Source: Blattabacterium sp. (Blattella germanica) str. Bge (GTDB taxonomy: Bacteria; Bacteroidota; Bacteroidia; Flavobacteriales; Blattabacteriaceae). From it: DNA of 64,000 nt. Below, piece after piece: positions 1-64,000 of this stretch. Under the pieces are notes generated by a model that made no database searches, was not told where the DNA came from, and saw only the letters and a list, made by a program, of their open reading frames with translations. Every line of letters begins with the position of its first letter. Position 1 is the first letter of the stretch. The position numbers and the translations under genes are program-made. The DNA lies in assembly GCF_000022605.2 (NCBI RefSeq), contig NC_013454.1, positions 1 to 64,000 of the forward strand. The letters run 5' to 3'.

Positions 1-1041
1 ATGGGATTAATAATAGATTTTATGAAGAACCTCTTTACTCAAGAGATAGCTATAGATTTAGGAACTGCCAATACGCTTATTATGCACAATAATAAGGTTA
101 TAGTGGACTTACCTTCCATAATAGCTATAGATGTAAGAACAAAGAAAGTATTAGCAGTAGGAGAAGAAGCAAAACAGATGCAAGGAAAAACACATGAAAA
201 TATTAAGATATATAAACCATTAAAAGATGGAGTGATTGCAGATTATCAAGTAGCCGAACTTATGATAAGAGAATTTATAAAGAAAGTTCCAGGTATAAAT
301 AATAGATTTTTTACTCCATCATTAACAATGGTAATTTGCATTCCATCCGGAATCACAGAAGTTGAGAAAAGAGCAGTGAAAGACTCCGCTCAACATCTTA
401 ACGCCAAAGAAGTTTATCTTATTGAAGAACCCATGGCTGCTGCTATAGGTTCTGGAATTTCAGTTACTAAAGCAGAAGGAAATATGATCATTGATATAGG
501 AGGAGGAACAACAGAATGTGGAGTCATAGCTTTAGGAGGAATTGTTTGTCAAAAATCCATAAAAATAGCTGGAGATGTTTTTACTAATGATATTTCTTAT
601 TTTCTTCGTACCAAATACAATTTATATATTGGAGAAAGGACTGCTGAGAAAATAAAAATAGATATAGGAGCAGCTATGGAATCTATTGACACTCCTCCTG
701 AGGATATTCATATACAAGGTAGAGATTTACCTACAGGAAAACCAAAAGAAATGAATATTTCTTATAAAGAAACTATTCCTGCTCTTGACAAATCAATTTT
801 ACGAATTGAGGATGCTGTAATGGAAACTCTTTCAAGAACACCACCGGAACTTGCAGCAGATATTTATAAAACAGGAATTTATATGGCAGGAGGAGGATCT
901 CTTTTAAGGGGATTAGATAAAAGAATATCCAAAAAAACGGGACTTTCTGTTTCTTTAGTAGATGATCCTTTAAGAGCTGTAGTCAAAGGAACAGGTGTAG
1001 CATTGAAAAATATTGATAAATTTACATTTTTAATGAAATAG
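1..1041 (+). CDS. mreB: Rod shape-determining protein MreB
   Basis: Bacterial actin homologue that polymerises under the inner membrane and directs lateral wall synthesis by the elongasome. The 346-residue length matches the family. Visible nucleotide-binding signatures are the phosphate-1 loop DLGTANTL (residues 19-26), the EEPMAAA segment (141-147), the phosphate-2 loop IDIGGGTTECG (around 163-173) and the C-terminal adenosine motif MAGGGSLLRGLD. The ATG at the first base of the window is accepted because the residues before the conserved EIAIDLGTANTL look normal for flavobacterial MreB. An ATG at base 22 is the alternative, and an upstream start outside the window cannot be excluded. It heads a run with mreC, mreD, PBP2 and rodA, so it is probably the first gene of the elongasome operon. 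Confidence 0.95.
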   Translation: MGLIIDFMKNLFTQEIAIDLGTANTLIMHNNKVIVDLPSIIAIDVRTKKVLAVGEEAKQMQGKTHENIKIYKPLKDGVIADYQVAELMIREFIKKVPGINNRFFTPSLTMVICIPSGITEVEKRAVKDSAQHLNAKEVYLIEEPMAAAIGSGISVTKAEGNMIIDIGGGTTECGVIALGGIVCQKSIKIAGDVFTNDISYFLRTKYNLYIGERTAEKIKIDIGAAMESIDTPPEDIHIQGRDLPTGKPKEMNISYKETIPALDKSILRIEDAVMETLSRTPPELAADIYKTGIYMAGGGSLLRGLDKRISKKTGLSVSLVDDPLRAVVKGTGVALKNIDKFTFLMK

Positions 1042-1055
1042 GGTAGATAAATCTT

Positions 1056-1889
1056 ATGCGTGAATTTTTCAGTTTTCTTTTGAAATGGCGTTTTTTTATT
1101 TTCTTTTTTTTACTAGAATGTGTTGCTATTTTTCTTTCTTTTTCAAATTCAAAACTTCATAAATATATTTACACCGGGTCTTCCAATTTCATGATTGGAA
1201 ATATTTATGAAACCATTTATAAATTGCGTAGTTATTTTTTATTAGAAATTGAAAATAAAAGATTATTAAATGAAAATAAAAAATTGCGCAATGAACACAT
1301 TTTTTCTAAAATCAGAAAAATATCTAAAGATTTCAAAGAAGAAAATATTGATTATCTACAGCAATATACTTTTACTCCCGTTCAGATTATAAATAATAGT
1401 ATTCATGAACAGGAAAATTACATAACTATAAATAAAGGAAGTATAGATGGAATTAAACCTGATATGGGGATTATATTATCTGATGGAATTGCAGGAATTA
1501 TTATAAAAACATCTCCACATTTTAGTATTGCTATTTCTCTTCTAAATCCAAAAATTAAAGTAAATGCCAGATTGAAAAAAAATAAATATTTTGGAACTCT
1601 AAGTTGGGATGGATTAGATCATGAATATGTGGTTTTGTATGACATCCCTAGACATTCCACAATTCATAAAGGAGATATAGTGGAAACAGATGGAAAATCT
1701 GCTACTTTTCCTGAAGGAATAGAAATTGGAAAAGTAGACTCTTATCAATTTGATGAAGAAGATGCTAATTATATTATAAAAGTAAAATTAATGGCTAATT
1801 TTTCGACTATAGAAAACGCTTATGTTGTAAAAAATTTATTCAAAAAAGAGTGGAAAGATGTTCAACTTTATAAAGTTGAAAATAAGTAA
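1056..1889 (+). CDS. mreC: Rod shape-determining protein MreC
   Basis: Bitopic scaffold of the elongasome that links MreB to PBP2/RodA in the periplasm. The 277-residue protein has a short cytoplasmic N-terminus, one hydrophobic segment at about residues 9-28, a charged helical stretch rich in Lys/Glu/Asn (about 60-90) that fits the MreC coiled coil, and a C-terminal beta-rich region with the family pattern INKGSIDGIKPDMGII. It starts 14 bases after mreB and its stop codon overlaps the mreD start by one base, so translation is probably coupled. Identification rests on these patterns plus position; the sequence itself has diverged considerably. Confidence 0.92.
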   Translation: MREFFSFLLKWRFFIFFFLLECVAIFLSFSNSKLHKYIYTGSSNFMIGNIYETIYKLRSYFLLEIENKRLLNENKKLRNEHIFSKIRKISKDFKEENIDYLQQYTFTPVQIINNSIHEQENYITINKGSIDGIKPDMGIILSDGIAGIIIKTSPHFSIAISLLNPKIKVNARLKKNKYFGTLSWDGLDHEYVVLYDIPRHSTIHKGDIVETDGKSATFPEGIEIGKVDSYQFDEEDANYIIKVKLMANFSTIENAYVVKNLFKKEWKDVQLYKVENK

Positions 1890-2398
1890 TGAATTTTATT
1901 AAAAGTTTTATTGTTTCCGTTTTTTTGATTTTTCTTCTTTGTTTAATTCAGATATCAATATTAAATCCATTATTTTTAGGATGCTATTCTTATATCTATG
2001 TCCTTTTTATTTTGGTTTATCCCTACAATAGGAATCGATTTGTATTTTTGTTTTTATCTTTTTTAATTGGTTGTATAATAGATCATTGTATGAATTCTGG
2101 AGGAATTCATGCTTTTTCGGCAACTTTATCTGCTTTTTTAAGATTAAATTTCTTACAGTTTTTTGATGGGAAAAATTTTATAAATAGAAATGATTTTTCT
2201 ATTTATGAGTTACCTTTTATTAGAAAAACTCTTTATATATTTTCATTAGTTTTCACTCATCATTTTTCTTTGTTAATATTAGAAATATTAAAAGGAACTA
2301 CTTTTAGTAAAATTATTTTATTTAGAACAATATTCAGCAGTATTTTTACAACTATTTTATGTATTATATATTTTTTTTTCAGAAAAATTAAACATTGA
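1889..2398 (+). CDS. mreD: Rod shape-determining membrane protein MreD
   Basis: Small integral membrane subunit of the elongasome. The 169-residue protein is almost entirely hydrophobic, with about five or six predicted membrane spans, including the polar-containing segment LIGCIIDHCMNSGGIHAFSA that occupies the place of the conserved GxxxD...GxxG region in flavobacterial MreD. Its assignment depends largely on lying between mreC and the PBP2 gene. The ATG overlaps the mreC stop by one base, and its own TGA overlaps the TTG start of the next gene. Confidence 0.88.
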   Translation: MNFIKSFIVSVFLIFLLCLIQISILNPLFLGCYSYIYVLFILVYPYNRNRFVFLFLSFLIGCIIDHCMNSGGIHAFSATLSAFLRLNFLQFFDGKNFINRNDFSIYELPFIRKTLYIFSLVFTHHFSLLILEILKGTTFSKIILFRTIFSSIFTTILCIIYFFFRKIKH

Positions 2399-4302
2399 AA
2401 AAATTATATAAGTTTTATATTTTATTAAGTTCTATAGGTTTTGTTTTTATAATTAGATTATTTTTTATACAAATATATACGGAAAAGTATATTTTGAATG
2501 CTTTTAATACTTCTATAAAACAAGAAATAATTATTCCTGAAAGAGGATCTATTTTCGATAGAAATGAAAATTTGTTGGTTTTTAATAAATCTATTTATGA
2601 ATTAATAGTCATTCCAATTCTTATAGATGAACATTTTAATATTATAGAATTTTGTAATCTTGTAGGAATTGAAAAAAAAACTTTTTCTAAAAATTTAGAA
2701 AAAGCAAAAGCTTATTCTAAATATTTACCATCTGTTTTTCTTCCTTTTATATCAAAAGAAAAATTTGCTACCATACAAGAGAAACTTTATAAATACAAAG
2801 GATTTGATTGGACAAAACGATCTCTTAGAGATTATAAAGTAGAAAGTTCATCCAATGTTTTGGGATATATAGGAGAAGTAACTCAAAAGGATATTAAAAA
2901 AGAATCTAATTATTATCAAATGGGAGATTTTATTGGTTGGGCTGGAGTGGAAAAATCTTATGAAAAAATTCTGAGAGGAAAAAAGGGAATAAAATATTGG
3001 GTTAGAGATAGAAAAGGATGTATTATAGGAACTTATAACAATAGTCGAAATGATATAAAAGCAGTGAGTGGAAATGATATTTCCTTAACTATAGATTGGA
3101 ATCTTCAGAAATATGCAGAACAGCTTATGTATCAAAAAAAAGGAGGAATAGTCGCTATTAATCCTAAAAATGGAGAAATTTTATCATTGGTGTCTAGTCC
3201 TATTAATAATCCTAATTTGTTTGTAGGGATTAATCGTTCTAAAGAATTTAAAAAATTAATGAAAGATACTATAGATAATCCTTTATTTGATAGAACAACA
3301 CAAGCTCGTTATCCTCCAGCTTCTCCATTTAAATTGCTTACAGAATTAGCAGGTCTTCAAATGGGAGTAGTGGATACCAATACGACTTTTATATGTTATA
3401 AAGGATTTAAATATGGAAAAAAAAGAATTCATTGTCATTCTGGAATTCATGGATTTCCTATAGGAGTAGAAACAGCAGTTGCTGTTTCTTGCAATAATTA
3501 TTTTGCACAAGTTTACAAACGTGTTATTGAAAAATATCCTAAAAATTTGACAAAAGGAGTTAATGAATGGAGTGATATTATCAAAAGTTTTGGATTTGGA
3601 AATTATTTGTACAATGATTTAGCTACAGGAGAAAAAGGAGTTATTCCTTCAGGAGATTATTACAATAAAAAATATGGAATTACAAAATGGAATGCTATTA
3701 CTATTATTTCCAATAGTATAGGACAAGGAGAAATAAATGTAACTCCTATACAATTAGCCAATATGGTTTGTGCTATAGCAAATAAAGGTTTTTTTTATAC
3801 TCCACATATTGTAAAACGTATAAATCATCAGCCTATATCAAATCCAAATTATACTAAAGCTAAACATACTAAAGTAAAAAGTCAATATTTTGATTTAATT
3901 ATTAATGGAATGGAAAAAGTTTTTATAATTGGAACAGGAAGGAGTTTTCGATCATATGATATTAGAATGGCTGGAAAAACTGGAACGGCTCAAAATTTTC
4001 TAAAAATTAATAGCCATAAAATAGTTTCTTTACCTGACCATTCTATTTTTATATTATTTGCTCCTGTGGAAGATCCTCAAATAGCTATTTCTGTTATCAT
4101 AGAAAATGGAGGTTTTGGATCTCGTTGGGCTGGACCTATTGCCAGTCTTATTGCAGAAAAATATATAAATAATGATGTACACAGGAAAAATTTGGAAAAA
4201 AAAATTATGACCTCAGGATTACAGAAAGTGTACGACTCTATAGCAAAAATGAAAAAATTCAATAATTTTTACAGAAAAAATTCTGTTGATAAAAAGAAAT
4301 AA
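2395..4302 (+). CDS. mrdA: Penicillin-binding protein 2 (peptidoglycan transpeptidase)
   Basis: Class B PBP that cross-links peptidoglycan during elongation, partnered with RodA. The 635 residues contain an N-terminal membrane anchor (about 5-25), the pedestal/dimerisation region starting at IIPERGSIFDRN, and a transpeptidase domain with all three active-site motifs: SPFK (Ser310, Lys313), SCN (365-367) and KTG (528-530). It uses a TTG start that overlaps the mreD TGA stop (TTGA), the only start compatible with the conserved N-terminal membrane segment. The 3' end overlaps rodA by 17 bases. All catalytic residues are intact, so a working wall-elongation machine is expected. Confidence 0.95.
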   Translation: MKKLYKFYILLSSIGFVFIIRLFFIQIYTEKYILNAFNTSIKQEIIIPERGSIFDRNENLLVFNKSIYELIVIPILIDEHFNIIEFCNLVGIEKKTFSKNLEKAKAYSKYLPSVFLPFISKEKFATIQEKLYKYKGFDWTKRSLRDYKVESSSNVLGYIGEVTQKDIKKESNYYQMGDFIGWAGVEKSYEKILRGKKGIKYWVRDRKGCIIGTYNNSRNDIKAVSGNDISLTIDWNLQKYAEQLMYQKKGGIVAINPKNGEILSLVSSPINNPNLFVGINRSKEFKKLMKDTIDNPLFDRTTQARYPPASPFKLLTELAGLQMGVVDTNTTFICYKGFKYGKKRIHCHSGIHGFPIGVETAVAVSCNNYFAQVYKRVIEKYPKNLTKGVNEWSDIIKSFGFGNYLYNDLATGEKGVIPSGDYYNKKYGITKWNAITIISNSIGQGEINVTPIQLANMVCAIANKGFFYTPHIVKRINHQPISNPNYTKAKHTKVKSQYFDLIINGMEKVFIIGTGRSFRSYDIRMAGKTGTAQNFLKINSHKIVSLPDHSIFILFAPVEDPQIAISVIIENGGFGSRWAGPIASLIAEKYINNDVHRKNLEKKIMTSGLQKVYDSIAKMKKFNNFYRKNSVDKKK

Positions 4303-5524
4303 AATATTATTAAGAAATATAGACTGGGTAATTGTCACGATTTATATTTTCATGATTTTTTTTGGATGTATGAATTTGTATTCCGTTTCTCCTGAAAAAG
4401 CAGAAAAACAACTAATATGGATTTTATTAAGTTTTTTTTTCATATTCTTTGTTTTTTTATTTAAACCGATTCACTATAAATATAGTGCCCCATTTTTCTT
4501 TTTATTCACGTTATTTCTTTTAATTGGAGTATTTTTTTTTGGAAAAAACGTGAATGGATCAAAATCTTGGTATGTTTTTGGCCCAGTTAGTTTCCAACCT
4601 TCTGAACTCGCTAAAATATCTACATCTTTAATGGTAGCTCATTTGATGAGTCAGGGTCATATTAAAAATAAAAAAATATTATTTTATACATGTATTGTAT
4701 TAATATTACCTGCTTTTTTAATATTTGTTCAACCCGATCCAGGGTCTTCTATAGTTTTTTCCTCTTTTCTATTAACTTTATATAGAGAAGGATTGTCTAT
4801 TTTTTTTATACTTTATTTTTTATTTTCTATTTTATTATTTGTTATATCGTTAAATATATCATCTTGGATAATAGTTTCATTTCTATTTGTAATTTTTCTT
4901 TTTATCTTTTTTGCAAAAAAAAATGTATCATTTATTGATTTATTTTTTTATATATTTTTATTTGTTAGTTTTTCTTCTGTTTCCATTTTGTCTCCATTTT
5001 TTTCTCAAAAGTTTTTGAAAAAACATCATAGAGATAGAATTAATATTCTATTTCAAAATGAATTTGACAGAAAATATAGAGATAATGTAGGATATAATTT
5101 ATTATATTCAAAAACAGCTATTGGTTCTGGAAAATTTTTTGGAAAAGGATATCAAAAAGGAACTGTAACAAAAGGAAAATTTGTTCCTGAACAACATACT
5201 GATTATATTTTTTGTACTGTAGGAGAAGAATGGGGTTTTATAGGAAGTTTTATTTTCATTACATTTTATTTATTCTTTATTAGTCGTATTTATTTTTTAT
5301 CTGAAAGACAAAAAGATGTTTTTGGAAGAATTTTTGGATATTCAGTTGGGAATATTATTTTGACTCATTTTATCATGAATTTAGGCATGGTGATGGGGCT
5401 TTTTCCTACAATAGGAATTGTTTTGCCTTTTTTCAGTTATGGTGGATCATCTCTTTGGTCTTTTACCATTTTATTATTTATATTTGTGAGAATAGACGCA
5501 TCAGATCAGATTAGTTTTATATAG
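4286..5524 (+). CDS. rodA: Peptidoglycan glycosyltransferase RodA (SEDS family)
   Basis: Polytopic SEDS glycosyltransferase that polymerises lipid II and works with PBP2. The 412 residues are strongly hydrophobic, with about ten spans. They carry SEDS signatures: the NGSKSWYVFGPVSFQPSELAK stretch near residue 90, FVQPDPGSS in the middle, the KFVPEQHTDYIF motif and the C-terminal FFSYGGSSLWSF. The likely start is a TTG inside the end of the PBP2 gene; no ATG lies suitably upstream of the first span. The last base of its TAG stop is also the first base of the tmRNA, so the two transcripts are physically adjoining. Confidence 0.94.
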   Translation: MIKRNKILLRNIDWVIVTIYIFMIFFGCMNLYSVSPEKAEKQLIWILLSFFFIFFVFLFKPIHYKYSAPFFFLFTLFLLIGVFFFGKNVNGSKSWYVFGPVSFQPSELAKISTSLMVAHLMSQGHIKNKKILFYTCIVLILPAFLIFVQPDPGSSIVFSSFLLTLYREGLSIFFILYFLFSILLFVISLNISSWIIVSFLFVIFLFIFFAKKNVSFIDLFFYIFLFVSFSSVSILSPFFSQKFLKKHHRDRINILFQNEFDRKYRDNVGYNLLYSKTAIGSGKFFGKGYQKGTVTKGKFVPEQHTDYIFCTVGEEWGFIGSFIFITFYLFFISRIYFLSERQKDVFGRIFGYSVGNIILTHFIMNLGMVMGLFPTIGIVLPFFSYGGSSLWSFTILLFIFVRIDASDQISFI

Positions 5525-5918
5525 GGGCTGATTTTGGATTTGACAGCAAGATTAGTTATAAAAGAAAGCATACCGTGTTACGTAAGGTTTTTCACGTAAA
5601 TCAAGCGTTACAAAATAATAAACGGCGAACAACAATACGCTTTTGCTGCTTAATGTTCAATTAAGCTTTATCTGCAAAAATGCAGAAGTAAAATATCTCT
5701 CAGAAATTCTTCCTTATAGTTTCTGATATAGAGGTACAAGAAGATGTTAAGGATTAGGAAAACAGATGATTCTTAAGTTTTCTGAAAAATTGTTTTGAAT
5801 CTTAGTTTTGATTTCGGATCCAAAACTGGAATAGAAACGTAATAATTTTTTTTGGATAAGTATGTAGAAAACTTTTATGCTACTTGTTTGGACGCGGGTT
5901 CAAATCCCGCCAGCTCCA
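5524..5918 (+). ncRNA. ssrA: Transfer-messenger RNA (tmRNA)
   Basis: RNA that rescues stalled ribosomes with SmpB and adds a degradation tag. The 5' GGGGCTG (5524-5530) pairs with CAGCTCC (5911-5917), followed by discriminator A at 5918. The third pair is G-U, the alanine identity element. The T-arm is GCGGG-TTCAAAT-CCCGC (5894-5910). The tag frame reads GGC GAA CAA CAA TAC GCT TTT GCT GCT TAA (5624-5653), encoding GEQQYAFAA, close to the GENNYALAA type of other Bacteroidota. CCA is not encoded. A reading frame that starts inside the RNA at 5852 and runs into lnt is not a credible protein start. Confidence 0.96.
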
Positions 5919-5950
5919 TTTCTTTTATTATTTTTCAAATTTTATGTGAA

Positions 5951-7585
5951 ATAAGAAAAATTCAGTTTCTTTTATACAGTATTTTTTCAGGAATTTTATT
6001 GAGTTTAGGATGGCCGACTGACGGAAATCCTATGTATTTATTCATAGCTTTCATTCCTTTGTTGTATGTAGAAAATCACTTAAAAAATTTTTGTATTTTT
6101 TTTCTTTCTTTTATTACTTTTTTAATATGGAATGCGACTTCTACATGGTGGTTGTCTTATTCAAAAAGAGTTGATGGAGCTTTCGCTATAGAAGCTTATC
6201 TATCCCCTGTATTATTGAATTCTTTTTTTATGTCAATTGTTTTTACTTTTTACTCATGGATAAAAAAACATATAAAAAGTAAAAAAGTAGGATATGTATT
6301 TTTAGTTTGCTTATGGATTTTATTTGAAAAAATGCATTTAGAATGGGAATTATCTTGGCCATGGCTGAATTTAGGAAATGGTTTTTCTAATCACACAAAA
6401 TGGATTCAATGGTACGAATATACTGGAACTTTAGGAGGATCTATATGGATATGGACAGTCAACATTGGATTGACAGAATCTATTGTAAAATATGAGAAAA
6501 ATAAAAATCTATTTTCTTTATATAGAAGAATTTATTTCAACATAGTAAAAATTTTTTTTATGATTTTTATATCACATCTCATATATATGAAATATGAAGA
6601 AAAAAAATATGGAAGATTTGTAGATACATTAATTTTACAACCTAATATAGATCCATATAATCAAAAATATAGTTTTTCAAAAAAAAAACTGATTTTGAAA
6701 TTAAAAAAATTAATGGATCAAAAAATATCTAAAAAGTCTATGATGATATTGGCTCCTGAAACTACATTTCCTGGAAATGGAAATAAAATGCCAATAAAAA
6801 ACATAAGTAACAATGAAATTGTTTCTGCATTTAGAAATTATTTAAAAAATAAATCTCCAAATACTGTATTTATAACAGGCGTGGAATTATTTTCTTTATA
6901 TAAAGAAAAAACAAGTAAAACTTCTTTTCCTATTTTTTTAAAAAATTCTAAAAATATACAATGGGTCGATATTTTTAATTCAGTTATTCAGATAGGAATT
7001 CATGAAAATATAGAATATCATCATAAATCTAAACTGGTACCAGCAGTAGAAACGTTTCCTTATAAAAAAATTTTTTATCCTATATTGGGAAATATCTTAC
7101 TCAATTTTGGAGGAACTGTAATGGAACTTGGAAAAGAAAGTTATCCTACCGTTTTCCATCATCCTCATGATGGAGTAAAGATAGCTCCTATTATTTGTTA
7201 TGAGTCAGTATTTGGAGAGTATGTTTCTAATTTTTTTAAGAAAAAGAATGCAGAATTGATGGTTATCATTACTAATGATGGATGGTGGGGGCACTCAGAA
7301 GGACACAAACAACATATGTATTACGCACGAATCAGAGCTATTGAAAATAGAAAATATATAGCTAGATCAGCTAATACAGGAATCTCTTGCTTTATTAACG
7401 AAAAAGGAGAAATAATATCAAAAATTCCTTATGGAAAAGAAGGAGTTTTGTATGATAGAATATATCTAAATAATAAAAAAACGTTTTATATAAAGTATGG
7501 AGATTTCATTTATAAAATTAGTTTATTAACAATAATAATAATTTTATTACATTCAGTATACTCTAATCTATTTGTCAAATTGTAA
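5951..7585 (+). CDS. lnt: Apolipoprotein N-acyltransferase
   Basis: Inner-membrane enzyme adding the third acyl chain to lipoproteins after Lgt and LspA. An N-terminal multi-span domain (about 190 residues) precedes a nitrilase-fold domain with the Glu-Lys-Cys triad visible: Glu270 in APETTFPG, Lys361 in HHKSKLVP and Cys416 in IICYESVFG. The open frame extends upstream into the tmRNA, so the start must lie after 5918. No ATG, GTG or TTG is available there before a TTG at 5999, which would cut into the first span. ATA at 5951 is chosen because the following residues align with the usual beginning (RKIQFLLYSIFSGILLSLGW); ATT at 5930 or 5939 is also possible. The 3' end overlaps the convergent nnr gene by 11 bases. 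Confidence 0.85.
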   Translation: MRKIQFLLYSIFSGILLSLGWPTDGNPMYLFIAFIPLLYVENHLKNFCIFFLSFITFLIWNATSTWWLSYSKRVDGAFAIEAYLSPVLLNSFFMSIVFTFYSWIKKHIKSKKVGYVFLVCLWILFEKMHLEWELSWPWLNLGNGFSNHTKWIQWYEYTGTLGGSIWIWTVNIGLTESIVKYEKNKNLFSLYRRIYFNIVKIFFMIFISHLIYMKYEEKKYGRFVDTLILQPNIDPYNQKYSFSKKKLILKLKKLMDQKISKKSMMILAPETTFPGNGNKMPIKNISNNEIVSAFRNYLKNKSPNTVFITGVELFSLYKEKTSKTSFPIFLKNSKNIQWVDIFNSVIQIGIHENIEYHHKSKLVPAVETFPYKKIFYPILGNILLNFGGTVMELGKESYPTVFHHPHDGVKIAPIICYESVFGEYVSNFFKKKNAELMVIITNDGWWGHSEGHKQHMYYARIRAIENRKYIARSANTGISCFINEKGEIISKIPYGKEGVLYDRIYLNNKKTFYIKYGDFIYKISLLTIIIILLHSVYSNLFVKL

Positions 7586-9104
7586 TTTTCTGATAGGCTT
7601 CTCCTATGTGATCGATAATATCACTAGATATAATTGATTCTTCACTAAATTTGTTTGCAGCAATATCTCCCGATAATCCATGTAAATAAACTCCCATGAT
7701 GCATGATTTTTTTGGAGAATAACCTTGAGATAACAAACTTGTTATCATCCCAGTCAGAACATCTCCAGTTCCAGCGGTTGCCATACCAGGATTTCCTGTG
7801 CTATTAAAATACAAATTACCACAAGGAGTAGAAATAATAGAATGAGCTCCTTTCAATATAATGAATATTTTATATTTTACAGATATTTCCTTTACAAGAT
7901 CTAATTTTTGATAATCATTTTTCCATGCCCCAAATAATCTATAAAATTCTTTTGGATGTGGAGTGATAATAGTATCATTTGGAAGAATATTTAATAATTC
8001 TAATTGATTTGATAATATATTTAAACCATCTGCATCAACTACCATAGATATTTTTTTATCTTTTATTTTTCGTAGAAAAGAAGCGAAAGCATTCTCAGTT
8101 TGAGGATGTGTTCCCATACCAATACCTATTCCTATTGCATTGATATCCGTGGGGATAATAATATCACTTATCCAATTTTTTTTGACATCTGTTTTTACAA
8201 TGACTTCTGGAAAAGAAGTCTGAATAATTTCGTATCCACAATAAGGTACATGTACACTTAATTTTCCTATTCCAGTTCTAAAACTGGCTTTTGCAGCAAG
8301 TATAACAGACCCTATCATTCCATTATTTCCACCTATAATCATTCCATGTCCATAATTTCCTTTATGGGAAAATTTTCTTCTTTTTTTCTTATATATAGAA
8401 TAAATACATTTATCATCTATATAAAAGTTTTTTGTATGTATTTTTTTAAGGAAATCATTTTTCCATCCAATGTTTAATATCCACCATTTTCCAACATAAT
8501 TTGCATAAATTGGAAATAAAAAAGGTAATTTGGGAACTTGAAAAGTTAAAGTATGAGTGGCTTTAATTATTCCTGTAAAATTATCATGACTTTTTTCCAT
8601 GAAAAGACCAGAAGGAATGTCTATAGATAGAACCGATTGAAATTTTTTTTCATTGATATAATGAAAAAAAGATTTCCAATATGGATTGACAGAACGATTT
8701 AATCCTATTCCGAAAATAGCATCAATTAAATAACTTTTCTGATCTAATAAAGGAAATTTTTCTTTTTCACAAATAATTTGTAAAGGGATGTTATATCTTA
8801 ATACTTTCTCTTTATTGATTAAAAATTCATTTGAAAAGTGATTAGAAATATTCACTATATATATGGAAACTTTTGCTCCATATAAATATAACATTTTAGC
8901 TAAAACGAGTCCATCTCCTCCATTTTTTCCATTTCCTGATAATACTATAAATGGAATTTTTCTAACTTGAAAATGTTTATTTTTTACAATCCAATTGAAA
9001 CAGCTTTTAGCTGCTCTTTCCATTAATTCTATAGAAGAAATAGATTCGTAATCAATACAGTATTGATCCACTTTTCTGATTTGATTTAAAGAAAGAATTT
9101 TCAT
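7575..9104 (-). CDS. nnr: Bifunctional NAD(P)H-hydrate epimerase / ADP-dependent NAD(P)H-hydrate dehydratase
   Basis: Metabolite-repair enzyme that converts damaged, hydrated NADH and NADPH back to the active cofactors. The N-terminal half is the YjeF_N epimerase (SGNGKNGGDGLVLAKML at about 57-73; the Asp of DAIFGIGLNR near 130). The C-terminal half is the ribokinase-like dehydratase with HKGNYGHGMIIGGNNGMIG, ITPHPKEF and the nucleotide-binding GNPGMATAGTGDVLTGMI. At 509 residues both domains appear complete. It stands alone on this strand between convergent lnt and divergent E2 genes. A TAtaTTTG promoter-like site lies about 85 bases upstream of its ATG. Confidence 0.95.
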   Translation of the reverse strand: MKILSLNQIRKVDQYCIDYESISSIELMERAAKSCFNWIVKNKHFQVRKIPFIVLSGNGKNGGDGLVLAKMLYLYGAKVSIYIVNISNHFSNEFLINKEKVLRYNIPLQIICEKEKFPLLDQKSYLIDAIFGIGLNRSVNPYWKSFFHYINEKKFQSVLSIDIPSGLFMEKSHDNFTGIIKATHTLTFQVPKLPFLFPIYANYVGKWWILNIGWKNDFLKKIHTKNFYIDDKCIYSIYKKKRRKFSHKGNYGHGMIIGGNNGMIGSVILAAKASFRTGIGKLSVHVPYCGYEIIQTSFPEVIVKTDVKKNWISDIIIPTDINAIGIGIGMGTHPQTENAFASFLRKIKDKKISMVVDADGLNILSNQLELLNILPNDTIITPHPKEFYRLFGAWKNDYQKLDLVKEISVKYKIFIILKGAHSIISTPCGNLYFNSTGNPGMATAGTGDVLTGMITSLLSQGYSPKKSCIMGVYLHGLSGDIAANKFSEESIISSDIIDHIGEAYQKITI

Positions 9105-9187
9105 TTTTTAAAATGAATTTATTATTTTTGGTTTTGTAAGTTTTCTATTTTTATTAGTATTAGATTATAAAATCTGATTGGTATCTG

Positions 9188-9195
9188 CAAATATA
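9188..9195 (-). promoter_or_regulatory. Candidate Bacteroidota -7 promoter element for nnr
   Basis: Read on the minus strand the sequence is TATATTTG, an exact match to the Bacteroidota sigma-ABfr -7 consensus TAnnTTTG, placed about 85 bases before the nnr ATG. No convincing -33 TTTG partner is visible, and such strings occur by chance in DNA this AT-rich. Confidence 0.25.
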
Positions 9196-9210
9196 AAACG
9201 ATTAATCTAG

Positions 9211-10419
9211 ATGGCCGAGTATAATTTGACCCTTCCAGCCATGGGTGAAAGTATAGCTGAGGCTACTATCATTCGTTGGTTAAAAAAAGAGGGAGATTCT
9301 ATAAAAAAAGAAGACCTTTTGGTAGAAATAGCTACAGATAAAGTAGATTCTGAAATTTCTTCTCCAGTCAATGGGATATTAAAAAAGAAATTATTTTATC
9401 CCAATGAAGTGGCTAAGGTGGGAAGTCCAATAGCAATTTTAGAAACAGAAGAAGAATTAAAAAAATTGCCTATAAAAGATGAAATAATAAAAGAAAATAA
9501 AAAACGTTTTTATTCTCCTCTTGTACGTACTATTGCTCATAAAGAAGGTGTTAGTTTTTACGAATTGGAAACAATAGAGGGGACTGGAGCAAAAGGCCGT
9601 GTCACTAAAAAAGACATATTAAAATATATTCAAAAAAATAAAATCATTCCGCCTAAATACAGTGATATGTTTCTATCATATCATACAAAAAATAATAATA
9701 TGATGATAGAAAATGAAGAAATTGTAGAAATGGATAGAATGCGTAGAATCACTGCAGAACATATGATGAACAGCAAAAATATATCTGCACATGTTACTTC
9801 TTTTGTAGAAGCAGATGTAACAAATATTGTGAAATGGAGAGAAAAAATGAAAGATTCTTTTCAAAAAAATACAGGAGAAAAACTAACTTTAATGTCTGTT
9901 TTTGTGGAATGTGTGGTTAAAGCCATTAAGGATCTTCCTATGATCAATATTTCCGTAAATGGTACGAATATAATAAAGAAAAGAAATATTCATATAGGAT
10001 TAGCGACAGCTTTACCTAATGGTAATTTAATTGTTCCTGTTATAAAACACGCAGATTCTTATAGTTTAGGAGGATTAATAAAAATCATTAATGACTTAAT
10101 AAAAAGAGCTAAATCTAATCAATTAAAACCAGAAGAAACTCAAGGGGGAACTTATACAATTAGCAATATTGGTAGTTTTGGAAATCTTTTTGGAACTCCA
10201 ATTATACATCAACCACAGGTTGCTATTATGGCTATAGGGTTGATCCAAAAAAAATTATCTATTATAGAAACGCCAGAAGGTGATTTAATAGGAATTAGAC
10301 ACAAAATTTATTTGTCTCATTCTTATGATCATCGTGTAATAGATGGAGTTTTGGGAGGAGGATTTGCTAAAAAGGTTGCTTTATATTTGGAAAAATTTAA
10401 TTGTTATACGAAAATATAA
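9211..10419 (+). CDS. Dihydrolipoamide acyltransferase, E2 of a 2-oxoacid dehydrogenase complex
   Basis: Core subunit that carries acyl groups on a lipoyl arm and transfers them to CoA. The 402 residues show the lipoyl domain (1-80) with lipoylated Lys44 in ATDKVDSE, a peripheral-subunit-binding domain at about 105-145 (YSPLVRTIAHKEG ... GAKGRVTKKDI), and a catalytic acyltransferase domain ending in SYDHRVIDG with His374 and Asp378. The single lipoyl domain and the N-terminus resemble flavobacterial branched-chain or 2-oxoglutarate-type E2 proteins, but sequence alone does not fix the substrate, so no gene symbol is given. No E1 or E3 gene is adjacent. ppa begins 13 bases after its stop. Confidence 0.9.
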   Translation: MAEYNLTLPAMGESIAEATIIRWLKKEGDSIKKEDLLVEIATDKVDSEISSPVNGILKKKLFYPNEVAKVGSPIAILETEEELKKLPIKDEIIKENKKRFYSPLVRTIAHKEGVSFYELETIEGTGAKGRVTKKDILKYIQKNKIIPPKYSDMFLSYHTKNNNMMIENEEIVEMDRMRRITAEHMMNSKNISAHVTSFVEADVTNIVKWREKMKDSFQKNTGEKLTLMSVFVECVVKAIKDLPMINISVNGTNIIKKRNIHIGLATALPNGNLIVPVIKHADSYSLGGLIKIINDLIKRAKSNQLKPEETQGGTYTISNIGSFGNLFGTPIIHQPQVAIMAIGLIQKKLSIIETPEGDLIGIRHKIYLSHSYDHRVIDGVLGGGFAKKVALYLEKFNCYTKI

Positions 10420-10432
10420 AAATTTAAAATTT

Positions 10433-10930
10433 ATGAAAGTCAATTTTGATGTACTTATTGAAATACCAAAAGGTAGTAGAAATAAATATGAATTTGATAA
10501 AAAAAATAATCTCATTCGATTAGATCGAGTTTTGTATTCTCCTATGAGTTATCCAACAGATTATGGATTTATTCCCAAAACACTTTCTATGGATGGAGAT
10601 CCATTAGATGCATTAGTTTTCTTGACGGTTCCTACAGTTCCGGGTTGTTTAATCAAAGTCAAACCTATTGGAATTTTTTTTATGATAGATGAAAAAGGAG
10701 AAGACGAAAAAATTATTTGTGTTCCCATAGCTGATCCAAACTATAATACAATCAATAGTATTGATGAAATTTCTTTACATACTAAAAAAGAAATAGAACA
10801 TTTTTTTTCAGTGTATAAAGATCTAGAAAACAAAAAAGTTAAAGTAGGAAATTGGAAAGATCAAGATAAAGCTATTTTTGTATATGAACAATCTTGTTTA
10901 CGATATAAAAATCATTTATCGCAAATGTAA
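10433..10930 (+). CDS. ppa: Inorganic pyrophosphatase (family I)
   Basis: Hydrolyses pyrophosphate to phosphate, pulling biosynthetic reactions forward in the cytoplasm. Family I hallmarks are IEIPKGSRNKYEFDK at the N-terminus, YPTDYGFIPKT, and the metal-binding signature DGDPLDALVF with its three aspartates. The frame is open 30 codons further upstream, but that extension lies within the E2 gene in another frame; the ATG at 10433 gives 165 residues and the conserved N-terminus. Its last 15 bases overlap the convergent aspS gene. Confidence 0.96.
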   Translation: MKVNFDVLIEIPKGSRNKYEFDKKNNLIRLDRVLYSPMSYPTDYGFIPKTLSMDGDPLDALVFLTVPTVPGCLIKVKPIGIFFMIDEKGEDEKIICVPIADPNYNTINSIDEISLHTKKEIEHFFSVYKDLENKKVKVGNWKDQDKAIFVYEQSCLRYKNHLSQM

Positions 10931-12619
10931 TTCTTTCAATTTTTCTTTTTTCAAAAAAGATGGAGCTTTTGTCATTAGATCTTCTCCATAATTGCTTTTT
11001 GGAAAAGCAATGAAGTTTTTTATATCATCATTCCCTTCTAAAAGATTAATGAGTCGATCTAAACCAAAAGCTATTCCACCATGAGGAGGAGTTCCATATT
11101 CAAAAGATTTGATAAAAAATCCGAATTCAGATTCTATTTCTTTTGCAGATAATCCTAAATGTTTAAAAATTAAATTTTGTATGTTTTGATTATGAATGCG
11201 GATAGATCCACTTCCTATTTCTATTCCATTTATAATCAAATCGTAAGACTGAGAACGAATATTTTCTGGATATTTTTCCAATAAGTGAATATCTTCTTTT
11301 TTAGGACTTGTAAATGGATGATGTACTGATTTATATCTTTTAGATCTCTCATCCCATTCTAAAAGAGGTAAATCAGTTACCCATAAAGGTTTAAAAATTT
11401 TTGAATTTTTCAAATTCAAGTGATTAGCTATTTCTAAACGAACTTTTCCAAGTGTTTTTCTGGTATTTTTTCTTTTTCCGTAAGAAATGAATAATAAATC
11501 TCCAGGAACCGCTTGAAAATGATTGATAAAAATTGTTATAATTTCCTCGCTAAAAAAATCTGGATTAGAAGAAAGTAAAGTTTTATTCGATAAATATTGG
11601 ATCCAAAAAATATTTGGATTTTCTATTTTTTTGAATAAAGAATTCATCTGATCATGATTTTTATGACATTTTGGAACTTTTATTCCTATTATTAATTCTT
11701 GTTCTTTTAAAAAAGAAATATTTTTTTTTTGTACTAAATTATTTAATTCTATAAATGGCATTCCAAAACGAATATCAGGACTATCCGTCCCATACATTTT
11801 CATTGCATCAGAATAAGAAATACAAGGAAAAGATTCTAATTGAATATTTTTTATTCTTCGAAATAAATGTTTTATAAAATTTTCAAAAAAAATTAATACG
11901 TCATCTACTTCTACAAAAGACATTTCACAATCTATTTGTGTAAATTCAATTTGTCTATCAGAACGAGCATCTTCATCTCTAAAACATTTCACGATTTGAA
12001 AATATTTATCAATTCCCCCTATCATTAATAATTGTTTAAATAATTGAGGAGATTGAGCTAATGCATAAAATTTTCCAACATGTGTTCTAGATGGAACAAC
12101 AAAACTTCTAGCACCTTCTGGTGTATAATTTATCAATACAGGAGTTTCTATTTCTAAAAACCCATTTTGAGAAAGAAAATTGCGTATTTCTAAAGCAAGA
12201 TTATGACGAATTATCAAATTATTTTTGATAGGATTTCTCCTAATATCAAGATATCTATATTTCATTCTAATTTCTTCATTTCCATCTGTTTGATTTTCAA
12301 TAGTAAAAGGAGTAGGAAGAGAAGAATTCAATATTTCTATCTGAGAAACTGAAATTTCTATTTCACCTGTAGGAATATTATTATTTTTGGATATTCTTTC
12401 GACTACTTTTCCCTGAATTTTAATTAAAAATTCTTTTCCTAAAAAAAATTTTTCTATTAAATTTTTAGAAAAAATAAGTTGAGTGATTCCAAAATAATCT
12501 CTAATATCTATAAAACAAAGAGATCCTAAATTTCTTTTTTTTTGAATCCATCCAGATAAAACAACTTCTTTTCCAATATCTTTTTTACACAATTCTCCAC
12601 AATTATGTGTTCTATACAT
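10916..12619 (-). CDS. aspS: Aspartyl-tRNA synthetase
   Basis: Class II synthetase charging tRNA-Asp. The 567 residues include the N-terminal OB-fold anticodon-binding domain (VVLSGWIQKKRNLGSLCFIDIRD), the motif 2 region with FRDEDARSDRQIEFTQID, a reduced bacterial GAD insertion (about 270-400), and the class II motif 3 GGIAFGLDRLI near 520. Somewhat shorter than the roughly 590 residues of free-living relatives, mostly in the insertion domain. Whether it also charges tRNA-Asn depends on asnS elsewhere in the genome. Its ATG directly abuts the infB stop, so it is the downstream gene of nusA-infB-aspS. Confidence 0.96.
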   Translation of the reverse strand: MYRTHNCGELCKKDIGKEVVLSGWIQKKRNLGSLCFIDIRDYFGITQLIFSKNLIEKFFLGKEFLIKIQGKVVERISKNNNIPTGEIEISVSQIEILNSSLPTPFTIENQTDGNEEIRMKYRYLDIRRNPIKNNLIIRHNLALEIRNFLSQNGFLEIETPVLINYTPEGARSFVVPSRTHVGKFYALAQSPQLFKQLLMIGGIDKYFQIVKCFRDEDARSDRQIEFTQIDCEMSFVEVDDVLIFFENFIKHLFRRIKNIQLESFPCISYSDAMKMYGTDSPDIRFGMPFIELNNLVQKKNISFLKEQELIIGIKVPKCHKNHDQMNSLFKKIENPNIFWIQYLSNKTLLSSNPDFFSEEIITIFINHFQAVPGDLLFISYGKRKNTRKTLGKVRLEIANHLNLKNSKIFKPLWVTDLPLLEWDERSKRYKSVHHPFTSPKKEDIHLLEKYPENIRSQSYDLIINGIEIGSGSIRIHNQNIQNLIFKHLGLSAKEIESEFGFFIKSFEYGTPPHGGIAFGLDRLINLLEGNDDIKNFIAFPKSNYGEDLMTKAPSFLKKEKLKELHLR

Positions 12620-15214
12620 TTATTTTACTTTTTTATCTGTAAACAACTCCTCATAAACTTCTACAATATCTCCAGATCTAAGATTCTGATAATTTTTGAT
12701 TCCTAAACCACATTCATATCCTTTAGAAACTTCTTTTACATCTTCTTTAAAACGTTTTAGGGAAGTAAATTCTCCATTATGAATAACAATTCCTTCCCGA
12801 ATTAATCTGACTTTTGCTTGTCGTAATAATTTTCCTTCTACGACCATACATCCAGCTATAGTTCCTGCTTTTGGAATTTTAAAAATTTCTCTTATTTCAG
12901 CATTTCCTAATATTTTTTCTCTTCTTTCAGGAGAAAGCATTCCATCCATTGCTTCTTGAATATCATTAGTTACATCATATATGATTGAGTAAGTTCGTAT
13001 TTCTATATTTTCTTTTTTTGCTATATTTTTAGATCCAATATTAGGACGAACATTGAATCCTATTATGATTGCATCTGAAGCACTTGCTAATAAAACGTCA
13101 GATTCCGTGATTTGACCAACTCCTTTATAAATAATATTTACCATGATAGTATTCGTAGATAATTTTTGAAGGGCATCAGCAATGGCTTCTACTGATCCAT
13201 CTACATCTCCTTTAAGAATTATTTTTAATTCTTTGAAATCTCCTAAAGCTATCCGCCTTCCTATCTCATCTAATGTAAGATGTTTTTGAGCTCTAATATT
13301 CTGTTCTCTCTGTAATTGTTCTCTTCTAGAAGCAAGCTGTTTTGCTTCTTTTTCATCTTGAAAAACTTTAAATTTATCCCCAGCTGTAGGAGCTCCGTTT
13401 AATCCCAATATAGTAATGGGTTTTGATGGCCCTGCATAAGAAATAGATTTTCCCCTTTCATCTAAAAGGTTTTTTACTTTTCCATGATGTCTTCCTGCTA
13501 ATACATAATCACCAATCTTTAATGTTCCTCCTTGTAAAAGTAAAGTCGTAATATATCCTCTTCCTTTATCTAAAGAAGCTTCTATTACTGTGCCTATGGC
13601 AGGTTTATTTGGGTTAGCTTTTAAATCTAATAATTCAGATACTAAAAGAACTTTTTCTAATAATTTATCAACTCCAGTTCCCAATTTTGCTGATATTTCT
13701 TGAGAAGGATATTTACCACCCCATTCTTCTACTAAGAAATTTAAGTTGGCTAATTGTTCTTTAATTTTATCGGAATTTGCGTTAGGTTTATCCATTTTAT
13801 TAAATACAAAAATAATGGGAACGTTGGCAGCTTGAGCATGACTGATTGCTTCTTTAGTTTGTGGCATCACTTGATCATCTGCTGCTATAACTATGATTGC
13901 AATATCTGTTATTTGAGCTCCTCTTGCACGCATAGCAGTAAACGCTTCATGACCTGGAGTATCTAAAAAAGTAATGCTTTGATGATTCGAACATTCAACA
14001 CTATAAGCCGCTATATGTTGAGTAATTCCACCTGCTTCTCCAGCAATAACGTTAGTATTTCTAATATAATCTAATAAAGATGTTTTTCCATGATCTACAT
14101 GTCCCATAACAGTGATTATCGGTGGTCTTGGTCTTAAATCCTCCTCTAAATCCTTATCATCTTGAACGGCTTCTTCTAAATCTAATCCAACAAATTCTAC
14201 ATTATATCCAAATTCATCTGCTACTAAAGTTAATATTTCTGCATCCAATCTTTGATTCATAGTAACCATTATTCCTAAAGACATACAAGATACAATCACA
14301 TCCGTTGCATTCACTTTCATCATGGATGCTAATTCATTAACTGTTGTAAATTCAGCTACTTTAAGTATTTTATCTTTTTTTTCATTCTCTATTTCATTTT
14401 GCAATAGTCTTTTTTCTTTTTTGTATTGGCGTTTTTCTTTTCTAATTTTTGAAGCTTTGGATTTGATTCCTTTAGATGATAACTTTTCCAAAGTTTCTTT
14501 GATTTGTTTCTCTATTTGTTCATCAGTAATTCCTGATTTTTGGAAATTTTTTTTATTTTTTTTATCTGATTTATCTGTTTTTTTTTCATAAGAATGTTTT
14601 AAAGAAAATTTTCTTTCTTTATCCTGTTTTTTTCTAACAGAAATATTTTTCATTTCATCAATCACAATTTCTTTTTTAATTCTTTTTCGTTTTTTTTTGA
14701 TTTCTTGCTTCGTTCTTTTCTTTTCAAATTGAGACAAATCAATTCTATCTCCTGTTAACATAACTCCATCTAATTTTTGATAAATAGTGTCTATGTGTTC
14801 AGGTTTATTATCTTTGAATTTATTTTCTACTTTTTTATGCAAATTATTTTTTTTTTCTTCTTTAGCATCATATTTTTTTGTATCAATATTTATTTTTCCT
14901 ATTTTCTTGAATTCAATTAAATTTTCCGATTTAGCACGTATAATTTGAGGAGTATGAATCTGTTTAGATTTTAACAATTCTTCTTTTATTTTTTCTTTTT
15001 CCATCCTTTTTTGCAAAAATATTTTCTCGGACTCATCTCGTATTTCTTTATAAGTTTGAAATTCTCGTACAAGAAATTTGTAAACTTGTCCTTCTATTTT
15101 TGCATTAGGATTATGTTCTATTTCAATTCCCTTTTTTTGTAAAAAACTAACTACTCTTTGTAAAGAAATATTGAATTGGGTTAATACTGTTTTTAATCTG
15201 ATTTTATCAGTCAT
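12620..15214 (-). CDS. infB: Translation initiation factor IF-2
   Basis: GTPase that places initiator tRNA on the 30S subunit and promotes subunit joining. The 864 residues show an N-terminal IF2_N-like segment (IRLKTVLTQFNISLQRVVSFL), a long Lys/Glu-rich low-complexity linker (about 60-290), a second IF2_N segment (VNELASMMKVNATDVIVSCM), the G domain starting at about residue 370 (GHVDHGKTSLLD, DTPGH, NKMDK), then the beta-barrel and fMet-tRNA-binding C domains. Free-living flavobacteria usually have longer linkers. It sits between nusA and aspS, the widely conserved nusA-infB order. Confidence 0.97.
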   Translation of the reverse strand: MTDKIRLKTVLTQFNISLQRVVSFLQKKGIEIEHNPNAKIEGQVYKFLVREFQTYKEIRDESEKIFLQKRMEKEKIKEELLKSKQIHTPQIIRAKSENLIEFKKIGKINIDTKKYDAKEEKKNNLHKKVENKFKDNKPEHIDTIYQKLDGVMLTGDRIDLSQFEKKRTKQEIKKKRKRIKKEIVIDEMKNISVRKKQDKERKFSLKHSYEKKTDKSDKKNKKNFQKSGITDEQIEKQIKETLEKLSSKGIKSKASKIRKEKRQYKKEKRLLQNEIENEKKDKILKVAEFTTVNELASMMKVNATDVIVSCMSLGIMVTMNQRLDAEILTLVADEFGYNVEFVGLDLEEAVQDDKDLEEDLRPRPPIITVMGHVDHGKTSLLDYIRNTNVIAGEAGGITQHIAAYSVECSNHQSITFLDTPGHEAFTAMRARGAQITDIAIIVIAADDQVMPQTKEAISHAQAANVPIIFVFNKMDKPNANSDKIKEQLANLNFLVEEWGGKYPSQEISAKLGTGVDKLLEKVLLVSELLDLKANPNKPAIGTVIEASLDKGRGYITTLLLQGGTLKIGDYVLAGRHHGKVKNLLDERGKSISYAGPSKPITILGLNGAPTAGDKFKVFQDEKEAKQLASRREQLQREQNIRAQKHLTLDEIGRRIALGDFKELKIILKGDVDGSVEAIADALQKLSTNTIMVNIIYKGVGQITESDVLLASASDAIIIGFNVRPNIGSKNIAKKENIEIRTYSIIYDVTNDIQEAMDGMLSPERREKILGNAEIREIFKIPKAGTIAGCMVVEGKLLRQAKVRLIREGIVIHNGEFTSLKRFKEDVKEVSKGYECGLGIKNYQNLRSGDIVEVYEELFTDKKVK

Positions 15215-15268
15215 ATTATATATTGTGTAAGAGCAAAGAGCAAAAATAAAAATTTAGTAAAACAAAAC

Positions 15269-16522
15269 TCACGTATTTATATTTAATTCCTCTTCAAATT
15301 CTTTTTTCAATATGGAAACAACTTTGTTGATTATTTTTTCTTCCAGATTGGTTCGTTTGCTAAGATCATTTTTTCTGTAATTTAGAATAGATTTTGCAGT
15401 GTTTAAACCTACTTTATGAAATCTTTCTAGAACTTCTGGTTCTATTTCATCAGAAAATTCTGTTAGTTCTACATCATCTTCATAAGGAAAATCTCTAAAT
15501 ATATGAATTTTGTATCCAGTTAATTGACTAGCTAATCTTATATTTTGTCCACCTCTTCCAATTGCTCTAGATATTTCTTCAAGTTTTACATATACGTTGA
15601 CATATTTATGGTCTTCATTGACTTCCATCATAGAAACTTTAGCAGGACTTAAGGCTCGTGTAATATATAATTGTGTATTAGAAGTATAATTGATAACATC
15701 TATATTTTCATTTTTCAATTCTCTGACAATAGGATGAATTCTAGATCCTTTCATTCCTACACAAGCCCCAACTGGATCTATTCGATCATCATAAGATTCT
15801 ACAGCTACTTTAGCTTTTTCTCCTGGGATACGTGCTACTTTTTTGACTGTAATTAACCCATCTGAGACTTCTGGGATCTCTAACTTAAAAAGTTCTTCTA
15901 AAAAAGCTTCATCTCTTCTAGTAAGAATAGCAAAAGGTTTATTGTCTTTCCAATCCACTCGTTTAACTAAAGCTCTAACCGGGTCTCCTTTTCTAAAAAA
16001 ATCACTGGGAATTTGTTCTTGTTTAGGTAAAACCATTTCGTTCTGTTCTTCATCTCTCATGATAATTTGCTTGGATAAAATATGATAAACTTCAACATTG
16101 ATAATTTCTCCTATTTTATTTTTGAATTTTTTATAAGTATTTGTATTATCATATTCATTGATTTTTGAAAGTAAATTTTGTCTTAAAGATAAAATAGCTC
16201 TCCGTCCTAAAGATTGTAATTCTACTTTTTCTGTGACTTCTTCTCCTATTTCAAAATCAGGCTCTATTTTACGTGCTATAGATAGTTCAATTTCTTTATT
16301 GATATCTTTTACTTCTCCATCTTGTACCACTATACGATTTCTCCAAATTTCTAAATCTCCTTGATCTGGATTTACAATAATATCGTAATTTTTAGATGAA
16401 TCGTATTTTTTCCTTAAAACACATCGTATAGATTCTTCTAAAATAGCCATGAGACTTACTCTATCTATATTTTTTTCACATTTAAAATCTGAAAAAGAAT
16501 CTATTAAAGCTTCATTATCCAT
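15269..16522 (-). CDS. nusA: Transcription termination/antitermination factor NusA
   Basis: RNA polymerase-associated factor acting on pausing, termination and antitermination. The 417 residues comprise the N-terminal polymerase-binding domain, an S1 domain (about 130-200), and tandem KH domains (GACVGMKGSRIHPIVREL; EISRAIGRGGQNIRLASQL), followed by a short C-terminal helical region. It lacks the long acidic repeats of the 495-residue E. coli protein, as is normal in this phylum. The ATG at 16522 is preferred over one nine codons upstream because flavobacterial NusA begins with the equivalent of MDNEALIDSFSDFK. rimP, usually just upstream, is absent. Confidence 0.95.
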   Translation of the reverse strand: MDNEALIDSFSDFKCEKNIDRVSLMAILEESIRCVLRKKYDSSKNYDIIVNPDQGDLEIWRNRIVVQDGEVKDINKEIELSIARKIEPDFEIGEEVTEKVELQSLGRRAILSLRQNLLSKINEYDNTNTYKKFKNKIGEIINVEVYHILSKQIIMRDEEQNEMVLPKQEQIPSDFFRKGDPVRALVKRVDWKDNKPFAILTRRDEAFLEELFKLEIPEVSDGLITVKKVARIPGEKAKVAVESYDDRIDPVGACVGMKGSRIHPIVRELKNENIDVINYTSNTQLYITRALSPAKVSMMEVNEDHKYVNVYVKLEEISRAIGRGGQNIRLASQLTGYKIHIFRDFPYEDDVELTEFSDEIEPEVLERFHKVGLNTAKSILNYRKNDLSKRTNLEEKIINKVVSILKKEFEEELNINT

Positions 16523-16662
16523 AAATTTAAAATTTAAAAATTGAATCAAAATTTTTATCTTTCACGAGAAATAAATTCAATATCTATTATATTATTCAAT
16601 CTAGCAAAACATAGGAAAGAAAAATAAAATTTTTGAAAAAAAACTGAAGAAGAATTTTGTTT

Positions 16663-17937
16663 ATGTGTTATAAAATTTTCATTGAAAAAATATTATCAAA
16701 AATTTTTCAAATTCAAGTAATTTATGAATTTTATCATAATTTCGACTTTAAAAAATGGGGGTACATAACTCTTATTATAATTGGAAAAACGTTATTTTTT
16801 ACTGTATTACTAATAATTTTAGAATTTATTTTCAATAGAGGAGTCCGTTTTATAGGAAGAAGAATTGTGAGTTCTACTCATTTTGTTTGGGATAACATTT
16901 TATATGAAAACAAAGTTTTTGATAGTTTAGCACATTTTTTTCCTTTATCTATTGGGTTTTTGTTGATTGAACCTTTTTTTAAAAGTTCTCATACAATCGT
17001 CATTTATTTAGAAAAAATATTCGACATATTATTTGTTTTAATTGTTTTGCAATTTCTAATTAGAGTCGTTAATTCCATTATGAGAATAGCTACAAGTGAA
17101 AACAATCACCAAACAATAGCTGTTCGCTCTTTTTCACAATTACTGAAAATCATATCCATTATATTTTGCGTTCTAGTTATCATTGCTATTCTTACAAAAA
17201 ATGATTTAATCACTGTACTTACTAGTTTAGGAGCTATTACAGCCATTGTTATATTAGTTTTTAGGGATACAATTCTTGGATTTGTTTCTGGGGTGCAAAT
17301 GGCATCTACTAAAATGATAAAAGTAGGTGATTGGATAGGAATTTCAAAATACAGTATAGAAGGTACAGTTATTGAAATCAATTTGACTTCTGCAAAAATC
17401 GAGAATTTTGATAAAACTATAACCAGTGTTCCCACTTATGATTTAATTTCTACTGCTGTAACTAATTTTGAAGTTATGCGTCAAAAGAACATACGTAGGA
17501 TAAAAAGATCTATATTATTTAATATACAATCTTTTCATTTTTGCAACTCAGAAAAATTAAAAAAATTTCAACATGTTTATTTGATTAAAAATTATATTCA
17601 TAAAAAACAAAAAGAAATAGATCTTTTCAATAAAGAAAAAAATGTTGATATTCGCATAGATCTTAATGGAAGAAGATTAACCAATATTGGGTTGTTCCGT
17701 CAGTATGCATTGGAATATTTACATCAACATCCCAGAATTTCACAATCAGAAACTCTTATGGTTCGACATTTAGAACCGACCCCCTATGGTCTTCCTGTTG
17801 AATTATATTGTTTTACAAATACTTCTGAATCTATTAAATACGAACAAATACAAGCAAGTGTTTTCGATCATTTGCTTACAGCTGCTAAAGAGTTTAATTT
17901 GGAAGTAACACAAGTCACTAAAAAAGAATTTTTTTAA
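16663..17937 (+). CDS. MscS-family mechanosensitive ion channel
   Basis: Pressure-relief channel of the inner membrane that opens on hypo-osmotic shock. The 424 residues show about four or five N-terminal membrane spans, then the pore-lining helix and the MscS beta domain (TSLGAITAIVILVFRDTILGFVSGVQ ... KVGDWIGI ... GTVIEINLTSAKIENFDK), followed by a cytosolic alpha-beta region. A TTG two codons upstream is in frame, but the ATG at 16663 is the simpler start. Larger than E. coli MscS (286 residues), closer to the YbdG/YnaI size class. It is followed four bases later by pdxJ. Confidence 0.88.
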   Translation: MCYKIFIEKILSKIFQIQVIYEFYHNFDFKKWGYITLIIIGKTLFFTVLLIILEFIFNRGVRFIGRRIVSSTHFVWDNILYENKVFDSLAHFFPLSIGFLLIEPFFKSSHTIVIYLEKIFDILFVLIVLQFLIRVVNSIMRIATSENNHQTIAVRSFSQLLKIISIIFCVLVIIAILTKNDLITVLTSLGAITAIVILVFRDTILGFVSGVQMASTKMIKVGDWIGISKYSIEGTVIEINLTSAKIENFDKTITSVPTYDLISTAVTNFEVMRQKNIRRIKRSILFNIQSFHFCNSEKLKKFQHVYLIKNYIHKKQKEIDLFNKEKNVDIRIDLNGRRLTNIGLFRQYALEYLHQHPRISQSETLMVRHLEPTPYGLPVELYCFTNTSESIKYEQIQASVFDHLLTAAKEFNLEVTQVTKKEFF

Positions 17938-17941
17938 TAAA

Positions 17942-18691
17942 ATGACAAAGTTAAGTGTAAATTTAAATAAAATAGCTACATTAAGAAATGCTAGAGGAGG
18001 GGATATTCCCAGTCTTTTACAGGTAGCAATAGATGTTCAAAAATTCGGATGTCAAGGTATAACGATTCATCCACGTCCTGATGAAAGACACATAACATAT
18101 CAAGATGTTTACGATATTCATTCTGTAATCAAAACAGAATTAAACATTGAAGGAAGGCCTACTGATAAATTCATGGAACTAGTACTGAATGTAAAACCAG
18201 ATCAAGTCACTTTAGTTCCTGATCAAGATGATGCTATCACATCCAATTCAGGATGGAATACAATTTCCCATTGTAATTTTTTAACTCAAAAAATAAAAAA
18301 ATTAAAAAATCATGGAATTAGAACTTCTATATTTTTAGATCCAAATCCAAAATTTGTTGCATATGCAGCTAAAACAGGGGCGGACCGAATAGAATTATAC
18401 ACTGGAAATTTTTCTATTGGATATGCTAGAAAAGAATGGAATAGCATTAACCCCTATATAAAAACAGCGAAAGAGGCCATTACTCATCATATGCTTGTCA
18501 ATGCTGGACATGATTTGAATTTAGATAATATTTCTTTTTTGATAAAAAAAATACCGAATCTAGCAGAAGTATCTATAGGACATGCTTTGATTAGTGAAGC
18601 TCTATATATGGGATTAGAAAACACTATTCAAAGTTATTTAAAAAGAATTCATGAATATCAAAGGAACAGATCGTATGATATTGCATTCTAA
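17942..18691 (+). CDS. pdxJ: Pyridoxine 5'-phosphate synthase
   Basis: Condenses 1-deoxyxylulose 5-phosphate with 3-amino-2-oxopropyl phosphate, the ring-closing step of DXP-dependent vitamin B6 synthesis. The 249-residue TIM barrel has the characteristic N-terminus LSVNLNKIATLRNARGG, ITIHPRPDERHI, VTLVPD and VNAGHDLNLDN near the C-terminus. Together with pdxH, also in this window, it implies de novo PLP synthesis, useful for the PLP enzymes here (SufS, SpeA). The end overlaps the next gene by 17 bases. Confidence 0.97.
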   Translation: MTKLSVNLNKIATLRNARGGDIPSLLQVAIDVQKFGCQGITIHPRPDERHITYQDVYDIHSVIKTELNIEGRPTDKFMELVLNVKPDQVTLVPDQDDAITSNSGWNTISHCNFLTQKIKKLKNHGIRTSIFLDPNPKFVAYAAKTGADRIELYTGNFSIGYARKEWNSINPYIKTAKEAITHHMLVNAGHDLNLDNISFLIKKIPNLAEVSIGHALISEALYMGLENTIQSYLKRIHEYQRNRSYDIAF

Positions 18692-19472
18692 AATTTTTGG
18701 CCTAGGCCCCCCTATTTTGGTTTTTCATGGATTATTTGGAAATGGAGAAAATTGGAATTCTTTTGCTAAAAAATTTGAAAAAAATTATCAAATTCATTTG
18801 ATAGACATTAGAAATCACGGAATGAGTTTTTTTTCGGAAGAAATGGATTATGATATCATATCAAAAGACATTTTAAATTATATATTCTATTACGAATTAA
18901 ATGATCCTATATTATTAGGACATTCTATGGGAGGAAGAGCTGTAATGAAATTTTCTATCAAATATCCTTTTATCCCAAAAAAAATCATCATTGTAGATAT
19001 CAGTCCTAGCGCTTATGTCAATGAAGATCATGAAAATCTAATTCATGTTTTAAAAAAAGTCAATTTTGATACTATCAAAACAAGAAAAGATCTTGATGGG
19101 TTTCTGAAACCATGGATTCCTGATACAGGAACTCGATTATTTTTTTCTAAATGTACTCATAGACAAAAAAATGGAAAACTTTGTTTTCGTTTTTTTTTGT
19201 TTGGAATTGAAAAAAATTATGATCGTTTAATTCGTCAAAAAATAGAAAACGGTTTGTACAATGGCCCTACACTTTTTTTACGTGGAGAAAATTCAAATTA
19301 TCTTCTTCCCAAAGATTATGATTCTATTCTCAATTTGTTTCCAAAAGCAAAAATTTTAACGATCAAAAAAGCAAAACATTGGATTCATATAGATAATCCG
19401 ATAGATTTTTATAAAAACATAAATATTTTTTTAAAAAAACATAGTTACTATAAAGTCACACAATTTGTTTAA
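18675..19472 (+). CDS. Alpha/beta-fold hydrolase (YbfF-like esterase)
   Basis: Serine hydrolase of the alpha/beta fold. The 265 residues show the oxyanion-hole sequence VFHGLFGNGENW, an LIDIRNHGMS strand, the nucleophile elbow LLGHSMGGRAV with Ser at its centre, and a late AKHWIHIDNP giving the catalytic His. This arrangement is that of YbfF-type acyl-CoA esterases, but the substrate is unknown. An ATG eight codons upstream exists; the ATG at 18675 fits the usual N-terminus (ILHSKIFGLG). Overlap with pdxJ suggests cotranscription rather than a shared pathway. Confidence 0.82.
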   Translation: MILHSKIFGLGPPILVFHGLFGNGENWNSFAKKFEKNYQIHLIDIRNHGMSFFSEEMDYDIISKDILNYIFYYELNDPILLGHSMGGRAVMKFSIKYPFIPKKIIIVDISPSAYVNEDHENLIHVLKKVNFDTIKTRKDLDGFLKPWIPDTGTRLFFSKCTHRQKNGKLCFRFFLFGIEKNYDRLIRQKIENGLYNGPTLFLRGENSNYLLPKDYDSILNLFPKAKILTIKKAKHWIHIDNPIDFYKNINIFLKKHSYYKVTQFV

Positions 19473-19498
19473 TTTACAATTCACTTAAAAATAATTTT

Positions 19499-21778
19499 AT
19501 GATTTTTGATCTTGATCAGATTCGAGATTTTTATTCTAATTTTCAATTTAGAGTTGAAAAAATTAGAAATATAATAGATCATCCTTTGACTTATTCAGAG
19601 AAAATTTTATATTCTCATTTATTAGAAGAAATAGATTTTCAATTCAAAAAAAATAAAAGAAATAAATGTTACATGAATTTTTTCCCAGATCGTCTTGCTA
19701 TGCAAGACGCTACGGCTCAAATGACATTGCTCCAGTTTATGCAAACTAAAAAATGTAAAACATTCCTTCCCACTACTGTTCATTGTGATCATTTGATATA
19801 TGCCAAAAATGGATCTGAGATAGACTTAGAAAATGCCATAAAAGAAAATAAAGAAATTTATGATTTCTTAAAATCAGCATCACATAAATATGGAATAGGT
19901 TTTTGGGGGCCTGGATCAGGGATTATTCATCAAGTGATTTTAGAAAATTATGCTTTTCCTGGAGGTATGATTATAGGAACTGATTCTCATACTCCTAATG
20001 CAGGAGGTTTAGGAATGTTAGGAATAGGAGTAGGAGGAGCGGATGCTGCAGAAGTTATGTCTGGTTATTTTTTAGAATTTAAATTTCCAAAGATAATTGG
20101 AGTTCATTTAAAAGGAAAAATAAATGGATGGACATCTCCCAAGGATATAATCTTAAAATTAGCTGGCATGATTGGAGTATCAGGAGCTAAAAATCATATT
20201 ATTGAATATTTTGGAGAAGGAGCGAATCATATTTCTTGTGTTGGAAAAGCGACTATATGTAACATGGGAGCAGAAATTGGAGCAACAGCATCTTTATTCC
20301 CTTATGATATTAAGATGAAAGATTTTTTGGAGAAAAATGGAAGAGAAAAAGTTTCTATGATGGCTGAAAAAATAAAAAATTTTTTGAAAGCAGATATGGA
20401 AGTTCATAAAAATCCATGGAATTATTATGATCAAGTAATAGAAATAAACCTAAATGTTTTAGAACCACATATAAATGGGCCCTTTACTCCTGATAAAGCT
20501 ACTCCTATTTCTAAAATGAAAGAAGAAGCGGCCAAAAATAATTGGCCTACTAATATAGAAGTTGGACTAATTGGTTCATGTACAAATTCTTCTTTTGAAG
20601 ATTTATCAAAAGCTATCTCTATTGTACAACAGGCAAAAAATAAAAATTTAAAAATTCATTCCGAATATTTCGTTACACCAGGATCAAAACAAGTTTACTC
20701 TTTAATAAAAGAAAAGGGGTTTATTTCCGACTTTAAAAATGTTGGAGCTAAAATATTTTCTAATGCTTGTGGACCTTGTATTGGTCAATGGTTTAGAAAT
20801 AGTGATAAAAATAATGTAAAAAATACTATTCTTCACTCTTTTAATAGGAATTTTTCATCTCGTAATGATGGAAATCCAAAAACACATGCTTTCATAGCTT
20901 CTCCAGAAATTGTTACTGCTTTAGTTTTCTCTGGAGATTTAACTTTTGACCCCAGAAAGGATACTTTAAAAAACGATAAGGGAGAATATGTGAAATTCGA
21001 AGAACCTAAAACTATGGACCTTTTTCAAAAAAAATTCAATCTAGAAGAATTAGGATATGAATCTTCTTCAAGAGATAGAAAAAAATTATCTGTAATTATA
21101 AAAAAAAATTCGAAAAGATTACAGGTTTTATCTTCATTTTCAGAATGGAATAGGAAGGACTTGCTAAACGTAAGACTTTTGATAAAAACTGAAGGAAAAT
21201 GTACTACAGATCATATTTCAATGGCTGGTCCTTGGTTAAAATATAGAGGGCATCTAGAAAAAATTTCTGAAAATTTATTAATGGGAGCAGTGAATGCTTT
21301 TAATCATAAAAGAAACAAAATAAAAAATGTTATAACAGGAGATTATGGAAAAGTTTCTGATATAGCAAAATTTTATAAATCAAGAAATATATCTACTTTG
21401 ATTGTAGGTGAAGAAAATTATGGAGAAGGTTCTTCTAGAGAACATGCAGCAATGGAACCTCGTTTTTTAGGAATTCGTGTTGTTCTTGCAAAATCATTTT
21501 CCAGGATACATGAAACAAATTTAAAAAAACAAGGAATTTTAGCTCTAACATTTATAAACCGTTCTGATTATCAAAAAATACAAGAAGAAGATTTTTTTCA
21601 TTTTTATATAAAAAATATTAGTCCAAAAAGAAATATAAATGTAGAATTAATTCATTATAATGGAGAAAAAGAAAAAATCATAGTTCAACATTCTTATAAT
21701 GAAAGGCAAATTGAATGGTTTAAAGCTGGTTCTTCTTTAAATTTTATTAAAAATATTCATAATATTCATATTGCATGA
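19499..21778 (+). CDS. acn: Aconitate hydratase
   Basis: Isomerises citrate to isocitrate in the TCA cycle using a [4Fe-4S] cluster. The 759 residues are of the mitochondrial/flavobacterial type. The three cluster-binding cysteines are visible as Cys361 in GSCTNSS and Cys424/Cys427 in NACGPCIGQ. Substrate-side motifs include GTDSHTPNAGG, GATASLFPYD and the swivel-domain GEENYGEGSSREHAAMEPR. The protein looks complete. Its cluster would be supplied by the Suf genes about 2 kb downstream. Retention with sucD and an E2 gene indicates that at least part of the TCA cycle survives. Confidence 0.97.
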   Translation: MIFDLDQIRDFYSNFQFRVEKIRNIIDHPLTYSEKILYSHLLEEIDFQFKKNKRNKCYMNFFPDRLAMQDATAQMTLLQFMQTKKCKTFLPTTVHCDHLIYAKNGSEIDLENAIKENKEIYDFLKSASHKYGIGFWGPGSGIIHQVILENYAFPGGMIIGTDSHTPNAGGLGMLGIGVGGADAAEVMSGYFLEFKFPKIIGVHLKGKINGWTSPKDIILKLAGMIGVSGAKNHIIEYFGEGANHISCVGKATICNMGAEIGATASLFPYDIKMKDFLEKNGREKVSMMAEKIKNFLKADMEVHKNPWNYYDQVIEINLNVLEPHINGPFTPDKATPISKMKEEAAKNNWPTNIEVGLIGSCTNSSFEDLSKAISIVQQAKNKNLKIHSEYFVTPGSKQVYSLIKEKGFISDFKNVGAKIFSNACGPCIGQWFRNSDKNNVKNTILHSFNRNFSSRNDGNPKTHAFIASPEIVTALVFSGDLTFDPRKDTLKNDKGEYVKFEEPKTMDLFQKKFNLEELGYESSSRDRKKLSVIIKKNSKRLQVLSSFSEWNRKDLLNVRLLIKTEGKCTTDHISMAGPWLKYRGHLEKISENLLMGAVNAFNHKRNKIKNVITGDYGKVSDIAKFYKSRNISTLIVGEENYGEGSSREHAAMEPRFLGIRVVLAKSFSRIHETNLKKQGILALTFINRSDYQKIQEEDFFHFYIKNISPKRNINVELIHYNGEKEKIIVQHSYNERQIEWFKAGSSLNFIKNIHNIHIA

Positions 21779-21995
21779 AAATTATAAAATTTTTTTTATA
21801 AAAAGTATTCAATTCTACAAAATGGGAATATCTCCATGGATAGGAAACAACTGTAGATACATTCCTACTTGTTCAGATTATATGATTCAATCTTTAAAGG
21901 AATATAACATTTTTAAAGCTATTTCCATGAGTTTTAAGAGAATTATAAAATGCAATCCTTGGGGAGATTCAGGTTTTGATCCTCCCATAATTTAA
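21771..21995 (+). CDS. yidD: Membrane protein insertion efficiency factor YidD
   Basis: Small membrane-associated protein thought to help YidC-mediated insertion. The 74 residues carry the family core FYKMGISPWIGNNCRYIPTCSDYMIQSLKEYNIFKAI, with the paired Cys residues, and end in GWGDSGFDPP-like NPWGDSGFDPPI. It begins with a TTG inside the last codons of acn (8-base overlap); no ATG precedes the conserved region in frame. Elsewhere yidD is often near rnpA/yidC, but this acn-yidD-lgt order suggests a local rearrangement or a clade-specific order. Confidence 0.9.
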   Translation: MHENYKIFFIKSIQFYKMGISPWIGNNCRYIPTCSDYMIQSLKEYNIFKAISMSFKRIIKCNPWGDSGFDPPII

Positions 21996-22003
21996 TTTTT
22001 TTT

Positions 22004-22885
22004 ATGAAAATGTTAGAATATATTAATTGGGATCCTGTTCATAAATTTTATTTATGGCAAGGCTTTTCTATTCATATTTATAGTCTAATGTTTATCATTT
22101 CTTTTTTATTAGGTTGGTGTATTATGAAGTTTATTTATAAGAATGAAAAAATACATCAAAAATATTTGGATCCTTTGTTGATATGCACTTTTTTTGGAAC
22201 TCTTTTAGGGGCAAGATTAGGACAAGTTTTCTTTTATGATTTTTCATATTTTTCGGATCATTGGATTGAAGCATTCTTTCCTGTAAGAGAAAGCAATCAT
22301 CATTCTTTATTAGGTTTGATAAAAGGCTATGAATTTATCGGTTATAGAGGATTATCGAGTCATGGTGCCACTATAGGAATCATTTTCTCCAGTTTTTTTT
22401 ATAGTAGAAAAATACTTAAAAAATCTTTTATTTGGATATGTGATAGGTTATGCATAGCTGTGTCTTTATCCGCTGTTTTTATTAGAATAGGAAACTTTTT
22501 TAATTCTGAAATAGTGGGAAAACCATGTAATACAAACTTACCATGGGGTGTTAAATTTGTACAAATGGATACAGAATATGGAGAAATAGTCCCTAGACAT
22601 CCTGCACAAATATATGAATCGATTAGTTATCTGTTTATTTTTTTATTTTTATGGTATTTATATAATAAAGGAAAACAGATTGATAATGGATTTTTATCTG
22701 GAATATTTTTCACTTTTCTTTGGTCTACACGTTTTATATTAGAATTTTTAAAAGAACCACAAGGAGAAGAAATTTTTAATTTTTTATCTTTAAATACAGG
22801 ACAATGGCTCAGTATTCCTTTTATTATTTTTGGGTTATTTCTTTTAAACCTATTAAAGATTAGAAAATATTTTTTTTCATTATGA
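22004..22885 (+). CDS. lgt: Prolipoprotein diacylglyceryl transferase
   Basis: First enzyme of lipoprotein maturation; transfers diacylglycerol from phosphatidylglycerol to the lipobox cysteine. The 293-residue polytopic protein has about seven spans and the signature regions: GARLGQVFFYD, RGLSSHGATIGI (corresponding to the usual SHG motif) and FIRIGNFFNSEIVGKP, with the essential Arg and Asn of the Lgt family. A second ATG two codons later is an equal start candidate. With lnt also present in the window, triacylated lipoproteins are likely still made. Confidence 0.95.
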   Translation: MKMLEYINWDPVHKFYLWQGFSIHIYSLMFIISFLLGWCIMKFIYKNEKIHQKYLDPLLICTFFGTLLGARLGQVFFYDFSYFSDHWIEAFFPVRESNHHSLLGLIKGYEFIGYRGLSSHGATIGIIFSSFFYSRKILKKSFIWICDRLCIAVSLSAVFIRIGNFFNSEIVGKPCNTNLPWGVKFVQMDTEYGEIVPRHPAQIYESISYLFIFLFLWYLYNKGKQIDNGFLSGIFFTFLWSTRFILEFLKEPQGEEIFNFLSLNTGQWLSIPFIIFGLFLLNLLKIRKYFFSL

Positions 22886-23415
22886 AAAAAATGAATGTTA
22901 TTTTTCCAATAATTTTATTTTTTTTGATTCTTTTTTCTTCTTCTGATTCTGAAAAAAATGATTTTCATTTTGTTTTAGATTCAGATATAGGAAATCTATT
23001 GGAAATCAAATTTATTAAACATGGAGAATTATATATGAAAAATAAAAATTCAATTCTAAAAAAAATAGATATAGAACTAGCCTACAGTGATACTGAAAAA
23101 AGAAATGGATTAAAATATAGATCTTTTTTGAAAGAAAATAGAGGAATGTTGTTTTTGTTAAAGGATCAAGAAGAATATAAGAAAATGGATATGAAAAATA
23201 TGAGAATTCCTTTAGACATCATTTATATAAATCAATTTGATACTATTATTTTTGTGAATAAGTGTGTTAGTCCTATGAGAGAACTTGAAATAATTGATTT
23301 ACCTTCTACAATAAAATATATTTTAGAAATTAATGCTGGAATGTCGGACAAATGGAAAATAAAAGAAGGAATTACAAAAATTACTTGGTTTTTAAATGAA
23401 AAAAATGAAAATTGA
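22882..23415 (+). CDS. DUF192-family exported protein
   Basis: Function unknown. The 177-residue protein starts with a hydrophobic signal-like segment (about 5-20, no lipobox cysteine), then the DUF192 domain: the pattern ELAYSDTEKRNGLKYRSFLKENRGMLFLL, a KNMRIPLDIIYIN block and a C-terminal YILEINAGMSDKW that match the family landmarks. Probably periplasmic or membrane-anchored. It overlaps lgt by four bases (ATGA), so the two are translationally coupled. Confidence 0.82.
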   Translation: MKKMNVIFPIILFFLILFSSSDSEKNDFHFVLDSDIGNLLEIKFIKHGELYMKNKNSILKKIDIELAYSDTEKRNGLKYRSFLKENRGMLFLLKDQEEYKKMDMKNMRIPLDIIYINQFDTIIFVNKCVSPMRELEIIDLPSTIKYILEINAGMSDKWKIKEGITKITWFLNEKNEN

Positions 23416-23425
23416 TTTGATTATA

Positions 23426-23433
23426 TATCTTTG
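23426..23433 (+). promoter_or_regulatory. Candidate -7 promoter element for the suf operon
   Basis: TATCTTTG matches the Bacteroidota TAnnTTTG element and lies 27 bases before the sufA ATG, a plausible distance for a short leader. No clear -33 element is found at the right spacing, so this remains a weak call. Confidence 0.3.
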
Positions 23434-23459
23434 TTTTTAACTTTAAAATTGTAAATATT

Positions 23460-23789
23460 ATGGTTTTTATATCTGAAAAAGCTAAAAATAAATTGATTTC
23501 TCTTATGAAAGAGGAAGGTCTTTCTCATAATGTTTCTTTTGTAAGGTTTGGTGTTAAAAATGGAGGATGTTCAGGAATGTCATATGAACTAACTTTTGAT
23601 CAAGAAAAACAAAAAGGAGATAGATTTTTTCAGCATCAGGAAATGAAAATATTGGTAGATCAAAATAGTATTCCTTATTTGGAAGGAACAACATTGGAAT
23701 ACTCAGATGGGTTAAACGGAAAAGGATTTTATTTTAAAAATCCTAATGCAAAACATACTTGTGGATGTGGAAAAAGTTTTTCATCATAA
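23460..23789 (+). CDS. sufA: Iron-sulphur cluster carrier, SufA/IscA (HesB) family
   Basis: A-type carrier that takes clusters from the SufBCD scaffold to apoproteins such as aconitase. The 109 residues show the A-type fold with the three conserved cysteines: Cys in NGGCSGMSY and the pair in HTCGCGKSF near the C-terminus. Position immediately ahead of sufB supports SufA rather than another A-type protein. A 44-base gap after the DUF192 gene and a TAnnTTTG site suggest that the suf operon begins here. Confidence 0.93.
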   Translation: MVFISEKAKNKLISLMKEEGLSHNVSFVRFGVKNGGCSGMSYELTFDQEKQKGDRFFQHQEMKILVDQNSIPYLEGTTLEYSDGLNGKGFYFKNPNAKHTCGCGKSFSS

Positions 23790-23795
23790 ATTATA

Positions 23796-25241
23796 ATGAA
23801 AAAAAACAGAAAAATACTAGAAAATTTTACTGATTCTGAGTATAAATATGGATTCTATACTCCAATAGAATCAGATAAAATTCCAATGGGATTAAATGAG
23901 GATGTTATTCGTCTAATAACAGAAAAAAAAAATGAACCAACATGGATGTTAGACTGGAGATTAGAATCCTATCATATATGGAAAAAAATGGAATCTCCAA
24001 AATGGGCAAATATAAGATATAATGTTCCAAAATTTCAAGAAATCAGTTATTATTCTGCTCCTAAAAAAAAAATAAATTTAAATAAGTTAGAAGAAGTAGA
24101 TACAGAATTAATAAATACATTTGAAAAACTAGGAGTTCCTATAGAAGAAAGAAAAAATTTTTCAGGAATAGCAACAGATATCGTATTAGATTCTGTTTCT
24201 TTAACTACTACATTTCAAAAAAAATTGGAAGAAAAAGGAATTATATTTTGTTCTATTAATGATGCTTTAAAAAAATATCCAGATATAGTTAGAAAATATT
24301 TAGGTTCAGTTGTATCAAAAACGGATAATTTTTATGCAGCACTTAATTCAGCTGTTTTTTCAGATGGTTCTTTTTGTTATATCCCCAAAGGAGTTCGTTG
24401 TCCTATGGAACTATCAACATATTTTCGGATTAACGAAAATGGAACAGGTCAATTTGAAAGAACTTTGATTATTGCAGATAAAGATTCTTATGTTAGTTAT
24501 TTGGAAGGATGTACAGCTTCACAAAGAAAAGAAAATCAATTACACGCAGCTGTAGTAGAAATTATAGCTTTGGAAAATTCTGAAGTCAAATATTCTACCG
24601 TTCAAAATTGGTTTCCTGGTAATAAACAAGGAGAAGGAGGAGTTTTTAATTTTGTAACAAAACGTGGATTATGTGAAAAAAAAGCCAAAATATCTTGGAT
24701 ACAAGTCGAAACAGGTTCTTCTATTACCTGGAAATATCCGTCTTGCATTTTAAAAGGAGATTTTTCTATGGGAAAGTTTTATTCTTTAGCTTTAACTAAA
24801 GATTTTCAACAAGCAGATACGGGGACTAAAATGATCCATATTGGTAAATATACAAAAAGTGTAATTATATCAAAAGGAATATCTGCAGGGAAAGCTCAGA
24901 ATAATTACAGAGGATTAGTGAAAATATCCCCTCAAGCCATTCATTCTAGAAATTTTTCTCAATGTGATTCTTTATTAATAGGAGATCAGTGTGGGGCCCA
25001 TACTTTTCCATACATTCATGTCTCCAATAATTCTACATCTCAAGTCGAACATGAAGCAACCACCTCAAAAATAGGAGAAGAACAAATTTTTTATTGCAAT
25101 CAAAGAGGAATTAATACGGAAAAAGCTATTTCTTTAATAGTTCATGGTTTTAGCCGTGAAATTTTAAAAAAATTACCTATGGAATTTGCGGTAGAAGCTC
25201 AAAAACTTTTGGAAATATCTTTAGAAGGATCTGTTGGATAA
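23796..25241 (+). CDS. sufB: Fe-S cluster assembly scaffold SufB
   Basis: Main scaffold of the SufBC2D complex on which [4Fe-4S] clusters are built. The 481 residues match family length and contain [24 protein letters not shown], the long beta-helix core and the C-terminal [19 protein letters not shown]. The conserved acceptor cysteine region ([19 protein letters not shown]) is present. Six bases separate it from sufA; sufC follows. Confidence 0.97.
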
Positions 25242-25254
25242 CATTAAAACAATT

Positions 25255-26010
25255 ATGTTAAGTATAAAAAATTTGCATGTATCTATAGAAGATAAAAGAG
25301 TTCTTCAAGGGATTAATTTGGAGATAAAAACGGGAGAAACTCATGTGATAATGGGGCCTAACGGTTCTGGTAAAAGTACTCTTGCTTCTATAATAGCTGG
25401 AAAAAAAGAGTATCATATAACTGAAGGAGAAATTTATTTTTTGAATAAAAATTTAGTAAATTTTTCTCCAGAAGAACGTGCCCATTTAGGAATTTTTCTT
25501 TCTTTTCAACATCCAATAGAAATACCAGGAATTTCAATCATTAATTTTATAAAAACAGCTATAAATTCCATTCGAAAAGAAAGAAATTTGAATAAAATGT
25601 CTGCCAAAGAAATATTATTCAAAATAAAAAATACATCTTCTAGATTAAACATTGAAAATGATTTTATTTATCGTTCTTTGAATGAAGGATTTTCAGGAGG
25701 AGAAAAAAAAAGGAATGAAATATTTCAAATGATGATGTTAAATCCTTTATTATCCATTTTAGATGAAGTAGATTCAGGTTTAGATATAGATGCTTTACGT
25801 GTAGTTTCTCAGGGAATTAATGCTTTTCGAAACAAAAAAAATTCTATTTTAATTATTACTCATTATAAGAGATTATTAGATCATATTCTTTCAGATTATA
25901 TTGTACATATTTTATATAATGGAAAAATTATTCAATCAGGAGATAAAAAATTATCCGAAAAACTAGAAAAAGAGGGATATGATTGGATAGCTAAAACAAA
26001 AATGTTATAA
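25255..26010 (+). CDS. sufC: Fe-S cluster assembly ATPase SufC
   Basis: ABC-type ATPase that drives conformational change of the SufB-SufD heterodimer. Walker A is GPNGSGKST (Lys40), the ABC signature is FSGGEKKRNEI, Walker B is LLSILDEVDSGLD and the H-loop is ILIITHYKR. The ATG at 25255 gives 251 residues. An in-frame TTG at 25234 that overlaps the sufB stop is less likely because it adds residues absent from homologues. SufC proteins keep the typical E/D-loop replacement (DEVDSG) seen here. Confidence 0.96.
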   Translation: MLSIKNLHVSIEDKRVLQGINLEIKTGETHVIMGPNGSGKSTLASIIAGKKEYHITEGEIYFLNKNLVNFSPEERAHLGIFLSFQHPIEIPGISIINFIKTAINSIRKERNLNKMSAKEILFKIKNTSSRLNIENDFIYRSLNEGFSGGEKKRNEIFQMMMLNPLLSILDEVDSGLDIDALRVVSQGINAFRNKKNSILIITHYKRLLDHILSDYIVHILYNGKIIQSGDKKLSEKLEKEGYDWIAKTKML

Positions 26011-26020
26011 TTTTAATTGA

Positions 26021-27325
26021 ATGCAGTTAAAAGAAAAAATAATTTCATTAATCGATAAATATTATTCCAAAAAAGAAGAAAATTCTTATATCTCTTTTTT
26101 GCAACAAAAACATATTAATCTTTTTAAAAAAAAAGGTTTTCCTTCTTTTTCTGAAAATGAAGAGTGGAAAAATACTGACATAAATCCAATTATAAATCAA
26201 GATTATCATATTCTTTGTGAAAAAGAAAAAATAAAACATATAGAATATAAAAAGATCAAAGAGTTTCTTTTTTTAAAAGAATCTTTTCTTTTTATTTTTA
26301 TAGATGGTAAATATAATTCCTTTCTTTCTCAATTATTTGGAGTAAAAAATCATGTTATATTATCAAATATAGCTTCGCAAAAAGAAAATGAAATTAAAAA
26401 TTATTATGGAAAATTGTCTTATCAATATGATGTTTTTTACACTTTAAATACTCTTTTTTCAAAAGATGGAGTCTATATTTATATACCTGATAACATAGTT
26501 TTAGAACGACCGATAGAAATATTACATATTTCTACTGGGTTAGAGTCTGGAAGAATTATGTTGAACTCTAGAAATTTAATTGTAGTAGGCGAACGTTCTG
26601 ATGTAAAAATAATTGAACATCATAAGTCTTTAAAAAAACATTTAGCTTTCATAAATTCAGTCAGTGAAATTTATGCTTCAAACTATAGTCGAATTGATTA
26701 TTATAAGGTACAAGACAATTCGGATGAAACATTTATAATAGATAATACATTTTTAAAACAAAAAAAACATAGTCAATGTTCTGTTTGGACTTTTTCTTTT
26801 CAAGGAAATTTTATTAGAAATAATTTGAAATTTTATTCCAGGGGAGAAAAAACTTCTTCTTATTTATATGGAATTTCTCTTTTATCAGAAAAACAACTTG
26901 TAGATCATCACACTTTGATAGATCATTTTTATTCCAATGCTTATAGTTATCAATTATATAAAAATATTTTATTTGATCAATCTAAGGGAATTTTTAATGG
27001 AAAAATAATTGTTAATGAATGTATTAAAGGGATAAATGCTTTTCAAAGAAATAGTAACATTCTTCTTTCTGATGAAGCATGTATGTATACTAAGCCACAA
27101 CTAGAAATTTATTCTGAAGATGTGAAATGTTCACATGGGTGTACTATAGGAAATCTTCAAGAAGAAGAGTTATTTTACCTTCAATCAAGAGGTATTTCTG
27201 AAAGAAATGGAAAAATATTATTGTTATTCTCTTTTTTGGAAGAAATATTAAACTTTATTCATATTTTTGAATTGAAAAAATTAATCTATCAAAAAATGAA
27301 GAAAAAATTAAATCAACACTTATAA
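26021..27325 (+). CDS. sufD: Fe-S cluster assembly protein SufD
   Basis: SufB paralogue that forms the scaffold heterodimer and helps iron entry. The 434-residue protein is divergent and very Lys/Ile/Phe-rich in its N-terminal half. The C-terminal beta-helix is recognisable: HHTLIDH, FNGKIIVNECIKGINAFQRNSNILLSDEA and CSHGCTIGNLQEEELFYLQSRGI, including the His and Cys residues typical of SufD. Ten bases after sufC and 15 before sufS. Confidence 0.94.
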   Translation: MQLKEKIISLIDKYYSKKEENSYISFLQQKHINLFKKKGFPSFSENEEWKNTDINPIINQDYHILCEKEKIKHIEYKKIKEFLFLKESFLFIFIDGKYNSFLSQLFGVKNHVILSNIASQKENEIKNYYGKLSYQYDVFYTLNTLFSKDGVYIYIPDNIVLERPIEILHISTGLESGRIMLNSRNLIVVGERSDVKIIEHHKSLKKHLAFINSVSEIYASNYSRIDYYKVQDNSDETFIIDNTFLKQKKHSQCSVWTFSFQGNFIRNNLKFYSRGEKTSSYLYGISLLSEKQLVDHHTLIDHFYSNAYSYQLYKNILFDQSKGIFNGKIIVNECIKGINAFQRNSNILLSDEACMYTKPQLEIYSEDVKCSHGCTIGNLQEEELFYLQSRGISERNGKILLLFSFLEEILNFIHIFELKKLIYQKMKKKLNQHL

Positions 27326-27340
27326 TATTTATAATCTAAT

Positions 27341-28579
27341 ATGTTTTCAGAAGAAGAAATACAGAAAATAAGAAATCAATTTCCAATTTTAAAAAAAAAG
27401 ATTTATTCAAATCCTTTGGTTTATATAGATAACGCAGCAACTACTCAAAAACCTATACAAGTTATTCAAGCTACCCAAAATTATTATTCTATGATGAATG
27501 CTAATGTTCATCGTGGATTACATTATCTTAGTCAAGAAGCTACAATTCAAGTGGAAAATACAAGAAAAAAAATTCAGAAATTTATTCATGCAAAATATTC
27601 TTCAGAAATTGTTTTTACAAAAGGAACTACCGAATCCATTAACTTAGTAGCTTCTAGTATTAGTTCTTTGATCAGAAAAGGAGATGAAATTATTATTTCG
27701 TGGACTGAACATCATTCAAATATTGTTCCTTGGCAAATTCTTTGTGAAAAAAAAGGTGCTATTTTAAAAATAATTCCTATTTATAAAAACGGTTTTTTGA
27801 AATTAAGGGATTTTGAATTTATGATTTCAAAGAAAACAAAAATAGTATCTATTAGTCATATTTCTAATGTTCTCGGAATAATTAATCCTATAAAATATAT
27901 TATTGACAAATCTCATGAATATGACGCATGGGTTCTTATTGATGGAGCTCAAGTCCCTTCTAATTTATATTTGAATATGCAAGATTTAAATGCAGATTTT
28001 TATGTTTTTTCTGCGCATAAAATGTATGGTCCGACTGGAGTTGGAGTATTATATGGAAAAAAAGAAATATTGGAAACTCTTCCTCCTTATCAATTTGGAG
28101 GAGAAATGATTAACAGTGTCAGTTTTGAAAAAACAACTTATTCAGATTTGCCTTTTAAATTCGAGGCAGGGACTCCAAATATAGAAGGAATTGTTGTATG
28201 GGGATCTGCTATAGATTTTGTAGAAAAAATCGGTTTATCAAATATACAATCTTACAAAGAAAAACTTTTATCATATGCAATTCAATGTTTAAGTTCTATA
28301 GATGGAATTCAATTGTATGGAGAAGTCAAAGATTTTTCTCAAAAATCTAGTATTATTTCTTTCAATTTAAATCAATTACATTGTTTTGATGTTGGCAGTG
28401 TTTTAGATCGTTTAGGAGTTTCTGTTCGTACTGGACATTTGTGTGCACAACCCTTAATGAATTTTTTTAAAACATCAGGGATGATTCGTGCTAGTTTTTC
28501 TGTGTACAATACTTTCAAAGAAATAGATTATTTCTTTGAAAGTATTTTAAAAGCAAAAAAATTATTATTAAAGTATTAA
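27341..28579 (+). CDS. sufS: Cysteine desulphurase SufS
   Basis: PLP enzyme that removes sulphur from cysteine for the Suf scaffold. The 412 residues are full length. The PLP lysine is Lys227 in FSAHKMYGPTGVG, the upstream aspartate/glutamine site is DGAQ, and the persulphide cysteine is Cys368 in RTGHLCAQP (the group II RxGHHCA-type motif with Leu in place of the second His). Other landmarks are YIDNAATTQKP and TESINLVA. No sufE follows; it would have to be elsewhere or be replaced. Confidence 0.96.
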   Translation: MFSEEEIQKIRNQFPILKKKIYSNPLVYIDNAATTQKPIQVIQATQNYYSMMNANVHRGLHYLSQEATIQVENTRKKIQKFIHAKYSSEIVFTKGTTESINLVASSISSLIRKGDEIIISWTEHHSNIVPWQILCEKKGAILKIIPIYKNGFLKLRDFEFMISKKTKIVSISHISNVLGIINPIKYIIDKSHEYDAWVLIDGAQVPSNLYLNMQDLNADFYVFSAHKMYGPTGVGVLYGKKEILETLPPYQFGGEMINSVSFEKTTYSDLPFKFEAGTPNIEGIVVWGSAIDFVEKIGLSNIQSYKEKLLSYAIQCLSSIDGIQLYGEVKDFSQKSSIISFNLNQLHCFDVGSVLDRLGVSVRTGHLCAQPLMNFFKTSGMIRASFSVYNTFKEIDYFFESILKAKKLLLKY

Positions 28580-28586
28580 AATTTTT

Positions 28587-28916
28587 ATGACTTACGCTAT
28601 TGTAAATATACAAGGAAAACAATTCAAACTTTTTGAAAATAAATATGTTTATGTTCCTCATATTACTTCTGTAAATTTGGGAGACACAATATTGTTAACC
28701 CAAGTTTTTATGTTTTTTAACAAAGGAATTCTTTTTTTAGGAAATCCTTTTTTAGAAAACATAAGCGTTCAAGTAGAAATATTGCAACATATAAAAGGTA
28801 AAAAGATTGTTATTTTCAAAAAGAAAAGAAGAAAAGGATATCAAGTCAGAAATGGATTTAGACCTATTTATTCAAAAATAAAAGTAATTTCTTTTAAAGA
28901 AAAAAACAGTAATTAA
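28587..28916 (+). CDS. rplU: 50S ribosomal protein L21
   Basis: Large-subunit ribosomal protein. The 109 residues begin with [14 protein letters not shown], the family opening, and contain [26 protein letters not shown], the conserved basic KKRRKxYxxxxGHRQ-type motif. It is seven bases after sufS and two bases before rpmA, the standard rplU-rpmA pair, so the ribosomal pair is probably read through from the suf operon. Confidence 0.96.
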
Positions 28917-28918
28917 AA

Positions 28919-29191
28919 ATGGCTCATAAAAAAGGTTCAGGAAGTTCTAGAAATGGAAGAGATTCAATAGGAAGAAGATTAGGAGTTAAAATATATGGTA
29001 GTCAGTATGTCAATTCTGGAAATATAATAGTTCGTCAGCGTGGTACTAAACATCATCCTGGAAGAAATGTAGGAATAGGAAAAGATCATACTTTATATGC
29101 TACAAAAAGTGGATATGTTCATTTCAAGAAAACAAAAAAAATAGATCGGTTGTTTCTGTTATATCTAGAAAAAAAAAATAAGACTGGGTAG
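28919..29191 (+). CDS. rpmA: 50S ribosomal protein L27
   Basis: Large-subunit protein near the peptidyl transferase centre. The 90 residues begin [23 protein letters not shown], with the typical L27 start and no cleaved leader, and contain [20 protein letters not shown]. The C-terminal tail [10 protein letters not shown] is family-variable. Its last codons and TAG stop (29189-29191) lie inside the acceptor stem and first unpaired bases of the downstream tRNA-Arg gene, a ten-base overlap between a protein and a tRNA gene on the same strand. Confidence 0.96.
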
Positions 29192-29256
29192 TTCAATTAG
29201 GATAGAACAACAGTTTCCTAAACTGTAAGTTGTGGGTTCGAATCCCTCCCCGGTTG
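29182..29256 (+). tRNA. tRNA-Arg (anticodon CCT)
   Basis: 75-base cloverleaf: acceptor GACTGGG pairs with CCCGGTT, with two G-U pairs including the first, followed by discriminator G at 29256. Anticodon stem ACAGT/ACTGT encloses TTCCTAA with anticodon CCT (codon AGG). The T-arm is GTGGG-TTCGAAT-CCCTC with one T-T mismatch. CCA is not encoded. The first ten bases overlap the 3' end of rpmA, so making one intact RNA from a shared transcript may destroy the other. Confidence 0.93.
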
Positions 29257-29264
29257 CAAAAAAA

Positions 29265-29338
29265 TGGTCCCAGCTGGATTTGAACCAGCGACTCCCTGAT
29301 TATGAGTCAGGTGCTCTAACCAACTGAGCTATGGGACC
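29265..29338 (-). tRNA. tRNA with anticodon CAT (elongator Met or lysidine-type Ile2)
   Basis: 74-base cloverleaf read on the minus strand: acceptor GGTCCCA/TGGGACC, D-arm AGCTCAGTTGGTTAGAGCA, anticodon stem CCTGA/TCAGG around CTCATAA, T-arm GCTGG-TTCAAAT-CCAGC, discriminator A. No initiator features (no three G-C pairs in the anticodon stem, first pair intact). Its variable loop and T-arm resemble bacterial tRNA-Ile2, in which C34 is changed to lysidine by TilS, so Ile2 is slightly favoured, but this is not decided by sequence inspection. Confidence 0.9.
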
Positions 29339-29378
29339 AGTCTATGACTGTTGCAAGTTTACAACATTATTTTTCCTA

Positions 29379-29395
29379 TTACAAATTTTTTGTAA
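29379..29395. repeat. Short perfect inverted repeat
   Basis: TTACAAA-TTT-TTTGTAA, a seven-base perfect palindrome with a three-base spacer, lies between tRNA-CAT and rbfA. It contains no G+C-rich stem, so it may be a weak terminator, an operator-like site, or a chance product of AT-rich DNA. Confidence 0.3.
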
Positions 29396-29441
29396 GTTTT
29401 TTTCATATCATTTGTGATTTTCATAAAAATTTATTCAATTC

Positions 29442-29762
29442 ATGAAAGAAATGAACTTTATTAGAAATGAAAAATTATCTTCAATGTTTTCTATAGAAAT
29501 AGCAGAAATTCTTAATGAGGAAATTAGAAATAAGAGAAATAAAAATAACGAAAAATTTTTGGTTACTTTGATTAAAGTATGTATAAACACTGATATGAAT
29601 TTCATGAAAGTATATATCAGTATTTATCCTTCTTTCAATAAAAAAATTTTAGAGTTTATACGTTCTAAATCTGGATTTTATAGGAAATTACTTTCTCAAA
29701 GACTTAGATATCGTGTAAAAAAAATACCGAAATTAGATTTTTGTGCTTTAATAAAAGATTAA
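29442..29762 (+). CDS. rbfA: Ribosome-binding factor A (short form)
   Basis: 30S maturation factor with a KH-like fold. The 106 residues contain the family pattern: N-terminal EKLSSMFSIEIAEILNEEI helix, a central VTLIKVCINTDMNFMKVYISIY strand pair and LRYRVKKIPKLDF near the end. Relatives of about 120-130 residues continue with a D-x-S-xx-Y/hydrophobic-x-ID tail that is absent here, so the C-terminus is trimmed by roughly 15-20 residues. An ATG two codons downstream is equally acceptable. The following permease gene starts four bases after its stop, the flavobacterial rbfA-permease order. Confidence 0.82.
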   Translation: MKEMNFIRNEKLSSMFSIEIAEILNEEIRNKRNKNNEKFLVTLIKVCINTDMNFMKVYISIYPSFNKKILEFIRSKSGFYRKLLSQRLRYRVKKIPKLDFCALIKD

Positions 29763-29766
29763 ATTT

Positions 29767-30984
29767 TTGAAAACAGAATTTTATATAGCTATACGCTATT
29801 TTTTTTCTAAAAAGAAAACTAACATTGTAAATATTATTGTTTTCTTGTCTGTTTTATCTCTTAATATTTCTACATTTTCTCTATCTATAATTTTGTTTGT
29901 TTTTTCCGGATTAGAAAATTTGAATAAAAAATTTTATCAAATTCATTATCCGGATATTCTCATTTCTTCTTCTAATGAAGGGGATTTGTTTATTTATGAT
30001 GAAAACATAAATAACAAGATAAAATCTATAAAAGAAATTGTAGCTTTTTCTAAAACTATGGAGAAAAAAATTTTTTTACATTATAACAATCAAGAATATT
30101 TTCTTTCTTTAAAAGGAGTGGATACAGAATATGAAAAAGTTATGAATCAATTCAAAAAGATAGATTTAACAAACATTTCCTATCCTGATTATTTAAATGT
30201 ATATGTAGGCTTGTCTTTTATAAGATTTTATAATCCAATGATATTTAGAAATCAGATAAGTGTACCTGATCAAATTCTATTTTTCTCTTATAAATATAAA
30301 AAAGATAAGAACACTTTGATTCCATTTTTTATGAAAAAAAAAATTTCTATCAAAGGTGTATTTCAATTTAGTCAAAAAATGGATATGGCATATTTATTTT
30401 GCAATTTATATGAAATTCAGAATATAATAAAAAAAAAGGGAATTCAAACATTGGAAATAAAAATTCATAAAAAAGCTAATATTCATAAAGTAAAAAAAAT
30501 TCTTATGAAAAAATTTGGATCTAAATTTAATATAATAACACGAATAGAAAAAGAAAAAGCTTTTTATAAAGTTATAAATACAGAAAAAATATTTGTCTAT
30601 TTTTTATTTAGTTTAATAACATTTATTACTGGATTCAATTTATTTAGTGCTATTTTTATTTTACAATTAGATAAAATCAAAGAACTTTTTACATTATGGT
30701 GCATTGGTTTTTCTTTATGCAGAATCAAAACTATTTTTTTGTATATTGGTTTATTGATTACTGTTTTTGGATGTTTCAGTGGATTGTGTCTGTCCTATCT
30801 AATGTCTTTTATACAAGAAAAATATCATATTGTTAAAGTGATAAGAAAAATACCTTTTCCTATAAAAATAACAATAATAGATTCTTGTATAGTTACAAGT
30901 ATTATTTTTGGAATAGGAATTGTCCTATCTTTTTTTTCTTCAAAAAGAATCAATAGCCTGATTTCAGGTTATTATTATAAATAA
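29767..30984 (+). CDS. FtsX-like ABC transporter permease (LolC/E type)
   Basis: Inner-membrane permease subunit of the MacB/LolCE family. The 405 residues show the family layout: N-terminal span (about 20-48), a periplasmic domain of about 220 residues, then three spans (about 275-300, 318-350, 370-395). The start IAIRYFFSKKKTNIVNIIVFLSVLSL is typical of LolC/E. The gene starts with TTG, four bases after rbfA. No ATPase is adjacent. If it is the lipoprotein exporter, it would pair with a LolD encoded elsewhere. The last ten bases overlap the convergent rnz gene. Confidence 0.8.
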   Translation: MKTEFYIAIRYFFSKKKTNIVNIIVFLSVLSLNISTFSLSIILFVFSGLENLNKKFYQIHYPDILISSSNEGDLFIYDENINNKIKSIKEIVAFSKTMEKKIFLHYNNQEYFLSLKGVDTEYEKVMNQFKKIDLTNISYPDYLNVYVGLSFIRFYNPMIFRNQISVPDQILFFSYKYKKDKNTLIPFFMKKKISIKGVFQFSQKMDMAYLFCNLYEIQNIIKKKGIQTLEIKIHKKANIHKVKKILMKKFGSKFNIITRIEKEKAFYKVINTEKIFVYFLFSLITFITGFNLFSAIFILQLDKIKELFTLWCIGFSLCRIKTIFLYIGLLITVFGCFSGLCLSYLMSFIQEKYHIVKVIRKIPFPIKITIIDSCIVTSIIFGIGIVLSFFSSKRINSLISGYYYK

Positions 30985-31892
30985 TATGTTTTTAAAGCTT
31001 CTGATGCTTCTACATTAAAAAAGATTTCTTTTGCTTCTTTTTCAAATGCTTTAATATTAGTAAATCGATTTGAATAATGGCCTAATAATAATTTTTTGAC
31101 TTTAGCTTTTTTGGCTATATAAGCAGCTTGATTGGCTGTAGAATGTCCTGTATTAATAGCTCTGTTTTCTTCTGTTTTTAAAAAAGTAGACTCATGATAT
31201 AATAAATCTACATATTTTATATGTTCAATTATAGGAAGATAAAAAGAAGTATCCGAACAAAAAGCGTAAGACAATATTTTAGGAGGATCAAACGTTAATT
31301 TTTCATTTGGTATGATTCTTCCTTCATTTGTTTTAAAATCTTTTCCTAGTTTAAGGTTTTTGTAATCTACGATTTTTATATCAGGAATTTTTAGAATTTC
31401 TTCCATGTTTAATTTTCTATCGCTAGGTTTTTCTTTAAATAGAAATCCATTTGCATAAATTCTATGTTTTAATGGAATAGAAAAAACTTCTATTTTTTCA
31501 TTTTCCAGTATTTTTTCCAATTTGTTAGATGATAATTCTATATGATAAATACAGTACTTCAGTCTAGTATAAGACCATTTAAAATGGATATCTATAATCT
31601 CTTTTAATCCTTTTGGAGCGTAAATACTGACAGATTTCTCTCTTCCTAATAAATGAAATGTAGATAATAATCCAATCAACCCAAAAAAATGGTCTCCATG
31701 TAAATGAGATATAAATATATGTATTATTTTGTTGAACTTGATTTTTGCTTTTCTTAATTGAACTTGTGTACCTTCTCCACAATCAATTAGAAAGGAAAAT
31801 CCTTTCATTTCCAATATTTGAGCAGTGGGATGAAATTTATTTGTTGGTATAGAAGAGTGGCACCCCAAAATAGTTAATGAAGGTTTTTTCAT
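30975..31892 (-). CDS. rnz: Ribonuclease Z (tRNA 3'-processing endonuclease)
   Basis: Metallo-beta-lactamase-fold nuclease that cuts the 3' trailer from pre-tRNAs lacking encoded CCA, as is the case for all the tRNAs in this window. The 305 residues contain the zinc motif HLHGDH (His63, His65, Asp67, His68), a C-terminal HESTF plus GHSTANQAA and LLGHYSNR with the remaining ligands. Length and motifs are standard. Two bases separate it from rdgB upstream on this strand. Confidence 0.96.
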   Translation of the reverse strand: MKKPSLTILGCHSSIPTNKFHPTAQILEMKGFSFLIDCGEGTQVQLRKAKIKFNKIIHIFISHLHGDHFFGLIGLLSTFHLLGREKSVSIYAPKGLKEIIDIHFKWSYTRLKYCIYHIELSSNKLEKILENEKIEVFSIPLKHRIYANGFLFKEKPSDRKLNMEEILKIPDIKIVDYKNLKLGKDFKTNEGRIIPNEKLTFDPPKILSYAFCSDTSFYLPIIEHIKYVDLLYHESTFLKTEENRAINTGHSTANQAAYIAKKAKVKKLLLGHYSNRFTNIKAFEKEAKEIFFNVEASEALKTYYL

Positions 31893-31894
31893 TA

Positions 31895-32491
31895 TTAAAA
31901 ATTTCTATTGTTCAGAAATTGAATTAATTTTTTGAAAGCTTTGATTCTATGGCTGATTTTATTTTTTTTATCAATATTTATTTCAGATAAAGTATGTTTA
32001 TAGTGATTTGGAATAAATATGGGATCATAACCAAATCCTTGATTTACAATAATTTTTCTAGAAATTTTTCCAGATAATTTTCCTTTAAAAAAATAAGTAT
32101 CTTTTTCATTTATTTTTAAACAAAAAACGGAAAACAATTCTGCTTTTCTGGAAGTATCTTTTATCATATTTGATAATAATTTTTTCATATTATCCATACT
32201 ATTTTTTGTTTTAGAATATCTTGAGGAATAAATTCCAGGTTTTCCATTTAAATATTCTACTTTCAATCCAGAATCTTCAGAAAAACAAGGAAGATGTGTT
32301 TTTTGAAAAAAAAATTCAGATTTTAATAAAGCATTTTCTTTAAAAGAATTTCCAGATTCAGGAATCGAATCTCGAAAATCAATATCTTTCAAAGATAAAA
32401 GATTGAATTTTTGATATTGATTAGATTGAAAAAAAATTCTTATCTCTTGTTCTTTAAAAACATTATTTGTAACAAAAAAAATTTTGTTCAT
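31895..32491 (-). CDS. rdgB: dITP/XTP pyrophosphatase (RdgB/HAM1 family)
   Basis: Removes non-canonical purine nucleotides such as dITP and XTP from the pool. With the ATG at 32491 the protein has 198 residues. Family motifs are FVTNNVFKEQEI at the N-terminus, FSEDSGLKVEYLNGKPGIYSSRYS and the late GFGYDPIFIP. The frame remains open upstream, but that portion lies in the CPBP gene. The ATG overlaps the CPBP stop as ATGA, supporting this start. Confidence 0.95.
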   Translation of the reverse strand: MNKIFFVTNNVFKEQEIRIFFQSNQYQKFNLLSLKDIDFRDSIPESGNSFKENALLKSEFFFQKTHLPCFSEDSGLKVEYLNGKPGIYSSRYSKTKNSMDNMKKLLSNMIKDTSRKAELFSVFCLKINEKDTYFFKGKLSGKISRKIIVNQGFGYDPIFIPNHYKHTLSEINIDKKNKISHRIKAFKKLIQFLNNRNF

Positions 32492-33282
32492 ATTTTTCTT
32501 CTTTTTTTTAAGAGAAAAATACAACCTGCAACTATTATAGTGAAAATAATCGTTAAAATTAACCAAAAATTTATATCTATTTCCTGTGAAAGAATTTCTT
32601 CGTTTTTCATAAAGAAAAACATACTAAATACGGCAAAGGCATTATTAAAAACATGTAATAATATACAATCTATAATAGAAGACGTTACAAAATAAATAAA
32701 CCCTATAAAACTTCCAATAAAAAGACCTCCTACAAATTGCCATGGGTTCATATGAGTCAAACCAAACAAAAATGAAGAAAATAAAATAGCTTTTATTGGA
32801 TGTATTTTATTTTTTAACATCCCATTCAAAATAATTCCTCGAAAAAGAACTTCTTCACATATAGGAGCCAATAATACTGTAGTGGAAAAAAAGGGAATTG
32901 GATTTTTAACTTCTTTTTTTAAAAATTCTTCAATTTCTTTATACATATTGCCTAATATAGGGCCTTCTCTCGGTACTAATGAAGAAATGTATTCGTTTAG
33001 AATAATCATACAAAACATCATACAAAAAATAATAAGATAAATATACCATGATGAAAATTTCATAGATAGGTCTATAATGAGATTTTTTTTTTGGGCTTGA
33101 TGAGAAATGAAAATAAATAAAAATATGAAAGGAAGGGTATATGATATTGAAAATATCATACTATCAGGTAAATTGAGAGAAATTAATAATTTTCTAAAAA
33201 TTACATTGAAAAAATTTAAAGCAGTAAATGCAACTATTAATAAAATAGACTCTATGTAATTTATTTTAAAATAATTCTTCAT
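32488..33282 (-). CDS. CPBP-family intramembrane metalloprotease
   Basis: CAAX-protease/bacteriocin-processing (Abi) family membrane protein; substrate unknown. The 264-residue protein has about seven or eight spans. The family motifs are all visible: EEVLFRGIILNGML (EExxxR), FGLTHMNPW (FxxxH) and HVFNNAFAV (HxxxN/B). These supply the catalytic glutamates and metal-binding histidines, so it may be active. The ATG at 33282 is preferred; another lies five codons upstream. First gene of a CPBP-rdgB-rnz run. Confidence 0.88.
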   Translation of the reverse strand: MKNYFKINYIESILLIVAFTALNFFNVIFRKLLISLNLPDSMIFSISYTLPFIFLFIFISHQAQKKNLIIDLSMKFSSWYIYLIIFCMMFCMIILNEYISSLVPREGPILGNMYKEIEEFLKKEVKNPIPFFSTTVLLAPICEEVLFRGIILNGMLKNKIHPIKAILFSSFLFGLTHMNPWQFVGGLFIGSFIGFIYFVTSSIIDCILLHVFNNAFAVFSMFFFMKNEEILSQEIDINFWLILTIIFTIIVAGCIFLLKKRRKI

Positions 33283-33487
33283 AATCAAAAAGTTCATCTT
33301 ATCTTATTCTGTTTTCAGAAAAAAAAATTGAAAATACAATTTTTATTCAGACGTCAAAAATTCACAAAATCGTTTAATTTAGCATTAGTTTTATTGTTTG
33401 ATAATTTTTATCATCTTTCTTTTATGCTATTGAAAGATAAAATTAAAATAAATATAGAACTCTTTTAATAAAAATTAATAAATTATT

Positions 33488-34657
33488 ATGTCGTTATTTG
33501 ATATTAAATCTATATTTCATAGTTATGAATCTTTTAAAGATAAAAGCATTAATCCATCCAAGATCTTTAGATATTGTAATTTATTGGAAATCATTGAAAA
33601 ATATAAAAACACATGTTCTATTACTCCGATAGGACTGTCTGTAGAAAAAAGAAAAATTTTCAAAATAGAATGGGGAATAGGAAAAATAAAAGTATTTATT
33701 TGGTCTCAAATGCATGGAAATGAAACTACAGGAACAAAATCTATGTTTGATATTCTTTATTTTTTTTCAAAACAGAAAGATCACGACTTAGTTCAATTTT
33801 TTATCAAAAATTTAACTATTTTATATATTCCAATGTTGAATCCTGATGGATCTGAGATATTTCAAAGAAGAAATGCTATAAATATTGATTTAAATCGAGA
33901 TGCTATTCGTTTACAATCTCCAGAAATACAAGTCCTTTTTCAGGAAATTCACAAACATAAACCTCATATTTTATTTAATTTACATGATCAAAGAAGTATT
34001 TATAATGTTGGAAATAAATATTTTAATCCTGCGATTTTATCTTTTTTATCACCTTCTGTTTCTGTAGAAAAAAATATTGATTTGATTCAAAGAAAAAAAT
34101 CTATGGGAATTATACATTTTATTACAAAAGAAATTCAAAAAATATTACCTCATGTTGGATCAGTAGGAAGATTCTCTGATGATTTTTATCCTACAGCAAC
34201 TGGAGATAACTTGCAAAAGTTAGGTTATCCTTGTATCCTTTTAGAAGCAGGAAATTATCCTAAAGATAGTCAAAAAGAGAAAATTAGAAAATATAATACT
34301 TTATCTATTCTTGCAGGATTTTATTTTATTTCTTCTCAAAAAGAAAATCTTGAAAAAGATTATAAATTTTATTTTTCCATTCCAGAAAACAAAAATGTTT
34401 TATTAGATAAAATATATAGAAAGGTTCAAATACAAAAAGGAGACGATAAATTTATAATAGATATAGGACTAATGAGTTTTGAAGAATTTGATGTTGATCG
34501 AAAAAATCTCTCCTTTATTTCTAAAATTGTTGATATAGGAGATTTATCAAATTTTTTTGCTTATGAAGAATTTATTGTTCCAGGTTTCCTTTTTCATGGA
34601 AAAAATGGAAAAAGATATCCAACAATTGGAGATGTGGAATCTTTCCAGATTTTTTAA
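33488..34657 (+). CDS. M14-family zinc carboxypeptidase
   Basis: Metallocarboxypeptidase fold. The zinc and catalytic residues are visible in order: His76 and Glu79 in QMHGNETTG, the NPDGSEIFQRRNAINIDLNRD substrate-binding stretch, His166 in FNLHDQRS and the general-base Glu253 in LLEAGNYP. The 389-residue length matches flavobacterial M14 proteins of unknown substrate. There is no obvious signal peptide, so it may act in the cytoplasm, possibly on peptides or peptidoglycan fragments. It stands alone on this strand, preceded by about 190 bases in which no gene or convincing motif is seen. Confidence 0.88.
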   Translation: MSLFDIKSIFHSYESFKDKSINPSKIFRYCNLLEIIEKYKNTCSITPIGLSVEKRKIFKIEWGIGKIKVFIWSQMHGNETTGTKSMFDILYFFSKQKDHDLVQFFIKNLTILYIPMLNPDGSEIFQRRNAINIDLNRDAIRLQSPEIQVLFQEIHKHKPHILFNLHDQRSIYNVGNKYFNPAILSFLSPSVSVEKNIDLIQRKKSMGIIHFITKEIQKILPHVGSVGRFSDDFYPTATGDNLQKLGYPCILLEAGNYPKDSQKEKIRKYNTLSILAGFYFISSQKENLEKDYKFYFSIPENKNVLLDKIYRKVQIQKGDDKFIIDIGLMSFEEFDVDRKNLSFISKIVDIGDLSNFFAYEEFIVPGFLFHGKNGKRYPTIGDVESFQIF

Positions 34658-34659
34658 TT

Positions 34660-34809
34660 TTATTTTTTAAAATTAGAAACTGATAATTTTTTTCTTCCTT
34701 TTTTTCTTCTTCTAGATATAATTATGCGACCTGCTTTCGTGTTCATTCGTTTCATAAATCCGTGAACATTAACTTTTTTTCTATTAGAAGGTTGATAAGT
34801 TCTTTTCAT
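34660..34809 (-). CDS. rpmH: 50S ribosomal protein L34
   Basis: Small basic ribosomal protein, 49 residues. The translation starts [20 protein letters not shown] and continues with [20 protein letters not shown], matching the L34 pattern (MKRTxQPS...R...HGFxxRMxTxxGRxxxxxRRxKGRxxL). The stop is TAA two bases after the convergent M14 gene ends. Unlike in most bacteria, rnpA is not next to it, and no dnaA or origin signature is nearby. Confidence 0.97.
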
Positions 34810-34844
34810 ATTTTATAAGATTAGAAAAGTCTTTTTTTTATTTT

Positions 34845-34931
34845 TCAATTTTGATAATAAAAAAATAACAGGATTAAAAGACCAATAATAAAACCTGTAA
34901 AAAAAAAAGCAACACGTCTTGAAAAATTCAT
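34845..34931 (-). CDS. Candidate 28-residue membrane microprotein
   Basis: The ATG frame at 34931 encodes MNFSRRVAFFFTGFIIGLLI followed by LLFFYYQN and TGA. It is a basic N-terminus plus one membrane span, 35 bases upstream of rpmH on the same strand. I do not recognise it. It could be a genuine small protein, the surviving N-terminus of a longer membrane-anchored flavobacterial protein, or chance: AT-rich DNA readily gives Phe/Ile/Leu-rich frames. Confidence 0.3.
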   Translation of the reverse strand: MNFSRRVAFFFTGFIIGLLILLFFYYQN

Positions 34932-35029
34932 AAGTATGACAGAATCAACAACGAATAACTTACATAAAATTTTTTATTTTTTCTGAAAAATTGATGTTTT
35001 AAATCAACAGAATCTAATATATATATAAT

Positions 35030-36304
35030 ATGCTTGAAAAGCAAAAAACTATTGCTGGAAAAATTTCTTTGCAAGGATTCGGTTTATATACTGAAAAAAA
35101 AGTGACTATTACTTTTAACCCAGCTCCAGAAGATACAGGATTTATTTTCATCAGAACAGATATACAAGGAAAACCTTGCATAAGGGTACATTTTTCTTTT
35201 TTGTTAAAAGATACAATAGATCAAGGTATCATTTTAGAAAAAAATGGATTGAAAATTTATACAATTGAACATCTTCTAGCTGCTCTTTACGGAATGGATT
35301 TAGATAATGTTATTCTAGAATTAGATAATATAGAAATTCCTATTATGGATGGTTCTTCTAAATTTTTTGTAGAAGCAATTGAAAAAGTTGGAATTATAGA
35401 ACAAAATGCAAGCAGAAAATATTATTCAATAACAGAAATCATCTCTTCTAAAAATAGAAAAACAGGAGCAGAAATTATTGCTTTACCTGATAAAAAATTT
35501 GAAATAATAACCATGATAGATTTTGAATCCAAATTTCTGAATACACAAAATGCAGTTTTAAAAAATATAGGTCAATTTAAACAAAAAATAGCTGGTTCAA
35601 AAACTTTTTGTATTCTTAGAGAAAGAAGAACTATAAGAGAAAATTCCTTTTTTCCTTTTCCTTATTATCAAGAATCTAATGAAATAGCTAAACATCTCAT
35701 TTTAGACATTATAGGGTTTTTAACTTTAACAGGAACTAAATTAAAAGGAAAATTAATTTTTTATAAGCCAAATAATTATATTATTATGCAATTTTTAAAA
35801 GAGTTGATTAAGAAAATTAAAAAACATGATATTCCTAAATTTGATTTAGCAAGAAAACCCATCTTGGATATAAAAAAAATCATGAAAATTTTGCCACACA
35901 AACCTCCATTTCTTATGGTAGATAAAATCATAGACTTAACGGAAAATAGTGTAACGGGAATCAAAAATGTGACTATGAATGAATCGTTTTTTATCGGTCA
36001 TTTTCCAAATGAACCAATAATGCCTGGAGTTTTGCAGGTAGAAGCTATAGCACAAGTAGGTGGAATTCTTGTACTAAATAAATTAAACAATCCTGAATTA
36101 TATTCTACTTATTTTTTAAAAATAGATAAAGTGAGATTTAAACATAAAATAGTACCTGGAGATATTATTATTTTTAAAGTGGATTTATTAGAGTCTATGA
36201 AAAGAGGAATAGTTCATATGCAAGGAAAAGGTTACGTTAATAATAAACTCGTAGTAGAAGCAGAAGTTATGGCTAAAATAGTTAAAAACCATGAAAAATC
36301 TTGA
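35030..36304 (+). CDS. lpxC-fabZ: LpxC-FabZ fusion: degenerate UDP-acyl-GlcNAc deacetylase plus 3-hydroxyacyl-ACP dehydratase
   Basis: Bacteroidota fuse the lipid A deacetylase LpxC to the fatty-acid dehydratase FabZ. Residues 1-275 are LpxC-like: TIEHLLAAL (Glu80, His81), IMDGSS and KTFCIL. The zinc ligands are kept (His81, His222, Asp226), but the expected catalytic Lys after His222 is Leu223, the conserved Asp of the IGD motif is Phe230, and the PGH histidine is Asn (KPNNY, 246-250). About 38 residues between KTFCIL and KHLILD are missing relative to relatives. Residues 278-424 are an apparently intact FabZ, with LPHKPPFLMVDK, GHFPNEPIMPG and active-site His324 and Glu338. Length is 424 against about 460 usually. 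The fusion is probably kept for FabZ. Confidence 0.93.
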   Translation: MLEKQKTIAGKISLQGFGLYTEKKVTITFNPAPEDTGFIFIRTDIQGKPCIRVHFSFLLKDTIDQGIILEKNGLKIYTIEHLLAALYGMDLDNVILELDNIEIPIMDGSSKFFVEAIEKVGIIEQNASRKYYSITEIISSKNRKTGAEIIALPDKKFEIITMIDFESKFLNTQNAVLKNIGQFKQKIAGSKTFCILRERRTIRENSFFPFPYYQESNEIAKHLILDIIGFLTLTGTKLKGKLIFYKPNNYIIMQFLKELIKKIKKHDIPKFDLARKPILDIKKIMKILPHKPPFLMVDKIIDLTENSVTGIKNVTMNESFFIGHFPNEPIMPGVLQVEAIAQVGGILVLNKLNNPELYSTYFLKIDKVRFKHKIVPGDIIIFKVDLLESMKRGIVHMQGKGYVNNKLVVEAEVMAKIVKNHEKS

Positions 36305-36334
36305 GAAAAGTTTTAATTAAAAAAAAATGAATAA

Positions 36335-36898
36335 ATGAATATTAGAAAAGGATTACATATACAATGGAACAAAGAAGTGTATAAAATAATTGATTTTCTT
36401 CATGTAAAACCAGGAAAAGGATATGCTTTTGTAAGAACTAAATTAAAAAATCTGGTAACAGGTCATGTTTTAGAAAATAATTTTTCAGCAAAACATAAAC
36501 TTAAAGAAGTAAAAGTAGAATCTAATTTTTATAGGTATTTATACAAGGAAAAGGATTTTTTTTATTTTATGAATGAAATCAATTGTGATCAAATACAAAT
36601 AGAAAAAAAGCTTATAAAAAATATAGAATTTTTAAAAGAAGGAATGAAGATTACGATTTTTTTTCATGTTAAAAATGAAAAAGAAAAGATTTTTTTATTT
36701 TTAAAAATACCTTCCACTGTTATTTTAAAAGTGAAACACACAGAATTTGTAAAAAAGGGAGATACTATTAACAACACCAATAAAATTGCTGTTTTAGAAA
36801 CAGGAACTAGATTATTGGTCCCTTCTTTTATAGATATAGGAGAATTTGTTAAGATCAATACGGAACATAGATCTTATATAGAAAGAATTAGAAAGTGA
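36335..36898 (+). CDS. efp: Elongation factor P
   Basis: Relieves ribosome stalling at consecutive prolines. The 187 residues have the three-barrel EF-P layout: N-terminal KOW-like domain with the loop KPGKGYAF, whose second lysine (Lys28) corresponds to the modified E. coli Lys34, then the OB domains ending RLLVPSFIDIGEFVKI. Domain II is divergent and Lys/Phe-rich. Whether Lys28 is modified is unknown; no modification enzyme is nearby. In free-living flavobacteria lpxA lies between lpxC-fabZ and efp; here only 30 bases separate them. Confidence 0.95.
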   Translation: MNIRKGLHIQWNKEVYKIIDFLHVKPGKGYAFVRTKLKNLVTGHVLENNFSAKHKLKEVKVESNFYRYLYKEKDFFYFMNEINCDQIQIEKKLIKNIEFLKEGMKITIFFHVKNEKEKIFLFLKIPSTVILKVKHTEFVKKGDTINNTNKIAVLETGTRLLVPSFIDIGEFVKINTEHRSYIERIRK

Positions 36899-36923
36899 AA
36901 TTTTGCATAAATTAGAAAAGATT

Positions 36924-37799
36924 ATGAGTATTTTGATAGATAAAAACATTAAAGTTCTTGTACAAGGATTAACAGGAAAAGAGGGTTTGTTTCATACTGA
37001 ACAAATGATAAATTATGGAACATCTATAGTAGGTGGGGTGACACCAGGAAAAGGAGGAAAGACCTATTTAGGAGTTCCTGTTTTTAATACTGTTGAAGAA
37101 GCTGTAAAAAATACTGGAGGAAATGTAAGTGTTATTTTCGTACCTTCTCCTTTTGCTTCAGATGCTATTTTGGAATCTATTTTTGCAAATGTTGAAGTTA
37201 TCGTTTGCATTACAGAAGGGATTCCTGTCTCAGATATGATTATAATCAAACATTTATTAAAAGAAAAAAAGTCTTGTTTAATTGGTCCAAATTGTCCTGG
37301 AATTATTTCTCCAGAAGAATCCAAGGTGGGTATTATGCCTAATTCAGTTTTTAGAAAAAAAGGAAAAATAGGAATAATTTCTAGATCAGGAACTCTTACC
37401 TATGAAGCTGCAGATCAAATTGTAAAACTTGGTTATGGAATTTCTACAGCTGTTGGAATAGGAGGAGATTCTGTTATTGGAATGAGTATAAAAGAAATCA
37501 TGGAACTATTTTTAGAGGATCAAGAAACTGAATGTATTGTTATGATTGGAGAAATAGGAGGAAAACTGGAAATTGAGGCTGCAGAATGGATAAAAAAATT
37601 GAATAATCAAAAACCAATAATAAGTTTTATAGCAGGACAAACAGCTCCTAAAGGAAGGACAATGGGACACGCTGGTGCTATTATAGAAAAAAAAATAGAA
37701 ACAGCACAAGTTAAAATGAATATAATGAAAGAAAGTGGAATACATATAGTTAAATCTCCAGCAAATATAGGAATGACTGTATATGAAGTTCTTCATTAA
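36924..37799 (+). CDS. sucD: Succinyl-CoA synthetase, alpha subunit
   Basis: Carries out substrate-level phosphorylation in the TCA cycle with the beta subunit SucC (not in the window). The 291 residues include the CoA-binding Rossmann part (VLVQGLTGKEGLFH, GGVTPGKGG), LIGPNCPGIISP and the phosphorylated histidine His249 in MGHAGAIIE. An in-frame TTG seven codons upstream is open, but the ATG at 36924 yields the usual N-terminus SILIDKNIKVLVQG. It follows efp, the flavobacterial order. Confidence 0.96.
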   Translation: MSILIDKNIKVLVQGLTGKEGLFHTEQMINYGTSIVGGVTPGKGGKTYLGVPVFNTVEEAVKNTGGNVSVIFVPSPFASDAILESIFANVEVIVCITEGIPVSDMIIIKHLLKEKKSCLIGPNCPGIISPEESKVGIMPNSVFRKKGKIGIISRSGTLTYEAADQIVKLGYGISTAVGIGGDSVIGMSIKEIMELFLEDQETECIVMIGEIGGKLEIEAAEWIKKLNNQKPIISFIAGQTAPKGRTMGHAGAIIEKKIETAQVKMNIMKESGIHIVKSPANIGMTVYEVLH

Positions 37800-37839
37800 T
37801 TTTTTTTCATTTTGTTAAAAACAAATTGTTCAAATAATA

Positions 37840-38406
37840 ATGGAGAAATTTTTAATAATTGGATTAGGAAATCCCGGATATTTATATAAAAAAACAAGAC
37901 ATAATCTTGGATTTTTAATTTTGGATCAAATAGCTAAAAAACATTTTTTTTCTTTCTCAAAGAAAAAACTCGGATTCATTTCAGAGTTTAATTTTGAAAA
38001 AAAATTGCTTTTTTTTTTAAAACCTTCTACTTACGTTAATCATAGTGGTTTATCTGTTAAATATTGGATGAAAAAAGAAAAAATTTTATTAAGAAATATT
38101 CTTATAATATCTGATGATATTTCTCTGAATTTCGGAAATTTTCGATTAAGAGGAAAAGGTAGAAGTGGAGGACATAATGGATTAAAAAGTGTAGAAAAAG
38201 AAATAGGAACATCGCATTACGCACGTCTTCGTTTTGGAATTAAAAATCATTTGGAAAAAAGAATAGACTCTTATGTATTAGAAAATTGGAAAAATGAAGA
38301 AATAGATTGTTTATATTCTAAATTAGATGTAGGAATCAAAATAATATTTTCATTTGTAACAAATGGATTGCAAAAAACAATGAATTTGTTCAATGCGAAT
38401 TCTTAG
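37840..38406 (+). CDS. pth: Peptidyl-tRNA hydrolase
   Basis: Recycles peptidyl-tRNA released from stalled ribosomes. The 188 residues have FLIIGLGNPGYLYKKTRHNLGF with catalytic His21, KPSTYVNHSG, ILIISDDISL with the conserved Asp and GRSGGHNGLKSVEKEIG. Full length. Its stop is two bases before a tRNA-Arg gene on the same strand, so the tRNA is probably processed from the same transcript. Confidence 0.97.
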   Translation: MEKFLIIGLGNPGYLYKKTRHNLGFLILDQIAKKHFFSFSKKKLGFISEFNFEKKLLFFLKPSTYVNHSGLSVKYWMKKEKILLRNILIISDDISLNFGNFRLRGKGRSGGHNGLKSVEKEIGTSHYARLRFGIKNHLEKRIDSYVLENWKNEEIDCLYSKLDVGIKIIFSFVTNGLQKTMNLFNANS

Positions 38407-38408
38407 TT

Positions 38409-38481
38409 GACCTTGTAGTTTAATAGGATAGAATATAGGATTCCGATTCCTATGGTATGGGTTCGAATCCCTTCAAGGTTA
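38409..38481 (+). tRNA. tRNA-Arg (anticodon CCG)
   Basis: 73-base cloverleaf: acceptor GACCTTG/CAAGGTT (first pair G-T), anticodon stem TAGGA/TCCTA around TTCCGAT giving anticodon CCG (codon CGG), T-arm beginning TGGG-TTCGAAT-CCC, discriminator A. CCA is not encoded. It lies between pth and lepA with two and 28 bases of spacing. Confidence 0.94.
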
Positions 38482-38509
38482 TATTATTTATTAACCTAAT
38501 CAAATTGTC

Positions 38510-40303
38510 ATGATTCATTATATTCGTAATTTTTGTATTATTGCACATATAGATCACGGAAAAAGTACATTAGCAGATCGTTTATTGGAGTTTACAAAAA
38601 CTGTTTCTGAAAGAAAACGAAATCAGTTATTAGATGATATGGATTTGGAGAGAGAACGTGGAATTACTATAAAAAGTCATGCTGTTCAAATGGAATATAA
38701 ATACAATGATCAAGTATACATTCTAAATTTAATAGATACTCCTGGTCATGTAGATTTTTCTTATGAAGTATCACGTTCTATTGCAGCATGTGAAGGGGCT
38801 TTATTAGTTGTAGATTGTACCAAGAGTATACAAGCTCAAACTATATCTAATCTTTCTTTAGCCTTGAAAAAAAATCTTGTCATTATTCCAGTTTTGAACA
38901 AAATTGATTTATTGGATTCAATTTCTGAAGAAGTCATGGAAGAAATAATGGAGTTAGTTCAATGTAAAATGGAAGATATTATTCCTGTTAGTGCTAAAAA
39001 TGGACTAGGGATTGATAATGTTTTAGAAAAAATTGTTACATGTATTCCTGCTCCAAAAGGAGATCATAAAGCACCTTTACAAGCTCTTATTTTCGATTCT
39101 TTATATAATCCATTTACAGGAATAGAAGCTTTTTTTAGAGTAAAAAATGGTTCTATTCGAAAAGGACAAAAATTACGATTTATGTCCACAGGAAAGGTTT
39201 ATTATGCTTATGAAGTAGGTATATTGAAATTAAAACGTATTTCTAAAAATCAAATTAATACAGGAGATGTTGGATATCTTGTTTCTGGAATAAAGAATAC
39301 TTTTGAGGTTAAAGTAGGTGATACAATAACGGATGCTCAGAATCCTGCTGTTAAAGCTATAGAAAAATTTGAAGAAATTCAACCTATGGTTTTTGCAAGT
39401 ATTTATCCAGTTGATTCTGATAAATATGAGGAATTACGTTCTTCTATGGAAAAGTTACATTTAAATGACGCCGCTTTTTCTTTTAGTAGCGAATCATCTC
39501 CTGCTTTAGGATTTGGATTTCATTGTGGTTTTTTAGGATTGCTTCATATGGAAGTCATTAAAGATCGTTTAGAACGAGAATATGGTATTTCTGTAATACT
39601 TACTATTCCTAATGTTTCTTATAAAGTTCATATGAAAAATAATCAAATTATTTTAGTCAATAATCCTTCAGATTTTCCAGAAATGGAAAAATTTAAAAAA
39701 GTAGAAGAACCTTATGTTTCAGTATCTATTATGACTAAAAATGTTTATATAGGAAACATTATTTCTTTGTGTATTGGTAAACGTGGTATAATGATTGAAA
39801 ATCAGAATTATTTTACGTCTGAAAGAATAAAAATTATATTTGAAATGCCTTTATCTGAAATTGTATTTGATTTTTATGATCAATTGAAAACGATTTCAAG
39901 AGGATATGCTTCTTTTGATTATAATTTTATTGGTTATAGAGATTCAGATTTAAGAAAAATTACTGTATTGATTAATTATGAAAAAATAGAATCTTTATCT
40001 ATTTTAGTTCACAAAACTAAAGCTTTATTTTTTGCAAAAAAAATATGTCAAGAATTAGCTGTATTAATTCCAAAACATCAATTTAGTATTCCTATTCAAG
40101 TTTCTGTATCTGGAAAAATTATAGCAAGAGAAACTATTAAAGCTTTAAGAAAGAATGTAACTGAGAAATGTTACGGAGGAGATGTTTCTCGTAAGAAAAA
40201 ACTCATAGAAAAACAAAGAAAAGGAAAGAAAAAAATGAGAAAAATAGGAAAAGTTGAAATTCCATCATCTGCTTTTATGACTTTTTTGAAAGTTAAAAAT
40301 TAA
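38510..40303 (+). CDS. lepA: Elongation factor 4 (LepA)
   Basis: Ribosome-associated GTPase implicated in 30S maturation and back-translocation. The 597 residues are full length: G1 AHIDHGKST (12-20), ERERGITIKS, DTPGHVDFS, NKIDL, and SAKNG, then the EF-G-like domains and the LepA-specific C-terminal domain with KCYGGDVSRKKKLIEKQRKGKKKM. Its retention in a reduced genome is notable only in that many insect symbionts keep it too. Confidence 0.97.
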   Translation: MIHYIRNFCIIAHIDHGKSTLADRLLEFTKTVSERKRNQLLDDMDLERERGITIKSHAVQMEYKYNDQVYILNLIDTPGHVDFSYEVSRSIAACEGALLVVDCTKSIQAQTISNLSLALKKNLVIIPVLNKIDLLDSISEEVMEEIMELVQCKMEDIIPVSAKNGLGIDNVLEKIVTCIPAPKGDHKAPLQALIFDSLYNPFTGIEAFFRVKNGSIRKGQKLRFMSTGKVYYAYEVGILKLKRISKNQINTGDVGYLVSGIKNTFEVKVGDTITDAQNPAVKAIEKFEEIQPMVFASIYPVDSDKYEELRSSMEKLHLNDAAFSFSSESSPALGFGFHCGFLGLLHMEVIKDRLEREYGISVILTIPNVSYKVHMKNNQIILVNNPSDFPEMEKFKKVEEPYVSVSIMTKNVYIGNIISLCIGKRGIMIENQNYFTSERIKIIFEMPLSEIVFDFYDQLKTISRGYASFDYNFIGYRDSDLRKITVLINYEKIESLSILVHKTKALFFAKKICQELAVLIPKHQFSIPIQVSVSGKIIARETIKALRKNVTEKCYGGDVSRKKKLIEKQRKGKKKMRKIGKVEIPSSAFMTFLKVKN

Positions 40304-40326
40304 TTCAAAATTAAAAATTATTTAAT

Positions 40327-41340
40327 ATGTCTATTAAAATAGGAATAAATGGTATTGGAAGAATAGGAAAATTAGTTTTATTGTCTGCTTTAAATAGAAA
40401 AAATATTGAAGTAGTATCTGTAAATGATTTAATTTCTATAGAATATTTAGCTTATGTATTAAAATATGATTCTGTTCATGGTTCTTTTAAAGGAAATATT
40501 CGAATAGAAGATGAAAATTATTTAGTGTTAAATGAAAAACGAATTAAAGTAACCAATCAAAAAGATCCTAATCAACTAAATTGGGGGGATTTAAATGTAA
40601 AATACGTTGTTGAATCAACTGGACTTTTTTTAACGAAAGATTTAGCTAGTGCACATTTGAAATCAGGAGCTAAAAAAATTATTTTATCAGCACCTCCTAA
40701 AGATGATATTCCTATGTTTGTCATGGGAGTGAATCATAAAAAAATCAAACCAAATCAAAATATTGTATCTAATGCATCCTGTACAACAAATTGTTTATCT
40801 CCAATTGTTAAAGTACTAGATGATAATTTTGGAGTATTAGAGGGTTTAATGACCACTATACATGCTTCCACTGCTACTCAAAAAGTAGTTGATTCTGCTT
40901 CATATAGAGATTGGAGAGCAGGAAGATCTTCATTAATTAATATTATTCCTGCGTCTACGGGTGCGGCAAATGCAGTGGGAAAAATTATACCAAGTTTACA
41001 TGGAAAACTAACTGGAATGGCTTTTAGAGTTCCTGTAGCAGATGTGTCGGTGTTGGATTTTACAGTTTGTTTGAAACATAGAACCAATTATGATAAAGTT
41101 AAACATTGTATGAAGACAGCTTCTGAAACTATGTTGAAAGGGATATTAGGATATACAGATGAAGCTGTTGTTTCATCAGATTTTATAGGAGACCATAGAA
41201 TTTCCATTTTTGATGCTAATTCTAGTATTATGTTGAGTCCAAATTTTTTAAAAATAGTTTCGTGGTATGATAATGAAGTTGGTTATTCTACAAAATTAGT
41301 AGATCTTATTGATTATATGTCTTCTACTATTCCTATTTAG
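40327..41340 (+). CDS. gapA: Glyceraldehyde-3-phosphate dehydrogenase
   Basis: Glycolytic/gluconeogenic enzyme converting glyceraldehyde 3-phosphate to 1,3-bisphosphoglycerate with NAD. The 337 residues contain the Rossmann opening INGIGRIGKLVL, the active-site motif ASCTTNCLSP with Cys152, the His-containing TTIHAST segment and the C-terminal SWYDNEVGYS. Complete. It is the last gene of the run from lpxC-fabZ, with a hairpin over its stop codon. Confidence 0.97.
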   Translation: MSIKIGINGIGRIGKLVLLSALNRKNIEVVSVNDLISIEYLAYVLKYDSVHGSFKGNIRIEDENYLVLNEKRIKVTNQKDPNQLNWGDLNVKYVVESTGLFLTKDLASAHLKSGAKKIILSAPPKDDIPMFVMGVNHKKIKPNQNIVSNASCTTNCLSPIVKVLDDNFGVLEGLMTTIHASTATQKVVDSASYRDWRAGRSSLINIIPASTGAANAVGKIIPSLHGKLTGMAFRVPVADVSVLDFTVCLKHRTNYDKVKHCMKTASETMLKGILGYTDEAVVSSDFIGDHRISIFDANSSIMLSPNFLKIVSWYDNEVGYSTKLVDLIDYMSSTIPI

Positions 41341-41345
41341 GAATA
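41328..41345. terminator. Hairpin at the convergent gapA / HsdR-N boundary
   Basis: TATTCCTA-TT-TAGGAATA is a perfect eight-base inverted repeat with a two-base loop, covering the gapA stop codon. There is no long T-run directly after it on the plus strand, so it is a possible rather than a firm terminator for the two converging genes. Confidence 0.4.
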
Positions 41346-41356
41346 TTCAAGTAGAT

Positions 41357-41785
41357 TCATGGAATGTATTTTAAAAATGAAAATTTTTTTTTATACTTAT
41401 CAACTTGAAAAATAAAATTTTTTATTCCATTGCTTATCATTAAAAAAGGAGCTTGTATTACACTATTGTATATGGAAATTTGATCAAAGGTTTTTTGTGT
41501 TATAGGAATTTTAGGAGCTTTACATTCTATAATTATGTGTGGTTTTTCATTCAATTGAACAAGAATATCTATTCTTTTATTTAGTTTATTGATTAGTAAA
41601 GGATGTTCAACCCATATATTCGAATCATTATAATTTTTTATTGTTTTTAACAAAAAAATTATATATTGACGTATTACTTCTTCCTGAGTGAAAGAATAGA
41701 ATTTTTTTCTGATAGCGCAAAATATATAAACTTTATTTTTTATTTGATTTAAGTGTAAATATTTTTTGATAAAAAAATTGAACAT
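41357..41785 (-). CDS. Orphan HsdR N-terminal-type (PD-D/ExK) protein
   Basis: Small protein related to the nuclease-like N-terminal domain of type I restriction subunit HsdR. The 142 residues contain the QEEVIRQYIIFLL helix, then KRIDILVQLNEKPHIIIECKAP, which gives the Asp...Glu-x-Lys core of a PD-(D/E)xK fold, followed by TFDQISIYNSVIQAPFLMISNG. No helicase, HsdM or HsdS gene is near. Stand-alone proteins of this kind are common in Flavobacteriia and have no known role. Survival of the core in a reduced genome suggests a housekeeping task, perhaps in DNA or RNA repair. Divergent from trxB with a 31-base gap. Confidence 0.85.
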   Translation of the reverse strand: MFNFFIKKYLHLNQIKNKVYIFCAIRKKFYSFTQEEVIRQYIIFLLKTIKNYNDSNIWVEHPLLINKLNKRIDILVQLNEKPHIIIECKAPKIPITQKTFDQISIYNSVIQAPFLMISNGIKNFIFQVDKYKKKFSFLKYIP

Positions 41786-41816
41786 AATAAAATATAAAAT
41801 AAGAAAAAATGTTTTT

Positions 41817-42758
41817 ATGCTAAAAAAAATACAAGATTGTGTTATTATTGGATCCGGTCCTGCTGGTTATTCTGCTGCAATTTATGCATCTAGAGCGGAT
41901 CTTAATCCTATTCTTTTTGTAGGATTTCAACCAGGCGGACAATTAACCACTACAACAAATATTGATAATTATCTTGGATTTCCTGCTGGGATTGGAGGTA
42001 TAGATTTTATGGAAAATTGCAAAAAACAAGCAGAACGTTTTAATACTAAAATAATCAACCAATCCGTAACAAACGTATTTTTATCCAATCATAAGGGAGG
42101 AATTCATAATATTTTTTTTGAAAAAGAATGTATAGAGAGCAGAGGACTTATTATAGCCACAGGTTCTCGTCCTAAATTTTTAGGAATAGAGAAAGAAAAG
42201 AGATTAACAGGACTTGGTGTTTCTTTTTGCGCTACTTGCGATGGATTTTTTCATAAAGGAAAAGATGTAGCCGTTATAGGAGGGGGAGATACGGCTTTAG
42301 AAGAGGCTAATTATTTATCAAAAATTTGTAAAAAAGTATATTTGATAGTTAGAAAAAATTATTTAAAAGCATCCAAAATATTACAATTTCATCTTTCAAA
42401 AAGAAGTAATGTAAATGTATTATTTTGTTCTCAAATTACAAAAATTATTGGAAATGATTTTTTGGAAGGTGTTCAGATATTTAATCATGAAAAAAAAATG
42501 AACACTACTCTTTTAGTAAACGGTTTATTCATTGCAATTGGTCATATTCCTAATACAGAAATTTTTAAAAATAAATTAGATTTGGATGATAGAGGATATG
42601 TTATTGTCAAAAAAGGAAGTACAATGACTAATAAACCAGGAGTTTTTGCTGCAGGAGATGTACAAGATCCGAATTATAGGCAAGCTATAACTTCTGCTGG
42701 AACTGGATGTATGGCCGCTTTGGATTTAGAAAGATATTTATATCATGAAAAAATGTAA
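41817..42758 (+). CDS. trxB: Thioredoxin reductase
   Basis: NADPH- and FAD-dependent enzyme that reduces thioredoxin. With the ATG at 41817 the protein has 313 residues. The FAD motif is IIGSGPAGYSAAIYASRA, the redox-active pair is Cys138/Cys141 in CATCDG, the NADPH motif is VIGGGDTALEEA, and the C-terminal FAD contact is GVFAAGDV. The frame is open 17 codons upstream, but that part overlaps the divergent gene and is not homologous. The end overlaps glyS by 14 bases. Confidence 0.96.
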   Translation: MLKKIQDCVIIGSGPAGYSAAIYASRADLNPILFVGFQPGGQLTTTTNIDNYLGFPAGIGGIDFMENCKKQAERFNTKIINQSVTNVFLSNHKGGIHNIFFEKECIESRGLIIATGSRPKFLGIEKEKRLTGLGVSFCATCDGFFHKGKDVAVIGGGDTALEEANYLSKICKKVYLIVRKNYLKASKILQFHLSKRSNVNVLFCSQITKIIGNDFLEGVQIFNHEKKMNTTLLVNGLFIAIGHIPNTEIFKNKLDLDDRGYVIVKKGSTMTNKPGVFAAGDVQDPNYRQAITSAGTGCMAALDLERYLYHEKM

Positions 42759-44181
42759 TGATCATTTTTTTGATTTTTTAGTTTCTCACGCAAAAAGTTA
42801 TGGTTTTATTTTTCCTTCTAGTGAAATTTATGGGGGATTAAATGCTGTTTATGATTATGGTCCATACGGAATTGAATTAAAAAATAATATTAAAGAATTT
42901 TGGTGGAAGTCAATGACTTTTCTTCATGAAAATATAGTAGGAATCGACTCTTCGATACTGATGCGTTCTGAAATTTGGGATGCCTCAGGACATGTTAATG
43001 AATTTAATGAGTTATTAATTGATAATAAGGATTCCAAAAAAAGATATCGTCCTGATATTTTGATTAAAGAACATGTAGAAAAACATTTTTCAAAAAATCT
43101 TAGAAAAAAAGAAAATATATTGTTCCGTTTGTCTAAATCTTTAAAAAAAAAAGATTTTTTAGATCTGAAAACTTTAGTTGATGAATTAAATATTCGTGAT
43201 TCTATCTCTAAAACAAAAAATTGGACAAAAATTCGTCATTTCAATATGATGTTTCAAATAAAAAATGAAAATAAAAAAGATTTATATCTACGTCCAGAGA
43301 CAGCTCAGGGTATATTTTGCAATTTTAATAATGTAATAAAATCTAATAGAATGAAAATTCCATTTGGAATAGCTCAAATAGGAAAATCATTTAGAAATGA
43401 AATTTTTGCAAGAAAATTTATATTTAGAATGCGAGAATTTGAGCAAATGGAAATGCAATTTTTCATTTTTCCTGAAGAAGAAAAAAAATGGTATGAATAT
43501 TGGAAAGATATCCGTTTTAAATGGCATTTATTTTTGGGAGATCAAAAAAATTATAAATTACGTGATCATGATCATTTGGCTCATTATGCTAGTGCAGGTT
43601 CAGATATTGAATACAATTTTCCTTTTGGATTTCAAGAAGTAGAAGGGATTCATTCTCGCAGAGATTTTGACTTAAAAAAACATGAATATTTTTCAAAAAA
43701 AAAATTAAGAGTCTTCGAATCAAGAAAAAACTACATTCCTTATGTAATAGAAACATCTCTTGGCTTAGATCGTCTTTTTTTAGCCATATTTACTTCTTCT
43801 CTGAAAGAAGAAAAATTAGAGAATGGAAATACACGTATTGTACTAAAACTTCCTCCTTATTTATCTCCTATAAAAGGAGCTATTTTTCCACTCGTTAAAA
43901 AAGATGGATTGCCAGAAACTGCAAAAAAAATATTCAATGATTTTAAAATTCATCATAAATTAATTTATGATGAAAAAGAATCTATTGGAAAATTATATAG
44001 AAGACAAGATGCCATAGGAACACCTTTGTGTTTTACTGTAGATTATGAAACTATAGAAACAAACACAGTTACTATGAGATATAGAGACAGTATGCAACAA
44101 AAAAGAGTCCATATAAAAGATATATGCAGAATCATAAAATATGAAACCGGATTAGAAAAAATTTTAAAAAAATTATCTTAA
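42745..44181 (+). CDS. glyS: Glycyl-tRNA synthetase (dimeric, eukaryote-like type)
   Basis: Class II synthetase of the alpha-2 type found in Bacteroidota, as opposed to the GlyQ/GlyS tetramer. The 478 residues show the SHAKSYGFIFPSSEIYGGLNAVYDYGP opening, motif 2 (GIAQIGKSFRNEIFAR ... REFEQMEMQFF), motif 3 (YVIETSLGLDRLFLA) and a C-terminal anticodon-binding domain. About 35 residues shorter than free-living relatives, mainly through trimmed linkers. The ATG at 42745 overlaps the end of trxB. Confidence 0.95.
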   Translation: MKKCNDHFFDFLVSHAKSYGFIFPSSEIYGGLNAVYDYGPYGIELKNNIKEFWWKSMTFLHENIVGIDSSILMRSEIWDASGHVNEFNELLIDNKDSKKRYRPDILIKEHVEKHFSKNLRKKENILFRLSKSLKKKDFLDLKTLVDELNIRDSISKTKNWTKIRHFNMMFQIKNENKKDLYLRPETAQGIFCNFNNVIKSNRMKIPFGIAQIGKSFRNEIFARKFIFRMREFEQMEMQFFIFPEEEKKWYEYWKDIRFKWHLFLGDQKNYKLRDHDHLAHYASAGSDIEYNFPFGFQEVEGIHSRRDFDLKKHEYFSKKKLRVFESRKNYIPYVIETSLGLDRLFLAIFTSSLKEEKLENGNTRIVLKLPPYLSPIKGAIFPLVKKDGLPETAKKIFNDFKIHHKLIYDEKESIGKLYRRQDAIGTPLCFTVDYETIETNTVTMRYRDSMQQKRVHIKDICRIIKYETGLEKILKKLS

Positions 44182-44192
44182 TTCCATATAAT

Positions 44193-46264
44193 CTATTTTT
44201 TTTCTCTGATTTCAGCTTTTAATTCTTTTTTTAAGAAAAATTCAATTTTTTTCATAGAATTATTGATAATTTTTTCAGTTAATGTTTCTTTTTGACTTTC
44301 AAAAAAGAAACTAATAGTATAGGATTTTTTTGATTGTGGTAAATTTTCGCTTTCATAAAAATCATATATTTTAATTTTTCTAATTATATGACTTTCTTTT
44401 TTCTTTATCAACTGATTTATTTTTTCAAAAGAAATAGTTTTATCGACTAATAAAGACAAATCTCTCCTAGAGGTAGGATATTTAGAAAATGGAATATAAG
44501 TTATTTTTTTTTGTTGAATAATGGAAATTAAATATTCCCAATCAATTTCTGCATAGAAAATTTCTTTTTTTCTTAAAATATTATTTTTGAACTTTCCCAG
44601 TTCAACTAGGTTTCTGTTATTGTATAATATAGAAATGCTATTCTCTAATAAAGGATGTTTAGAATATATTTGAGTATAATTGCAAATTCCGCTTTTTTGA
44701 AAAATTTGTTCCACAATTCCTTTTAAATAGAAAAAAGGTTTAAAGTCTATATATTTTTTTTCTATTTTCTGTAATATTGCGATTCCTAGATATGTTTTTT
44801 CTAAAAACTTATTATTCTGTTTATAATATATTTTTCCTATTTCAAAAAATTTTATATTAGAATTATCATAATTGATTTTTTTACAATTAAACTCTATGCA
44901 ATCTATCATACCAAATAATAAACTGGAACGCATAAACTTATAATTTTGATTGATTGGATTAAGAATTTTAATTTCTTCTCTATTAAAAAAAGAATTGAAT
45001 AAAGTGGAATATTGATTTTCATTTCTCATAGTGGAAGAAATAATTTCTTGAAATCCATAACAAACTAATTGTTCAAAAAGTATTTTTTGTATTTTATATT
45101 CTGTTTTATAACAAAAATTAGGAAGTGGAGATATTTTGATTTGATCGGAGATTTTAATTTTATTGATCCCATTAATACGCAATATTTCTTCTATTAAATC
45201 GATTTCTCTATTAACATCTATTCTATAAGGAGGAACTCCCACAAATAAATATTTGTCATTTTCAGCATGAATAACAATTTCTAGCAATGATAAAATCTTT
45301 TTTATTTTTTTTTTAGATATTTTTTTTCCCAGAATGTTTCTAATTTTTTGATATCTAAGATGAATCATTGAATAAGATATAGGACTAGGATAAATATCAG
45401 TAATATGGGAGTATGTTTTTATTTTTGTTATATTTTTTATAAGAAAAGCAGTTCTTTGCAAAGCATATACAGTTTGATTAGGGTCCGTTCCTCTTTCAAA
45501 AAGATATTGTGATTCTGTTTTTAGAAAGTGTTTTTTTCCAATTGATCGTATAAAAATAGGACTAAAATAAGCGCTACCTAAAAAAATATTTTTAGTATTT
45601 GCATGTATATCCGATTGAATACTATTGATTATTCCAGATAAAGACAATGGTTTGTTGATATCACAAATGATTAAATCATCTTCATCAAGTTTTCGTGTGA
45701 TGCTATCTGAAGATTTCAGATATGTATTTTTTTCAGCATTTTTTATTATAATTTTTTTTCCTTCTATTTGATCCATATCAAAAACATGGATAGGTTGTCC
45801 TAATTCATACATTACAAAATTTATAACATCTGTTATGTTATTGATAGAGTTTATCCCTATAGATTTTAATCTAGAAACTAACCAATGTGGAGAAGGTTCT
45901 ATTTTTATTTTATAAATTGACATTCCAGAATATCTGATACATTTTTTATTTTCTTGTACAAGAATTTGTATATGACTATTATGATGAGAAAAATTATCAT
46001 TGATAATCGTAGGTTTAGATAAATTTACCGTATATCCTCTGAATTTTAATATAGCATACAAATCACGTGCTATTCCATAATGACTCATAGCATCTGTACG
46101 ATTGGGAGTTACTTCTACATCTAAAATAGAATCCTCTACCTCATCAAATATTTTTTTGATAATACTTTTTACTGGTAATCCTATATCAGTCAAAATACAG
46201 GATAGGGTTTCCACATTTATATTAATAGATATATATTTTTTAGCCAATTGTATGATATTTTCAT
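44193..46264 (-). CDS. pheT: Phenylalanyl-tRNA synthetase beta subunit, internally deleted and frameshifted near its start
   Basis: Beta subunit of PheRS, needed for tRNA-Phe recognition and editing. The main frame (44193-46247, TTG start, 684 residues) contains LDVEVTPNRTDAMSHYGIARDL, the B3/B4 region (SPHWLVSRLKSIGINSINNITDVINFV), B5, the class II-like core and an intact C-terminal FDX-ACB domain (SKYPTSRRDLSLLVDKTISF onward). The ATG at 46264, overlapping the dnaN stop as ATGA, encodes the canonical opening MKISYNWLK, but in a different frame. The frames would join if the A6 run at 46236-46241 were read as A7. The tRNA-binding OB domain expected after about residue 35 (some 110 residues) is missing. 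Confidence 0.9.
46236..46241 (-). other. A6 tract at the pheT frame junction (possible slippage site)
   Basis: On the coding strand the sequence is TGG CTA AAA AAT with six A residues. One extra A would give TGG CTA AAA AAA TAT ATA and restore a continuous reading from the conserved MKISYNWLK start into the rest of PheT. Poly(A) tracts are known sites of transcriptional slippage that rescues frameshifted genes in Buchnera and Blochmannia; slippage here is inference. Confidence 0.5.
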
Positions 46265-47421
46265 ATTGTAGACATGATCAATATAGAAATCGATTCTTTC
46301 TTTTTTTTATTCTTATTAGAAAAGGGTCTTAAAATACCTATTTTATTCGAATGATATAGTTCAAAAGAAATAAAGTTTTCATTCAAAGAAGATAAAATTT
46401 CAATTAAAAATTTGGAGTTGAAACCCATTTGAATACTTTCTATTTTTCTTAAATCATCAAAAATAGGTTTACATTTTATTTTTGATCCAAAATTGTAATT
46501 ATTGATAGCTTTTTGTTCAAAAATTTTCAATTTATTACGATTTAAGTGTAAATGAATGAAATTCTTTTTTTTTTTAGAAAAAATAGAAATTCTTCTGATG
46601 GTATTTAATAATAAAAGCCTATTGATAACAAATGATACGTCACAATTGTTATTAGGAATAACGGAATTGTAATTTGGATATTTTTGGTTAATCAATCTAC
46701 ATGAAAAAATATGATTTTGAAAATGAAATACTATATTAATTTTATTATTGTATTCAATGACTATATTGCTATTCTTTTCATTTTTTAAAATTTCTCTAAT
46801 TATATCGAGAGATTTTTTTGGAATAGTAAATTCAATATATTTATCAAATTTTAGGTTTTTTATAGTATATTTTACCATACGAAAAGTGTCTGTCGCTACA
46901 AAATTTGCTTCATAAGGAGAAAATTGAAAAAAAACTCCATTCAATATTGGTTGAAATTTTTTGTCCCCAACAGCGAATAATGTTTGATTTAATATTTTTG
47001 AAAGAATGTTTGAAAATAAAGTTATTTTCATAGTGGATGATCTAAATATGGATTCTTTTTTTTTAAAAAAATTCATCGAATATTTATGAAAATATATAGG
47101 AATTTTATAAGATCCTTGTTCAGAAAAAATGTTTAGTGCTATTTTTTTTTTCTTAAAAAAAAGTGTTTCATTAGGAAATGTCGTCAAAACATCTATCATT
47201 AATTTAGTAGAAACCACTACTTTTTCTTTTGTATATTTTTTTACATTTACTTTTATATATGTGTTCACTATATTTTCCGAATCACATAGCACTATGATTT
47301 TTAGTTTGTTTTTTACAATTTCAAAAATAAAATATTCTGAATTTGAATTATTAGAATTTATAATTTGATATAAAGTATGTAATTTTTGTAATAGAGAATG
47401 ACTAGAAACAAAGAAATACAT
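46261..47421 (-). CDS. dnaN: DNA polymerase III beta subunit (sliding clamp)
   Basis: Ring-shaped processivity clamp. The 386-residue protein is divergent and extremely Lys/Asn/Ile-rich, but has the three-domain clamp pattern: FVSSHSLLQKLHTLYQII at the start, the middle-domain FQPILNGVFFQFSPYEANFVATDTFRMVKYTI, the KYPNYNSVIP segment and a C-terminal ESISILIMSTI corresponding to the usual LLMPVR/LN end. Not adjacent to dnaA or recF, which is normal for flavobacteria. Its TGA stop overlaps the ATG of pheT. Confidence 0.93.
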   Translation of the reverse strand: MYFFVSSHSLLQKLHTLYQIINSNNSNSEYFIFEIVKNKLKIIVLCDSENIVNTYIKVNVKKYTKEKVVVSTKLMIDVLTTFPNETLFFKKKKIALNIFSEQGSYKIPIYFHKYSMNFFKKKESIFRSSTMKITLFSNILSKILNQTLFAVGDKKFQPILNGVFFQFSPYEANFVATDTFRMVKYTIKNLKFDKYIEFTIPKKSLDIIREILKNEKNSNIVIEYNNKINIVFHFQNHIFSCRLINQKYPNYNSVIPNNNCDVSFVINRLLLLNTIRRISIFSKKKKNFIHLHLNRNKLKIFEQKAINNYNFGSKIKCKPIFDDLRKIESIQMGFNSKFLIEILSSLNENFISFELYHSNKIGILRPFSNKNKKKKESISILIMSTI

Positions 47422-47441
47422 ATTTTTTGTGTATGAATAAA

Positions 47442-47515
47442 TAGCGTGAGGGGGATTTGAACCCCCGACCTCTGGGTTATGAATCCAACGCTCTAACCAA
47501 CTGAGCTATCACGCC
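47442..47515 (-). tRNA. tRNA-Met (anticodon CAT), probably elongator
   Basis: 74-base cloverleaf on the minus strand: acceptor GGCGTGA/TCACGCT, D-arm TAGCTCAGTTGGTTAGAGCG, anticodon loop TTCATAA with stem TTGGA/CCCAG (A-C mismatch at the loop-closing pair), T-arm GGGGG-TTCAAAT-CCCCC, discriminator A. It lacks initiator features. C3-G70 is shared with E. coli elongator tRNA-Met, so Met is favoured over Ile2. Confidence 0.92.
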
Positions 47516-47592
47516 TGATGTGATTATTTTTTTTATAAATTCTACAATAAAGTTAGTATATTTTTTATAGTATTTATAAAAATAAAAGAATT

Positions 47593-48252
47593 ATGATTTT
47601 TGATTTAAGTGATTATAGAAAAAATTATCATAAAAATTCTTTATTAGAATCTGAAGTTCCAAAAGAACCTTTTCAATTATTTCATGATTGGTTTCAACAA
47701 GAAAAACTTTTTAATATTCATAAAAAAAATAATGAGGAAATCAATGCTATGTCTATTTCCACTATAGGAGAAGATGGAGTTCCAGAAACTAGAGTTGTTT
47801 TACTTAAAGAATATTCTGAAAAAGGATTTATTTTCTATACAAATTATTATAGTTTTAAAGGAAAATCTATTCAAAATAGACCAAGAGTATGTATTTCTTT
47901 TTATTGGAAAAATACAGAAAGACAAATTCTTATTAAAGGAATAACATCTAAAATAAAAAAAGAAAAATCTGATGAATACTTTCAAAAAAGACCTAAAGAA
48001 AATCAAATAGGGTGTTGGGCATCTAGACAAAGTTCAACTGTTTCATCTAAAGAATATTTATTAAAACAATATAAAAAATGGTATAATTTTTTTAAAAATA
48101 AAACAATCAAACGTCCTTTCGATTGGGGTGGATATATTGTGAAACCCTACAAAATGGAATTTTGGCAAGGTCAAACAAACAGACTTCATGATAGACTGGT
48201 TTACAGTTTAGAAAAAGAAAAAAAGTGGATCTTGTATAGATTGTCTCCATAA
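47593..48252 (+). CDS. pdxH: Pyridoxamine/pyridoxine 5'-phosphate oxidase
   Basis: FMN enzyme that produces pyridoxal 5'-phosphate, the last step after PdxJ. The 219 residues have DLSDYRKNYHKNSLLESEVPKEPFQLFHDWF at the N-terminus, NAMSISTIGEDGVPETRVVLLKEYSEKGFIFYTNY (FMN binding), the WASRQSS segment and the signature PFDWGGYIVKPYKMEFWQGQTNRLHDR near the C-terminus. Complete. It faces hup, separated by a strong hairpin. Confidence 0.97.
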   Translation: MIFDLSDYRKNYHKNSLLESEVPKEPFQLFHDWFQQEKLFNIHKKNNEEINAMSISTIGEDGVPETRVVLLKEYSEKGFIFYTNYYSFKGKSIQNRPRVCISFYWKNTERQILIKGITSKIKKEKSDEYFQKRPKENQIGCWASRQSSTVSSKEYLLKQYKKWYNFFKNKTIKRPFDWGGYIVKPYKMEFWQGQTNRLHDRLVYSLEKEKKWILYRLSP

Positions 48253-48299
48253 AAAAATAAGATAAAGTTTGTATACTAAACAAACTTTATCTTATTTTT
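48253..48299. terminator. Bidirectional terminator between pdxH and hup
   Basis: A perfect 19-base inverted repeat: AAAAATAAGATAAAGTTTG (48253-48271) and its complement (48281-48299) with a nine-base loop. The left arm starts directly after the pdxH stop and each arm ends in a run that is T-rich on the outgoing strand, as expected for a terminator serving both converging genes. Confidence 0.8.
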
Positions 48300-48305
48300 G
48301 AGTTA

Positions 48306-48572
48306 TTACAATTTTGTTAATTCTGCTCCTATTTTAAATTTAGCCACTTTTTTTCCTGGAATATGTATTTTTTTACCTGTTCTAGGATTTACTCCATTTC
48401 TAGGATGTCTTTCTACAACAGAAAAGGTTCCAAATCCTACGAGTGTGACCTTGTCTCCTTTTTTTAAAGATTCAATTACTGTTTCAATAAATGCATCCGT
48501 AACATTTTTAGCTTTTATTTTTGTTATTCCAGTTTTTTCAGCTATTGAATTAACCAATTCTGTTTTGTTCAT
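48306..48572 (-). CDS. hup: DNA-binding protein HU
   Basis: Histone-like nucleoid protein. The 88 residues start MNKTELVNSIAEKTGITKIK and contain the beta-arm signature GFGTFSVVERHPRNGVNPRTGKKI ending in FKIGAELTKL, typical of HU rather than a site-specific IHF. Higher conservation than its neighbours. It has its own promoter-like element upstream and a strong hairpin downstream, so it is likely a single-gene transcript. Confidence 0.96.
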   Translation of the reverse strand: MNKTELVNSIAEKTGITKIKAKNVTDAFIETVIESLKKGDKVTLVGFGTFSVVERHPRNGVNPRTGKKIHIPGKKVAKFKIGAELTKL

Positions 48573-48625
48573 GAATTTAAATTTAATTTTAATTAACTAT
48601 AAAACAATCTTATAATTAACGATAG

Positions 48626-48633
48626 CAAATATA
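48626..48633 (-). promoter_or_regulatory. Candidate -7 promoter element for hup
   Basis: TATATTTG on the minus strand matches TAnnTTTG and lies about 55 bases before the hup ATG, in a 113-base gap to fmt. A TTTG lies further upstream but at about 29 bases spacing, longer than the usual -33/-7 distance. Confidence 0.35.
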
Positions 48634-48685
48634 AAATATTTATTTATAAAGGATAAATAACTCAAACTTAAAAAAAAATATTGTT

Positions 48686-49645
48686 TCATCTAACAAAAAG
48701 ATTTTTCCTTATTTTTATTCCATTAATTAAATTTTGAATGTTCATCTTTTTTTTTCCTTCTATTTGTCCTTCAATAATAGATATAAAACCTTCTTTTACA
48801 GATATTTGCATTTCAAATGATGAAGTAATGAATACAAATCCAATAGGAAAAAAATGTTTTTTTCGTATTTTTTTTACGGTAAAGATTTTGAATCTAACAA
48901 ATTTATTTTTACTGAAAAATAACAAAGTCCATGCAGTAGGAAGAGGACTTAGTCCTCTTATTTTATTATAGATGGATTCAATAGAAGGTTCATCCCATTG
49001 TATCTTACAATCTAGAGTGGATATTTTTGGTGCATATTTTAAAGAATTCACATTTTTTTGATCAGTAGGTTCTATTTTATTTTTTATTATTCCTTCTAAA
49101 GTTTTTATGACCATAGATCCACTCATTTTTTTGAGTTTATTTTCTAATTCTCCAGCAGTTTCCTCTTTTTCTATTTCTATTTTTTTTGTAAAAGTATTTT
49201 TCCATAATCTATTTTTTTTTCTATGAAAAAAAGTTGTTAATCCAGTTTGATTTTCTCCATTAATAATGACCCAATTAATAGGAGCGGCACCCCTATATTG
49301 TGGAAGAAGTGAGGCATGTAAATTAAAAGACCCCATTTTAGGGAAATTCCATACTTTTTTAGGTAAAATTCTGAAAGAAACAACAATTTGAATGTCTGGA
49401 TTCCATTTCTTAAGATTTCTTAAAAAAGAATTGTCAAGAAGATTGATAGGTTGTAAAAAAGGAATATCATTCTCCAATGCATATTTTTTTACAGGAGAAA
49501 ACATTTTTTCCTTCTTTTTATGAAAAAAATTATCAGGGCTTGTAATGATTCCTACAATATTATATTGTTTTATATGTAATTCTTTTAAAGAAAAAAGTGA
49601 AAAATGTGTTGAACCTATGAATACAATTTTTGGAAACTTTTTCAT
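48686..49645 (-). CDS. fmt: Methionyl-tRNA formyltransferase
   Basis: Formylates initiator Met-tRNA. With the ATG at 49645 the protein has 319 residues and begins KKFPKIVFIGSTHFSLFSL, the family opening. The formyl-transfer signature SLLPQYRGAAPINW is present, with the conserved Asn-His (FNLHASLLP) and Thr/Glu-containing loop (EEETAGEL), followed by a C-terminal OB-like domain (LRGLSPLPTAW). An ATG 20 codons upstream is open but adds non-homologous sequence. Confidence 0.95.
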   Translation of the reverse strand: MKKFPKIVFIGSTHFSLFSLKELHIKQYNIVGIITSPDNFFHKKKEKMFSPVKKYALENDIPFLQPINLLDNSFLRNLKKWNPDIQIVVSFRILPKKVWNFPKMGSFNLHASLLPQYRGAAPINWVIINGENQTGLTTFFHRKKNRLWKNTFTKKIEIEKEETAGELENKLKKMSGSMVIKTLEGIIKNKIEPTDQKNVNSLKYAPKISTLDCKIQWDEPSIESIYNKIRGLSPLPTAWTLLFFSKNKFVRFKIFTVKKIRKKHFFPIGFVFITSSFEMQISVKEGFISIIEGQIEGKKKMNIQNLINGIKIRKNLFVR

Positions 49646-49781
49646 ATAATTTATTTGTAATTTAAATTCACTAATTTTATCTTGTGATTTTATGAAAAAG
49701 TTCATTGATTTTTGAAAATCAAATATATAAAAATATCATTTTCTTTGATTTTTTAATATTAAATATAGAAAATATCAATAT

Positions 49782-50015
49782 ATGTATTGGACTTTAGAAT
49801 TAGCTTCTCATTTGGAAGATGCACCTTGGCCTGCAACAAAGGAAGAATTGATTGATTTTGCTATTCGTACTGGAGCCCCTTTAGAAGTCGTTGAAAATCT
49901 TCAACAATTAGAGAATGGAGAAGGAGAAATTTTTGAATCTATAGAAGATATCTGGGCAGATTATCCACGTGACGATGAAGATTTTTATTGGAACAGAGAT
50001 GAATATGAACTTTAA
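49782..50015 (+). CDS. DUF2795 protein
   Basis: Small acidic protein of unknown function, 77 residues, starting MYWTLELASHLEDAPWPATK and containing ELIDFAIRTGAPLEVVENLQQLE and a C-terminal acidic WADYPRDDEDFYWNRDEYEL. Very well conserved across Bacteroidota, where it commonly sits next to secA as it does here (28 bases upstream). The strict conservation in an eroding genome points to an important role, perhaps linked to SecA, but none is established to my knowledge. Confidence 0.9.
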   Translation: MYWTLELASHLEDAPWPATKEELIDFAIRTGAPLEVVENLQQLENGEGEIFESIEDIWADYPRDDEDFYWNRDEYEL

Positions 50016-50043
50016 ATTATTTATTTTTTGATATGTATTTTGA

Positions 50044-53000
50044 ATGAGTTTTATCAGGAAAATATTAAATAAATTATTAGTTAATAAAAATGAAAGGGAC
50101 CTGAAAGAGGTTAGAAAGTTTTTGGTTAGAATCAAAGAAGAGGAAAAAAAAATCTCTTTATTATCTGATGATGGTTTGAGAAATAAAACTCATGATTTAA
50201 AAAAAATTATAAAAGATTCTACAAAAAAATTTGATAAAGAGGAAGAAAAGTTTTTAAAAAAAATACAAGAAAAATTTTGTTCTATTAGTGTGTTGCAAAA
50301 AATATACTCTATTATAGAAGATATTAGGGAAAAACGTTATCAAATAGAACAAAAAGAATTGATCCATCTTTTACCTCAAGCTTTTGCTTTGATTAAAGAA
50401 ACGGCTAGACGTTTGAAAGAAAATAAAAAACTTGTAGTAAATTCTACTTTTTTTGATAAAGAATTATCTCAAACAAAATCTTATGTCCTTTTGAATGAAA
50501 ATAAAGCCATTTGGAGAAATAAATGGGATGCATATGGGAAATCAATAGTTTGGGATATGGTTCATTATGATGTTCAATTAATGGGTGGAGTGGTGTTACA
50601 TCAAGGAAAAATAGCAGAAATGGCAACAGGAGAGGGAAAAACTTTTGTTGCTACTTTATCTGCTTATTTAAATGCTTTATCCGGTAGAGGCGTACATATT
50701 GTTACAGTTAATAATTATTTGTCAAGAAGAGATACTGGATGGATGGCCCCTTTAATGGAATTTCATGGATTAAAGGTTGATTGCATTGATAATTATTCAT
50801 CTTCTGATGTACAAAAACGTAAAAAGGCATATCAGGCGGATATTACTTATGGAACAAATAACGAATTTTGTTTTGATTATTTGAGAGATAATATGGCTTC
50901 TTCTAAAGAAGAATTAGTTCAAAGAGAATTAAACTATGCTATTATCGATGAAATCGATTCTGTATTGATCGATGAAGCACGTACTCCTTTAATTATATCC
51001 GGGCCTGTAGATCCTAAAAAAGATAATAAAAAAGAATTTGAATTATTTAAAGGGAAAGTAGAAAATCTTGTGAATAAACAAAATACCGTTGTTAATAATT
51101 TTTTGCAAGAAGCAAAAAATTTGATCAAAAATGGAGATAAAAAATTAGGTGGATTGAAATTATTCCAGGCCCATCGTGGGTTACCAAAGAAAAAGTCCTT
51201 AATCAAATTTCTGAGTGAAGATAATATTCGTTTTATTTTACAAAAAACTGAAAGTCTGTATTTACAAGATTATGGTAGGGAGATGTATAAAGTGGATAAA
51301 GATCTTTATTTTGTGATTGATGAAAAAAATAATACAGTAGAATTGACAGATAAAGGGATTGAATTTTTATCTAGAAATGTAGAAGATGTAGGATTTTTTG
51401 TATTACCAGATGTAAATGTAGAACTTGCTGATTTAGAGAGCAATAAATTATCTAAAGAAAAAGAAATAAAGGAAAAAGAAAAACTTTTAGTAAAAATTTT
51501 TACTATCAAATCACAAAGGATACATACTATTAATCAGCTTCTGAAAGCTTTTACTTTATTTGAAAGAGATGTGGATTATGTTGTTTTAGAAGGAAAAGTC
51601 AAAATAGTAGATGAACAAACTGGTCGGATTATGGAAGGTAGACGTTATTCTGATGGTTTACATCAAGCCATAGAAGCAAAAGAAAATGTAAAAATAGAAT
51701 CTTCTAGTCAAACTTTTGCTACAATAACTTTACAAAATTACTTTAGAATGTATAGAAAGATATCTGGTATGACGGGAACAGCAGAAACAGAATCCGGAGA
51801 ATTTTGGCATATTTATAAATTGGATGTAGTAGTGATCCCTACACATCAAATTGTACAAAGAAAAGATTTGCAGGATCTTGTTTTCAAAACAAAACGAGAA
51901 AAATATAATGCCATTATAGAAAAAATTATTCATTTATCTATACATGAAAAACGCCCAGTTCTTGTTGGGACTACCTCTGTTGAGGTTTCAGAATTTTTAA
52001 GTAGAGCATTAAAATTTAGAAAAATACCGCATAATGTTTTAAATGCAAAATTACATGATAAAGAAGCGGATATAATAGCAAAAGCAGGATTAGTTGGATC
52101 TGTAACGATAGCGACTAATATGGCAGGTCGTGGAACAGATATTAAACTATCTAAGGAGGTCATAAAAAATGGGGGATTATCCGTTTTAGGAACAGAAAGA
52201 CATGATTCTAGAAGAGTGGATAATCAGTTAAGAGGTCGATCTGGACGTCAGGGGGATCCAGGAAGTTCTCAATTTTATGTATCATTAGAGGATGATTTAA
52301 TTCGTTTGTTTATTGATTCAGAGAGACTTTCAAGACTTATGGACAGATTTGGTCATAAAGAAGGGGATATTATCCAACATCCTTTGTTAACAAAATCTAT
52401 TGAAAAAGCACAAAAAAAAATAGAAGACAATAATTTTAGCATGCGAAAACGTTTGTTGGACTATGATGATGTTATAAATAAACAGAGAGAATTTATTTAC
52501 AAAAAGCGTAAAAATGCATTATGTGAGAGCGAATTGAGTTTAGATATTTCTAATATGGTTTATATCTTATTAGATGTAATGATCTCAGTTAATAAATCTT
52601 TAAATGATTTTAAAAATTTAGAATATGAATTTATTCAAATTTTTGATATGAAATTTCCATTTCAGGAAAAAGAGTTCTTCTCTTATAAAGAACGTGTTTG
52701 TGTAAACAAACTTCATGATATTATCATAAATTTTTATGATAAAAAAAAGGAAAATATGATTCATAAAGATATAATGCCAATTATATCTAATATTATTGTG
52801 AATAATAAGGAATTTTATCAAATACAAGTTATTTTTACTGATGGAATACAAAATATAGTTTCTACATCAGATTTGAAGGAATTTTATAAAACCGAAGGTC
52901 GATCTTTGTTATCAATATTTGAAAAAAAGACTATATTATGTTTCATGGACGATAAATGGAAGGAACATTTGCGTGAAATGGACAGTTTGCGATATTCTGT

Positions 53001-53331
53001 GCAAAATGCAGTCTTTGAACAAAAAGATCCTCTAATCGTTTATAAACAAAATGCTTTTAATTTATTTCAAGAAAGAGTTTATGATATTAACAAAAAAATT
53101 GTTTCTTTTTTACTTAAATCTACCATAATGAGAGGTGATATTTTATGTATTCCAAAAAATAATATAAAAATGGATCTTTTAATGAGAAGTAAAAATAGAA
53201 AAAAATTGGGAAGAAATAATAGAATTAGTATTCGTCATTTAATTACAGGGGAAACAAAAAATATTAAATTTAAACAAGCAGAATTTTTTTTAGAACAGGG
53301 AGAGTGGGTAATAGAGGATGATTCTTTTTAG
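50044..53331 (+). CDS. secA: Protein translocase ATPase SecA
   Basis: Motor of the Sec preprotein translocase. The 1,095 residues fit the long Bacteroidota form. NBD1 has Walker A MATGEGKTF (Lys199) and Walker B IIDEIDSVLIDEARTPLIISG. A Bacteroidota-specific insertion of about 100 residues follows. NBD2 shows GTTSVEVSE, ATNMAGRGTDI and GRSGRQGDPGSS. Then come the helical scaffold (FMDDKWKEHLREMDSLRYSVQ) and a C-terminal region without the zinc-binding SEC-C motif, which flavobacterial SecA also usually lacks. The protein appears intact. Confidence 0.97.
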   Translation: MSFIRKILNKLLVNKNERDLKEVRKFLVRIKEEEKKISLLSDDGLRNKTHDLKKIIKDSTKKFDKEEEKFLKKIQEKFCSISVLQKIYSIIEDIREKRYQIEQKELIHLLPQAFALIKETARRLKENKKLVVNSTFFDKELSQTKSYVLLNENKAIWRNKWDAYGKSIVWDMVHYDVQLMGGVVLHQGKIAEMATGEGKTFVATLSAYLNALSGRGVHIVTVNNYLSRRDTGWMAPLMEFHGLKVDCIDNYSSSDVQKRKKAYQADITYGTNNEFCFDYLRDNMASSKEELVQRELNYAIIDEIDSVLIDEARTPLIISGPVDPKKDNKKEFELFKGKVENLVNKQNTVVNNFLQEAKNLIKNGDKKLGGLKLFQAHRGLPKKKSLIKFLSEDNIRFILQKTESLYLQDYGREMYKVDKDLYFVIDEKNNTVELTDKGIEFLSRNVEDVGFFVLPDVNVELADLESNKLSKEKEIKEKEKLLVKIFTIKSQRIHTINQLLKAFTLFERDVDYVVLEGKVKIVDEQTGRIMEGRRYSDGLHQAIEAKENVKIESSSQTFATITLQNYFRMYRKISGMTGTAETESGEFWHIYKLDVVVIPTHQIVQRKDLQDLVFKTKREKYNAIIEKIIHLSIHEKRPVLVGTTSVEVSEFLSRALKFRKIPHNVLNAKLHDKEADIIAKAGLVGSVTIATNMAGRGTDIKLSKEVIKNGGLSVLGTERHDSRRVDNQLRGRSGRQGDPGSSQFYVSLEDDLIRLFIDSERLSRLMDRFGHKEGDIIQHPLLTKSIEKAQKKIEDNNFSMRKRLLDYDDVINKQREFIYKKRKNALCESELSLDISNMVYILLDVMISVNKSLNDFKNLEYEFIQIFDMKFPFQEKEFFSYKERVCVNKLHDIIINFYDKKKENMIHKDIMPIISNIIVNNKEFYQIQVIFTDGIQNIVSTSDLKEFYKTEGRSLLSIFEKKTILCFMDDKWKEHLREMDSLRYSVQNAVFEQKDPLIVYKQNAFNLFQERVYDINKKIVSFLLKSTIMRGDILCIPKNNIKMDLLMRSKNRKKLGRNNRISIRHLITGETKNIKFKQAEFFLEQGEWVIEDDSF

Positions 53332-53362
53332 AATAATTAGAATAATATGTTAGAATAATATG
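53329..53362 (+). repeat. Three short direct repeats after secA
   Basis: TAGAATAAT occurs at 53329, 53338 and 53351, the last two extended to TAGAATAATATG. The first copy includes the secA stop codon and the block fills the whole gap to sanA. It looks like a small replication-slippage product. Confidence 0.6.
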
Positions 53363-53363
53363 A

Positions 53364-53960
53364 TTGTATCAATCAAAAATAAAACGCATATTTTTCGTTA
53401 TAATTTCATTTATTTTTTCTTGTTATATTGGAATCAGTTTATGGTCAATAAGAAAGAATTATGATTATATAGATTATATTCCATATAACACATTTGGTGT
53501 CGTTTTAGGCACTTCTAAATATTTACATGGAGGTGGTGTAAATGCTTATTTTAAGTATAGAATTGATGCAGCTTGTTCTCTTTTTCATCATAAAAAAATA
53601 CGTTACATCATTGTAAGTGGAGATAATAGAGAAAAAAATTATAATGAACCAAAAATGATGAAAAAGGAATTAATAAAAAAAGGAATTCCTTCTCATTTTA
53701 TATATGAAGATCTCTATGGAATTAATACTTTACATTCTGTTTTAAGGGTTTATAAAATTTTTAATCAAAAAAAATTTACAATTATATCTCAAAAATTTCA
53801 CAATGAAAGAGCTATTTTTATTGGAAATTGTTTAGGATTAGATGTTATTGGTTTCAATGCTAAAAACCTTACTTTTGATAGTAAAATACAACTTAGAGAA
53901 GTTTTCGCTAGAGTTAAAGCTTTGTGGGATATTTTTTTGATATTTAAAAAATCAGGATAG
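53364..53960 (+). CDS. sanA: SanA/YdcF-family (DUF218) membrane protein
   Basis: Envelope protein of the ElyC/SanA/YdcF family; E. coli SanA affects vancomycin entry at high temperature. The 198 residues have one N-terminal span (about 8-27) and a DUF218 domain with VVLGTSKYLHGGGVNAYFKYRIDAA, IIVSGDNREKNYNEPKMMKKELIKKGI, and FTIISQKFHNERA. The frame begins with TTG; an ATG at 53361 is in another frame. The last nine bases overlap the convergent menD. The gene name is by family resemblance, not proven orthology. Confidence 0.82.
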   Translation: MYQSKIKRIFFVIISFIFSCYIGISLWSIRKNYDYIDYIPYNTFGVVLGTSKYLHGGGVNAYFKYRIDAACSLFHHKKIRYIIVSGDNREKNYNEPKMMKKELIKKGIPSHFIYEDLYGINTLHSVLRVYKIFNQKKFTIISQKFHNERAIFIGNCLGLDVIGFNAKNLTFDSKIQLREVFARVKALWDIFLIFKKSG

Positions 53961-55643
53961 ATAAGATAAGTATTTTTTTAAAATTTCTGCATTTTTATAC
54001 TTATGAGTATCTATTTCTAGAAGACTAGGCCTATCTGATTTTTTCCAAAAAAAAGATAAACTGTTTTTTAAAGTGTGTTGATTAGAAACCTTTTCGTATT
54101 TCCAATTGTACATTTCACATATTTTATCTGCAGAAAGAATATGTTTTGTTTCGAAAAAATTGAAAATTTTTTTAGGAAATTTGATTTTTGATATGAATCT
54201 GAAAATGTTTCCTCCTCCATTATTAATAAGTATTATACGAAAATTATTTGGAATATAATTGTTCCATAAAGCATTACTGTCATAAAAAAAACTTATGTCT
54301 CCAATGATTAATGTGACTCCTTTTTTGCTACTGACTGCAGAACCTATAGCAGTTGAAACACATCCGTCTATTCCTGAGGTTCCACGATTACAATAAGATT
54401 GAACAGTACTATTTTTTTTATGAAAAAGTTCATAATATCTTATTATCATACTATTTCCTAATTGGAGAATGGAATTATTAGGAATAGCTTTGAATACAAA
54501 AAAAGAACTTTTAAATCTGAAAAACTTTTTCTTTTTTAAAAATAATTTATGTTTTTTGATTCTTTTTTTTCTTAATTTTTCCCACTTATATCTGTAATCC
54601 GAAACAGATAGATTGGAATTATGAAAAATTTTAAAAAAGGATTCCAAAGTCATAGACCAATAAGTCGTTAATTTATAATAAGTATCTGGATAATTTTTAT
54701 AATTTTCTCCTATATGCCAATGATAAATTGGAGGATATTTTCTCAAAAAAAATTTAATTTTTTTGGATATAATATTAACTCCAATAGTTAATAGAATATG
54801 AGGTTTCAAATTTATCCACTCTTTAACAGTCATATTAAAAATAAGTTGATCTATGTTTGAAAAAAATAATTTTCCGTATACATGAGATGTTGTTTCTGTC
54901 AAAATAATAACAGATGGATCTAAACTTAATTTTCTCAAAATCTTTTCCATGTTTTTTTCTGGATAATGCAATCCTAATAAAATCATTTTTTTTTTATATT
55001 TTTTCCACAGATATTGTTCTTTTTTATAATATTTAAATGTTTTTTGAATACAATAATTTTTTATAGGTAGAGTTTTTATGATTTTAGGTTTGACTTGTAA
55101 TTGATTTGTTGTTTGATAGAGAGGTTCTGAAAAAGGAATATTAATATGTATAGGTTTATTTTTTAAAATGCATTTGTTTATAGATTCATTAATCAATTTT
55201 TCATTGTACCATATCCCTAATTTAGATTCATTTTCTGTTAATTGAACAGATGTTTCTACATGTTTTTGAAAAATGTTTTCCTGATGAATTGATTGCCCCT
55301 CAAAAATCCCTATCATTTCTTTAGGACGATCTGCAGTTACCAAAATCAGTGGTATATTTTGATAAAAAGCTTCTGTTACTGCAGGATAATAGTTGACTAC
55401 TGCAGATCCAGAAGTACAACTAAGGACTACGGGTTTTCTGATTTGTTGTGCGATTCCTAATGCAAAAAAACCAGCACAACGTTCATCTACAATACTGTAA
55501 GTTTTAAAATTTTTATATTGTGCAAAATGGATAATGATAGGAGCATTTCTAGATCCTGGAGATATAATAATATGAAATATGGTATTTTTTTTTAAAATTT
55601 CACCTAAACTTTGTACAATTTTTTTATTTGAATACATTTTCAA
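53952..55643 (-). CDS. menD: SEPHCHC synthase (menaquinone biosynthesis protein MenD)
   Basis: Thiamine diphosphate enzyme adding succinic semialdehyde to isochorismate, an early step of menaquinone synthesis. The 563 residues have the N-terminal ISPGSRNAPIIIHF and DERCAGFFALGIAQ, TADRPKEMIGIFEGQSIHQ, and a C-terminal ThDP domain with NRGTSGIDGCVSTAIGSA and IGDISFFYDSNAL (GD...N motif) and the NNGGGNIF loop. Complete. It implies menaquinone-based respiration. Eight bases after fabG. Confidence 0.95.
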   Translation of the reverse strand: MKMYSNKKIVQSLGEILKKNTIFHIIISPGSRNAPIIIHFAQYKNFKTYSIVDERCAGFFALGIAQQIRKPVVLSCTSGSAVVNYYPAVTEAFYQNIPLILVTADRPKEMIGIFEGQSIHQENIFQKHVETSVQLTENESKLGIWYNEKLINESINKCILKNKPIHINIPFSEPLYQTTNQLQVKPKIIKTLPIKNYCIQKTFKYYKKEQYLWKKYKKKMILLGLHYPEKNMEKILRKLSLDPSVIILTETTSHVYGKLFFSNIDQLIFNMTVKEWINLKPHILLTIGVNIISKKIKFFLRKYPPIYHWHIGENYKNYPDTYYKLTTYWSMTLESFFKIFHNSNLSVSDYRYKWEKLRKKRIKKHKLFLKKKKFFRFKSSFFVFKAIPNNSILQLGNSMIIRYYELFHKKNSTVQSYCNRGTSGIDGCVSTAIGSAVSSKKGVTLIIGDISFFYDSNALWNNYIPNNFRIILINNGGGNIFRFISKIKFPKKIFNFFETKHILSADKICEMYNWKYEKVSNQHTLKNSLSFFWKKSDRPSLLEIDTHKYKNAEILKKYLSYLS

Positions 55644-55651
55644 ATGATGAT

Positions 55652-56386
55652 TTAAATTAATCCTCCATTTACATTTAATACAGAACCGGTAATATAATTA
55701 GATAAATCTGAAGCAAGAAATAAGGTGCAATTAGCTATGTCTTGAGGACTACCTGGTCTTCTTAATGGAATGTTTTTTATCCAGTTTTCTTTGATTTTAG
55801 ATATAAAATGAGAATTCATTTTTGTAGCAATATAACCAGGAGCTATAGCATTGCAACGAATATTTTTTTTTCCTAACTCTCTAGCTATTGATTTAGTGAA
55901 TCCAATAATTCCTGCTTTAGATGCTGCATAATTAGATTGCCCAATATTTCCTGTTAATCCTATAACAGAACTCATATTAATAATACTTCCTTTTTTTTGT
56001 TTCATCATAGGATAAATGGCAGACTTAGTCAAATTGAAAACAGAATAAAGATTAGTTTTGATCACGTAATCCCAATCATTTTTAGATGTTTTCAATAAAA
56101 AATTATCTTTTATAACACCAGCGTTATTTACTAATATATCTATGTTTCCGTATTTTTTTATAACTTTTTCTACTAAATCTTCTGAAGAATTCAAATCTGA
56201 AAGATCAATTTGATATGTTTCTACCGAATTTTTAAGTTCTAAAACCAATTTTTGAGCTTCCTTGATTGAGGAAAAAAATGTAAAAATAACATGAGCTCCA
56301 TGTTGTACAAAAGTTTTTACTATAGATTTTCCTATATCTCCTGAACCTCCTGTAACTATAGCTATTTTTCCATTTAATAATTTCAT
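55652..56386 (-). CDS. fabG: 3-oxoacyl-[ACP] reductase
   Basis: NADPH-dependent short-chain dehydrogenase of fatty acid elongation. The 244 residues have the cofactor motif TGGSGDIGKSI (12-22), NNAG (87-90), and the catalytic Ser140, Tyr153 and Lys157 (SNYAASKAG). The C-terminus is the typical YITGSVLNVNGGL. Works in the same pathway as FabZ of the LpxC-FabZ fusion. Overlaps cmk by four bases. Confidence 0.94.
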   Translation of the reverse strand: MKLLNGKIAIVTGGSGDIGKSIVKTFVQHGAHVIFTFFSSIKEAQKLVLELKNSVETYQIDLSDLNSSEDLVEKVIKKYGNIDILVNNAGVIKDNFLLKTSKNDWDYVIKTNLYSVFNLTKSAIYPMMKQKKGSIINMSSVIGLTGNIGQSNYAASKAGIIGFTKSIARELGKKNIRCNAIAPGYIATKMNSHFISKIKENWIKNIPLRRPGSPQDIANCTLFLASDLSNYITGSVLNVNGGLI

Positions 56387-57096
56387 ATAATAATCTGGTT
56401 GTTTTTTTTGATTCGATTTATTAATTGAAAGACCAAATTTAGTTGATCTTCTATGCTTAGATACGTGTTATCTATTTCTAGAGAGTCTATGGATTTTTTT
56501 AGCGGAGAAATTTTTCTGGAAGTATCCAGAATATCTCTATGAATAATATTTTTTTTGACTTCCTCATAAGAAACTTTTTCTCCTTTTTTTTGAAGATCTA
56601 GGTATCTTCTAAAAGAACGAACTTCTATAGATCCTTTCATAAATATTTTTAACTCCGATTTAGGAAAAACTGAATAACCAATATCTCTTCCATCCATAAC
56701 AATTCCTTTTTCTTCTCCAAAATTTTTTTGTATAATAGTTAATTTTTCACGAATTTCAGGGATTTGTGCTATTAAACTTACTTTTTTTGTAACTTTCAAT
56801 GATCGAATCTCAGATTGTATATTTTCTTCATTTAAAAAAATATCTGTTTTATTAAGTTTGTTGTTCCATATAAATTTAAAATGAACATCTCTCAAAACAG
56901 GCATAAAATTTCGTATATTCCATAAATCGCTATCAAAAATTCTATTTCTAATAGCTAATAAAGTAATTCCTCTATACATAGCCCCGGTGTCTATATATTT
57001 ATATTTTAGTATATTAGATATTTTTTTTGCTAAAGTACTTTTTCCAGATGAAGAATACCCATCTATAGCTATAATAATTTTATGGTTCTGGTTCAT
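56383..57096 (-). CDS. cmk: Cytidylate kinase
   Basis: Phosphorylates CMP and dCMP. The 237 residues begin IIIAIDGYSSSGKSTLAKKI (P-loop at about 13-21), then YIDTGAMYRGITLLA, MDGRDIGYSVFPKSELKIFM and RRYLDLQKKGEKVSYEEV, which define the Cmk CMP-binding and lid regions. Complete length. Four-base overlaps at both ends place it firmly in the speA-speB-cmk-fabG-menD run. Confidence 0.95.
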   Translation of the reverse strand: MNQNHKIIIAIDGYSSSGKSTLAKKISNILKYKYIDTGAMYRGITLLAIRNRIFDSDLWNIRNFMPVLRDVHFKFIWNNKLNKTDIFLNEENIQSEIRSLKVTKKVSLIAQIPEIREKLTIIQKNFGEEKGIVMDGRDIGYSVFPKSELKIFMKGSIEVRSFRRYLDLQKKGEKVSYEEVKKNIIHRDILDTSRKISPLKKSIDSLEIDNTYLSIEDQLNLVFQLINRIKKNNQIII

Positions 57097-57965
57097 ATAG
57101 TTAATTCATATTTATATGATAGTAATTTATAGTAAAGTTTAACAGCTAAAAAATCTGTGGAGGATTCTTTTTCGTCGGGTAAAAGTTCAACAATATCAAA
57201 ACCTATGATTTTCTTTTTTTGAAAAACTTTTTTGAAAAATCTTAAAGTTGTATACCAATCCAATCCTCCAGGTTCTGGAGTTCCAGTAGAAGGAGTTATA
57301 CTTGGATCAAAAACGTCTATATCTATACTAATAAATACATTTTTTGATAGTTTTTGAATAGCTTTTTTCATCCATAGATCGTTTTTATAAATTTCATGCA
57401 TATAAAAAACGTTTCCTTTTTGAAGGAATTTTTTTTCAAGTATATCCATGCTACGAATACCTATTTGTATTAAAGGATATTTTCTAGATGCTTCATACAT
57501 GGAACATGCATGATTGTACGGATTTCCTTTATATACAGGACGTAAATCTATATGTGCATCCATGTGAAGAATACTTAAATTTGGATATTTTTCTCCAAAA
57601 GCTCTAATGCTTCCTATTGATATAGAATGATCTCCTCCTATAAGGGTTACAAATTTTTCTTTGAAAAGGTACTTTTTTGTAGTATTGTATACTTTTTGAA
57701 CCATTTTTTTAGAGGATATTGAATGATTTACAATGGGAGATACAAGAAAAATTCCTTTTTTATATACTTCTGAATCGGTTTCAATATCATACAACTCCAT
57801 ATGTTTTGCTGCAGATAAAAATGCTTTAGGTCCTTTTCGAGAACCTTTTTTCCATGTTTGAGTAGAATCATATGGAACAGGAATCAGTACAATTTTAGAT
57901 GTTTCAAGTGTAGCATATTTTTCAGATATTCCTGCAAAAGTTTTTTTTTTATAATGTTTTTTCAA
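57093..57965 (-). CDS. speB: Agmatinase (ureohydrolase family)
   Basis: Hydrolyses agmatine to putrescine and urea. The 290 residues keep all manganese ligands of the ureohydrolase fold: His113 in GGDHSIS, Asp136/His138/Asp140 in MDAHID and Asp215/Asp217 in SIDIDVFDP. Agmatinase is favoured over arginase or formimidoylglutamase because it directly follows the arginine decarboxylase gene with a four-base overlap and has the GGLDWY and NHACSM type of substrate-side residues. Substrate is nevertheless an inference. The urea released could feed a urease, if one is encoded elsewhere. Confidence 0.88.
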   Translation of the reverse strand: MKKHYKKKTFAGISEKYATLETSKIVLIPVPYDSTQTWKKGSRKGPKAFLSAAKHMELYDIETDSEVYKKGIFLVSPIVNHSISSKKMVQKVYNTTKKYLFKEKFVTLIGGDHSISIGSIRAFGEKYPNLSILHMDAHIDLRPVYKGNPYNHACSMYEASRKYPLIQIGIRSMDILEKKFLQKGNVFYMHEIYKNDLWMKKAIQKLSKNVFISIDIDVFDPSITPSTGTPEPGGLDWYTTLRFFKKVFQKKKIIGFDIVELLPDEKESSTDFLAVKLYYKLLSYKYELTI

Positions 57966-59353
57966 TAACCTAATATTTTTAATATTTCCTCAGGTCTCTG
58001 TGATTTACGAAATATTCTATATACCAAATTATTTTTTTCGTCATGATTGATCAACACATGAATAGGTTGTGGTATTAAACAATGATGGACCCCTCCATAT
58101 CCACTAATTGTATCTTGATAAGCTCCAGTATTGAAAAAACCGATATAAAGTGGAGTTTTTTTACGAAAACAAGGAAGATATATAGCGTTCATGTGTTGTT
58201 CTGAATTATAATAATCATCACTATCACACGTTAATCCTCCTAAAAAAACTCTTTCGTAACAATCATTCCAACGATTGATAGCCATCATAATGAATCTTCT
58301 ACTGATAGCCCAAGTATCAGGAAGTGTCGTCATAAAAGAACTATCTATCATATTCCATTTTTCTCTATCATTCTGACGTTTTTGACTAAGTATTTTATAT
58401 AAAATTCCTCCACTTTCTCCTACTGTATAGGCTCCAAATTCTGTATATATATGAGGGTCTGAAACATTCTCTTCTTGACAAAATTTCTTTATTTGATAAA
58501 CGATTTCATTTGCCATATATTCATAATCATAATTGAAAGACATAGATGTTTTTATCGGAAAACCACCTCCTATATTCAGAATATCCAATTCTGGTGCTAT
58601 TTTTTTTAATCCAGCATAAATATGCAAACATTTAAAAAGCTCATTCCAATAATAAGCAGTATCTTTTATTCCTGTATTTATGAAAAAATGCAACATTTTT
58701 AATTCCACTTTTGGATTGTTTTTTATTTTGTTTAAATAAAAAACAATAATATCCTTGTATCCGATTCCTAATCGAGAAGTATAAAATTCAAATTTTGGTT
58801 CTTCTTCAGAAGCTATGCGTATACCTAATTTAAAAGGAAAATTGATAGTTAAATTCAGTTTTTCTAATTCATCGGAATTATCTAATATAGGAATTGTATT
58901 ATAAAAACCGGAATTGATTAATTCCGATATATTTTCAATATAATTTTTTGTTTTAAATCCATTACATATAACTTCAATGTTTTTATTCGTTTTACCTTTT
59001 TGATAAAGATTTTTGACAATTTCTATGTCATAAGCATATGAAGTTTCAATGCTGATGTTATTTTTTAAAGCTTCTTCTAATACAAAAGAAAAATGAGAAC
59101 TTTTTGTGCAATAACAGTAAGTATATTTGTTATTATATTGATTGGAATAAATAGCTTTTTCAAACCATTTTCTAGCTTTTTTTATATTTTGAGATATTTT
59201 TGGTAAATATGTAAATTGTAATGGAGTACCATATTTTTGAATCAGATCCATCAATGGAATTCCATGAAACTCTAATAAGTTGTTTTTAATAGAAAACTCC
59301 TCAGTAGGAAAATCAAAAGTTTGATCTATGAGATCAGCATAACGAATTTTCAT
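57962..59353 (-). CDS. speA: Arginine decarboxylase (fold type III, flavobacterial short type)
   Basis: PLP enzyme converting arginine to agmatine. The 463 residues are of the short alanine-racemase-fold type of Flavobacteriia, not the 650-residue E. coli SpeA. Visible landmarks: PLFTYLPKISQ-like LQFTYLPKISQNIKKA near residue 50, YCYCTKSSHFSFVLEEAL containing the probable PLP lysine, LNIGGGFPIKTS (phosphate-binding glycines), EFGAYTVGESG and a C-terminal CDSDDYYNSEQH. Followed with overlap by the agmatinase gene. The pair makes putrescine from arginine. Confidence 0.9.
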   Translation of the reverse strand: MKIRYADLIDQTFDFPTEEFSIKNNLLEFHGIPLMDLIQKYGTPLQFTYLPKISQNIKKARKWFEKAIYSNQYNNKYTYCYCTKSSHFSFVLEEALKNNISIETSYAYDIEIVKNLYQKGKTNKNIEVICNGFKTKNYIENISELINSGFYNTIPILDNSDELEKLNLTINFPFKLGIRIASEEEPKFEFYTSRLGIGYKDIIVFYLNKIKNNPKVELKMLHFFINTGIKDTAYYWNELFKCLHIYAGLKKIAPELDILNIGGGFPIKTSMSFNYDYEYMANEIVYQIKKFCQEENVSDPHIYTEFGAYTVGESGGILYKILSQKRQNDREKWNMIDSSFMTTLPDTWAISRRFIMMAINRWNDCYERVFLGGLTCDSDDYYNSEQHMNAIYLPCFRKKTPLYIGFFNTGAYQDTISGYGGVHHCLIPQPIHVLINHDEKNNLVYRIFRKSQRPEEILKILGY

Positions 59354-59382
59354 GAAAATCGAATATAAATAAAATAGTTAAA

Positions 59383-60480
59383 TTAAATTTGATTTTCTTT
59401 GTTTTTTTTATACATTAAGAATTTTTTTAAAAAAGTATCTATTTCTCCATCCATTACTGATTGAATTTGTGTAGTTTGATAACCTGTTCTTAAATCTTTT
59501 ACTAATTTGTAAGGATGCATGATGTAATTTCGAATTTGAGAACCCCATTCTATCTTCTTTTTTTCGGATTTTATTTTTTCTTTTTTTTCATTTTTTTTAA
59601 TCATTTCTATCTCAAATAATCTAGATTTCAAAAGAAGTAAAGCTTTTTGTCTGTTTTGCATTTGTGAACGAGACTCTGTATTTTCTATTGTAATTCCTGT
59701 TGGATGATGACGTAGTCTAACTCCTGTTTCAACTTTATTGACATTTTGTCCTCCTGCTCCACTTGATCTAAAAGTTTCCCATTGAATATCAGAAGTTTTA
59801 ATATCTATATCTATATTGTCATTTATCATAGGATAAACATAAACAGAAGAAAAAGAAGTGTGACGTTTTGAATTACTATCAAATGGAGATATACGTATTA
59901 ATCTATGGACCCCATTTTCTCCTTTTAAATATCCAAAAGCATAAATTCCATCTATTTCTAGAGTAACAGATTTTATGCCAGTAATATCTCCAGATATAAA
60001 ATTAATTTTTTTAACGGAAAAATTGTGTTTTTCAGCCCACATGAAATACATTCTCATTAACATGGAAGTCCAATCACAACTTTCAGTTCCTCCTGCTCCG
60101 GAAGAAATTTGTAAAATAGCGTTCAAAGAATCTTCTTTTTCTGATAGTAAATTTTTGAATTCTATATTTGAAAGTAATTTCATAGTTTTATGAAATTGGA
60201 TCTCTAATTCTTTTTCTAAATTTTCTTCTTTAGAAAAAGAAAATATTATTTCTAATTCTTCCAAAGCGTTTTTCAATTTCATGAAATCTTTTATGCTTGT
60301 TTTCATTTCATGGAGAGATCTGATAGAATCTTTGGATTTTTTATAATCTTTCCAAAAATTAGGATTCAATATTTGGTTTTGTTCTTTATCAAGAATAGCT
60401 TTGATTTGATCTATTTTCAGAACATCATGCATCCTATGAATTTTTTCTGAAATAGATTGAATTTCTTCTTTTTTTATCAT
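59383..60480 (-). CDS. prfB: Peptide chain release factor 2
   Basis: Class I release factor reading UAA and UGA stops. The 365 residues contain the stop-codon recognition tripeptide SPF (198-200) and the peptidyl-tRNA hydrolysis motif GGQ (243-245). Unlike the genes of many bacteria, this one is a single uninterrupted frame with no programmed +1 shift after the first 20-odd codons, where the codons are GTT CTG AAA. UGA stops are used by genes in this window (for example dnaN and rdgB's upstream neighbour), so RF2 remains needed. First gene of the run to menD. Confidence 0.96.
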
Positions 60481-60572
60481 ATGTACGAAAATAAATATTT
60501 TTCAAAAACTATGCTTTTTTTTATATTACATAATTTTCAAAGAAGCAAACTTAACTGAAACAAAACACATTT

Positions 60573-63212
60573 ATGAATTCGAATAAGTTTACTATAAAAT
60601 CTCAAGAGATAATACAGGAAGCCCAACATATTGCACTAAAAAACAATCAACAGTCTATTGAAACTGCACATATTTTGAAATCCATTTTAAAGATGGAGGA
60701 AAATATAATACCTTTTCTTTTGAAAAAATTAAAAGTAACTCCTCAATCCATAAAGGCTGGATTAGATCGTGTTATTTCTTCTTATCCAAAAATAATAAGT
60801 GGATCTTTTACTCAACATTTGAGTTCTCATGTAACAAAAATGTTAAATATAGCAGAAAATTATGCTCAAACGTTAAAAGATGAATTTATTTCTGTAGAGC
60901 ATATTTTTTATGGAATTTTTATGATTTCAGATAAAACTTCTCAATTGTTAAAAGATCAAGGAGTTACAGAAAAAAATATTAAAGAAATTATTGAAAGTAT
61001 CAGAAAAATAAGTGGAAATGTGATTTCTTCTACAGTAGAAAATACTTATAATGCTTTGGATAAATATGCAAAAAATCTTAATGCATGGGCTTCAAAAGGA
61101 AAATTGGATCCCGTTATTGGACGTGATGAAGAAATTCGTAGAGTTCTACAAATATTATCTAGAAGAACAAAAAATAATCCAATTTTAATTGGGGAACCAG
61201 GAGTAGGAAAAACCGCTATTGCTGAAGGATTAGCACATCGTATTATTAGTGGAGATATTCCTGATAATTTAAAAAATAAGAAAGTTTTTTCTTTAGATAT
61301 GGCTTCTTTGATTGCAGGAGCAAAATATAAAGGAGAATTTGAAGAACGTCTGAAAGCTGTCGTAAAAGAAGTTACCTATTCAGATGGAGAAATTATTTTA
61401 TTTATTGATGAGATTCATACTTTGGTGGGGGCAGGAGGTGGAGAAGGAGCTATGGATGCCGCAAATATTTTAAAACCAGCATTAGCGAGAGGAGAGCTTA
61501 GGGCAATAGGCGCTACTACTTTAAATGAATATCAAAAATATTTTAGAATAGATAAAGCTTTAGAAAGAAGATTTCAACAAGTGTATGTAAATGAACCTTC
61601 TGTATCTGACGCTATATCGATATTGCGTGGAATTAAAGAAAAATATGAGAGTCATCATAAAGTGAGAATTAAAGATGAGTCTATTATATCAGCTGTTGAG
61701 TTATCGAGACGTTATATTAATGAACGATTTTTGCCTGATAAAGCTATAGATCTTATTGATGAAGCGGCTTCAAAGTTAAGAATGGAAATTAATTCAAAAC
61801 CAGAAGAATTAGATGTATTGCATAGAAAAATTATGCATATGGAAATACAAATTGAAGCTTTGAAAAGAGAAAATGATGAAAAACAGTTGATTCCTTTAAA
61901 AAAGGAATTGTTAAAATTAAATGAAAAAAAAATTCAATTACAAGCTCAATGGCAAAATGAAAAAGATTTAGTTGAAGGAATACAAAAAGCTAAGGATAAA
62001 ATAGAAAATTATAAATTTGAAGCTGAACAAGCGGAAAGATCAGGAGACTATGGAAAAGTAGCAGAATTAAGATATGGAAAAATAAAAGAAGAAGAAAATA
62101 AAGTAAAATATTTTGAAAATGAATTAAAAAAACAGGAAAATAAGGGAAAAAAAATGATCCAAGAAGAAGTATCTAGAGAAGATATTGCTCAAGTTGTATC
62201 TAAATGGACTGGGATCCCAATTACTAAAATGTTGCAAAGCGAGAGAGAAAAATTATTATTTTTGGAGAAAGAATTACATAGAAGAGTCATTGGACAAAAT
62301 GATGCAATTCAGTCTGTAGCAGATGCAATACGGCGTTCAAGAGCTGGATTGCAAGATGAAAAAAGACCTATAGGATCTTTTCTTTTTATGGGAAGTACCG
62401 GAGTAGGAAAAACAGAACTTGCTAAAACCTTAGCAGAATATTTTATTGATGACGAAAACAACATGGTTCGCATAGATATGAGTGAATATCAAGAACGTCA
62501 TTCTGTAAGCCGACTTATAGGAGCTCCTCCTGGATATATAGGTTATGATGAGAGTGGACAATTAACAGAAGCTATACGAAGACGTCCTTATAGTGTTATT
62601 TTATTAGATGAAATAGAAAAAGCACATTCAGACATTTTGAATATTCTTTTACAGGTTTTAGATGATGGAAGATTAACAGATAATAAAGGAAGAACAGTCA
62701 ATTTTACAAATACTATTATTATTATGACTTCTAATATAGGAGCGGACATTATTCAGGATAATTTAGATCAAGAAATTTCTTATACTTATAATAGAATGGA
62801 AGCTACAAAAAAAGCTTTAATAGATTTGTTAAGAAATATTGTAAAACCTGAATTTATTAATCGGATTGATGAAATTATTCTGTTTAAACCTCTTTCTAGA
62901 AAAGAAATTAGAGATATTGTGAAGTTGCAAATGAAAAAATTAGGAGATTTATTATTAAATAAGAAAAATATTCATATAGAATCTACTCATGAAGCTATAG
63001 AATATTTATCAGAAAAAGGATATGATTCTCATTTTGGAGCTAGACCTTTAAAAAGAGTTATTCAACATGACATTTTAAATAATCTTTCCAAAGAAATACT
63101 TGGAGGAAAAGTACAGGAAAATCATAAAATATTGATAGATTTTTTTAAAGAACAAGGAATTGTATTTCGTCAATCAGAAAAGTTAGAAAATGTCAATATT
63201 CATTCAGAATAA
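60573..63212 (+). CDS. clpB: ATP-dependent disaggregase ClpB
   Basis: Hexameric AAA+ chaperone that resolubilises aggregated proteins with DnaK. The 879 residues contain the N-terminal repeat domain (1-150), AAA-1 with GEPGVGKTAI (Lys213), the pore loop AGAKYKGEFEERLK, Walker B ILFIDEIH, the coiled-coil middle domain (about 410-530), AAA-2 with GSTGVGKTEL (Lys613), ILLDEIEKAH, and the C-terminal DSHFGARPLKR sensor 2. Complete. No CIRCE-like heat-shock element is seen in the 92-base gap upstream. Confidence 0.97.
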   Translation: MNSNKFTIKSQEIIQEAQHIALKNNQQSIETAHILKSILKMEENIIPFLLKKLKVTPQSIKAGLDRVISSYPKIISGSFTQHLSSHVTKMLNIAENYAQTLKDEFISVEHIFYGIFMISDKTSQLLKDQGVTEKNIKEIIESIRKISGNVISSTVENTYNALDKYAKNLNAWASKGKLDPVIGRDEEIRRVLQILSRRTKNNPILIGEPGVGKTAIAEGLAHRIISGDIPDNLKNKKVFSLDMASLIAGAKYKGEFEERLKAVVKEVTYSDGEIILFIDEIHTLVGAGGGEGAMDAANILKPALARGELRAIGATTLNEYQKYFRIDKALERRFQQVYVNEPSVSDAISILRGIKEKYESHHKVRIKDESIISAVELSRRYINERFLPDKAIDLIDEAASKLRMEINSKPEELDVLHRKIMHMEIQIEALKRENDEKQLIPLKKELLKLNEKKIQLQAQWQNEKDLVEGIQKAKDKIENYKFEAEQAERSGDYGKVAELRYGKIKEEENKVKYFENELKKQENKGKKMIQEEVSREDIAQVVSKWTGIPITKMLQSEREKLLFLEKELHRRVIGQNDAIQSVADAIRRSRAGLQDEKRPIGSFLFMGSTGVGKTELAKTLAEYFIDDENNMVRIDMSEYQERHSVSRLIGAPPGYIGYDESGQLTEAIRRRPYSVILLDEIEKAHSDILNILLQVLDDGRLTDNKGRTVNFTNTIIIMTSNIGADIIQDNLDQEISYTYNRMEATKKALIDLLRNIVKPEFINRIDEIILFKPLSRKEIRDIVKLQMKKLGDLLLNKKNIHIESTHEAIEYLSEKGYDSHFGARPLKRVIQHDILNNLSKEILGGKVQENHKILIDFFKEQGIVFRQSEKLENVNIHSE

Positions 63213-63231
63213 ATGATAATGATAAAAAATA

Positions 63232-64000
63232 GTGATTCACAAATCTGGTTTTGTTAATATTATAGGATTTCCCAATACTGGGAAATCTACCTTAATGAAT
63301 TCTTTAGTAGGAGAAAAGCTATCTATAACAACATATAAACCACAAACTACTCGTCATAGAATATTGGGAATTATTAATGAATCTAATTTTCAGATCATAT
63401 TTTCTGATACTCCAGGAATAATCGATCCTGTTTACCCTATGCAAAAAATTATGATGCAGTATGTAGAAAAAGCATTAGAAGATGCAGATATTATTTTGTT
63501 CCTAACAGAAATTGGAAAACTAGAAAATATACCAATATTCAATGAAATTAAAAAAACAAATGTTCCTATTATTATATTAATAAATAAAATAGATCAAATA
63601 GGAATAAAATATAGAGAATACGTATTATATGATGCAATTAATCATTGGCATAAATTATTTCCTAATTCAGAAATATTACCAATATCTGCATTAAAAAAAA
63701 TGAATCAAGATCTTTTGATGAATAAAATTATAGACTTATTATCTGAACATCCACCTTACTATTCTAAAGAATTTTTAAGCAACAGATCTAAACGTTTTTT
63801 TGTCAATGAAATAATTAGAGAAAAATATTTTTTTATACAAAAAGAAATTCCTTATTCTGTAGAAATAAATACAATACTTTTTAAAAAAGAAAAAACTTTC
63901 ATATATATATTATCTTATATATATGTGGAACGAAATTCTCAAAAAGGAATTTTAATTGGTAAAAGAGGAGATAGTCTTAAAAAATTGAAGTTTTTTTCTA
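63232..64000 (+). CDS. era: GTPase Era (3' end beyond the window)
   Basis: Ribosome-assembly GTPase binding the 16S rRNA 3' end. About 256 codons are present and the gene runs off the window edge. It starts with GTG at 63232, giving VIHKSGFVNIIGFPNTGKST (G1 at 12-20), then the switch segment TTYKPQTTRHR, DTPGI (G3), NKID (G4) and SAL (G5). The final residues ILIGKRGDSLKKLK are the KH-domain GxxG loop, so only the last few dozen residues are missing. It is 19 bases after clpB. Confidence 0.94.
   Translation, partial: MIHKSGFVNIIGFPNTGKSTLMNSLVGEKLSITTYKPQTTRHRILGIINESNFQIIFSDTPGIIDPVYPMQKIMMQYVEKALEDADIILFLTEIGKLENIPIFNEIKKTNVPIIILINKIDQIGIKYREYVLYDAINHWHKLFPNSEILPISALKKMNQDLLMNKIIDLLSEHPPYYSKEFLSNRSKRFFVNEIIREKYFFIQKEIPYSVEINTILFKKEKTFIYILSYIYVERNSQKGILIGKRGDSLKKLKFFS

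What the first reader, a model, noticed from the sequence alone, without database searches (positions are those of the whole stretch)
35030..35860. LpxC half of the LpxC-FabZ fusion is decaying while FabZ is intact
The zinc ligands survive (His81, His222, Asp226), but residues that align with E. coli Lys239, Asp246 and His265 are Leu223, Phe230 and Asn248/249, and some 38 residues between KTFCIL and KHLILD are gone. FabZ motifs and its His324/Glu338 are normal. This fits loss of lipid A synthesis with the dead domain kept because it is fused in frame to an essential fatty-acid enzyme, a trapped pseudodomain.
Basis: partly seen in the sequence, partly recalled or inferred. Interest (0 to 1): 0.7.

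Follow-up and report, generated by a model that had tools for sequence, protein, structure and literature searches.

The report
Catalytically dead LpxC kept by fusion
In a cockroach endosymbiont that no longer makes endotoxin, the leftover endotoxin enzyme has apparently lost its chemistry but is still held in a folded shape because it is fused to an essential fat-making enzyme, and relatives that broke the fusion (at least eight separate times) lost it.

Summary
Window 35030-36304 of Blattabacterium strain Bge encodes one intact LpxC-FabZ fusion. Zinc ligands and Glu80 remain; E. coli Lys239, Asp246, His265 are Leu, Phe, Asn; about 41 residues of the acyl-chain insert are gone. The lipid A pathway is missing: LpxA, LpxD, LpxB, LpxK and WaaA were found in 0 of 49 Blattabacterium genomes. 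The nearest relative with a complete LpxC (G053) keeps an intact lpxD-lpxC/fabZ-lpxA cluster.

The 'decaying' reading fails. Across 37 fused genomes the LpxC core has dN/dS 0.10-0.14, like ordinary Blattabacterium genes; omega=1 is rejected by about 746 log-likelihood units. The fold is predicted confidently. Mainly active-site positions and the insert have gone.

The 'kept by fusion' reading is supported. Twelve genomes, at least 8 independent events, have free FabZ. In G016/G017 the released LpxC fell to 75% DNA identity with over 150 nt deleted; fused LpxC at the same divergence is 89%. FabZ did not evolve faster after release.

Best explanation: a pseudoenzyme domain whose chemistry is lost but whose fold is selected because it must fold ahead of an essential partner. 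A new zinc-dependent function is not excluded.

The parts
35030..36304 (+). lpxC-fabZ fusion gene, 424 aa
   Evidence: Open frame; Pfam LpxC + FabA-like; NCBIfam NF009667 577.8 bits, cut-off 465
35030..35614 (+). LpxC N-terminal core (residues 1-195), fold retained, omega about 0.10
35267..35272 (+). codons for Glu80-His81 (E. coli E78 catalytic base, H79 zinc ligand), kept in 37/37 fused genomes
35615..35680 (+). shrunken remnant of the LpxC acyl-chain insert (28 aa between F192 and H238 equivalents, 69-70 aa in free-living relatives), low model confidence
35681..35824 (+). LpxC C-terminal core (residues 218-265), zinc ligands kept, substrate residues lost
35693..35719 (+). helix with His222 and Asp226 (zinc ligands, kept), Leu223 (was K239) and Phe230 (was D246)
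35771..35776 (+). Asn248-Asn249, in place of Gly264-His265
35786..35788 (+). in-frame ATG (Met253) upstream of FabZ; Met in 16 of 37 fused genomes, and an equivalent ATG lies upstream of FabZ in released ORFs such as G002, G016, G017 and G024
   Evidence: use as a start is inferred
35861..36304 (+). FabZ domain, active-site His324 and Glu338 intact, omega 0.04-0.05
33488..34657 (+). M14-family peptidase gene upstream; lpxD, which precedes the fusion in G053, is absent here
36335..36898 (+). efp downstream; lpxA, which follows the fusion in G053, is absent here

Best explanation
The LpxC half is a pseudoenzyme domain. Shown here: all 49 Blattabacterium genomes lack the lipid A pathway; LpxC catalytic and substrate positions have degraded while the fold and zinc site stayed under purifying selection; and in lineages where FabZ stands alone the LpxC half has disintegrated while FabZ carries on unchanged. 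Inferred: the pathway was lost before the Blattabacterium crown; the domain has no useful chemistry; and selection keeps it because a misfolded domain at the N-terminus would harm the essential FabZ attached to it. Also inferred: the vacated active site was filled with large hydrophobic residues because that stabilises the fold, and the zinc is kept as a staple between the two LpxC subdomains. Escape needs a new start for FabZ, which would explain why the domain is kept in most lineages but was lost at least eight times.
For: Pathway: PF13720 (LpxA), PF04613, PF02606, PF04413 and PF02684 in 0/49 genomes, each with positive controls; PMC2768785 also reports complete loss of LPS synthesis in Bge. 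Polarity: G053, same family, keeps lpxD-lpxC/fabZ-lpxA with all catalytic residues. Chemistry: K239 0/37, RGT-Thr 0/37, D246 3/37, H265 8/37, T191 11/37. Changes are directional, e.g. K239 to I/F/Y/L in 34/37, D246 to F/Y in 30/37, Thr67 to I/L in 37/37. Fold: omega 0.10 (N core) and 0.14 (C core), lnL -8319.6 against -9065.8 at omega=1 for the N core; observed HMM score 216.6 bits against 6.7 in neutral simulation; pLDDT mostly 88-98 in the LpxC core; Foldseek matches to LpxC, TM (target) 0.72-0.81. Zinc: departures are only H238C (G041) and D242E (G021, G045), all able to bind metal. Fusion dependence: 8 independent losses on two trees; released LpxC in G016/G017 74-75% DNA identity and 155-161 nt deleted, fused relatives 89%, with FabZ about 90-91% in both. 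FabZ not accelerated after release, p=0.99, omega 0.039 against 0.039-0.046.
Against: Glu80, the catalytic-base equivalent, is kept in 37/37, which fold maintenance alone does not clearly predict. The most constrained stretch of the LpxC half (residues 76-105, omega 0.026) is as constrained as the FabZ active site. A domain with its own function that became dispensable in 8 lineages would give the same loss pattern. No direct evidence on activity, zinc content or folding exists.
Confidence: 0.6

Rival explanations
1. The LpxC half is a neutral, decaying remnant kept open only because FabZ lies downstream.
For: Catalytic residues lost, insert shrunken and length-variable, pathway absent.
Against: omega 0.10-0.14, omega=1 rejected by 746 lnL units for the N core; neutral simulation would erase LpxC similarity; released copies do decay, fused ones do not.
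Confidence: 0.04
2. The LpxC half has taken on a new zinc-dependent catalytic or binding function, unrelated to lipid A, that some lineages later gave up.
For: Glu80, His81, His222, Asp226 nearly invariant over 37 genomes; very low omega around Glu80-His81; constraint similar to functional genes.
Against: Substrate and catalytic positions vary among strains (K239 site I/F/Y/L/N; H265 site N/H/K/P/S); the acyl insert varies from 17 to 51 aa; 8 independent losses.
Confidence: 0.17
3. The LpxC half is a scaffold that stabilises or organises the FabZ oligomer and is selected for that.
For: Fold conserved, fused in frame, purifying selection.
Against: Free FabZ arose at least 8 times with no rate increase (ratio 0.63 against 0.59, p=0.99) and no change in omega.
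Confidence: 0.14
4. The LpxC half is still a working UDP-acyl-GlcNAc deacetylase, with the rest of the pathway supplied by unrecognised or host enzymes.
For: Zinc site and Glu80 intact; NCBIfam labels the protein a bifunctional deacetylase/dehydratase.
Against: No LpxA, LpxD, LpxB, LpxK or WaaA in 49 genomes; K239, D246, H265 and most of the acyl tunnel segment lost (residue roles from PMC10254716).
Confidence: 0.02

Closest known systems
LpxC/FabZ bifunctional fusion of Bacteroidota (NF009667; PF03331 + PF07977)
   Same: Same domain order, 43-51% identity to free-living copies, over the NF009667 cut-off
   Different: Lipid A pathway absent, substrate and catalytic residues lost, acyl insert about 41 aa shorter, TIGR00325 LpxC score 142 below its cut-off of 187
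Pseudoenzymes (catalytically inactive homologues that keep the fold); from general knowledge
   Same: Fold under selection, catalytic residues replaced
   Different: No regulatory or scaffolding partner role is indicated; retention seems tied to fusion with an essential enzyme
Gene erosion in insect endosymbionts (e.g. parallel gene loss in Blochmannia, PMC4389277, title and abstract only)
   Same: Parallel, lineage-specific losses in a clonal symbiont
   Different: Here one domain of a fused gene is lost and the other lives on as a free-standing gene

Membership tests
LpxC/FabZ bifunctional fusion (as sequence family) | LpxC domain followed in frame by FabZ domain, over curated cut-off | tested here: met
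   NF009667 577.8 bits, cut-off 465; Pfam both domains
Functional LpxC deacetylase | Zinc ligands H79, H238, D242 and base E78 | tested here: met
   His81, His222, Asp226, Glu80
Functional LpxC deacetylase | Substrate/catalytic residues K239, D246, H265 | tested here: not met
   Leu223, Phe230, Asn249 in Bge
Functional LpxC deacetylase | Acyl-chain insert between F192 and H238 | tested here: not met
   28 aa against 69-70 aa in free-living relatives
Functional LpxC deacetylase | Substrate made by LpxA and product used by LpxD, LpxB, LpxK, WaaA | tested here: not met
   0 of 49 genomes for each
Functional LpxC deacetylase | Enzyme activity | not testable with these tools
   needs an assay
FabZ dehydratase | FabZ family score over cut-off, with catalytic His and Glu | tested here: met
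   TIGR01750 157.5 bits, cut-off 155.15; His324, Glu338 invariant
Pseudoenzyme | Catalytic residues lost while fold is under purifying selection | tested here: met
Pseudoenzyme | No catalytic activity | not testable with these tools
   inferred from residues and pathway loss
Decaying pseudogene/pseudodomain | omega near 1 or accumulating disruptions | tested here: not met
   omega 0.10-0.14 while fused; disruptions only in released copies

The most novel reading that the evidence does not exclude
The LpxC half has become a new zinc enzyme or zinc-binding module unrelated to lipid A, with its pocket rebuilt by hydrophobic residues, and is kept for that role in 37 Blattabacterium genomes.
Probability: 0.17. 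Interest if true: 0.7.

Novelty: new variant of a known kind. Interest (0 to 1): 0.52.

Why it matters
It gives a replicated natural experiment on why dead domains persist. The same domain, in the same genus, can be compared while fused (fold kept, chemistry lost) and after release (lost), with at least eight independent releases. This helps to separate selection for foldability from selection for function, which is usually hard to do. It also shows that automatic annotation as a bifunctional deacetylase is probably misleading for this genus, and that fusion with an essential enzyme can shield an apparently useless domain from the deletion typical of endosymbiont genomes. I found no paper in the held library that describes it: the one paper holding both 'Blattabacterium' and 'lpxC' is about stink bug symbionts. 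Subscription papers on Blattabacterium gene loss were not available.

Tried and rejected
Neutral decay: rejected by codon models and simulation. FabZ scaffold: no rate change after release. A cryptic lipid A pathway: rejected by family searches with controls. A wider phenomenon in Flavobacteriales: of 396 genomes, LpxC without LpxA was seen in the 37 fused Blattabacterium and in one 84% complete MAG, G240, whose 320-aa frame looks unfused. UFBoot supports were not obtained because IQ-TREE hit its time limit; FastTree SH-like supports were used instead. Two 30-codon sliding windows and one 43-codon set returned omega 1.000 with zero likelihood difference; I treat these as optimiser failures and do not use them. 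Independent changes at each active-site position were not counted formally.

Full report
What it is. The window belongs to Blattabacterium strain Bge: the chromosome in which it lies is 636,850 bases, the length published for that strain in PMC2768785, and the same-genus genome G027 has the contig length of Blattabacterium cuenoti NZ_CP059203.1. The gene at 35030-36304 is one open frame of 424 aa with an LpxC domain and a FabZ domain, the fusion known from Bacteroidetes, Chlorobi and Verrucomicrobia (PMC3087551).

The observation. Aligned with 12 free-living fusions, Bge keeps Glu80, His81, His222 and Asp226, and has Leu223, Phe230 and Asn249 where E. coli has K239, D246 and H265. The zinc ligands are His79, His238 and Asp242; K239 and H265 line the phosphate pocket, and Met195, Ile198, Phe212 and Val217 the acyl tunnel (PMC10254716). 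The segment that holds the tunnel is 28 aa in Bge, 17-51 aa in the genus and 69-70 aa in free-living relatives. FabZ is normal.

The pathway is gone. LpxA C-terminal domain, LpxD, LpxK, WaaA and LpxB were each found in 0 of 49 Blattabacterium genomes, while the controls rang. PMC2768785 states the same for Bge, and PMC3287516 removed lipopolysaccharide from the Blattabacterium biomass equation. The nearest relative with a complete LpxC, G053 (same family, 1.3 Mb), has lpxD, lpxC/fabZ and lpxA side by side with every catalytic residue intact. In Bge both neighbours are gone: an M14 peptidase gene and rpmH lie upstream and efp downstream.

Chemistry was lost. Over the 37 fused genomes, K239, the RGT threonine and Gly264 are lost in all; D246 remains in 3, H265 in 8 and T191 in 11, so the losses did not happen all at once. 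Replacements are directional: His20 to Tyr (36/37), Thr67 to Ile/Leu (37/37), K239 to Ile/Phe/Tyr/Leu (34/37), D246 to Phe/Tyr (30/37), Ala244 to Phe/Ile (25/37). Lysine is 13% of residues in this protein half, so mutation bias alone does not explain its absence at position 223. The sequences are related, so these are not independent counts.

The fold is kept. GY codon models over the 37 genomes give omega 0.10 for the N core (to F193), 0.14 for the C core and 0.047 for FabZ; neighbouring genes give 0.06-0.13 in the same clades (0.04-0.06 in the most divergent clade). Omega=1 is rejected for all three parts (N core lnL -8319.6 against -9065.8). A simulation along the same tree, from an observed sequence and with no selection, leaves 6.7 bits of LpxC similarity on average; 216.6 bits are observed. 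AlphaFold2 gives pLDDT mostly 88-98 for the LpxC core and below 50 only at 197-201 and 205-214, the shrunken insert; Foldseek places it on solved LpxC structures (TM by target 0.72-0.81). Zinc ligands depart only to residues that can bind zinc: H238C in G041, D242E in G021 and G045.

The natural experiment. Twelve genomes have FabZ without an open LpxC half. Placed on a tree of 11 proteins rooted with G053, they make 8 independent losses on both the IQ-TREE and FastTree topologies, assuming loss is irreversible. In G016 and G017 the LpxC wreck is still readable: 74-75% DNA identity to G036 with 155-161 nt deleted, while fused genomes of the same clade are 86-91% (mean 89%) over that stretch, and FabZ is about 90-91% in both groups. 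The linker now inside the new FabZ frame is 97.5% identical. Selection on the LpxC half therefore acts while it is fused and ceases on release. FabZ terminal branches are not longer in released genomes (ratio to the concatenate 0.63 against 0.59, p=0.99) and its omega is unchanged, so FabZ shows no need of the LpxC half. In 16 fused genomes, Bge included, an in-frame ATG (Met253) already stands upstream of FabZ, and an equivalent ATG is upstream of FabZ in several released frames; that it is the start used is an inference.

Reading. The association is more than 200 million years old (PMC9603385). Taken together, the LpxC half has lost its pathway and most of its chemistry, keeps its fold, and is lost once uncoupled. 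The simplest account is selection for a correctly folded N-terminal domain on an essential enzyme, with zinc kept as a staple between the LpxC subdomains (His81 from one, His222 and Asp226 from the other; the subdomain assignment is from general knowledge of LpxC). That FabZ is essential here is likewise from general knowledge and from its retention in all 49 genomes. The constant Glu80 and the very low omega near it (0.026 at residues 76-105) leave room for a residual or new zinc function.

How general. In 396 Flavobacteriales genomes, LpxC without LpxA occurs in the 37 fused Blattabacterium and in one incomplete MAG. Of the 19 other genomes in the family, only G053 has an LpxC.

Noticed in passing
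36335-36898 and the same place in relatives: efp next to the fusion is frameshifted, fragmentary or undetected in many Blattabacterium genomes in the flanks fetched (e.g. fragments in G002, G004, G005, G029; no hit in G003, G010, G026, G027), suggesting repeated loss of elongation factor P.
   Followed up: no
34660-34809, minus strand: A 49-aa frame that reads as ribosomal protein L34 (rpmH), lying between the M14 peptidase gene and the fusion.
   Followed up: no
L119 (G012), fused gene: The fused frame of G012 has a single-residue gap inside the FabZ domain (QVY-LESMKRG), not seen in the other fused genomes; it could be a real deletion or a sequencing error.
   Followed up: no
L113 (G041), LpxC half: The most eroded fused LpxC: H238 is Cys and the DGSS motif reads EDYS; lowest LpxC score of the fused genomes (129 bits). 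Possibly the next lineage to lose the domain.
   Followed up: no
35030-36304: The NCBIfam model NF009667 names this protein a bifunctional deacetylase/dehydratase although deacetylase residues and the pathway are gone.
   Followed up: no
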